This document shows, one piece after another, positions 1 through 36,863 of a stretch of DNA of 36,863 nt. A program made the position numbers and the translations under genes. This DNA comes from Wohlfahrtiimonas populi. GTDB lineage: Bacteria; Pseudomonadota; Gammaproteobacteria; Cardiobacteriales; Wohlfahrtiimonadaceae. Below the pieces are notes generated by a model, which saw nothing but the letters and a program-made list of their open reading frames with translations, searched no databases and was not told the DNA's origin. How positions within the stretch are numbered: position 1 is the stretch's first letter; the number at the start of each line of letters is the position of its first letter. The stretch lies in the NCBI RefSeq assembly GCF_002006795.1, contig NZ_MVDN01000009.1:26089-62951 (forward strand), read 5' to 3'.

Positions 1-650
1 CAGCGAATAAGATCATTCGCCAAGCTTATGCATTGGTTGGTTTATCTCTCATCCCAACAGCCATTGGCGTTTGGGTTGGTTTCTTAATGGATAACCTTTT
101 ACTTCGCGTTGCAATGAGTAGCCCAATTGCATACTTCATCGGCGTAATGGTTGTATTTTATGGCTTGATCTTCATGATCGAGAAAAACCGTCGTAACAGT
201 ATTGGCCTTGTATTGATGTTTGTATTTACATTCGGCATGGGCTTAATGCTACAACCATTATTAGCAATGGTTGGCAACATGAGCAACGGCATGAACTTAA
301 TCAGCACAGCTGTATTTGGTACGGCTGCTATCTTTGTAGGCTTAGCATTAGTTGGTAACAACACAAGCAAAGATTACTCTTTCTTAGGTCGCTATATTGG
401 CATCCTATTCTTTGTATTGATGGCAACGATCATCTTGAACTACTTTTTCTTGAAAATGCCAATGATCTCATTAGTTGTATCATTTGCTGTGATTGGTTTT
501 TCATCAATGATCATTGTTTACCGCATCAATATGGCTGCTCGTGGCGGTGAAGATAGCTACATTTCATTAGCATTAGATATCTATATCTCTTTATACAATA
601 TCTTCACAAGCTTATTGAGAATCTTAGCAATCTTTGGTGGTGATGATTAA
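1..650 (+). CDS. BI-1 family (YccA/YbhL-like) inner membrane protein, 5' partial
   Basis: This is the C-terminal part of a multi-pass membrane protein of the Bax inhibitor-1 (UPF0005) family; the reading frame is open to the left window edge, so the true start lies outside. The first visible residues, ANKIIRQAYALVGLSL, match the typical entry into the first membrane helix of this family, so only a short N-terminal tail is missing. About seven hydrophobic segments follow. The TTG at 33 is an internal Leu codon, not a start. The family includes E. coli YccA, which modulates FtsH, and YbhL; the exact role here is inferred from family only. The gene ends at a hairpin terminator shared with the convergent NadE-like gene. 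Confidence 0.85.
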   Translation, partial: ANKIIRQAYALVGLSLIPTAIGVWVGFLMDNLLLRVAMSSPIAYFIGVMVVFYGLIFMIEKNRRNSIGLVLMFVFTFGMGLMLQPLLAMVGNMSNGMNLISTAVFGTAAIFVGLALVGNNTSKDYSFLGRYIGILFFVLMATIILNYFFLKMPMISLVVSFAVIGFSSMIIVYRINMAARGGEDSYISLALDIYISLYNIFTSLLRILAIFGGDD

Positions 651-676
651 TCGTCATTCATCCTGATACAATCATC

Positions 677-705
677 AAAAAGCCAGCTGAATTGCTGGCT
701 TTTTT
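677..705. terminator. Bidirectional intrinsic terminator
   Basis: The arms AGCCAGC (681-687) and GCTGGCT (694-700) enclose a 6-nt loop and are flanked by A and T runs on both sides. It lies between two convergent genes (BI-1 family and NadE-like) and can serve both. Confidence 0.85.
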
Positions 706-717
706 ATTTGATCAAGA

Positions 718-2334
718 TTATAAACTTGTGATATCAATTTGATCCCAATCCACAATGGATGGAAATAACCAATCATTTTGGAACGATCGATTAGATAACT
801 TAGGACTAAAGCCTGATTTGATTCTGTACCATTCCTCTTGATGCAAACGACGAATGACAGAGATAATGAGATCATTATCATACTCTTCATTCAATATCTG
901 CTTCACTGAGCGATTCTTCTCAATGTACAGCGTTAAAATTTCATCAATGTCAGAAACTTTAGTGGCTCTACCGCCATAAATAAAATTCTTCTTAATCGTT
1001 TTCGTGGCAGAAGCTTCCAATAATTCATTCGGAAAAATATCAGTTTGATTGGATATGTTAATGTAATTCGCCAATTGCACTAAACTCGTGTGATAAATAT
1101 CCATCAATGGCATAAATTCAGTCAATGCAAAACTAGAAATATTATCCTTAATGCCTAAAGCCACTTGCGTTTTATCAATACAACCCAATGGCCATGCACC
1201 TAATAACTCAGCCACAGATATAAAAATGGATGATTTAAAACGATCTTGAGTATCTTTCTTCCATTTTTCATCCACCAAATGTTCTGCTTGACTAATGAAA
1301 CCATGAATCAGCTCATTCTCCAATTGCCAGCTGAATAATTTAATACCTAAATCATCCATATATGATTGAATGCCTGCTTTAAGTTTGGGAGAATCAAAGC
1401 GTGATTGAATGTACAAACCTGAAACTCGGTTTTTCCCCAAAGCTTTCATGGCAATGAATAAAGCCACTTGAGAATTCAAACTGCCATCCATCAAAACCAA
1501 TGCTTTATTTTGTGGTGTTTTACGGATGAATTCTTGAATCACAAACTTAACCGCCCAATATAACTCTTTAACATAATGGGTCGATTTACAATAAACAGGA
1601 TGCTCTTTATCTTTCAGCTGATTCATAGATGTGACTGCTGAATCTTCTTCAAAGTGCCTCAATAGCAATAATGTTTGCCCTTCTTCATTGGTAATAGACG
1701 AACAACCTTCCAGTAACAAACTGTTAGAAATTCCCACATTATTCACATAAATGATTGGTGCTTGCTTTTCTCGTGCTAAAGAGTGAATGAATTGCTCACG
1801 TTCAATACTTAACTCACGTGACCAAGGAAAAGCCGCACAGCAGCATAGGAGATCACAATCAGGCACAGCAGTATCAGAAAATAATTCCTCCGAAACCACA
1901 ATCCCAATTTTAAGACCTTTAAATTCAAATACAGTGGATTGCGTGCCTGCTTTAAAGTAGCGATGCTCTGCGTATAATTCAACATTAGGAATCACTGTTT
2001 TTCGATGATTACCAATAATTCTACCATCCTTCATGATGGCAATACTGCTATAAAGCACTTCATCCACTTGTTCAGGATAACCCACTAAAACGATGGATCT
2101 TGCGCCTGCATGGCTTGCAATTTCTACGATCGCTTTTTGGCAAGATGCGAGAAACTGGTCTTTTAAAAAGAAATCATCTGCCCCATAACCAGATACACAC
2201 AACTCTGGAAATACGATTAATTCAGCGCCATTTTTTTGCGCCTTATGAATAGTTTCTATAATTCTTTTTGTATTTAACTGAACATCACCACCAGTGCTAC
2301 TAACCTGCTCCAATGCAATCTGTAGGTTATACAT
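718..2334 (-). CDS. NadE-like protein with degenerate glutaminase and synthetase active sites
   Basis: A 538-residue protein with the full architecture of glutamine-dependent NAD+ synthetase: a nitrilase-fold amidase domain (about 1-245) followed by an ATP-pyrophosphatase synthetase domain (about 255-538), including the family's C-terminal PKLSNRSF segment. Key residues are altered. In the amidase, Glu44 (FPEL) and Lys112 (HRKTVIPN) remain, but the nucleophile motif, normally ICED, reads VSEE, putting Ser148 in place of cysteine. In the synthetase, the P-loop SGGxDS is DGSLNS at 283-288, the TGNKSE motif is CIDKTQ (385-390), and YGD is IKD. The ORF is intact and normal in length, so it does not look like a fresh pseudogene. 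I infer a pseudoenzyme or a protein with a new role; a real NadE should exist elsewhere. It diverges from recN. Confidence 0.8.
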   Translation of the reverse strand: MYNLQIALEQVSSTGGDVQLNTKRIIETIHKAQKNGAELIVFPELCVSGYGADDFFLKDQFLASCQKAIVEIASHAGARSIVLVGYPEQVDEVLYSSIAIMKDGRIIGNHRKTVIPNVELYAEHRYFKAGTQSTVFEFKGLKIGIVVSEELFSDTAVPDCDLLCCCAAFPWSRELSIEREQFIHSLAREKQAPIIYVNNVGISNSLLLEGCSSITNEEGQTLLLLRHFEEDSAVTSMNQLKDKEHPVYCKSTHYVKELYWAVKFVIQEFIRKTPQNKALVLMDGSLNSQVALFIAMKALGKNRVSGLYIQSRFDSPKLKAGIQSYMDDLGIKLFSWQLENELIHGFISQAEHLVDEKWKKDTQDRFKSSIFISVAELLGAWPLGCIDKTQVALGIKDNISSFALTEFMPLMDIYHTSLVQLANYINISNQTDIFPNELLEASATKTIKKNFIYGGRATKVSDIDEILTLYIEKNRSVKQILNEEYDNDLIISVIRRLHQEEWYRIKSGFSPKLSNRSFQNDWLFPSIVDWDQIDITSL

Positions 2335-2475
2335 GTGTTCAAGCTCCTTATTTTAGGCTATGTGATTTTTATCTTAGCATCGTTAAGTCCTAGATTCTGT
2401 ATTAATTATTATCCAATTTATATGATTATTGGTTACAATAAGCGCGTTTGACTGATCAACCAAAGGTATTTTTAC

Positions 2476-4140
2476 ATGCTTGTTGAATTAACCATAGAAA
2501 ACTTAGCGATTATTGAAAATTTATCACTAGAATTTGATCGAGGTCTATCTGTCATCAGTGGTGAAACTGGTGCAGGTAAATCCATTACAGTGGATGCTTT
2601 GAGCTATATTCTTGGCGGCAAAGTTGATCATGGTTTAATCAGTCATGATAAAAGCCAATGTAATTTAGTGGCACATTTTGATGTTTCTGATATTCCGAAA
2701 GCCAAAACTTGGTTGCAAGAACAACTCATCGAATCAGAAGATGGCGAATGCATCATTCGTCGCGTGATCAATAAAGAAGGTCGTTCAAAAAACTATATCA
2801 ATGGTCAATCCATGCCATTGTATGCATTAAAAAGCTTAGGTGAATTACTCATTGATATTCATGGGCAACACGCACATCAATCACTTGTGAAAGATGGTCA
2901 TCAACGAGAGCTACTCGATCAATATACAGAAACAGATCCTGAATTAACAGAACTACAAGGATTAGCGAGAGAAATCCGTAAACGCACGGAGCAGTTGAAT
3001 CAACTCAAAAACCAAGATGATTCCATGCGCGAACGTGTTGATTTCTTAAATTTCCAACTGCAAGAATTCAAGAATGTCGCCCCGAAACAAGGCGAATGGG
3101 AAAGCATTGTGGATCAACACAATGAAGCAAGCCATGCAGAAGAATACCAAGAAGGCATCCAAAAGTGCCTCAATTACTTGAATGATGATCGCGGTGTTTT
3201 AACTCAATTGAATCGCATTGGGCAACAGCTTTCTGCCCTTGCAAAGCTCGATGAAAAATTCAAAAGCTATGCAGATATGATCAATGAAGCAGATATTCTC
3301 TGTTCTGAAGTTGCCAATGATTTAAATCGTATGGATAGTGCTGAAGTGGATGAAAAAACATTGATGCGACTAGAATCTAGAATGCGTGAACTCAATGATT
3401 TAGCAAGAAAACATCGCGTTGAACCTGAAGAGCTATTAACTAAACAACAAGACATTGAAACTGAAATTGCTTCACAATTTTTATCCGATGAAGCCATTGA
3501 AGATTTAGAAAATGAGCTCAAAGAATATCAAGATCAATGGCAGAAAGTTGCAGATAAAATTACGAAAAAACGGGAAGCTTCTATCATCCTATTGAATGAA
3601 CAAATCACTAAAGCAATGCAAGGTTTATCCATGACTGGAGGTGCTTTTGATATTCGCCTGAATCCTGAAAAAGGCTTTGGTCCTAATGGGCAAGAGAATG
3701 TTGAATTTCATGTTCGCTCAAATCCTGGCATGCCATTTTATCCACTCGGTAAAGTTGCTTCTGGCGGTGAATTGGCACGTATTAGCTTAGCCATTTCCGT
3801 CATTCTCAGCATGAAGTCTTCCCTACCAACTTTAATTTTCGATGAAGTAGATACTGGTGTTGGTGGTGCTGTTGCAGAGATGATAGGTAAGCATTTACAA
3901 GAATTGAGCGATGGACGACAAGTGTTCTGTGTGACACATTTACCACAAGTGGCAAGCTTTGGGCATCATCACTTTGCCGTTGCTAAAGCTAAATCAGAAA
4001 ATCATACAGAAACACAAATCAAAAAATTATCACCTGAAGAACGCGTGCAGGAAATTGCGAGAATGCTAGGTGGCGTTAAACTCACTGAAGCAACCTTCAA
4101 TCATGCACGTGAAATGCTTACAGCAAGTCATTCATCATGA
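2476..4140 (+). CDS. recN: DNA repair protein RecN
   Basis: SMC-like ATPase used in recombinational repair of double-strand breaks. The 554 residues are the usual family length. Visible motifs are Walker A GETGAGKS (29-36), a coiled-coil region rich in Glu, Gln and Lys in the middle (about 150-380), the ABC signature ASGGELARISLAI (about 428-440) and Walker B LIFDEVDTG (about 452-460). The start at 2476 is the only ATG that gives the canonical N-terminus. I saw no clean LexA box in the 140-bp upstream region, although recN is SOS-controlled in E. coli. The stop codon overlaps the start of the next gene by 4 bp (ATGA), so the two are probably translationally coupled. Confidence 0.97.
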   Translation: MLVELTIENLAIIENLSLEFDRGLSVISGETGAGKSITVDALSYILGGKVDHGLISHDKSQCNLVAHFDVSDIPKAKTWLQEQLIESEDGECIIRRVINKEGRSKNYINGQSMPLYALKSLGELLIDIHGQHAHQSLVKDGHQRELLDQYTETDPELTELQGLAREIRKRTEQLNQLKNQDDSMRERVDFLNFQLQEFKNVAPKQGEWESIVDQHNEASHAEEYQEGIQKCLNYLNDDRGVLTQLNRIGQQLSALAKLDEKFKSYADMINEADILCSEVANDLNRMDSAEVDEKTLMRLESRMRELNDLARKHRVEPEELLTKQQDIETEIASQFLSDEAIEDLENELKEYQDQWQKVADKITKKREASIILLNEQITKAMQGLSMTGGAFDIRLNPEKGFGPNGQENVEFHVRSNPGMPFYPLGKVASGGELARISLAISVILSMKSSLPTLIFDEVDTGVGGAVAEMIGKHLQELSDGRQVFCVTHLPQVASFGHHHFAVAKAKSENHTETQIKKLSPEERVQEIARMLGGVKLTEATFNHAREMLTASHSS

Positions 4141-4826
4141 AAAAATTCTTAAAATGGTTCATCTATATTGTTTTATTGATCTTAATTATAGGTGGCATTG
4201 GCACAGCAATTTACTATAAAGATCGCTTGTGGCTTATTACAAAATACTTTGAACGTGGCACAGAATCACCTTCAGATTCCAAGCCACAACAAAGCATGAT
4301 TTCTCTAGAAAATAGAGCTAAAGAAGCTTATGAATATGCCAAAGCTCATGATATGGACTTGGATCACGCTGTATTGATCGATTTCTCTCGCCATTCAGGC
4401 AAGAATCGCTTTTTTGTGTGGAATTTTAAAAAGAATAAGCCCGAAATTGAAAGCCTAGTTGCTCATGGTTATGGCAATACTGGCTTTGAAAGCACTAATC
4501 AAGACATTGTTTTTAGCAATCAACCAAATAGCTATGCTTCTTCTTTAGGTAAATATAAGCTTGGTGCTCGCTCTTATAGTAAATGGGGCATCAATATTCA
4601 TTATAAAATGCATGGCTTAGAAGACACTAATAGTAATGCTTTTAATCGCTATATAGTCCTACATTCTTATAAATCTATTCCTGATGAAGAAACTTATCCA
4701 AGCTACTTGCCGATGGGCTTTAGCCAAGGCTGCCCTGTTGTGGATGATGAAACTATGCGAAAAATGGATAAGCTTCTACAGGCTAAGAAAAAACCTGTAT
4801 TGCTTTGGATTTATTATTTGGAATAA
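4137..4826 (+). CDS. Membrane-anchored murein L,D-transpeptidase-like protein (YkuD_2 type)
   Basis: A 229-residue protein with an N-terminal membrane anchor (hydrophobic about 7-27) and a periplasmic domain. The conserved blocks VAHGYGN, FSNQPNSYASSLGKY, IVLHSY and the final SQGCPVV correspond to the L,D-transpeptidase catalytic domain family in which the cysteine (Cys199 here) is the nucleophile and the upstream histidine is its partner. The likely job is cross-linking or editing of peptidoglycan; this is inferred from the family. It overlaps the recN stop by 4 bp and is therefore co-transcribed with a DNA repair gene, a pairing I cannot explain functionally. Confidence 0.8.
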   Translation: MKKFLKWFIYIVLLILIIGGIGTAIYYKDRLWLITKYFERGTESPSDSKPQQSMISLENRAKEAYEYAKAHDMDLDHAVLIDFSRHSGKNRFFVWNFKKNKPEIESLVAHGYGNTGFESTNQDIVFSNQPNSYASSLGKYKLGARSYSKWGINIHYKMHGLEDTNSNAFNRYIVLHSYKSIPDEETYPSYLPMGFSQGCPVVDDETMRKMDKLLQAKKKPVLLWIYYLE

Positions 4827-4829
4827 AAC

Positions 4830-5015
4830 TTAAAGCAACTGCACAACAATAATTGCAATGGGTGGAATTGCCATAATGATTGCTGGGAAAATCATACCTT
4901 TTTTGTATGAGCTACCGCGCTCAACTGAATATTTCCCACCTTGCTTCACAGCAGTAACAGCTAAAAAACCATACACAATCGCAGCAATTGCGCCAATGAC
5001 ATAATACAACCACAT
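4830..5015 (-). CDS. Small two-helix membrane protein, unknown function
   Basis: A 61-residue protein beginning MWLYYVIGAIAAIVYG, with two hydrophobic helices (about 3-20 and 42-60) separated by a basic, Ser/Tyr-rich loop. I chose the ATG at 5015 because AAGGAG lies 8 bases upstream; the longer reading frame to 5063 would run back through a terminator hairpin. It is convergent with the L,D-transpeptidase gene and lies downstream of guaA on the same strand, separated only by guaA's terminator. I do not recognise the family. Confidence 0.6.
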   Translation of the reverse strand: MWLYYVIGAIAAIVYGFLAVTAVKQGGKYSVERGSSYKKGMIFPAIIMAIPPIAIIVVQLL

Positions 5016-5031
5016 AACAACTCTCCTTAAT

Positions 5032-5070
5032 AAAAAAACCATTGGCAAGCATCCACAAACCAATGGTTTT
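5032..5070 (-). terminator. Intrinsic terminator after guaA, abutting the next ribosome-binding site
   Basis: On the minus strand, AAAACCATTGG pairs with CCAATGGTTTT, followed by a run of seven T. The T run continues directly into the AAGGAG of the small membrane protein gene, so that gene has no space for its own conventional promoter. Confidence 0.85.
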
Positions 5071-5101
5071 ACTGTTACTTATGAGCCATCAGCTCATGAA
5101 T

Positions 5102-6631
5102 TTATTCCCACTCAACTGTTGCTGGTGGCTTGCTCGTAATATCATAAACAATACGGTTAACATGTTTTACTTCATTCACCAAACGCACTGAGATCTTCTG
5201 CAAAATATCCCATGGAATGCGAGCAAAATCAGCTGTCATACCGTCTACAGAAGTGATCGCACGAATTGCTAATGTGTAATCGTAAGTACGAGTATCACCC
5301 ATTACGCCAACACTTTTCAACCCTGTTAATACTGTGAAATACTGCCAAATATCACGATCCAAACCTGCTTTCGCAATCTCTTCACGTAGAATCAAATCAC
5401 TATCACGTACGATTTCTAATTTCTCTTCTGTGATGTCACCCAAAATACGGATTGCTAAACCTGGACCTGGGAATGGTTGGCGCCATACTAAATGTGCAGG
5501 CATACCTAATTCTTCACCCAATAAACGTACTTCATCTTTAAATAAAGTATTCACAGGCTCGATTAATTTGAATTTCATATCTTCAGGCAAACCACCCACA
5601 TTGTGGTGAGATTTGATTGTTTGTGCTGTTGCAGTACCAGATTCAATGATATCTGTATACAAAGTGCCTTGTGCTAAGAAATCGATATCTTTTAATTTTT
5701 CTGATTCTTCATCAAATAGATAAATGAATTCATTACCAATGATTTTACGCTTTTGCTCAGGATCAGAAACACCTGCCAATTTCGTCAAGAAACGTTCTTT
5801 TGCATCTACTTTAATGATGTTTAAGCCAAATTTACCGCTTAAATTATTCATCACTTCTTCTGCTTCATTTTTACGAAGCATACCGTGATCCACGAATACA
5901 CATGTTAATTGCGAGCCAATTGCTTTTTGCAACAATACGCCCACAACGCTTGAATCCACACCGCCAGATAATGCTAGCAATACTTTTTTATCACCCACTT
6001 GCTCGCGGATTGCTTTCACTTGTTGGTCAATGAAGTTTTCCATTTTCCAATCACCAGCGCATTGGCATACATTCAATGTGAAGTTCTTCAATAAGTCGAA
6101 ACCTCTTTCAGAATGTTGTACTTCTGGATGGAACTGAACGCCAAACCATTTTTTATCTTTATTTTCCATCGCAGCAATTGGGCAATCGCTACTTGTTGCG
6201 ATCACTTCAAAACCTGCTGGAATTTCTGTTACTAAATCGCCGTGGCTCATCCAAACAGTGTGTTCTTCAGGCAAGCCTTGTAATAACAATACATCTTTAA
6301 CTGTATGTTTCAATACTGCTTTACCATATTCACTATGATCAGCTTTAGAAACTTTACCACCTAAAGAGTGAGACATTAACTGCATACCATAGCAAATACC
6401 TAATACAGGAATACCTAAATTGAAAATTTCCATATCAATTTTGAAAGCATTGTCTGCATAAACACTATTTGGGCCACCAGATAAAATTATGCCTTTAGGT
6501 GCTAATTTTTGAATTTCTGCTGCAGTCGTTGTATGAGGAATCAATTCGGAAAAAACACCAATTTCACGAATGCGACGCGCGATCAACTGATTGTATTGGC
6601 TACCAAAATCTAAAACGACTATATTTTCCAT
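5102..6631 (-). CDS. guaA: GMP synthase (glutamine-hydrolysing)
   Basis: Converts XMP to GMP with glutamine and ATP, the last step of guanine nucleotide synthesis. The 509-residue protein has the class I glutamine amidotransferase domain (Cys80 in GICYGMQ, His168 and Glu170 in FHPE), the ATP-pyrophosphatase P-loop LSGGVDSS (221-228) and the C-terminal dimerisation domain ending PPATVEWE. A perfect TATAAT (minus strand, 6675-6680) lies about 44 bp upstream of the start; its -35 region is poor. An AAGGAA Shine-Dalgarno precedes the ATG at 6631. guaB is not adjacent. Confidence 0.98.
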
Positions 6632-6832
6632 CGTATTTCCTTATATATCTCTTCTATGTAACTGCAAAGCGGACATTATATTACAAAATGCGTATATCTT
6701 ATAGATATTTTGACTAAAATCCTGCGTAATCACTAATAACATTTAATTCATATATGTTTTATTTCATCTATACATATCGAGATATAATTTTGCTATAGTG
6801 AAGATCGCTCACATCATCTTTTGGAGATTTCT

Positions 6833-8008
6833 ATGAATCACAATAAAAACAATGGCTTTTCAACAGAAACACAACTCTCACAATTGGGTCGCGATCCTTC
6901 TAAACAGATGGGTTTTGTGAATGGTCCTGTTTATCGTGGTTCCACAGTAGTTTATCCAACATTGGATGATTTAGATCATCGCCGCTCTACTTTTACTTAC
7001 GGCACAGCTGGCACACCAACCATTCGTGATTTAGAAACAGCCTGGACAACATTAACAGGTGGTGCTGGCACAGTATTATCACCATCAGGTTTAGGCTCAG
7101 TCGCATTAGCTTTATTAACCACATTAAAAGCAGGCGATCATTTATTGATGCCTGATTCAGTCTATTCACCAAGTCGTACATTCTGCGATCAATTCTTAAA
7201 GAGAATGAATGTGGAAACCACATACTATGATCCTATGATTGGTGAAAACATCCGCTCATTAATTAAAAACAATACAACAGTATTATTCTTAGAATCTCCT
7301 GGTTCTCAAACCTTCGAAGTGCAAGACATTCCTGCATTAACCAAAATTGCGAAAGAACATAACATTGCAACGATCATTGATAACACTTGGGCAACGCCAT
7401 TATTCTTCGATGCACATAAACATGGCTGTGATCTCTCTATTGAAGCAGGCACAAAATATTTAGGCGGGCATTCTGACTTATTGCTTGGCATGATTTCAGC
7501 GAATGAAAAATGGTGGAAACCATTGCGGGCTACTTATGATCTGTTTGCCATGTTACCAGGCGCTGAAGATTGCTTCTTGGCACTTCGTGGCTTACGCACA
7601 TTACACATTCGTTTAAAAGAAGCTGAACAACGCGCATTGGGTATTGCTAAATGGCTTCAAACCCAGCCAGAAGTTGCCAAAGTATTGCACCCTGCTCTGC
7701 CTGATTGCTCTGGCCATGAAATTTGGAAACGTGATTTCACAGGTAGCTCAGGCTTATTCTCCATTATTCTCAAACCAGAAATTGAACGCTCTAAATTAGC
7801 CAATATGTTAGATCACATGCAACTATTCTCTATGGGCTTTTCATGGGGTGGATTTGAAAGTTTAATCACACCATTTGATTGTCGAAGCTATCGTACAGCA
7901 ACTGTTTGGAATCCAAATGGCTTAGCACTTCGCCTACAAATTGGCTTAGAAGGTGTAGAAGATCTGAAAGCTGATTTACGTGCAGGCTTTGATCGCTTAC
8001 ATCAATAA
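6833..8008 (+). CDS. metC: Cystathionine beta-lyase
   Basis: PLP enzyme that cleaves cystathionine to homocysteine, pyruvate and ammonia in methionine synthesis. The 391-residue protein has the Cys/Met-metabolism PLP fold, with the Schiff-base lysine in EAGTKYLGGHSD (Lys208), VVYPTLDDL near the N-terminus and SWGGFESL near the C-terminus, as in E. coli MetC. I chose ATG 6833 because TTGGAGA is its ribosome-binding site; an upstream in-frame TTG at 6821 lies inside that site and cannot be the start. It is divergent from guaA. No MetJ box was recognised. Confidence 0.93.
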   Translation: MNHNKNNGFSTETQLSQLGRDPSKQMGFVNGPVYRGSTVVYPTLDDLDHRRSTFTYGTAGTPTIRDLETAWTTLTGGAGTVLSPSGLGSVALALLTTLKAGDHLLMPDSVYSPSRTFCDQFLKRMNVETTYYDPMIGENIRSLIKNNTTVLFLESPGSQTFEVQDIPALTKIAKEHNIATIIDNTWATPLFFDAHKHGCDLSIEAGTKYLGGHSDLLLGMISANEKWWKPLRATYDLFAMLPGAEDCFLALRGLRTLHIRLKEAEQRALGIAKWLQTQPEVAKVLHPALPDCSGHEIWKRDFTGSSGLFSIILKPEIERSKLANMLDHMQLFSMGFSWGGFESLITPFDCRSYRTATVWNPNGLALRLQIGLEGVEDLKADLRAGFDRLHQ

Positions 8009-8011
8009 AAT

Positions 8012-8040
8012 TTGACCTAACCTAATCTTTTATTTATATT
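8012..8040 (+). promoter_or_regulatory. Sigma-70 type promoter of the gdx riboswitch transcript
   Basis: TTGACC (8012-8017) and TATATT (8035-8040) are separated by exactly 17 bp. The predicted transcription start (about 8046-8047) coincides with the first base of the riboswitch P1 stem, which supports both calls. Confidence 0.75.
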
Positions 8041-8045
8041 ATTCG

Positions 8046-8099
8046 GCAGATGGGACGACCCATCTGCTATCTTAAAGCTTTTCAACTGGGACGACCTAG
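8046..8099 (+). ncRNA. Guanidine-II riboswitch (mini-ykkC)
   Basis: Two hairpins, each capped by the tetraloop ACGA, the diagnostic feature of mini-ykkC RNA. P1 pairs GCAGATGGG (8046-8054) with CCCATCTGC (8059-8067). P2 pairs CTGGG (8086-8090) with CCTAG (8095-8099), including one G-U pair. The linker is 18 nt. The gdx Shine-Dalgarno (AAGGAAAA, 8109-8116) lies 10 nt after P2, fitting translational control: guanidinium binding joins the two loops and exposes the ribosome site. The ligand is inferred from the motif class and from the exporter gene that follows. Confidence 0.92.
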
Positions 8100-8121
8100 A
8101 TTCAACATAAGGAAAATTGTT

Positions 8122-8439
8122 ATGTTTGCATGGGTTGCTCTTTTAGTTGCAGGTTTATTTGAAGTTGTTTGGGCTTACACAATGAAGCTCTCTAATGGTT
8201 TCACTTCTCTCTATTATTCTTCCATCACTATCGTTGCTATGATCGTCAGTTTTGGCTTATTGGCATTTGCGATGAAATCATTACCGCTCGGCACTGCTTA
8301 TATGATTTGGACTGGCATTGGTGCAATCGGCGCATTTGTGGTGGGCATCATTACATTAGGTGAGCCAATGACTTTCTTAAGAATTTTGGCTGCAACACTT
8401 ATTTTCAGCGGATTAATCTTAATGAAAATGGCATCTTAA
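8122..8439 (+). CDS. gdx: Guanidinium exporter Gdx (SugE), SMR family
   Basis: A 105-residue four-helix small multidrug resistance protein that exchanges guanidinium for protons at the inner membrane as a dual-topology dimer. The signature near the start, GLFEVVWAYTMK, carries the essential glutamate (Glu14) and the tryptophan typical of the Gdx rather than the EmrE branch. I set the start at ATG 8122, downstream of AAGGAAAA; the longest ORF begins at 8050 but would translate through the guanidine-II riboswitch. Expression should be induced by guanidine. Confidence 0.92.
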   Translation: MFAWVALLVAGLFEVVWAYTMKLSNGFTSLYYSSITIVAMIVSFGLLAFAMKSLPLGTAYMIWTGIGAIGAFVVGIITLGEPMTFLRILAATLIFSGLILMKMAS

Positions 8440-8463
8440 TTTTTATTAAGACCTATCAACTTC

Positions 8464-8510
8464 AAGCCTCATGCGAATATTCTAGAGAATTCCATGAGGC
8501 TTTTCTTTTT
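8464..8510 (+). terminator. Intrinsic terminator after gdx
   Basis: AAGCCTCATG (8464-8473) pairs with CATGAGGCTT (8493-8502), followed by a T-rich tract. The loop can form a further small AT hairpin. Confidence 0.8.
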
Positions 8511-8574
8511 CTGAAGTAATTTGAATTAAATATTATCATCCATAAACATACAACAAAGATAATCTTGGAGCCTT

Positions 8575-9030
8575 ATGAAGAAACTATATTTACTCACATT
8601 CAGTTTAATCCTATTTGTGCTTGCAGGCTGTTCACCAGATAACAAAAAGTCAACGATAGAATTGAGTGCCATTCAAAATCTTGCCAATTCATTTGGGCAT
8701 AACATCAGCATGAAAAACTATGTGGATGCTTATCATTTAATGTAACCGCAATACAAAGGCTATCACACGGAAAAAGATTTTACTTACGACATTGATCAAT
8801 GGGTTCAAACTTCAGGCATCATTTCTATGACATACGATGCCACAAATTCATCCGTGGAAAAAATGACCGATGAAGCCAATCAAGTTGGTTGGGCTTATCT
8901 GATTTTTGATGCAACTTTTAAAGATGCCGACGATGAACCTTATGAGGATCATGAAGCTTTATCCCTCAACTTCACAGTCGACAATGGCAATCTTGTGATT
9001 AATACTTTTGAATTAGGTCGCGCTGATTAA
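8575..9030 (+). pseudogene. Putative lipoprotein gene interrupted by an in-frame TAA
   Basis: An ATG at 8575 preceded by TTGGAG opens a typical lipoprotein signal peptide with lipobox LAGC (Cys20) and continues as an open frame of 56 codons to a TAA at 8743-8745. The same frame then continues without another stop to 9030 (94 more codons), and the two halves read as one compact secreted domain of about 150 residues. The first half could still be a 56-residue lipoprotein, and ATG 8827 could start a truncated product, but that ATG has no ribosome-binding site. I do not recognise the domain; the C-terminal part is acidic and predicted beta-rich. A sequencing error at 8743 is also possible. Confidence 0.7.
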
Positions 9031-9048
9031 ACTTAATCAAAATACAAT

Positions 9049-9078
9049 AAAAAAGCCTCAGGAATCTGAGGCTTTTTT
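9049..9078. terminator. Bidirectional intrinsic terminator
   Basis: GCCTCA (9055-9060) pairs with TGAGGC (9067-9072) and is flanked by six A and six T. It separates the broken lipoprotein gene from the convergent permease gene. Confidence 0.85.
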
Positions 9079-9097
9079 GTATCTATAGCATTTAAGA

Positions 9098-10312
9098 TTA
9101 TCCCACAACTGATGGTAAAACCTTAACAAATGTCGTTAGGATATAAGCGATCACAATTACAATGGCAAAGATCACTGCCAAAATTAATGACAAATTACCA
9201 CCACGCGTATGTTCACCTTTTGGATAAACTTTGCGTGATTTATAAGCCAATGCAACAGGCAAAAACACGCCAATGAATGCGAAAATAATCCCTGCAAATG
9301 CGAATGCACTTAAGAAGATTTGCGGATAAGTGAAGCCCACAATAATTGGCGGTACAAATGTGATTAAACCGATCGTAATGCGATCATGACGCAAATTAAA
9401 GTGCATCAATAAATCTTTCACCGCACTTGATAAACCTAACGCAACGCCAATATAAGATGTAATCAATGCTAACAATGAGAACACACGAACCATTTCACTG
9501 ATCATCGTACTGCCTGTTGTCACTTTAAATGCTTCAATCAAGCCATTTAAACTAGGATCTTTATTCAATACATCAATCAACACTGTTTGATTCAAAACAC
9601 CATGCGTTGCAAACTGCCACACAACATAGATGATGAAAATGCCTGTTGCCCCCAAGATACAAGACAATTTAACTTTACGGTTATCACCTTCTAAATATTC
9701 GTTGATGGTTGGCGTACAGATATGAAAACCAAATGTCATGAAAAATACTGGCATCGCAGAAAATAGTAAGAGGTTATTTGTTGGTGTTGCTTGTAAGTTT
9801 GCGAATGAAACCTTATTCAACAATACAGCCAAAATTACCACAAAAATCAGAACTTTTAAACCAAAAGAGATTCGGTTGGCAACATCCGCAACAGAAATTC
9901 CCACTGTGATCACAGCGCCTAAACCAATGGCAAAAATCAAGGACATGATTTTTTGCACCATTTCTGGGTTTTCAAAAGTTGGCAAAATGCCCAATAAAAG
10001 ATTGCCACTACCTGTCACATACGCCGTTAATACTGCATACATAAAAAATAGCAATATGAAATTCACAAATAATCGCCCTGCGGAACCAAAATATTGTTCT
10101 GCTAGGCTCGCAATTCCTGCATCATTTTTATTGTATTGATGCACTTCTGCATATAAAACGGCTGTAAACGTTAACAAAATCCACAACAATGTGAGCAATA
10201 CAAACGTCAATCCAAAACCCATTTGTGCTGATGTTAATGGCATCGCCAACATCCCTGCACCAACCGCTGTACCTGCAATAATCAAGGTACTGCCTAAAAC
10301 CTTATTCTTCAT
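9098..10312 (-). CDS. tyrP: Aromatic amino acid permease, TyrP/Mtr-like
   Basis: A 404-residue inner membrane transporter of the hydroxy/aromatic amino acid permease family, with about 11 helices. The N-terminus GSTLIIAGTAVGAGMLAMP is the family signature; FGFHICTPTINEYLEGD and the TSYIGVALGL segment also fit TyrP/Mtr. It probably imports tyrosine or tryptophan by proton symport; the exact substrate cannot be assigned. I chose ATG 10312; the upstream TTG at 10330 lies in the leader. A terminator-like hairpin stands just 24 nt before the start, and a short ORF ends at the start codon (see findings). Confidence 0.85.
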   Translation of the reverse strand: MKNKVLGSTLIIAGTAVGAGMLAMPLTSAQMGFGLTFVLLTLLWILLTFTAVLYAEVHQYNKNDAGIASLAEQYFGSAGRLFVNFILLFFMYAVLTAYVTGSGNLLLGILPTFENPEMVQKIMSLIFAIGLGAVITVGISVADVANRISFGLKVLIFVVILAVLLNKVSFANLQATPTNNLLLFSAMPVFFMTFGFHICTPTINEYLEGDNRKVKLSCILGATGIFIIYVVWQFATHGVLNQTVLIDVLNKDPSLNGLIEAFKVTTGSTMISEMVRVFSLLALITSYIGVALGLSSAVKDLLMHFNLRHDRITIGLITFVPPIIVGFTYPQIFLSAFAFAGIIFAFIGVFLPVALAYKSRKVYPKGEHTRGGNLSLILAVIFAIVIVIAYILTTFVKVLPSVVG

Positions 10313-10335
10313 AAATGTAACCTTACCCAATCAAT

Positions 10336-10370
10336 CAAAAAAACCGATTCATCCACTGGATTAAATCGGC
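10336..10370 (-). terminator. Terminator-like hairpin between grxB and tyrP (possible attenuator)
   Basis: On the minus strand, CCGATT pairs with AATCGG around a 14-nt loop and is followed by seven T. It ends 24 nt before the tyrP start, so it either ends grxB transcripts or attenuates read-through into tyrP. Confidence 0.65.
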
Positions 10371-10445
10371 CATTGATTTCAACATTTTGATTAAAAACAA
10401 TAACGGGCAATAGCATAACTCAAATTGAACCCTATTGATTGATTT

Positions 10446-11096
10446 TTAACAAGCTTGATCATAAAAAAGTGGAACATTGCCCTGTTTTGCCAAGATTTCT
10501 GTATATTCCGTCACTGCTTTCGGGAATTCTAAGCCTTTCACGCAGGTTAAAGCTCTTAATAATGGGAACAGAATAATATCATCGAGTGAATATTTTTGAT
10601 CTTGAACACGCGCTAAATCCACAAATTCTGCAAGTTTCTCTAACTCTGTTTCCATTGCAGCTTTATAATCGGCAGATTTTGCCAAAAGCTCTGCAAAAGA
10701 TTGCCCAATGCGCTCTTCATGGCGAGTGATGTACAGATTGCGTGCACTTGCTGTTTCAAACTCTGGAAAGTTCATTTCTGCAAAACGAGGCATCACATAT
10801 TCATTCACTCTGCCAAAGTTATCATCAATCCAAGTGGCAACTTTAGGATTCTGTGTTTCTGTAAAGATTGCATCACCAAAATTAGTATCAAGATATTTTA
10901 CAATATCCAAACTCTCTGGCATGAATTTTCCTGCTTCATATTCTAAAATTGGCACCATCTGCTTGCCGATCATTTTTGTTGGTGTTTCTATGTCATCTTC
11001 CAAAATATAAGAGATTTCAACAGGTAATGATTTTAAACCAACTGCTAGCAAAGCTCGCACACAAAATGGACAATGGTCAAAAACAAATAAACGCAT
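10446..11096 (-). CDS. grxB: Glutaredoxin 2
   Basis: A 216-residue cytoplasmic thiol-disulfide oxidoreductase of the GrxB type, which has a GST-like fold. The N-terminal glutaredoxin domain holds the active site CPFC (Cys9 and Cys12) and the cis-proline segment MVPILEY; the helical C-terminal domain carries DDIILFPLLRALTCVKG, matching E. coli Grx2. The start is supported by AGGAG upstream. Confidence 0.92.
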   Translation of the reverse strand: MRLFVFDHCPFCVRALLAVGLKSLPVEISYILEDDIETPTKMIGKQMVPILEYEAGKFMPESLDIVKYLDTNFGDAIFTETQNPKVATWIDDNFGRVNEYVMPRFAEMNFPEFETASARNLYITRHEERIGQSFAELLAKSADYKAAMETELEKLAEFVDLARVQDQKYSLDDIILFPLLRALTCVKGLEFPKAVTEYTEILAKQGNVPLFYDQAC

Positions 11097-11335
11097 GATT
11101 TTGCTCCTAATTTTTATTCAAGGAAACAACCAAGATAACAAACTCATGTGCAGACTACAATCTTACATTTAGCCCAATCACAGTAACTTAAGTGCCTACG
11201 TTTTTATCAAATTTCACTTTATAGCAATTAAGATGCAAGAAATACTCCAAAACAACTACATTCTACCGCTCGATCTCCTGTATAGTAGTGCACGCTTTCA
11301 TTGCTAAATCAGTTTAAAAATTTTTAGGAGGATTC

Positions 11336-12589
11336 ATGAACATCATCATTTTAGGTGCTGGTGTCGTTGGGACAACGCAAGCTTATTATCTTGCCAAAAA
11401 AGGCTACAAAGTGACTGTATTCGAACGTCATGAAGGCCCTGCATTAGATACAAGCTACGGCAACGCTGGACAAATTTCCCCAGGTTATGCATCACCATGG
11501 GCAGCACCGGGCATTCCATTGAAAGCAATCAAATGGATGTTGGAAGAACATGCACCATTGGCAATTAGACCAACTGCTGATTTAAATCAGTATAAGTTTA
11601 TGTGGAACATGTTTTTAAACTGTACAAGTAGCAAATACACAGTGAATAAATCACGTTTGGTTCGTTTGTCTGAATATAGCCGTGACTGTTTAGTTCAATT
11701 GAGAAAAGATACTGGCATCTATTATGAAAATAGATCATTAGGTACAACTCAAGTATTGAGAACAGCTAAGCAAATGGAAGGCATTAAAGCTGACATTGAA
11801 ATCTTAGAAAAATTCAATGTACCTTATGAAGTATTGGATCAAGATGGCATTTTAAAAGTTGAGCCAGGTTTGAAAGAATCTGTTCATAAATTGGCGGGTG
11901 GCTTACGTTTACCTGGCGATGAAACTGGTGATTGCTTCTTGTTTACAAATCGCTTGGCTGAAATTGCAATGAACATGGGCGTTGAGTTCAAATACGGTCA
12001 AAACATCGAAGATATCTTAGTTGAACACAATAAAGTGACTGGTATTAAAGCTAATGGCGTTGTTCACACTGCTGACATTTTTGTGGATTGCTTGGGTACT
12101 TATACACCATTCTTATTGAAGAAAATCGGTATCAAAGCACCGATCTATCCATTGAAAGGTTACTCATTAACTGCACCAATCATTGATGAATCATCCGCGC
12201 CTACATCAACAATTTTGGATGAAACATACAAAATTGCGATCACGCGTTTTGATAATCGTATTCGTATCGGCGGTATGGCTGAGATTTCAGGTTATAACTT
12301 AACATTGAATCCTAAGCGCCGTAAGACATTAGAATTCGTAACGAATGATCTTTATCCTGGTGGCGGTGATTTACCTAAAGCTGAATTCTGGACTGGCTTA
12401 CGCCCTAAAACGCCAGACAGCACACCAATCATCGGTGGCACAGATTATACAAACTTCTTCATCAATGCTGGTCACGGCACATTAGGCTGGACACAATCCT
12501 GTGGTTCAGGTGCTTACTTGTCTGACATCATCGCAGGTAATAAGCCAGAAATTGATACAGAAGGTTTAGATATTTCTCGTTATAAATAA
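11336..12589 (+). CDS. dadA: D-amino acid dehydrogenase, small subunit
   Basis: FAD enzyme that oxidises D-amino acids (classically D-alanine) to 2-oxo acids and feeds electrons to the respiratory chain at the inner membrane. The 417-residue protein starts with the dinucleotide-binding motif [16 protein letters not shown], then [19 protein letters not shown], and ends with the FAD-contacting [15 protein letters not shown] and [10 protein letters not shown]. An ideal AGGAGG precedes the ATG. A TATAGT at 11281-11286 may be the -10 element; the -35 is unclear. No alanine racemase (dadX) follows. Confidence 0.93.
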
Positions 12590-12611
12590 GCTGAGTAATA
12601 TTTAAAATACT

Positions 12612-12637
12612 AAAAAGCTCCCTTTCGGGAGCTTTTT
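12612..12637. terminator. Bidirectional intrinsic terminator
   Basis: AAAAAGCTCCC (12612-12622) pairs with GGGAGCTTTTT (12627-12637) around loop TTTC. It lies between dadA and the convergent acetyltransferase gene, whose stop codon overlaps its edge. Confidence 0.9.
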
Positions 12638-13164
12638 CAGTTTTTAGGTAATTCTAATTTCATTAATAGATCAATTTGTTCATCATTGCCAACTTTAAAA
12701 ATATGTTGATCGAACTTGATAAAGCCCTGCTTTTGATAAAAGCTCAACGCTTTCATATTATTTTCCCAAACGCCTAACCATATATATTGCATTGCTCGTT
12801 CAATGGCTATTTGTAGCGCCATATTATAAAGCGCTAACCCAATCTTTTTTCCTTGAAAAGCTTCTAACACATAGATCCTTTCAATTTCCATTGCTTGATT
12901 ATCTTGAAGCTCAGTTTGAGATCTACCAAAATTAAGTTTTAAATAACCAACAACATTGCCACCCAATACAGCAAAATAAATCTCAGAATTTTGATCATTC
13001 AATTCAGCAGTGAGCTTCTCCATAGAAAAGCCTTCTTCCAAATATTGAGTCATATCTTCAGCTGAACATGTATCCACAAAAGTTGAATAAAACGTTTGCC
13101 TACCAATTTCTTGTAGCTGGCTAATATCATTCAACTGCACTTTATTAATGATTAACTCTTCCAT
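12637..13164 (-). CDS. GNAT family N-acetyltransferase
   Basis: A 175-residue acetyl-CoA-dependent acetyltransferase. The core motif MEIERIYVLEAFQGKKIGLALYNMA contains the acetyl-CoA pyrophosphate-binding Q-G-K-K-I-G loop, and LGVWENNMKALSFYQKQGF is the usual C-terminal GNAT block. The substrate is not predictable. It may share a transcript with the upstream tautomerase gene, 55 bp away on the same strand. Confidence 0.85.
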   Translation of the reverse strand: MEELIINKVQLNDISQLQEIGRQTFYSTFVDTCSAEDMTQYLEEGFSMEKLTAELNDQNSEIYFAVLGGNVVGYLKLNFGRSQTELQDNQAMEIERIYVLEAFQGKKIGLALYNMALQIAIERAMQYIWLGVWENNMKALSFYQKQGFIKFDQHIFKVGNDEQIDLLMKLELPKN

Positions 13165-13219
13165 GTTATTTTTCTCTTATGCTTAGAATACATAACATCA
13201 TATACAGCTTAATGAATAA

Positions 13220-13576
13220 TTACACAGTAATCTTATGGTATTGCTTCGCGTTTAATTCTGTCACTTCCACCATGATCTGAACATTCTTACCACCATTGTT
13301 GGTAAGCTCAGCTTTTACAGCGGCTAAAATTCGTTCTGCCATATCTTTTTGTACAGCATCATTTCGCCTAGGCATGATTTTTAAGCAGATAGAAATGAAA
13401 GCATCTTCTGATTTATCTAAACCCGATAAAACATAATCTGGCACATAGCAACGGCTTTTAATATCCGCTGCAACGAACTCTTTTGTATCCAATAAAGCTT
13501 GATTCACGCTTAATAGAAGTTGATCACAATCTTTAACTAAATCTTTTTCTGAACATTCAATAATTACATGTGGCAT
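13220..13576 (-). CDS. 5-carboxymethyl-2-hydroxymuconate isomerase-like tautomerase
   Basis: A 118-residue protein beginning MPHVIIECS, with Pro2 positioned to become the N-terminal catalytic proline of the tautomerase superfamily. Length, the start and the ending EVTELNAKQYHKITV resemble the CHMI (HpaF) family, which isomerises a homoprotocatechuate degradation intermediate. No other homoprotocatechuate genes are nearby, so the true substrate is uncertain. I chose ATG 13576 (GAGGGA upstream); the longer ORF to 13606 would start inside the preceding terminator hairpin. Confidence 0.8.
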   Translation of the reverse strand: MPHVIIECSEKDLVKDCDQLLLSVNQALLDTKEFVAADIKSRCYVPDYVLSGLDKSEDAFISICLKIMPRRNDAVQKDMAERILAAVKAELTNNGGKNVQIMVEVTELNAKQYHKITV

Positions 13577-13587
13577 TTTATTTCCCT

Positions 13588-13627
13588 CAAAAAATAAAGG
13601 CCCCAATTATCGTCATAATCGGAGCCT
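13588..13627 (-). terminator. Strong intrinsic terminator after the NSS transporter gene
   Basis: A 13-bp stem with two wobble pairs (arms 13598-13610 and 13615-13627) and a 4-nt loop, followed on the minus strand by TTTATTTTTT. The T tract runs straight into GAGGGA, the ribosome-binding site of the tautomerase gene. Confidence 0.85.
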
Positions 13628-13644
13628 ATTAGATCGTTACATTA

Positions 13645-15009
13645 TTATACGAAGTTCATCACTGCGATCACTGCGATCAACAATGGAATAAAGAACTTGA
13701 TGTAATAAAATAAAGGAACGGCTAATTTGTTGTTCACTGTGCCATCGTTTGTGATCTCTTCTAACATTGCTGCTCTTTTCAATACAAAACCGATGAAGAT
13801 ACATGACAAGAAGCTTGTTAAGATGAAGAATACGTTAGCACTGATGAAGTCGAATGCATCAAAGATCGACATACCAAAGATACGAACATTGCTCCAAGGA
13901 CCATCAGACAATACGCTTGGTAAGTTACCCAATAAGAAGATCACAGCCAATGTAATGAATGTTGCGAACTTACGACTTACAGGCGTTTTCTCAACCAATG
14001 TTGTGATGATTACTTCATAGATTGTGATAGATGTTGTTAAAGCTGCAAGCATCAATAATACAAAGAATGCGATACCAAACGCTGTACCAAATGGCATGCT
14101 AGAGAATACAACTGGCAATGCTTGGAATACTAATGTTGGACCTGCTGAAGGCTCCATTCCCACTGAGAACAATGCTGGGAAAATTACGAAACCTAACATT
14201 AAAGGAATGATTGTATTAATCACGCCTGTGATTAAGCTGATTCTCACCATGTTTTCTTTCTTATTTAAGTAAGAAGATAATGTGATCATTACACCGAAAC
14301 CTAAGCTCAATGCAAAGAATACTTGACCTAAAGCTTGTAAGAAAATATTCGCATTGATTTTGCTAAAGTCTGGAATCAAATAGAATTTCACACCTTCCAT
14401 TGCGTTATTCAACTGTAATGCGTAAATCACCATCACAATTAAGATCACCAAGAATAAAGGCATGATGCGAGAGATTAGCTTCTCAATACCTTGGATAATT
14501 CCTTTAGTCAAAATGTAGTAGTTGATCGCCACAAACAAGAAAGTATAGAAAGAAATCTTCCAAGAGTTAGTGATTGAACCTTTAAAGAACTCTTCAATTG
14601 TCTCATTTGCTAATGGCTTAGATAGATCAATTGAACCCATCAAAATATCAGCAATGTAGCCAAATACCCAGCCACCTAAAACCATATAGTAAGCCAAGAT
14701 ACCAAATGCACCAATGATTGCTAAAACGCCAATGCCTTTCCACCATTTAGAAATAGGATTAGGTAATTTGCCGCGACCAAAAGCATCAATCGTATTTGTA
14801 TGTAAACGACGACCGATCACATGTTCTGCCATCAACATTGGCACACCCAAAATGATCATCGCTAGAATGAAGACTAAAAGATAGGCACCACCACCATTTG
14901 AACCAACTTGATAAGGGAAACGCCAAGTTGCACCAAAACCAATGGTTGCACCTGCAACAGTCGAGATGTATAGCAGCTGATTACTCCAGCTTTCTCTGTT
15001 CGACGACAT
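13645..15009 (-). CDS. Neurotransmitter:sodium symporter (NSS/SNF family)
   Basis: A 454-residue Na+-coupled transporter with about 11-12 helices. The first helix carries the family signature TIGFGATWRFPYQVGSNGGGAYLLVF, whose unwound centre binds substrate and sodium in LeuT-type proteins. Bacterial members mostly import amino acids, for example tryptophan or tyrosine; the substrate here is not known. GGAGG precedes the ATG at 15009. It is divergent from the EamA transporter gene across an AT-rich gap. Confidence 0.9.
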   Translation of the reverse strand: MSSNRESWSNQLLYISTVAGATIGFGATWRFPYQVGSNGGGAYLLVFILAMIILGVPMLMAEHVIGRRLHTNTIDAFGRGKLPNPISKWWKGIGVLAIIGAFGILAYYMVLGGWVFGYIADILMGSIDLSKPLANETIEEFFKGSITNSWKISFYTFLFVAINYYILTKGIIQGIEKLISRIMPLFLVILIVMVIYALQLNNAMEGVKFYLIPDFSKINANIFLQALGQVFFALSLGFGVMITLSSYLNKKENMVRISLITGVINTIIPLMLGFVIFPALFSVGMEPSAGPTLVFQALPVVFSSMPFGTAFGIAFFVLLMLAALTTSITIYEVIITTLVEKTPVSRKFATFITLAVIFLLGNLPSVLSDGPWSNVRIFGMSIFDAFDFISANVFFILTSFLSCIFIGFVLKRAAMLEEITNDGTVNNKLAVPLFYYIKFFIPLLIAVIAVMNFV

Positions 15010-15353
15010 GAATCCTCCAAAAAATTTGCTTTAATATTTTCACAAGGCAGTAAGAGTACTACAAAATAAAAATAAAAATAGCTTTTTTTTGATTTGCCTC
15101 AGAATAATCACAAGAAGAATTCTTATTAAGAAAATAACATATTGATATAAATATAATTAATCAATGATTTGTTTTTACATATCCACTACAATTTACAAAA
15201 AAGTTTTTTTTCCTATACTTTTTATAATTCAAAAATAGACATGAGATATTATTTTAAACACTGTTTTAGCCGTTTTATTACTCTAGCCTTTTTATAAAAA
15301 ATCATTAATATGAATCTTTCATGCTCATTTATATCTCAAAGAAAACCTCACTT
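15010..15353. other. AT-rich divergent intergenic region
   Basis: About 340 bp between the NSS and EamA transporter genes, with long A and T runs (for example around 15081 and 15199). It must hold the promoters of both genes, but I could not fix convincing -35/-10 pairs. I see no ORF, RNA motif or repeat in it. Confidence 0.6.
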
Positions 15354-16244
15354 ATGATCGCCACAGAAAACACACTCAATAATCGCCCCTCTGTCATTAA
15401 AATGTCCATCGCCATGATTCTGTTTGGCTCTGTGGGATTCTTCTCAGAGCGAAGCGGCGTACCGGCTTTGGAACTTGTGTTCATTCGTTGCGTATGTGCA
15501 TCTATCTTCCTTGGCTTTTTTTGGTGGGCTTCAGGTCGATTGCGCAGTGAAAATTGGAATAAAAAAGAAGTCTTTCGAATTTTAATCTGTGGTATTTTCT
15601 TAATCCTCAACTGGATTTACTTCTTCAAAGCCATTGAAGAATCTGGCGTAACTGTTGCCATTTCCATTTATCACTTAGCACCTGTGATTGTCATGATTTT
15701 GGGCGCGTTCATATATAAAGAGAAACTCACGCTCATTCCTATGGTTGCGATTTTGGCATGCTTTATCGGAACCTTAGCCATTGCAGAGATCAATCGTACA
15801 TCTTCTGTGGGTGAGTTCTTCTCACAAGGTTTGATCTTTGGTTTACTCTCTGCCCTATTTTATGCGCTCTTAACATTGACAGGCAAAGGCTTTAAATACG
15901 CAAGCTCTTATGCAATTACAACCATTCAAGTGGCTTTTGGTGCATTGTTATTAATCCCTTTCGTGAACTTCTCTGCCTTTGATAATTTAACAGGCATGAA
16001 CTGGTTTTATATTTTGATCACAGGTTTTGTGCATACAGGCATTGTGTTCTATCTATTCTTTGATTCTATTCGCCATTTATCCACACAATTGATTGCGATT
16101 CTAGTTTTCTTAGATCCATTAGTTGCTATTTTGATGGATATCTTCATTACAGGCTTTGCGCCATCTATTGAGCAATGGATCGGTATTATTTTGATTTTTG
16201 GTGGTATGGCTTTAACGTTGATGCCAAAAAAGAAACAAATCTAA
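15354..16244 (+). CDS. EamA/DMT family transporter
   Basis: A roughly 296-residue inner membrane protein with ten hydrophobic segments arranged as two EamA repeats, typical of the drug/metabolite transporter superfamily. Characteristic parts are the FKAIEESGVTVAISIYHLAPVIVMILGAF segment in repeat one and the LSTQLIAILVFLDPLVAILMD segment in repeat two. The substrate is unknown. Start choice is uncertain: ATG 15354 gives a normal DMT N-terminus, while ATG 15321 in the same frame would add 11 residues; neither has a strong ribosome-binding site. Confidence 0.85.
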   Translation: MIATENTLNNRPSVIKMSIAMILFGSVGFFSERSGVPALELVFIRCVCASIFLGFFWWASGRLRSENWNKKEVFRILICGIFLILNWIYFFKAIEESGVTVAISIYHLAPVIVMILGAFIYKEKLTLIPMVAILACFIGTLAIAEINRTSSVGEFFSQGLIFGLLSALFYALLTLTGKGFKYASSYAITTIQVAFGALLLIPFVNFSAFDNLTGMNWFYILITGFVHTGIVFYLFFDSIRHLSTQLIAILVFLDPLVAILMDIFITGFAPSIEQWIGIILIFGGMALTLMPKKKQI

Positions 16245-16254
16245 CAGAATCAAA

Positions 16255-16285
16255 AAAGCCCTCATGAAACCATGAGGGCTTTAAT
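16255..16285. terminator. Bidirectional intrinsic terminator
   Basis: AAAGCCCTCATG (16255-16266) pairs perfectly with CATGAGGGCTTT (16271-16282) around loop AAAC. It ends the EamA transporter gene and may also end the tRNA transcript coming from the other side. Confidence 0.9.
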
Positions 16286-16288
16286 ATT

Positions 16289-16365
<77 letters not shown>

Positions 16366-16458
16366 TCTGTATTGAGTGATGCATTATACACAGTTTCAAA
16401 TAAATTACTGCGTAAATAGTACTCATACTGGCAAGAGTCTGGTTTTAACGAATACTTA

Positions 16459-17319
16459 TTAATCCATATTCCTAGCATAACACCAAAAACACATGCCTTT
16501 ATTCATATAACTATCTTCTATAGGCTCACCACATTCGCTACAATTAGGCACTCTTATCACTAAATCTTTGCTAATATCACAATAAGTATAGATTTCTGAA
16601 TCAATAAAATATGACTCAACATTACTTCGGCTAATTCTAAATTCATACATTGGCTGATTAAATACAACTTGTAATTTTTCTTTCACAATATCATTAGTTT
16701 TAGAACCGAAAATAATATAATCAATACATGATTTTGGAAGCCTTAAAAGCATATTATTATCCTTACAGAATAAAATTTTATGATTATCTTTAATAATCAG
16801 CCTACGTTCTTCTTCATACTTCCAACAATCTTGTTTAAAAAAGTAAAAAGCTTTTAAAAGATATTCATTTACAGCTCTATACCAATAACCTTTACCTCTT
16901 TCATTATGATGCTCAAAGTCCTTCTGAAATTCAGAGTCAATGCCATCTCTATAGTCAACATTATCAATCTTAAAATCACTTATTTTCTCTAATCCTCGAT
17001 CTTTTAAATACTCAACCAACATCTTTTCATTGATAGCAATGACAAAACCACGTTGTTCATTACCATAATGAGCCCACATTGGTGTTATATCTGGACGATT
17101 CGAAAAGAATGTTGCTAAATATCCTTTACATTTATAAATTTCTTTCTGATATAAACCTATTAAATAATCTACATTATTAAAGTTAGCCTTAGCTAGATCA
17201 ACAGCTAAAGATTGCTCATACGGATCATTATAATCTTCTAATTTAGTAAATTTTAAAGTGAAATATTCACTATCATCAAAATACTGAATAGCATCATCAC
17301 TAAAATATTTATATAACAT
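16459..17319 (-). CDS. DUF2971 family protein with C-terminal zinc ribbon
   Basis: A 286-residue cytoplasmic protein. The N-terminal and central parts have features of DUF2971: FTKLEDYNDPYEQ, MWAHYGNEQRGFVIAI and CWKYEEERRLI. The C-terminus adds a zinc-ribbon-like tail, CxxC-13 residues-CxxC (CSEC and CFWC). The gene is visibly more AT-rich than its neighbours and lies alone between the initiator tRNA and the trp operon, which suggests acquisition by transfer. Function is unknown; proteins of this family often appear as scattered accessory genes. It follows trpA's terminator on the same strand with only 23 nt between. Confidence 0.7.
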   Translation of the reverse strand: MLYKYFSDDAIQYFDDSEYFTLKFTKLEDYNDPYEQSLAVDLAKANFNNVDYLIGLYQKEIYKCKGYLATFFSNRPDITPMWAHYGNEQRGFVIAINEKMLVEYLKDRGLEKISDFKIDNVDYRDGIDSEFQKDFEHHNERGKGYWYRAVNEYLLKAFYFFKQDCWKYEEERRLIIKDNHKILFCKDNNMLLRLPKSCIDYIIFGSKTNDIVKEKLQVVFNQPMYEFRISRSNVESYFIDSEIYTYCDISKDLVIRVPNCSECGEPIEDSYMNKGMCFWCYARNMD

Positions 17320-17342
17320 GATAATTTGATACCTATAAAAAC

Positions 17343-17375
17343 AAAGAGCATTCAGTATAAAACAGAATGCTCTTT
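17343..17375 (-). terminator. Intrinsic terminator of the trp operon
   Basis: AAAGAGCATTC pairs perfectly with GAATGCTCTTT around an 11-nt loop, followed on the minus strand by GTTTTTA. It lies 19 bp after the trpA stop. Confidence 0.85.
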
Positions 17376-17394
17376 ATATTTAATATTCAATAAT

Positions 17395-18198
17395 CTACTT
17401 TGTGCCTGATTTCAGCACCGTTACAGTATCTTTTAGAACTGCTTTCAACTCATCCATATTGTGGTGATGTTTTGCAATCAACGACACAATGTATGAACCT
17501 GAAATTGCGCCATCAACGCCCATTGTGATCGCATCTCTCACTTGTTCTTTCGTGCTGATGCCAAAGCCTTGCACGATTGGCACATTTGTGACTGAGCGAA
17601 TCAATTTTACTAAGTTAGGCAAACCTGCATCCGTTGCTTTATTTAAGCCTGTTGTACCGCTACGTGACATTAAATAAATATAACCTTCTGCGGCTTCTGC
17701 TGTTTTATGAACAGTTTCTTCACTCGCATTCGGTGGAATGATGAAAATTGACTCAATGCCATTAGCACGCGCAGCTTCTTTGAATGGTTTAAATTCACTC
17801 AATGGCACATCAACAACCAATACAGAATCCACGCCGATTTCTGCCATTTTTTTATAGAACACATCTAACGTTGGGCGATAAACCAAGTTTGCATACATCA
17901 ATAAGCCAATCGGAATCTCAGGATATTTAGCGCGCACTTTTGCAATAATCTCAAAAGATTTCGCAACATTAGTGCCTGCATCAAATGCACGAATACCTGC
18001 ATCTTGAATGATTGGACCATCTGCCATTGGATCAGAAAAAGGCACACCCAATTCCAATCCATCTGCACCATTTTCCACCAAAGTTTCAATGATTTCTAAA
18101 GAATCTTCAGGATTAGGATCACCAATCATCACAAATGGGATAAACGCACCTTCATTTTTAGCTTTCAATTCGCTGAATTTTTTAGCGTAACGACTCAT
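17395..18198 (-). CDS. trpA: Tryptophan synthase alpha subunit
   Basis: Cleaves indole-3-glycerol phosphate to indole, which is channelled to TrpB. The 267-residue TIM barrel has the catalytic Glu49 (DGLELGVPFSDP) and Asp60 (MADGP) at the same numbers as in E. coli, and the phosphate-binding VQGFGIST and GAISGSYIV loops. It is the last gene of the operon and starts 2 bp after the trpB stop. Confidence 0.97.
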   Translation of the reverse strand: MSRYAKKFSELKAKNEGAFIPFVMIGDPNPEDSLEIIETLVENGADGLELGVPFSDPMADGPIIQDAGIRAFDAGTNVAKSFEIIAKVRAKYPEIPIGLLMYANLVYRPTLDVFYKKMAEIGVDSVLVVDVPLSEFKPFKEAARANGIESIFIIPPNASEETVHKTAEAAEGYIYLMSRSGTTGLNKATDAGLPNLVKLIRSVTNVPIVQGFGISTKEQVRDAITMGVDGAISGSYIVSLIAKHHHNMDELKAVLKDTVTVLKSGTK

Positions 18199-18200
18199 GA

Positions 18201-19403
18201 TTATTCTCCCTTTCCTTGTGCTTCTTGCTCTGCAAAAATTTTCGCCACTGTAAAAATGTCTTTATCGCCACGGCCTGATAAATTCACCAAAATTAACTGC
18301 TCTTTTTCAGGATTTTCACGGATGATCTTCAATGCATGCGCTAAAGCATGTGAAGATTCCAATGCAGGAATAATTCCTTCATTACGACATAAATCTTTAA
18401 ATGCTGCCAATGCTTCATCATCTGTAATAGAAACATATTGTGCACGGCCAATTGCTTGTAAATGCGCATGTTGCGGGCCGACAGATGGGAAATCTAAACC
18501 TGCGGATACAGAGTGGGATTCTTCAATCTGCCCTTCTTGATCCTGCATCATTGGCGATTTCATACCAAAGAAAATTCCTGTTGTACCATGTCCTAATGGT
18601 GCACCGTGTTTACCTGTTTCAATGCCATAACCACCCGGCTCAACACCAATCAATTCAACGCCTTCTTCAGGAATGAAATCAGCAAACATACCAATCGCAT
18701 TAGAACCACCGCCAATACATGCTAAAACTTTATCAGGCAAACGGCCTTCTCTTGATAGGATTTGCGCTTTTGCCTCTTCACCAATCATCTTTTGGAATTC
18801 ACGCACGATTGTTGGGAATGGATGCGGGCCAGCTGCTGTACCTAATAAATAGTGTGTTGTTTGATAGTTTTCAGCCCAATCACGGAGTGCCTCTGTACAT
18901 GCTGCTTTCAATGTTGCTGTACCTGAATGCACTGGAATTACTGTTGCCCCCATCATTTTCATACGGAACACATTTGGCTCTTGGCGCTCTACATCTTTTG
19001 CACCCATATAAATACGACATTTCAAACCTAATAATGCACATGCGATTGCCGTAGCGACACCATGTTGACCAGCGCCTGTTTCTGCAATGATCTCAGTTTT
19101 TCCCATGCGCTTTGCCAATAATGCTTGGCCTAATACTTGGTTAGTTTTGTGCGCACCGCCATGCAATAGATCTTCACGCTTTAGATATAACTTTGATTTT
19201 GTACCTTTGGTTAGGTTTTGACACAAAGTTAACGCTGTTGGTCGACCTGCAAAGTTTTTCAACAAATCCATAAACTCTGCTTGGAACTCTGGATCTTCTT
19301 TTGCTTCTACGAATGCTTTTTCTAATTGATCTAACGCTGGAATCAATAACTCCGGAACATATTGACCACCAAACTCCCCAAAATATGCATCTAAAATTGC
19401 CAT
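18201..19403 (-). CDS. trpB: Tryptophan synthase beta subunit
   Basis: PLP enzyme joining indole and serine to make tryptophan. The 400-residue protein shows the cofactor lysine in [11 protein letters not shown] (Lys86), the phosphate-binding [10 protein letters not shown] and the terminal [13 protein letters not shown] 62-bp gap separates it from trpCF; an AAGGAA precedes the start. Confidence 0.98.
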
Positions 19404-19465
19404 GATTTTCCTTCCTTATTTAAACTATCTTTAAATTTCTGTTTGCTTATTAATGTCTTTTAATC

Positions 19466-20839
19466 TTAAACCGTTCTGTATTCACGAATGGTTTTGAAAA
19501 CGTTTTGTATCTTCTGTGTGCATTTTTCACCTTTAGTGGCTTCTAAAGCAGAATTCATATCTACGCCCATCACTTTTTGATTCAATGCATCACTAATATT
19601 CTCTTCACCTACGCCACCTGCCAATAAATAACGGCGCTGTGGCAATGTTTGAATGATTGACCAATCGAAACTTTTGCCTGTGCCACCTTGCCCATAATCA
19701 AGCACGATGCAATCAATCAATTCATTCGCTAAATAATCTTGCTGTGCTTCCATTTTGCTCGCATCAATGGCTTTAAAAATCTCCACTGATTGCGGTAACT
19801 CTGCACGTAGCTCAGTAATATATGCAGAATTTTCATCACCATGCAACTGAATTGCTTTTAAAGTCAAATCCTTTGTGGTTGCGCTCACAAATTCAATCGC
19901 CGCATTTTGAAAAACACCCACAAAATTCAATGGCACATTCATCAATGCTTTCGCATCTTCTGGTGAGATATAGCGCGGTGATTTTTCTACAAAGATCAAG
20001 CCACCATAATAAGCACCTGATTCATACGCTGCTGTTGCTGCTTCTAGTGATTTCAAGCCACAGACTTTATGTGTACCAAAAATCAATTCACGCAATGCTA
20101 AATCTAAATTATCTGAACCTACTAAATGACTGCCCACCAAGAATCCATCCGCATACGGTGATAAATCCACCACATCATTATGAGATGAAATGCCTGATTC
20201 ACTAATCACGATGCGATCTTCAGGAATCTTCACTGCCAATTTTTTAGTGGTTTCTAAATTCACAGTTAAAGTATGCAAATCACGGTTATTAATGCCGATT
20301 ACTTTTGCATCCAATGCAATTGCTCGATCCAATTCAGCTTCATTACTGGTTTCTGTTAACACACCCATATTCAATGAATGTGCAACTTCACGAAGTGCGA
20401 GATATTTATCGTCAGATAATACTGATAACATCAATAATACTGCGCTTGCACCATGTAAACGCGCATAGTAAATTTGGTATTCATCAATAATGAAATCTTT
20501 GCACAGTAATGGTTTATCCGTTAATTCATGCGCAATTCTTAAATTTTTAAATTCACCACCAAAATATTTATTGTCGGTTAACACTGAAATTGCAGAAGCA
20601 AATGGTGAATAAGCTGTCACGATTTTTGTTAAATTAAAGTTTGGGTTAATCGTGCCTTTTGAAGGTGATTTTGGCTTACATTCCAAAATATAAGCTGGCT
20701 TTGCTGATGCTAATGATGAGTAGAAATCACGATCATTCAACGTAATATCCATTTGGAAATTACAGAAAGGTTTCTCCTGCTTCAATAAACTCACTTCAAT
20801 GTATTTGTCTGCGACGATTTTTTCTAAGATAGTTGCCAT
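19466..20839 (-). CDS. trpCF: Bifunctional indole-3-glycerol-phosphate synthase / phosphoribosylanthranilate isomerase
   Basis: A 457-residue fusion. The N-terminal half (about 1-255) is IGPS, with ILECKPKSPSKG, LLCKDFIIDEYQIY, GINNRDL and ISESGI; the C-terminal half (about 258-457) is the isomerase, with KVCGL, AIQLHGDE, DYGQGGTGKSFDW and LAGGV. The fused order TrpC-TrpF is typical of enteric-type gammaproteobacteria. It starts 4 bp after trpD, with AGAGG inside the trpD end, so translation is probably coupled. Confidence 0.97.
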   Translation of the reverse strand: MATILEKIVADKYIEVSLLKQEKPFCNFQMDITLNDRDFYSSLASAKPAYILECKPKSPSKGTINPNFNLTKIVTAYSPFASAISVLTDNKYFGGEFKNLRIAHELTDKPLLCKDFIIDEYQIYYARLHGASAVLLMLSVLSDDKYLALREVAHSLNMGVLTETSNEAELDRAIALDAKVIGINNRDLHTLTVNLETTKKLAVKIPEDRIVISESGISSHNDVVDLSPYADGFLVGSHLVGSDNLDLALRELIFGTHKVCGLKSLEAATAAYESGAYYGGLIFVEKSPRYISPEDAKALMNVPLNFVGVFQNAAIEFVSATTKDLTLKAIQLHGDENSAYITELRAELPQSVEIFKAIDASKMEAQQDYLANELIDCIVLDYGQGGTGKSFDWSIIQTLPQRRYLLAGGVGEENISDALNQKVMGVDMNSALEATKGEKCTQKIQNVFKTIREYRTV

Positions 20840-20843
20840 GATA

Positions 20844-21842
20844 TTAACCTCTGCTCACCATTTGTTGTAATACTTCATAAGGTTTTGCAGTACGAATCAT
20901 GCTTAAAACCTCTTCCACATTTTGCTTCACATTGCGCTTACCAAATAAACGCATCAACAATGCAACGTTTGCCGCAACCACATTTTCATGGGCTGCCTTG
21001 CCTTTGCCTTGTAAGATATTTTCCAATAAGATTTTATTCTCTGCTGGTGTGCCACCGCGGATGTCATCAATCGTCATGATTGGCAAACCAAAATCTTTCG
21101 CTGTTAAGTAGTATTCTTCAATGTCACCATTCGCTAGTTCTGCAATGTGCGCATCTGCATGCAATGACACTTCATCCAATCCTGCTGTATGAATTACTGC
21201 TGCATTTAAGTAACCCAAGTTTTTCAATACTTCTGCCATTGGGCGAACCAATGAATCTTGGTAAACGCCAACAATCGCAATGCGAGGGCGCGCTGGGTTA
21301 ATTAATGGACCTAATACATTGAAGATTGTGCGAGTTTTGAGTTCTGCACGAATGGGCGCTACGTTTTTAAAACCTTTGTGATATTGCTGAGCAAACAAGA
21401 AGCAAACGCCCAAATTATCTAATAATTCACGTGATTTTTCTGGTGTTGAATAGATATCAACGCCCAATTCAGTCAATACATCTGATGAACCGCTCAAGCT
21501 TGAAACGCTACGATTACCATGTTTAGCAATTGGGTAACCACATGCTGCTGCCACAAAAGAACTTGCTGTAGAGATATTAATGCTGCTTGCACCATCTCCG
21601 CCTGTGCCAACAATGTCTGCAAACATATAATCTGGTGTCGGGAAAGTTTCTGCATGTTTCAATGATGCTAATGCTGCACCTGTTAATTCTGCGATGGATT
21701 CGCCACGCACTTTCATGCTCGTTAACATCGATGCTAAATGGATTGGAGAAACTTGTCCTTCGATGATATTACAAAAGATTTCAAAGCTTTCATCTTGTGA
21801 TAAGTATTCGCCATTGTAAACTTTTAGTAATGATTGGTTCAT
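20844..21842 (-). CDS. trpD: Anthranilate phosphoribosyltransferase
   Basis: Transfers phosphoribosyl from PRPP to anthranilate. The 332-residue protein has the PRPP-binding GTGGDGASSINISTAS and the anthranilate-side KHGNRSVSSLSGSSD. It has no fused glutamine amidotransferase (TrpG) domain. I chose ATG 21842, with GAGG 6 nt upstream; an in-frame TTG at 21863 lacks support. It is the first structural gene after the trp attenuator, so trpE and trpG must lie elsewhere in the genome. Confidence 0.95.
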   Translation of the reverse strand: MNQSLLKVYNGEYLSQDESFEIFCNIIEGQVSPIHLASMLTSMKVRGESIAELTGAALASLKHAETFPTPDYMFADIVGTGGDGASSINISTASSFVAAACGYPIAKHGNRSVSSLSGSSDVLTELGVDIYSTPEKSRELLDNLGVCFLFAQQYHKGFKNVAPIRAELKTRTIFNVLGPLINPARPRIAIVGVYQDSLVRPMAEVLKNLGYLNAAVIHTAGLDEVSLHADAHIAELANGDIEEYYLTAKDFGLPIMTIDDIRGGTPAENKILLENILQGKGKAAHENVVAANVALLMRLFGKRNVKQNVEEVLSMIRTAKPYEVLQQMVSRG

Positions 21843-21895
21843 ATCTGCCTCTGCTGTATTCAATGCTAATTTTAAATTTTGGGTGCTACAGCGGG

Positions 21896-21923
21896 CGAAA
21901 AAAAACCCGCTTATATGCGGGTT
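21896..21923 (-). terminator. trp attenuator terminator
   Basis: AACCCGC pairs with GCGGGTT around a 6-nt loop, followed on the minus strand by an unbroken T run. It begins 21 nt after the trpL stop and ends about 55 bp before trpD. A second GCGGG just after the Trp codons of trpL (about 21973-21977) can pair with the CCCGC of the terminator arm and would form the antiterminator. Confidence 0.88.
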
Positions 21924-21944
21924 TCTTTTTTCATGTATTGACTT

Positions 21945-22031
21945 TTATTTTTGCCATGACACGACTAAATCTCCCGCCTTGTGAGAGATTTGCCACCAAA
22001 AATTACGTGAAACTGATGTAATGTGTGTCAT
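21945..22031 (-). CDS. trpL: trp operon leader peptide
   Basis: A 28-codon ORF with tandem Trp codons (TGG TGG at codons 12-13) and a third TGG at codon 26, preceded by AAGGA 8 nt upstream and followed by the attenuator hairpin. Ribosome stalling at the tandem Trp codons under tryptophan shortage would leave the downstream GCGGG free for the antiterminator. A local hairpin, AAATCTC with GAGATTT, brackets this region and would be the pause structure. The peptide itself has no other expected role. Confidence 0.88.
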   Translation of the reverse strand: MTHITSVSRNFWWQISHKAGDLVVSWQK

Positions 22032-22060
22032 GAATAAATTCCTTAAAATTGATGCTTTTT

Positions 22061-22089
22061 AATCTATCGGAATAAAAAGCACCCGTCAA
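22061..22089 (-). promoter_or_regulatory. trp operon promoter
   Basis: On the minus strand, TTGACG (22084-22089) and TAGATT (22061-22066) are 17 bp apart, about 30 bp upstream of trpL. An imperfect inverted repeat (GCTTTTT at 22074-22080 with AAAAAGC at 22054-22060) overlaps the -10 region and could be an operator; it does not show the CTAG cores of the E. coli TrpR site. Confidence 0.65.
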
Positions 22090-22104
22090 CATTAATTTGA
22101 AAAA

Positions 22105-23319
22105 TTATTTTCTAATTTCACCCAAGTAATCGCCAATTCTAACCACAGCATCAGTTAAAACGTCGCTATACGGCAAAAATGTGATTCTAAAATGATCAGG
22201 TGTTGGATAGTTAAATCCTGAACCCTGAACAATTAATACGCGTTTTGATTCCAATAAATCAAGTGCAAAAGCTTCGTCAGATAACAACGGATACATTTCA
22301 GGATCCATTTTCGGGAACATATACAAAGCACCTTTTGGCTTCATACAAGTCACACCTGGAATGTTCGTTAACAAATCATAAGCCAAATCACGTTGCTTCG
22401 TTAAGCGACCATTGGGCGCAATTAATTCATTGATGCTTTGATAACCACCCAACGCTGTTTGAATCGCCAATTGCCCCGGTGCATTCGAACATAAACGCAT
22501 AGAAGATAGAACATTTAATCCTGCAATATAATCTTTTGCATGCTTTTTAGGGCCAGAAACAATCATCCAACCAGCACGATAACCACAAGCGCGATAAGCT
22601 TTAGATAATCCATTGAATGTTAAGCATAAAACATCATCAGCCAAAGCAGCTGTCGATGTATGTGTATGACCATCGTATAAAATCTTATCGTAGATTTCAT
22701 CGGAGAACACAACCAAACCATGTTCACGCGCAATTTCTAAAATTTCTAATAGAATCTGATTACCATACAAAGCGCCCGTTGGGTTATTTGGGTTAATGAT
22801 CACAATCCCTTTCGTGCGCGGTGTGATTTTAGCACGAATGTCAGCAACATTTGGCTGCCAATCATTATCTTCATCACACATATAATGCACAGGGCGACCG
22901 CCAGCAAGCGATGTTGCGGCTGTCCATAATGGGTAATCTGGCGTTGGAATTAGTACTTCATCTCCATTGTTTAACAACGCATTCAAGCTCATAGTGATGA
23001 GTTCGGAAGCGCCGTTACCAATGTAAACATCATTCACATCAACATTCTTGATATTCTTCTGTTGGGCGTAATGGACAATGGCTTTGCGTGCGGCGAAGAT
23101 CCCTTTAGAGTCCGTATACCCAGAAGCTTCTGGCATGTTCATGATCATATCTTGCACGATTTCATCTGGTGGCATAAAGCCAAAAGGTGCAAGATTTCCG
23201 ATGTTTAATTTGATGATTTTTAAGCCATCTTCTTCCATTTGGTTCGCTTTATCGAGCACTGGGCCTCGAATTTCATAACGAACATGATTTAATTTATCTG
23301 ATTTTCCAATTGTTTTCAT
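22105..23319 (-). CDS. alaA: Alanine-synthesising aminotransferase AlaA (YfbQ)
   Basis: A 404-residue class I PLP aminotransferase, nearly the length of E. coli AlaA, which makes L-alanine from pyruvate and glutamate. Visible motifs are NIGNLAPFGF at the N-terminus, INPNNPTGALY, SDEIYDKILYDG and the PLP lysine in FNGLSKAYRACGYRAGW (Lys240). The gene faces away from the pilin gene. Confidence 0.93.
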   Translation of the reverse strand: MKTIGKSDKLNHVRYEIRGPVLDKANQMEEDGLKIIKLNIGNLAPFGFMPPDEIVQDMIMNMPEASGYTDSKGIFAARKAIVHYAQQKNIKNVDVNDVYIGNGASELITMSLNALLNNGDEVLIPTPDYPLWTAATSLAGGRPVHYMCDEDNDWQPNVADIRAKITPRTKGIVIINPNNPTGALYGNQILLEILEIAREHGLVVFSDEIYDKILYDGHTHTSTAALADDVLCLTFNGLSKAYRACGYRAGWMIVSGPKKHAKDYIAGLNVLSSMRLCSNAPGQLAIQTALGGYQSINELIAPNGRLTKQRDLAYDLLTNIPGVTCMKPKGALYMFPKMDPEMYPLLSDEAFALDLLESKRVLIVQGSGFNYPTPDHFRITFLPYSDVLTDAVVRIGDYLGEIRK

Positions 23320-23365
23320 AGCGCACGCAAGCCTTCATTTTTAGTACTAAAGCCAATAAAACCTT

Positions 23366-23394
23366 AATATAGCGTCTATGTAGAATAGATACAA
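23366..23394 (-). promoter_or_regulatory. Probable alaA promoter
   Basis: On the minus strand, TTGTAT (23389-23394) and TATATT (23366-23371) are separated by 17 bp, giving a leader of about 40 nt before alaA. Confidence 0.55.
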
Positions 23395-23414
23395 TATACT
23401 TATTAATAAATGAT

Positions 23415-23444
23415 TTGTAATGATTATACTTTAAATGATAAAAT
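23415..23444 (+). promoter_or_regulatory. Possible promoter of the pilin gene
   Basis: TTGTAA (23415-23420) and TAAAAT (23439-23444) are 18 bp apart. The region is very AT-rich, so chance matches are likely. Confidence 0.35.
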
Positions 23445-23501
23445 AATTGAAAATACAAGGCTTAAACGATAATTTAAATCATCAAAAAGGCACGAAAAGC
23501 A

Positions 23502-24071
23502 ATGAAAAGAAAATTTCATACAAAACAATCAGGATTTACATTAATTGAACTTATGATTGTTGTTGCTATTATAGGTATACTAATAGCTATTGCCTTTCCT
23601 GAATATAGAGACTATACAAGACGAACATATATCGTAGAAGGCCTTACTCTTGCAGGTGAATTAAAACAGAGGGTCGCTACATACCATGCCGAACATGGCA
23701 AATTCCCAAAAGCATTTGATCAAAGTACAGGTGAGTTGTCTGATATAATGATTATACCGTCTTCCCCAATTCCTGGAATGAAAAGCAAACATATCCCCAT
23801 GGTCCCATTAAATGGTCAGTCTGTTATAGCAGCAGGAATTATGGATGGAACAATTTATTTATATTTTAATGAAAAAGCATCTCTAGTAGGAAAATCTGAA
23901 TTAGAGCTACCTTTACGTCCTTATGCTATGCCTGGAGGGCAAATATTATGGAAATGTGGCTTACAAGCTTGGTTACCTGAACCTAATGCCATTGAATCAG
24001 GATCAATACCATTGTCCCAACAAGGTAATAATAAAGTTGACCCAAATATTATCCCTGCAATTTGCAGATAA
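23502..24071 (+). CDS. Type IV pilin-like protein
   Basis: A 189-residue prepilin. The short basic leader is cut after Gly11, giving a mature N-terminal Phe followed by TLIEL, with the conserved Glu5 (Glu16 of the precursor) and a classic hydrophobic N-terminal helix. The C-terminal region has two cysteines (Cys152 and Cys188) spaced to form the D-region disulfide loop of a type IVa pilin. It stands alone: no assembly, peptidase or minor pilin genes are nearby. Codon use is more AT-rich than the flanking housekeeping genes, as is common for surface-variable pilins. Whether it is the major pilin or a competence pseudopilin cannot be decided. Confidence 0.88.
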
Positions 24072-24080
24072 TAGGTTATA

Positions 24081-24110
24081 AATAAGCCATGTATTGCTAC
24101 ATGGCTTATT
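24081..24110. terminator. Hairpin terminator between pilin and GST genes
   Basis: A perfect 13-bp stem (arms 24081-24093 and 24098-24110) around loop TTGC. The T tract is weak, but the position just after the pilin stop and between convergent genes fits termination. Confidence 0.7.
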
Positions 24111-24133
24111 ATTAGACTTAAACGCTAATGGAA

Positions 24134-24736
24134 TTATGCAAGAACTTGCTGAACCACTGGCAATTGCATCATGCGCTCTTTGAATGCCAACACATTTGGG
24201 CAAGTACTCAAGTCATAACCCGTTTTCACTGCCCACAATGTTGTCATTAACAAATAGAAATCTGTGCTCGTCACAGTTTCACCCGTTAAATATGGTTGGT
24301 TTGCTAATTTCTTCTCAATGAGTTCATAGCGTTTATTCAACTGTTTAAGAGTAAAACTATCCCAGTTTTCACCTGTTTCCATGCCAAATAATTTAAAAAA
24401 TAAAGGCATATAGTTTTTATGGATCTCAGTACCAATATAGTTGAACCACTCCAACTGATCAATCATACCCTTGCCAAACAATGGAAACACTGCATTATCA
24501 CCTTTTAACGAAGCCAAATATGCACAAATTGCCACAACTTCCGTAATGACTTCGCCATTTTCGAGTTGTAATGCAGGCACATAACCTTTTGCTGTAATTT
24601 TTTTATAATCACTGCCATCTTCTAATTCAGCTTTAACGATATTGACCTGAACTAATTCAAGCTCAATGTCTAAAGATTTTGCCGTCATATAAACAGCGGA
24701 AGAACATGTGCCTTTTGCGTAATACAATTTCAACAT
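24134..24736 (-). CDS. Beta-class glutathione S-transferase
   Basis: A 200-residue cytoplasmic protein with an N-terminal thioredoxin-fold glutathione-binding domain (LKLYYAKGTCSSA, with the beta-class cysteine at position 10; YVPALQLENGEVITEVVAI) and an all-helical C-terminal domain (YLTGETVTSTDFYLL). It resembles E. coli GstA. I chose ATG 24736, with GAGG 7 nt upstream; a second in-frame ATG lies 4 codons earlier and overlaps that site. Confidence 0.9.
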   Translation of the reverse strand: MLKLYYAKGTCSSAVYMTAKSLDIELELVQVNIVKAELEDGSDYKKITAKGYVPALQLENGEVITEVVAICAYLASLKGDNAVFPLFGKGMIDQLEWFNYIGTEIHKNYMPLFFKLFGMETGENWDSFTLKQLNKRYELIEKKLANQPYLTGETVTSTDFYLLMTTLWAVKTGYDLSTCPNVLAFKERMMQLPVVQQVLA

Positions 24737-24766
24737 TTGAGACCTCATATCTTTGGAAGGAAAATT

Positions 24767-26218
24767 CTAAATACGTTTAGGTATTCTGAATCGTCTAACT
24801 TTAGCAGGTTTCTCACCATCATCATAATGCTCAATTGTCCAACCTGTGCATGCATAGACAATCGCAATCACTGGGCTTAATAAACATAAAAATGCGTAAG
24901 GCAAATAGCTGAATGATGCTACACCTAAAGTTGCTGTCATAAAGGCACCACAAGTATTCCAAGGAATCAATGGTGATGTCATTGTGCCTGCATCTTCTAA
25001 TGTGCGAGATAAAACTTTCGCTTTAATTCCACGCTTACGATATTCATCCGCGTACATTCTGCCCGGAATGATGATGGACATATATTGATCACAACCCACT
25101 GCATTGCCTGTAATCCCTGTAAATACAGTCGCAATAATCAAACTCTTTGTAGATTGTACTTTACGTGCAATGTGTCCTACGATTACTTCAAAGATTTTCG
25201 TGAATTCTAAAATTCCGCCAAAGCACATCGCAATAATTACCAACGAAACCGTTGATAATACTGTGCTGATTCCGCCATTATTCAATAACTCATTCAACGT
25301 TTTATTATCTGTTGTGATGCTATAACCATCATACAATGAGTTCAAAACCATGGATGGATCAGCGCCTTGAATAAAAATCGCACATAATACGCCCAATGTA
25401 GAACCAATCATTAACCCAGGAAAAGCTGGAATTTTGAAAATCATCATCACAATGATGAAAGATGGGACTAATAATAACCAAGGTGAAATTAAGAAAATTT
25501 CTTTCAAATCACGCTGTAAATCAGCGGTTACAGTGATACTTTCTGGCATTGCACTTGCTTGTGTATAGCCTAAAATTGCAAATAAAATTAATGAAATAAT
25601 CAACGCTGGAATCGTTGTATAGAGCATATATTGGATATGTTCAAATAGATCAACGCCCACAATGCCTGGTGCTAAATTTGTTGTTTCTGATAAAGGTGAA
25701 ATTTTATCACCAAAATAAACACCAGAAATCACAGCACCTGCAACCATTTCTGGTGGCATACCTAAACCATAACCAATTCCCATAATGGCAATACCAATTG
25801 TACCTGCCGCTGTCCAAGCATTGCCTGCTGCTATCGAAATGATGCAACAAATGGCGCATGCTGCTACTAAAAAGTAAGCAGGCTCTAAAATATTTAAACC
25901 ATAGTAAATCAAAGTCGGCACAATGCCACCTGCAATCCATGAGGCAATGATAGTACCAATCACCATCAATATCACAACAGCTTGCATTGCTAAACGCACA
26001 GCATCCAACATACCACGCTCAATTCTGCGCCAAGAATATCCTAAACGCATCGCAACTAATGCGGCAACACAAACACTGACCAATAATGGAATATGTGGAC
26101 TTGTCCCAAAAAAGAATATGCCAGTTACCAAAGAGATAACCATGAAAATGATTGGGATTAAAGATTCAAAAACGGATGGCAAGCGACCCTCTTCGCCTGC
26201 TGGGGGAATAATTTCCAT
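24767..26218 (-). CDS. nhaC: Na+/H+ antiporter, NhaC family
   Basis: A 483-residue inner membrane protein with about 12 helices. The segment VYFGDKISPLSETTNLAPG is the NhaC-family signature carrying the putative ion-binding Asp and Ser/Thr residues; TGNAVGCDQYMSIIIPGRMY and SPLIPWNTCGAF are also typical. It exchanges Na+ for H+, or in some members malate/lactate, so the substrate is not certain. It lies 31 bp upstream of the GST gene on the same strand. Confidence 0.9.
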   Translation of the reverse strand: MEIIPPAGEEGRLPSVFESLIPIIFMVISLVTGIFFFGTSPHIPLLVSVCVAALVAMRLGYSWRRIERGMLDAVRLAMQAVVILMVIGTIIASWIAGGIVPTLIYYGLNILEPAYFLVAACAICCIISIAAGNAWTAAGTIGIAIMGIGYGLGMPPEMVAGAVISGVYFGDKISPLSETTNLAPGIVGVDLFEHIQYMLYTTIPALIISLILFAILGYTQASAMPESITVTADLQRDLKEIFLISPWLLLVPSFIIVMMIFKIPAFPGLMIGSTLGVLCAIFIQGADPSMVLNSLYDGYSITTDNKTLNELLNNGGISTVLSTVSLVIIAMCFGGILEFTKIFEVIVGHIARKVQSTKSLIIATVFTGITGNAVGCDQYMSIIIPGRMYADEYRKRGIKAKVLSRTLEDAGTMTSPLIPWNTCGAFMTATLGVASFSYLPYAFLCLLSPVIAIVYACTGWTIEHYDDGEKPAKVRRFRIPKRI

Positions 26219-26383
26219 ATGTACAAATTTCCAGAGAAAAATTGTGGAAAAAAAGTAATCAGAAACTGATCGGCGATTGGGGTGAACTCTTGCATGATTG
26301 CAAATTCCGGCGAATCATAGCCCCATTTGTTATAAAACTATAATTAATTTTTTTTATCAACAAATCCAGCTAATTTTATTAAA

Positions 26384-26412
26384 TTGATCATTGTTTTATT
26401 AAGTGTTAAATT
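26384..26412 (+). promoter_or_regulatory. Promoter of the DUF2157-DUF4401-GDYXXLXY operon
   Basis: TTGATC (26384-26389) and TAAATT (26407-26412) with a 17-bp spacer, and a TG one base before the -10. It lies 40 bp upstream of the first gene. Confidence 0.55.
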
Positions 26413-26451
26413 AGCAACCATTGAATGACAATAAACTCATAGGTTTTAACC

Positions 26452-27411
26452 ATGATTGATATTAAAAAAGCCTCAAAACCTAGAATGATGCTAAGGTTTT
26501 TGCATCAAACTAAAGTTCTTTCTGATGATAAATTTGAGCAAGCTATGGCAAGCAATTTAGTACAAACTCGCCCTTTTCATCACGCTGATATTTATATTCA
26601 ACTATTAGGATGGATTTTAATCGCTGCGGGAATTATCTGCCTAACAGCATTTAATTGGTTTCAGCTCACAGATTTTAATAAATTAGCAATTGCTGAAGTT
26701 GCCTTAATATCCTCATTTATTGCAATATTACCCGTAAAAAAAGAACATCATCGATCCATTGCTGGCGGTATATTTGCCATAGTAATTGGTTCATTTTGGG
26801 CTGTGTTTGGACAAATCTATCAAATCAATAGCAGCCTATATCACTTCACATTAGTTTGGGGCATTTGTTTATTACCTTTTGCCATTATATTGCGCCAACA
26901 ATTCGTTAGCATTGTTACTGCGTTACTTTTTTATAGTACGTTGATGATCTATCTACCTTTGCATCATAAAATCTTCTATTTTAGCTCTCTCACATCTGTT
27001 GCAATCTCAGCGCTATTCACTTTTGTACTTATCCTTGCGAAGCGCTTTAAAGTACCAAGTATTGCTAGCCCTATTTGTTATATCTTCTTTAGTATTACAT
27101 TGATCACATTACTGGGTTCCAGCATTGAATTCTTATTCAGATCCAATACAACAGCAGCGTGGTTAATTACATTGGTTTCATCCATTGTTGGAATCTTCAT
27201 ACTCATTCATTTAAATGAAAAAGCCATGATGGTTGCGCTCTATATCTACACAATATTTATGGTATTACTGCGCTTATTCTCATTGAGCCATTTGGATGCT
27301 ATTTCTCTCACATTGACGATGTCTTTATGCGCCATCATTGCCATTTATCCCACTTATAAAGGTGCAATTGGACTCATTAACTATGCTAACAAGGTGAATC
27401 ATCATGAATAG
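26452..27411 (+). CDS. DUF2157 domain membrane protein
   Basis: A 319-residue protein. A short cytoplasmic N-terminus (about 1-45) is followed by about ten hydrophobic helices. The N-terminal layout and the FNWFQLTDFNKLAIAE segment (compare the W-x-x-L-x-x-x-x-K of the family) fit DUF2157. It is the first gene of a three-gene set whose order (DUF2157, DUF4401, GDYXXLXY) recurs in many bacteria; the function of the set is unknown to me. The stop overlaps the start of the next gene by 8 bp. Confidence 0.75.
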   Translation: MIDIKKASKPRMMLRFLHQTKVLSDDKFEQAMASNLVQTRPFHHADIYIQLLGWILIAAGIICLTAFNWFQLTDFNKLAIAEVALISSFIAILPVKKEHHRSIAGGIFAIVIGSFWAVFGQIYQINSSLYHFTLVWGICLLPFAIILRQQFVSIVTALLFYSTLMIYLPLHHKIFYFSSLTSVAISALFTFVLILAKRFKVPSIASPICYIFFSITLITLLGSSIEFLFRSNTTAAWLITLVSSIVGIFILIHLNEKAMMVALYIYTIFMVLLRLFSLSHLDAISLTLTMSLCAIIAIYPTYKGAIGLINYANKVNHHE

Positions 27412-28360
27412 CCTTAATTTAAGAAATTTATTATTAACGGGTTCTGCCATTGTTTTAATGCTATTCATCATGGCATTTCCCACTTATCTATTTGTAGAAG
27501 TGTTTCAAAATAAAAGCGCTACCGTTTTTCTCTTGGTTGTTTTTGCCATTTGATCATCCATCTATGGTTATTGTGTCCGCCAAGATAACTTTATGACAAC
27601 AATTTTAAAGTTATCGTTATTCACTTCAACTTATTTATTAATGCTAGCAACGCTAGTTAATTATGAATCTGTTTTTTCAATTTCAGAGAAATTTTTATTG
27701 CTGATCAGTGCTATTTATTTTGCAATCATGCCTCTATTTTTCCGAAATCCTTTCATTAGAATTCTGACATTAACAGTGGCGCTCACGCTATTTAATGCAG
27801 CCATTGCCTTCTATTTTTATGAAATTAACCTCCAATACATATTCATCATCAGTTTAGTGATCCTAGTTATCTTAGGATTATCCAACTATGCGATACGCTT
27901 TTACACACTGTTAATCGCTTTATCCTTGCACTTATTATCTTGGCCATTATGGGAATCTTTTAATATTCGTTACATAGATCTTTCATTAACCACGCCAATC
28001 ATTGTCTATATTTTATTGGGCTTAAGCTTTGTGCCACATTTAATTTATCATTGGAAAAATCAGAGCCAACAGCAAAATATTCTCTATATTCTTGGCATTG
28101 TGGGTTTATTCATCCTCGCTTACTTTTTACCGAGTTCAACCATCGCAGGTATTTTAGTCATCGCTATTGGCTTTTATCTACAATCACGCACATTGCATAT
28201 TGTGGGCTTAGTGTTATTTGGTTATTCGCTATTTATGTATTACTACAATTTAGACAGCTCATTGAGCACCAAAGGTCTTATTTTAATTTCTACAGGAATT
28301 GTAATATTGCTTACACGCTTTGTATTCCATTATTTTAGGAAAACTCGCTATGAAAATTAA
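27404..28360 (+). pseudogene. DUF4401 membrane protein gene interrupted by an in-frame TGA
   Basis: An ATG at 27404, overlapping the DUF2157 end, opens a frame of 49 codons that stops at TGA 27551-27553. The same frame continues to 28360 (about 318 codons in all) with further membrane helices throughout. The break falls between two helices, in FAI-stop-SSIYGY, and looks like a single-base nonsense change. The downstream part from ATG 27593 (255 residues) could be made separately but has no clear ribosome-binding site. Both flanking partners are intact. A sequencing error would restore a normal gene. Confidence 0.75.
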
Positions 28361-28832
28361 ACGAAACTATTTATTACTCATAGCATTTGCTGTTGTTTTC
28401 ATATTCATGAATGTGCAAATTGTCCAAAAAGAGTCTATTAAAAATGATGGTGAAGTGATTTACTTTAAGTTAGCACCTGTTGATCCCCGTGCTTTTATGC
28501 TCGGTGATTATATGGCTTTAAATTTTGAGCATAACTTGCGTAATTACTCAGATGAGAACATGCAAACTTTTATCGTGACATTGAATGATCAAAAAATTAT
28601 CGTTGATGCAGAACCTTATAAAGGCACAACTGTCAAAGAGAATCAGCGATTATTCAAAATTCAGGATAAATTGAGACCAGACCGCTTTTATTTTCAAGAA
28701 GGTCATGCTCAATCCTACGAAAAAGCAAAATATGGGCTATTTCGCTATGTTTCACCTTCACAATTTTTATTAGATGATATGGCAGATGAAGGGTTAATCA
28801 TCATCAACCCACAGAGCAAATCGAGTGAATGA
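28350..28832 (+). CDS. GDYXXLXY domain protein
   Basis: A 160-residue protein with one N-terminal membrane anchor (about 6-24) and a periplasmic domain. The family motif appears as GDYMALNF, with Phe in place of the last Tyr, after the usual VDPRAFMLGDY context. I chose ATG 28350, with AGGA upstream, overlapping the DUF4401 end by 11 bp; the longer ORF from 28320 has no support. Function unknown; it travels with DUF2157 and DUF4401 genes. Confidence 0.85.
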   Translation: MKIKRNYLLLIAFAVVFIFMNVQIVQKESIKNDGEVIYFKLAPVDPRAFMLGDYMALNFEHNLRNYSDENMQTFIVTLNDQKIIVDAEPYKGTTVKENQRLFKIQDKLRPDRFYFQEGHAQSYEKAKYGLFRYVSPSQFLLDDMADEGLIIINPQSKSSE

Positions 28833-28846
28833 CTGATATAATGCCC

Positions 28847-28874
28847 TTGAGAGTAATTAAACAGGTGTTATAAC
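28847..28874 (+). promoter_or_regulatory. Possible hdeD promoter
   Basis: TTGAGA (28847-28852) and TATAAC (28869-28874) with a 16-bp spacer, 30 bp upstream of the gene. Confidence 0.45.
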
Positions 28875-28903
28875 TAATTTAAATCATCATAAAGGGAGTC
28901 AAA

Positions 28904-29449
28904 ATGACAAACACTAGAGAAAATAACAATTGGTGGCTAACCGTTATTATCGGGATTTTATTCATCATTATCGGTATTTGGAGTTTATTAACCCCAGCAT
29001 CAACGTTATTAACGATTGCTTATTTCGTGGGTTTTATGTTTTTAATGACAGGAATCTTTGAAGTATTCTCTGTTTCCGCAGGCAATAGCAATTGGGGATG
29101 GTCATTGTTGTCAGGTGCAATTGATATCATCATCGGCGTTTTATTTATCTCAATGCCAGCAGGTGAAGCGATTTTAGTCATCTGTTTCTTATTTGGCTTC
29201 TGGGTATTGTTTAGATCATTTTTAGGCTTAGGTATTATTTTAAGTTTAAAAAATTCAGATGTTCCAGCCATTGCTAATAGCTCAAAAGGCATAATGTTAT
29301 TACCAATCATTGGCATTATTTTGGGCTTCGTATTTTTAATGTCACCAATTGTTGCAGGTGGATTCATCGTAGGCATTTTCAGCGTTGCGATTATCTCATT
29401 TGGCATCTTTGAATTGTACTGGGGCTTCTTCTTGAAAAAGAACAGCTAA
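28904..29449 (+). CDS. hdeD: HdeD family (DUF308) membrane protein
   Basis: A 181-residue protein with six hydrophobic helices in three similar pairs, the pattern of HdeD/DUF308. The blocks GILFIIIGIWSLLTPASTLLTIAYFVG and GAIDIIIGVLFISMPAGEAI show the internal repeat. E. coli HdeD supports acid resistance at high cell density; a similar role is inferred only. AAGGGAG precedes the ATG. Confidence 0.85.
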   Translation: MTNTRENNNWWLTVIIGILFIIIGIWSLLTPASTLLTIAYFVGFMFLMTGIFEVFSVSAGNSNWGWSLLSGAIDIIIGVLFISMPAGEAILVICFLFGFWVLFRSFLGLGIILSLKNSDVPAIANSSKGIMLLPIIGIILGFVFLMSPIVAGGFIVGIFSVAIISFGIFELYWGFFLKKNS

Positions 29450-29477
29450 TATTTGTTAGTCCATTGAATTCATAATT

Positions 29478-29507
29478 AAAACCTCAATCCCAAGATTGAG
29501 GTTTTCT
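29478..29507 (+). terminator. Intrinsic terminator after hdeD
   Basis: AAAACCTCAATC (29478-29489) pairs perfectly with GATTGAGGTTTT (29494-29505) around loop CCAA, followed by a T-rich tract. Confidence 0.9.
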
Positions 29508-29529
29508 TTCTTTGAGCTTTTAAAAATTG

Positions 29530-29538
29530 TGCTACAAT
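29530..29538 (+). promoter_or_regulatory. Extended -10 promoter element of the mraZ operon
   Basis: TGC followed by TACAAT (29533-29538) forms an extended -10. TTGAGC at 29512-29517 is 15 bp upstream, a short spacing, so the extended -10 probably carries most of the activity. It lies between the hdeD terminator and mraZ. Confidence 0.5.
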
Positions 29539-29555
29539 CTTCGGAACATGTTAAA

Positions 29556-29569
29556 TATTTGATCAAATA
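29556..29569. promoter_or_regulatory. 14-bp palindrome before mraZ (possible operator)
   Basis: TATTTGATCAAATA is a perfect palindrome placed between the presumed transcription start and the mraZ ATG, which is only 4 nt further on. It could bind a dimeric regulator or hamper ribosome access. It is not an MraZ-type direct repeat. Confidence 0.35.
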
Positions 29570-29572
29570 ATT

Positions 29573-30070
29573 ATGACTAGCTATTTAGGTGAATTCGAGC
29601 TCAAAATGGATGCTAAAAAGCGTCTTGCGCTCCCTGCTAGCCTAAAAAAACAGCTGGAAGAAACTGATCGTTTTGTTCTCAATCGTGCCTTCGATAAATG
29701 TTTAAATCTTTATCCCTACCATATTTGGCAAGAAGTCGATGCAGAACTCACTAAACTGAACTCATTCGTTAAAAAAGAACGTGATTTTGTACGTTTTGTA
29801 CGTGGTGGAGCTACTGAAATTCAGCTAGATGCACAAGGCCGTTTTGTCATTCCTGCAAGATTGATGGCTTATGCCAATATTACTTCTGAAATCATCTTGT
29901 CGGGCAATGGTTCTTTAATAGAAGTGTGGGATCGTGATACTTATGACTCAATGTTATCCATCGATCCTGAAGACTTCTCTAACTTAGCTGAAGAAGTCAT
30001 GGTAAAATACGAGGAAGAAGAGCTCTTTGAGTTCGATGAAAGTATTGTTGTTCCCATCATGCGTCGTTAA
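29573..30070 (+). CDS. mraZ: MraZ-like transcriptional regulator
   Basis: A 165-residue protein with two SpoVT-AbrB-like MraZ repeats: LGEFELKMDAKKRLALPASLKKQL (about 5-28) and ATEIQLDAQGRFVIPARLMAYANI (about 80-103), followed by IEVWDRDTYD. The D-x-K/Q-x-R-hydrophobic-x-P motif is present in both. It is somewhat longer than usual (about 145-152) because of an acidic C-terminal tail. MraZ normally heads the division and cell wall (dcw) cluster before rsmH; here murI follows after 6 bp instead. The family forms rings and represses its own operon. The Shine-Dalgarno is poor. Confidence 0.9.
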   Translation: MTSYLGEFELKMDAKKRLALPASLKKQLEETDRFVLNRAFDKCLNLYPYHIWQEVDAELTKLNSFVKKERDFVRFVRGGATEIQLDAQGRFVIPARLMAYANITSEIILSGNGSLIEVWDRDTYDSMLSIDPEDFSNLAEEVMVKYEEEELFEFDESIVVPIMRR

Positions 30071-30076
30071 TATGAA

Positions 30077-30859
30077 ATGAAAATAGGCTTCATAGATTCA
30101 GGTATCGGTGGGCTTTCAGTGATGAAAGCCTTTATTTCTTATCCCATTTTGGCGGATTATTTCTACATTGCAGATACCGCTCATTTACCTTATGGGTTGA
30201 AAACACATGATTACATTCATGATCGAGTGGAGAAATTAACACACTATCTCATCAACACTCATCACATTGATTGTTTAGTTATTGCTTGCAATACTGCAAC
30301 TGCCATTAGCGCAGAAAAGCTCAGAAAACAGATGCCAAATTTCCCAATTATTGGGATTGAGCCAGCCATTAAGCCAGCTGCTTTGGCTTCTAAAAGCAAA
30401 GAAATCGCAATATTAGCCACAACATCCATGATCAATAATCCACGCTTAACGCGATTGATCCATGAATTTGCTTCAGATGTTTCTGTCATCAAAATCGCCG
30501 CAGATCGCTGGGTAACATTAGTTGAACAAGGTATTTTTAGCGGCCCAAAAGCAGATGCAGCCATCCATGAAACATTACAGCCTTTGAGTGATCATTCCAT
30601 TGATCAATTAATTTTAGGTTGCACACATTTTCCATTCTTAGAAACAGAATTACGTTCTATACTCAATTCAGAGATTGTATTGGTGAATCCTGCTGCCGCA
30701 GTTGCAAAACATACATTGCACAGCTTAGATCAGCACCATATTGAAGCCAATACATCATCTACTTATCATTATCTTACGACGGGCGATTTGAAACATTTCC
30801 AACATCAAATCAGTCCATTACAGATGCCAGAAGGCGCTGTATGTACACTCGCCGTTTAG
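30077..30859 (+). CDS. murI: Glutamate racemase
   Basis: Makes D-glutamate for peptidoglycan. The 260-residue protein shows the catalytic residues of the family: Asp7-Ser8 in FIDSGIGG, Cys71 in ACNTAT and Cys182 in GCTHFPF, plus PYG at 38-40. It lies 6 bp after mraZ and just before pepN, so it is part of the same transcript. Confidence 0.95.
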   Translation: MKIGFIDSGIGGLSVMKAFISYPILADYFYIADTAHLPYGLKTHDYIHDRVEKLTHYLINTHHIDCLVIACNTATAISAEKLRKQMPNFPIIGIEPAIKPAALASKSKEIAILATTSMINNPRLTRLIHEFASDVSVIKIAADRWVTLVEQGIFSGPKADAAIHETLQPLSDHSIDQLILGCTHFPFLETELRSILNSEIVLVNPAAAVAKHTLHSLDQHHIEANTSSTYHYLTTGDLKHFQHQISPLQMPEGAVCTLAV

Positions 30860-30877
30860 TTGACTAAAGGAATCTAC

Positions 30878-33409
30878 ATGCCAGCATTGAAAGAAATTTT
30901 TCGTAAAGATTACCAAGCACCTGATTTTTGGGTTACTGATGTTTCCCTCAAATTCGTATTAAGTCCCAATGCTACTTTAGTCACAACAGAATTAAAGCTT
31001 TCGAAAAACACAGAAACAACTTCTCGTACATTAGTATTAAATGGTACAGAACATTCACAGCTTTTATCATTAAGAATCAATGATACTGCCGTTGCTTTAG
31101 ATGATATCCAATATGTAGAGCATGATATTCATTTAAAAGACTTACAAGACGATGAATTAGCCGTAACACTATCTAATCAGTTGGATCCTGCAAACAATAG
31201 CGCATTGGAAGGCTTATATTTATCCAATAAAATTTTCTGTAGCGATTGTGAGCCTGAAGGCTTTAGAAACATCACATATTACCCAGATCGTCCTGATATC
31301 ATGGCGAAATACACAGTGATAATCATCGCAGATAAAGCAACCTGCCCTATTTTATTATCCAATGGTAATTTGGTTGAAGCGAAAGATCTAGATAATGGCT
31401 TACATCAAGCTGTTTGGCATGATCCATTCCCAAAACCAAGCTATCTATTCGCATTAGTTGCAGGTGATTTGGGCTACATTGAAGATAAACACATTCGCCC
31501 AGATGGATCGCCAGTACAATTACGCATTTATGCAGCACACAATGAAGTAGATAAATGCCATTATGCTTTAGGTGCCTTGAAGCGCGCAATGAAATGGGAT
31601 GAAGATCGCTTTGATTTAGTCTGCGATGTGGATCAATACAACATCGTTGCCATCCATGATTTCAATGGCGGCGCGATGGAAAATAAAGGCTTGAATATTT
31701 TCAATGCAAAATATGTATTGGCTAACTCAGAAATTGCAACAGATGCAGATTTTGAAACCATTGAGTCCATCATTGGCCATGAATACTTCCATAACTGGAC
31801 AGGCAATCGCGTGACTTGCCGTGATTGGTTCCAATTATCTTTACAAGAAGGTTTAACTGTTTTCCGTGATCAAGAATTCACGAGCGATTTGCGTCACCGT
31901 GGTTTAAAACGTATTGATGATGTAAAAATGTTACGTGCGTATCAATTTCCTGAAGATGCAGGTCGATTAAAGCATCCAATTCGCCCAGAAAGTTATGTGG
32001 AAATGCGTAATTTCTACACAACAACAGTTTATGAGAAAGGTGCTGAAGTTGTACGCTTATATCAAACATTATTGGGTGAAGAAGGTTTTAAGAAAGGATT
32101 AACACACTACTTAAATAAATTTGATGGTACAGCTGCAACCTGTGATGATTTCTTAATATCTATGGCAGAAGCGAACCATGAAGACCTTTCAGGCTTTGAA
32201 CATTGGTACAGCCAAGCAGGCACTCCACGAGTACAAGTTGCGAAAGAAATCACAGAGAATGGCATCAAATTAACATTTAAACAGCTATTATGCTCAGAAG
32301 GCTCAAACCTTCAACCACAATGGATTCCGATTCGCTTTGCTTTGATTGGTAGCGAAGATAAAATCATCTATGAAGATACTTTCATTCTAAAATCTTGGGA
32401 AGAAAGCATCACTTTGCCATGCAAAGAAACAAATGTTGCACTATCTCTATTCAGAGATTTCTCAGCGCCTGTGATTGTGGATTATCCATACACAGAAGAA
32501 GAGTTAATGAAAATTGCTTTCTTTGAAACTGATTACTTTGCACGCTGGGAAGCCGCACAACGCTATATTTCCGAATTGATTGCATCTGAACAAACTTGGG
32601 AAGAGAAACAAGCTAAGTTCATTGCGCCTTTCAACAATTTATTGCAAGAATGCCGTCAAGAACCTAGTTTCTATGCCCTATTCTTCACATTGCCTGATCC
32701 TATTTCAATTCAAAGCACAACTGCTGAAAAAGATTTAGCAAAAATTTGGGAACAACGTGGAAACTTGATCCAATATGCTGCAAAAACATATGAAGCACAA
32801 TGGTTAGAGATTTATCAATCACAGATGATTGGCAATGCTTCAGCACGTGATCTGAAAAATAGCGTATTAAACTATTTAGCAACGTTGCCAAATCATGAAG
32901 TCACAGTTGCTAAGCAATATGAAGCTGCAACTAATATGACAGATCGCATGGCAGCATTGCGTGCTTCTGTATTGAATAATCACAGTACAGCTAAAACATT
33001 ACTCACTAACTTCTTAGAAAAATATAAAGCTTATCCTTCAGTTGTGGACAAATGGTTTGCATTACAAGTATCTAGCCCATATATTACTTTAGAAGTATTG
33101 AATCATTTGCGTCATCATGGTGAGTTTAATTCCCACAATCCTAATCGTGTTCGTTCATTATTAGGTGCATTGGGCCAAAATAAAGTGGCATTGTATCAAC
33201 AGCCACAATTGTTCTATCCTTGGTTATTGGACAACATCATGATGATTGACAAGATCAATCCTCAAGTCGCAGCAAGATTAGCAACGCCATTTTCACAATT
33301 AGATTTCTTAAAACAATCTGATCAAGATGCAATTCGCAACTTAGTGAAAGCACAACTCGCTAATCAGTTATCCACGAACCTTGCAGAACAGTTGAGTAAA
33401 TCATTATGA
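30878..33409 (+). CDS. pepN: Aminopeptidase N (M1 family)
   Basis: A cytoplasmic zinc aminopeptidase of 843 residues, slightly shorter than E. coli PepN (870). It contains the exopeptidase motif GGAMEN (about 264-268) and the zinc site HEYFHNW starting at about His301, with the downstream Glu in LQEGLTVFRDQEF. The block CEPEGFRNITYYPDRPDIMAKY is typical of PepN rather than other M1 enzymes. I chose ATG 30878 after AAAGGAA; the frame opens at a TTG 6 codons earlier. The stop overlaps the next start (ATGA). Confidence 0.96.
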   Translation: MPALKEIFRKDYQAPDFWVTDVSLKFVLSPNATLVTTELKLSKNTETTSRTLVLNGTEHSQLLSLRINDTAVALDDIQYVEHDIHLKDLQDDELAVTLSNQLDPANNSALEGLYLSNKIFCSDCEPEGFRNITYYPDRPDIMAKYTVIIIADKATCPILLSNGNLVEAKDLDNGLHQAVWHDPFPKPSYLFALVAGDLGYIEDKHIRPDGSPVQLRIYAAHNEVDKCHYALGALKRAMKWDEDRFDLVCDVDQYNIVAIHDFNGGAMENKGLNIFNAKYVLANSEIATDADFETIESIIGHEYFHNWTGNRVTCRDWFQLSLQEGLTVFRDQEFTSDLRHRGLKRIDDVKMLRAYQFPEDAGRLKHPIRPESYVEMRNFYTTTVYEKGAEVVRLYQTLLGEEGFKKGLTHYLNKFDGTAATCDDFLISMAEANHEDLSGFEHWYSQAGTPRVQVAKEITENGIKLTFKQLLCSEGSNLQPQWIPIRFALIGSEDKIIYEDTFILKSWEESITLPCKETNVALSLFRDFSAPVIVDYPYTEEELMKIAFFETDYFARWEAAQRYISELIASEQTWEEKQAKFIAPFNNLLQECRQEPSFYALFFTLPDPISIQSTTAEKDLAKIWEQRGNLIQYAAKTYEAQWLEIYQSQMIGNASARDLKNSVLNYLATLPNHEVTVAKQYEAATNMTDRMAALRASVLNNHSTAKTLLTNFLEKYKAYPSVVDKWFALQVSSPYITLEVLNHLRHHGEFNSHNPNRVRSLLGALGQNKVALYQQPQLFYPWLLDNIMMIDKINPQVAARLATPFSQLDFLKQSDQDAIRNLVKAQLANQLSTNLAEQLSKSL

Positions 33410-33951
33410 GCATTAAAGACAGCATTCTAAAGCGCCGTACAACCCATCATTACAAGCCTGAACTTATTGATGATGCAATCATTGATGAAGCTTTAGCTTT
33501 AGTTGTGCACGCACCTAATCATCACCTTACTTTTCCTTATCATTTTTATAAAGTGAAAGGTCAAGTGCGTGATAGCTTACTTGCTTATGCTTATGATTCT
33601 TTTGCTCAAAAATCTCAAGAAACAGCAGAACAAAAGCTAAAGAAATGGTCATCCATTCCTGGCTGGTTATTAGTCACACAAAAGCGCTCTGAAGTAGATA
33701 AAACAGCTAAAGAAGATTACGCAACCATCAGCATCGCAATGTATATCTTAATGCTAGCTTTAGATGAAAGAGACCTAGGTGCTAAATGGTCAACAGCTTC
33801 GCTCTTTGAAACAGAAGAATGGTATCGAATCTGTGGCGTAGATGCAGAGAAAGAAGAAATTATCGGAATGCTTTGGTATGGCTATGCAGATAAAGAGCCT
33901 AAAACTTTCGTACGCCCAACCATTGACCAATATTCTTCCATCTTGGAGTAG
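33406..33951 (+). CDS. Nitroreductase family protein
   Basis: A 181-residue FMN-type nitroreductase-like protein. The start, SIKDSILKRRTTHHYKPELIDDAIIDEAL, followed by HAPNHHLTFPYHFYKV, matches the R-R-S-x-R and A-P-N/S-x-x-N-x-Q-P-W pattern of the family, with several His substitutions; ATISIAMYILMLALDERDLGAKW and IIGMLWYGY also fit. The substrate is unknown. It overlaps pepN by 4 bp and ends 2 bp before the next gene. Confidence 0.85.
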   Translation: MSIKDSILKRRTTHHYKPELIDDAIIDEALALVVHAPNHHLTFPYHFYKVKGQVRDSLLAYAYDSFAQKSQETAEQKLKKWSSIPGWLLVTQKRSEVDKTAKEDYATISIAMYILMLALDERDLGAKWSTASLFETEEWYRICGVDAEKEEIIGMLWYGYADKEPKTFVRPTIDQYSSILE

Positions 33952-33953
33952 AT

Positions 33954-34727
33954 ATGAGTTATTCAGATCCAACCGTTCTGCTCTTTGTTGTGCTATTTCT
34001 AGCAGCCATTTTGGCAGGCTTTGTGGACTCCATCGCTGGTGGCGGTGGTTTAATCACAGCGCCATTGATGCTAAGCATTGGCGCTCCACCACATATTGCC
34101 CTTTCAATGGGGAAATACATGGGTGTTTTTGGTACATCCATCGCGGCTTGGGCTTACATTAAACGGAAAGTGATTAATCCTAAAGAGTGGATTTGGTGCG
34201 CGGTCATGACTTTGACAGGCAGTTTCATTGGTGCACTATTTTTGTTGAGCCTAGACCCAAGTTTCATTAAAAAAATGATTCCGCCTTTGTTAATTGCTAT
34301 TGGCATTTATATGTTGATTCCAAAATCTAGAAACTTTTTGGAATCAGAAGATAATACTGTCTCTAAACCAAAGCAGATTGCCTCTGGTTTAGGCTTAGGA
34401 TTTTATGATGGTTTTATTGGCCCAGGCACTGGGTCATTTTGGACAGTTTTATATAACCGAATTTTTAACCAAGATTTTATGATTTCTTCTGGTGTTGCTC
34501 GCTTAATGAATAGCATGAGTAACATCGCTGCGCTTGTGATCTTTGCTGTTGCAGGTAAAGTTGCATGGGTTATGGGCGCTTTCATGGTGGTTGGATTTAC
34601 GCTAGGTAGTTATGTTGGCGCTCGTAGTGCCATCAAATATGGCGAAAAATTCATCAAGCCACTTTTCATCACCCTTGTATTTATCATTGCAGGGCGATTA
34701 ACATATATTGAGTATTTCACAAACTAA
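33954..34727 (+). CDS. TSUP family (TauE/SafE, YfcA-like) anion transporter
   Basis: A 257-residue inner membrane protein with about eight helices in two repeats. The N-terminal AGFVDSIAGGGGLITAPLML and the second-half GLGFYDGFIGPGTGSF are the paired signatures of the TauE/SafE (DUF81) family, whose members move sulfite, sulfoacetate or related organosulfur anions. The substrate here is unknown. Confidence 0.9.
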   Translation: MSYSDPTVLLFVVLFLAAILAGFVDSIAGGGGLITAPLMLSIGAPPHIALSMGKYMGVFGTSIAAWAYIKRKVINPKEWIWCAVMTLTGSFIGALFLLSLDPSFIKKMIPPLLIAIGIYMLIPKSRNFLESEDNTVSKPKQIASGLGLGFYDGFIGPGTGSFWTVLYNRIFNQDFMISSGVARLMNSMSNIAALVIFAVAGKVAWVMGAFMVVGFTLGSYVGARSAIKYGEKFIKPLFITLVFIIAGRLTYIEYFTN

Positions 34728-34737
34728 AGAGACCAAA

Positions 34738-35229
34738 ATGAGTAATGTAGAAAGCACACTCGCACCTGAACGCGAATTAGAGATGACAGTTTTAATGACA
34801 CCTGACATGGCCAACTTTTCTGGTAATGTTCACGGTGGTGACTTATTAAAACTACTCGACCAAGTAGCATACAGCTGTGCAAGCCGTTATGCTGGTCAAT
34901 ATGTCGTAACTTTATCTGTGGACTATGTTCTATTCAAAGAACCGATTCATGTGCAAGAACTATTAACATGTAAAGCATCCATCAACTATGTTGGTAATTC
35001 TTCTATGGAAGTGGGCATTCGTGTTGAAGCTGAAAATATCACGACTCGTAAAAAACGCCACACTAACAGCTGCTATATCACAATGGTTGCAGTTAAAGAC
35101 GGTAAATCAACAAAAGTTCCGCCGCTTTGCATCGAAAACGAAGAGCAAAAAGAGCGTTGGAACAAAGCATTGATGCGCCGTAAAGCACGCAAACTTGCAC
35201 AAGAGATGTTAGATAACAACGAACTCTAG
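34738..35229 (+). CDS. Acyl-CoA thioesterase (hotdog fold, YciA-like)
   Basis: A 163-residue hotdog-fold thioesterase. The block MANFSGNVHGGDLLKLLDQVAYSCASRYAG contains the N-x-H-G-G-x-x-L-x-x-x-D motif with the catalytic Asp of this class, and VDYVLFKEPIHVQELL follows as in YciA-type enzymes. The likely activity is hydrolysis of acyl-CoA; chain length is unknown. I chose ATG 34738; the longer ORF from 34708 overlaps the TSUP gene. It is the last gene of the mraZ operon. Confidence 0.9.
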   Translation: MSNVESTLAPERELEMTVLMTPDMANFSGNVHGGDLLKLLDQVAYSCASRYAGQYVVTLSVDYVLFKEPIHVQELLTCKASINYVGNSSMEVGIRVEAENITTRKKRHTNSCYITMVAVKDGKSTKVPPLCIENEEQKERWNKALMRRKARKLAQEMLDNNEL

Positions 35230-35247
35230 TTCGCTTTTATGAATGAC

Positions 35248-35282
35248 AAAAGCCCTTGAGATTTAATTCTCAAGGGCTTTTT
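35248..35282 (+). terminator. Intrinsic terminator of the mraZ-murI-pepN operon
   Basis: AAAGCCCTTGAG (35249-35260) pairs with CTCAAGGGCTTT (35269-35280) around an 8-nt loop, then TT. Confidence 0.88.
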
Positions 35283-35433
35283 ATTTGCTCATTTTTTATT
35301 GATTGAAATTGCCAATATAAAGCCAAATTCGCCCCAAAATAGCCATAAAATTAATATCTCTAAATTATTTGTATATAATACAACAAGTTAAAACAATTCA
35401 TATAAAAAATACATGTTATATACATAATAAATA

Positions 35434-35462
35434 TTGCTTATGTATTTTTGGGGTGCTATAAA
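35434..35462 (+). promoter_or_regulatory. Promoter of the thiosulfate uptake pair
   Basis: TTGCTT (35434-35439) and TATAAA (35457-35462) have a 17-bp spacer, and TGC directly precedes the -10 (extended -10). GGGG (35450-35453) and CCCC (35469-35472) flank the -10 and could form a small hairpin or operator. The rest of 35283-35510 is plain AT-rich sequence. Confidence 0.55.
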
Positions 35463-35510
35463 TGATTTCCCCATAATTATTATGACAACTCATCATCCAA
35501 GGAGGAAATG

Positions 35511-36560
35511 ATGCTAAGTGGCTTAATCATCGGTGCATTGTTAGGCTTTATTTTGCAAAGGGCACGCTTTTGTATGACAGGTGGATTCCGTGATATTTAT
35601 CTAACAAGAGATCACACACTTTTATATGCATTCTTAATTGCTATCTCAATTCAAGCAGTTGGTGTTTATTTTTTGACAGAAACTGGTGCATTAACATTAT
35701 CAGTTAAATCCATATCTCTTATCGGCGTGATTGGTGGAAGCTTATTGTTTGGCGTAGGTATCATTCTAGCAGGCGGATGTGCTACAGGCACTTGGTATAG
35801 GGCGGCTGAAGGATTAATTGGTAGTTGGATTGCTCTATTATTTTATATGCTCTCAGCAGCAACTGTAAAATACGGTGTACTTGCAGATACTTATAAGGAA
35901 ATCAATCGTTACACAGCCATTAATAACTCTATGGCTCAAACATTGAATATTCCACAAGGTCTATTAATCGTTATATTAGTTGTCATCACAACATTCTTGG
36001 TCATTAAACATTTGCGTAAACCTCGCATAAAAGTACCAACATTGCCTGCTCAACGCACGGGAATATTACATGTGTTATTCGAAAAACGCTGGCATCCTTT
36101 TGTTGCAGGCGCAGCAGTTGGCTTATTAGCTTTTGCTGCATGGCCTTTAAGCTCTGCATCTGGTCGAATAGGTGGGCTAGGCATTACAACACCTTCTGCC
36201 AATATCATACAATTCCTATTAACAGGCAATGCAGGATTAATTGATTGGGGCGTATTTTTAGTCTTAGGAATTTTTCTAGGTTCTTTCATCGCAGCAAAAG
36301 TTAGCAAAGAATTCAAATGGCGAGTGCCAAGTAGCAATATCATTATCTCAAGTACTGTTGGCGGAATATTGATGGGCGTTGGCGCAGGATTTGCAGGCGG
36401 TTGCACCATTGGTAATGGTTTAACAAATACATCAATCATGATGTGGCAAGGCTGGTTAGGTTTAGTATTTACGATCATTGGCGTATGGATTACATCTTAT
36501 TTTGTCTATGTCAGACCACGTTCTAAAACAACTCCTTCATTAATTAACATCACTCATTAG
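35511..36560 (+). CDS. tsuA: YeeE/YedE family thiosulfate transporter (TsuA-like)
   Basis: A 349-residue inner membrane protein with two sulfur-transport (DUF395) repeats and about nine helices. The three conserved cysteines that relay thiosulfate in TsuA are all present: Cys21 (RARFCMTGG), Cys90 (LAGGCATGTWYR) and Cys298 (FAGGCTIGNGL). I chose the second of two adjacent ATGs (35511), because the strong AAGGAGG is 5 nt upstream of it and only 2 nt from the first. It is followed after 9 bp by its TusA-like partner. Confidence 0.92.
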   Translation: MLSGLIIGALLGFILQRARFCMTGGFRDIYLTRDHTLLYAFLIAISIQAVGVYFLTETGALTLSVKSISLIGVIGGSLLFGVGIILAGGCATGTWYRAAEGLIGSWIALLFYMLSAATVKYGVLADTYKEINRYTAINNSMAQTLNIPQGLLIVILVVITTFLVIKHLRKPRIKVPTLPAQRTGILHVLFEKRWHPFVAGAAVGLLAFAAWPLSSASGRIGGLGITTPSANIIQFLLTGNAGLIDWGVFLVLGIFLGSFIAAKVSKEFKWRVPSSNIIISSTVGGILMGVGAGFAGGCTIGNGLTNTSIMMWQGWLGLVFTIIGVWITSYFVYVRPRSKTTPSLINITH

Positions 36561-36569
36561 GAAATTATT

Positions 36570-36800
36570 ATGGCATTGTATGAATTAAAATCTTTAGGAA
36601 TGGTATGTCCATTTCCGTTACTTGAAGCAAAAGACAAAATCAAAGAACTATCCATTGGCGATTCATTAAAAATTGAATTTGACTGTACTCAAGGCACAGA
36701 AGCAATACCAAAATGGGCAGCAGAATCTGGTCATACTGTGACTGACTTTGTCCAAACTGATGTTGCAGCTTGGAGCATCACAATATTAAAAGAGAAGTAA
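36570..36800 (+). CDS. tsuB: TusA-like sulfur carrier (YeeD/TsuB-like)
   Basis: A 76-residue protein of the TusA/SirA family with the CPxP motif in MVCPFPLLEAK (active Cys13). It binds sulfur from thiosulfate as a persulfide or hydrolysis intermediate and works with the adjacent YeeE-type channel, as E. coli YeeD does. The pair would supply reduced sulfur for cysteine synthesis. Confidence 0.92.
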   Translation: MALYELKSLGMVCPFPLLEAKDKIKELSIGDSLKIEFDCTQGTEAIPKWAAESGHTVTDFVQTDVAAWSITILKEK

Positions 36801-36803
36801 AAG

Positions 36804-36836
36804 AAAAAGCTGTACTTGATAATAGTGCAGCTTTTT
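36804..36836 (+). terminator. Intrinsic terminator after tsuB
   Basis: A 13-bp stem with one G-U pair (arms 36804-36816 and 36824-36836) and a 7-nt loop, ending in five T. Confidence 0.88.
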
Positions 36837-36863
36837 ATTATGTATCTATAAACTTTGATTAAG

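Follow-up and report, generated by a model that had tools for sequence, protein, structure and literature searches.

A full-length NAD synthetase homologue of Wohlfahrtiimonas with both catalytic centres altered: a probable binding protein under purifying selection

The essential enzyme NAD synthetase has been studied in depth and serves as a drug target. The locus described here raises the question why a bacterium would keep a full-length homologue of the glutamine-dependent enzyme in which catalytic residues of both domains have been replaced. The gene lies in a stretch of 36,863 nucleotides from Wohlfahrtiimonas populi (contig NZ_MVDN01000009.1, positions 26,089 to 62,951), which we refer to as the window; its contig is 107 kb long and the genome comprises 2.78 Mb. 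A first-pass annotation had described the gene, from the letters alone, as a nadE homologue of normal length with both active sites apparently destroyed, and had proposed a retained pseudoenzyme. We name the gene pseudo-nadE and its product pseudo-NadE.

Architecture and active-site residues

The open reading frame (Table 1) is real, with its ATG at position 2334 of the minus strand. The order yccA–pseudo-nadE–recN is maintained across the genus, while in the sister genus pseudo-nadE adjoins ftsY, with a maf gene close by. The gene is linked neither to nadE nor to other NAD genes, and no functional link to pseudo-nadE was found for these neighbours in either genus. The stem between the convergent genes carries runs of A and T on its sides and could serve both strands.

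Table 1. Features of the pseudo-nadE locus, with positions counted from the first nucleotide of the window
Feature	Position	Strand	Basis
YccA/Bax1-I-like membrane protein gene, convergent neighbour, conserved in genus	3..650	+	
Stem of 11 pairs resembling a terminator, in the gap separating pseudo-nadE from the convergent yccA-like gene	677..704	.	pattern match only
Pseudo-NadE coding sequence including stop, ATG start, 538 residues	718..2334	-	open reading frame, Pfam, end-to-end alignment
C-terminal NAD-synthetase-like half, residues 246-538	721..1599	-	Pfam, AlphaFold model, structure comparison
CIDKTQ, residues 385-390, where TGNKSE is expected	1165..1182	-	alignment
DGSLNS, residues 283-288, where the ATP-binding SGGxDS loop is expected	1471..1488	-	alignment
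N-terminal nitrilase/glutaminase-like half, residues 1-245	1600..2334	-	Pfam, AlphaFold model, structure comparison
Phe169 where the invariant glutamine-pocket Ser is expected	1828..1830	-	alignment
Ser148 (TCG) where the catalytic Cys is expected	1891..1893	-	alignment
Glu123, the pocket's second glutamate, at the end of the YRE loop, kept	1966..1968	-	alignment
Lys112, lysine of the nitrilase triad, kept	1999..2001	-	alignment
Glu44, acid/base of the nitrilase triad, kept	2203..2205	-	alignment
AAGGAG ribosome-binding site, 9 nt ahead of ATG	2344..2349	-	sequence read directly
recN, divergent neighbour, conserved in genus	2476..4140	+	

Pseudo-NadE exhibits the domain order of glutamine-dependent NAD synthetases: Pfam assigns residues 6–233 to CN_hydrolase (E 2e-20) and residues 264–504 to NAD_synthase (4e-11), and the protein aligns along its whole length with solved structures of such enzymes, e.g., 5kha and 4f4h. 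An AlphaFold2 model computed from 29 sequences (mean pLDDT 82.8, pTM 0.84; an earlier model from three close sequences was poor, with a pLDDT of 46.9) retains the two-domain fold, and the solved structures nearest to it are again 4f4h and 5kha (Z ∼36, 24% identity). Hence, as judged from the model, the fold is most likely retained, and the view of the first-pass annotation that pseudo-NadE keeps both fold and length is borne out by domain matches, alignment and modelling alike. The NCBIfam equivalog NF010588, in contrast, assigns pseudo-NadE only 288.7 bits, below its cut-off of 479, which a canonical control exceeds well with 744.6 bits. Pseudo-NadE thus shares with the glutamine-dependent enzymes (5kha, 4f4h, 3n05) its length, domain order, predicted fold and ∼22–26% identity overall, but is devoid of the thiol nucleophile and of the SGGxDS, TGNKSE, YGD and PSAEL motifs, and carries substitutions of the Ser and the Tyr that bind glutamine.

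In the numbering of the window's protein (P0001), which is used throughout, the TLYGDM segment is replaced by D397-N-I-S-S-F402 and PSAEL by A443-T-K-T-I447. Phe169 aligns with the residue preceding Pro204 of the M. tuberculosis enzyme, and Val118 occupies the position of Tyr127 in its YRE loop, a residue that contacts the ligand (PMC6946656). Since the Ser of the pocket is Phe169 and the glutamine-contacting Tyr is Val118, glutamine is unlikely to be the ligand of this pocket.

These changes characterize a family of eight proteins, encoded in six genomes of the window's genus and two of its sister genus. Ser stands in place of the nucleophilic Cys and the ATP loop has been destroyed in 8/8 members but in 0/75 outside homologues; the latter, the nearest ones found, come from Proteobacteria and viral contigs, and all 75 possess the canonical Cys, the pocket Ser, the S-G-G-x-D-S loop and the Glu of TGNKSE. 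Canonical motifs were likewise found in all 19 homologues from viral contigs. The family thus retains Glu44 and Lys112 of the Cys-Glu-Lys glutaminase triad, whereas the Cys nucleophile of catalytic members of the nitrilase superfamily is Ser148 in every member. In one orthologue (G004), a Glu is still present at the position of Gln390, and a Cys is found at position 288. Because the substitutions recur in all eight genomes, sequencing or assembly error can be ruled out. A wider clade of such proteins was also considered and rejected, as the best matches inspected from a class-wide and a phylum-wide search were all canonical. Each residue change named in the first-pass annotation (Cys to Ser148, SGGxDS to DGSLNS, and the altered TGNKSE and YGD) is therefore real, yet represents a trait of the clade rather than a peculiarity of the window's copy.

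The two halves differ in what they have kept. In the N-terminal half, Glu44, Lys112, Glu123, Glu149 and Tyr50, that is, the frame of a nitrilase site other than its nucleophile, are invariant in all eight proteins, while in the synthetase half Lys388, Asp412 and Arg365 are shared by all members and Ser288 by most of them. Of the positions at which canonical enzymes do not vary, both genera retain 17/47 in the glutaminase half as compared with 10/71 in the synthetase half. Moreover, where the N-terminal half has departed from such residues throughout the window's genus, the replacement is fixed at 13/19 positions, compared with 35% of the columns that form the background (Fisher p 0.006), whereas in the C-terminal half this is the case for 14/42 positions against a background of 36% (p 0.86). 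This contrast indicates, at the level of sequence, that the old synthetase site has been freed from constraint and that the old glutaminase pocket was changed and then held. The notion that both active sites are destroyed hence stands for the synthetase site, where residues and constraint are both lost, but not for the nitrilase pocket, whose Glu-Lys-Glu frame persists and whose altered form is under constraint.

Selection, an intact NadE and the origin of the family

Codon maximum likelihood yielded a dN/dS of 0.039 at dS 0.69 for the G003/G001 pair (2dlnL 332 versus neutrality) and of 0.032 at dS 2.4 for the G002/G005 pair; synonymous divergence is moderate in both, while the other pairs are saturated at synonymous sites. 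Neutrality was rejected for every pair (2dlnL 282–509), and constraint is found in both halves (0.047 and 0.026). Purifying selection therefore acts on a protein which combines catalytic losses shared across its clade with a retained fold. The evolutionary rate of pseudo-NadE is mostly 1.1–3 times that of the short NadE described below, which is compatible with a weak function. The fastest copy is that of G004 (L010 / L100), which ends at a contig end and in which amino-acid change relative to the window's genome is ∼3 times that of its short NadE.

The short NadE is an ammonia-type enzyme of 252 residues counted from its ATG, encoded ∼40 kb from pseudo-nadE on the same contig (G000:C74:66488-67189). 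Its SGGVDS, GTDN and YGDGG motifs are intact, and it scores 223 bits against TIGR00552 (cut-off 63.65). While its synthetase domain is homologous to that of pseudo-NadE, all catalytic motifs are intact, and the gene overlaps the end of a nicotinate phosphoribosyltransferase gene. Downstream of it, in a run located outside the window (G000:C74:66458-68315; L103:6459-8316), a HemW-like gene follows. A short NadE occurs in all eight carriers of pseudo-NadE, and the reservation that pseudo-NadE might be the only NAD synthetase of its genome thus falls away. So does the concern that sister species could carry canonical orthologues beside a neutrally drifting copy, since their copies are degenerate alike and, where dS is measurable, evolve at a dN/dS of 0.03–0.04. 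The earlier proposal of a pseudo-NAD-synthetase retained beside an intact NadE is consistent with the presence of both genes and with the strong purifying selection on pseudo-NadE.

At the search threshold used, no long homologue was found in nine genomes of another genus of the family; all three of these that were examined for a short NadE possess one. The recN gene of that genus is ∼70% identical to that of the sister genus, and both are ∼55% identical to recN of the window's genus. Given this grouping, the simplest history suggested by the sequences is that one pseudo-NadE existed in the ancestor of the family and was later lost in one genus, transfer between genera being a conceivable alternative. 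In a maximum-likelihood tree the two groups of pseudo-NadE are joined with full support on long branches (3.35 and 4.64), and long-branch attraction between them is a concern. However, an equally long branch (G037) stayed outside these groups, and 23 residues rare in canonical enzymes are identical in all eight proteins. On the other hand, Ser148 is encoded by TCN in the window's genus but by AGC in its sister, and the two groups also have different ATP loops. Taking the tree and the 23 residues together with these differences, the proteins probably form a single clade, in which some lesions, at least, may have reached their final state separately in each genus. The G037 protein (L021) is itself divergent rather than degenerate: despite its very long branch, this NadE possesses an intact SGGVDS motif and the catalytic Cys, and it lacks the usual N-terminal start.

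The probable role of pseudo-NadE

Sequence comparison points to descent from a glutamine-dependent NAD synthetase, with loss of the ATP-binding and adenylating residues and of the thiol nucleophile, and the present role of the protein is probably that of a non-enzymatic binding protein. We assign a probability of roughly 55% to the reading that pseudo-NadE is a pseudoenzyme whose altered nitrilase-like pocket binds a ligand without turning it over, on a scaffold derived from the synthetase. The synthetase half would then support folding and assembly, and a pocket formed by Glu44, Lys112, Glu123, Glu149, Tyr50, Ser148, Phe169 and Trp171 would accommodate a small molecule. Binding without turnover is suggested by the Glu-Lys-Glu frame, by the fixed replacements in the pocket and by a published Cys-to-Ser nitrilase: in the C158S variant of a related nitrilase the residue's binding properties are preserved, reactivity is strongly diminished and unmodified ligand is visible (PMC4812014). 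The exchange has been engineered on its own, in the fold shared with pseudo-NadE and with Glu and Lys retained, in MtCPA (C158S; 5h8k/5h8l), yeast Nit2 (C169S; 4hgd) and a Nesterenkonia amidase (C145S; 5nz5). These are, however, single-domain laboratory variants, whereas the Ser of pseudo-NadE is a natural residue that has become fixed across a clade, in a domain fused to a dead synthetase half. Ligand binding may in turn alter how pseudo-NadE interacts with a partner. The short NadE is the prime candidate, and pseudo-NadE could form a hetero-assembly with it via the retained synthetase fold. Since NAD synthetases composed of two subunits (PMC3376133) and regulation of NadE by PII proteins (PMC7196632) are known, a regulatory link between pseudo-NadE and NadE is plausible by analogy.

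Several other readings have to be weighed against this one. To our knowledge, Cys is the nucleophile of every characterised nitrilase. Pseudo-NadE could nevertheless represent a new enzyme of the nitrilase superfamily, in which Ser148, acting as nucleophile within the Glu-Lys frame, catalyses acyl transfer or an amidase reaction, with a purely structural role for the synthetase half. The invariance of Glu44, Lys112, Glu123 and Glu149 and the fixation of the changed pocket positions would agree with this, as would a Ser encoded by TCN in one genus and AGC in the other, which implies either two changes from Cys to Ser or selection for Ser. Yet parallel arrival at Ser is not very unlikely, as 2/7 of the one-base amino-acid changes from a Cys codon yield it, the residues that bind the substrate are changed, and the same exchange strongly diminishes reactivity in the related nitrilase (PMC4812014). 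We thus consider a new enzyme unlikely, and more doubtful still that a natural Glu-Lys-Ser enzyme or covalent sensor of nitrilase fold arose on a dead synthetase scaffold by way of different serine codons in the two genera. Alternatively, pseudo-NadE might bind no ligand at all and support or regulate the short NadE as one of its subunits, forming a hetero-oligomer through the dimer surface of the synthetase. A comparable pseudoenzyme partner is PDX1.2 of vitamin B6 synthesis, likewise a catalytically dead paralogue beside an active one, although the physical partner of pseudo-NadE is putative. The short NadE accompanies pseudo-NadE in all carriers, the fold is retained and the C-terminal tail is conserved within the genus. 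However, the short NadE also occurs in family members without pseudo-NadE and so does not need it, the two genes are unlinked, and an interface alone would leave the fixed old glutaminase pocket unexplained; we rate this role as rather unlikely.

The two remaining readings appear highly improbable. Slow decay of a former glutamine-dependent NadE, superfluous beside the short enzyme, would accord with that redundancy, with the genus that has no pseudo-NadE and with evolution faster than that of the neighbours, above all in G004. It is argued against by the low dN/dS where dS is measurable, by likelihood tests that strongly rejected neutrality for every pair, by open frames of full length in all lineages (apart from the G004 copy cut by its contig end), by the ribosome-binding site that has been kept and by derived residues common to the two genera. 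A NAD synthetase still active through unorthodox residues could draw on the intact fold, on Lys388, Asp412 and Arg365 in all members and on Ser288 in most. But in all eight proteins S283, G285, D287, the YGD segment and most of PSAEL have given way to other residues, and these positions are no longer under constraint, a NadE with intact motifs is present, and in Salmonella NadE the single loop substitution S48N raises the Km for ammonia ∼70- to 100-fold (PMC3376133).

As pseudo-NadE is a natural Cys-to-Ser nitrilase, its putative ligand could be sought directly. The only other CN_hydrolase match in the window's genome is an open reading frame of 525 residues, comparable in length to apolipoprotein N-acyltransferase, and for that reason pseudo-NadE may be the sole soluble nitrilase-like protein there. 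In the literature library covered, a search retrieved no paper on a clade-fixed, selected pseudo-NAD-synthetase, and one on nitrilase pseudoenzymes yielded nothing relevant. Pseudo-NadE may reveal a mode of control over NAD production or a novel function for this fold, and annotating it by homology as NAD(+) synthase would mislead metabolic models of Wohlfahrtiimonas.

A parallel in GuaA

A second GMP synthetase of GuaA type, ∼425–435 residues long, is encoded at positions 1117-2397 of L005 (G000:C34) and was also seen in L181, L182 and L184. Its synthetase half is intact, including SGGVDS, and a short N-terminal stretch takes the place of the glutaminase domain. The window's genome encodes a full-length guaA too (window positions 5102-6631), while in the sister-genus genome G007 the glutaminase-less form is the only GuaA match found. 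The occurrence of a glutaminase-less GuaA together with an ammonia-type NadE suggests that the lineage has abandoned its reliance on glutamine to donate the amide group in part, a change which may be linked to ammonia-rich habitats.
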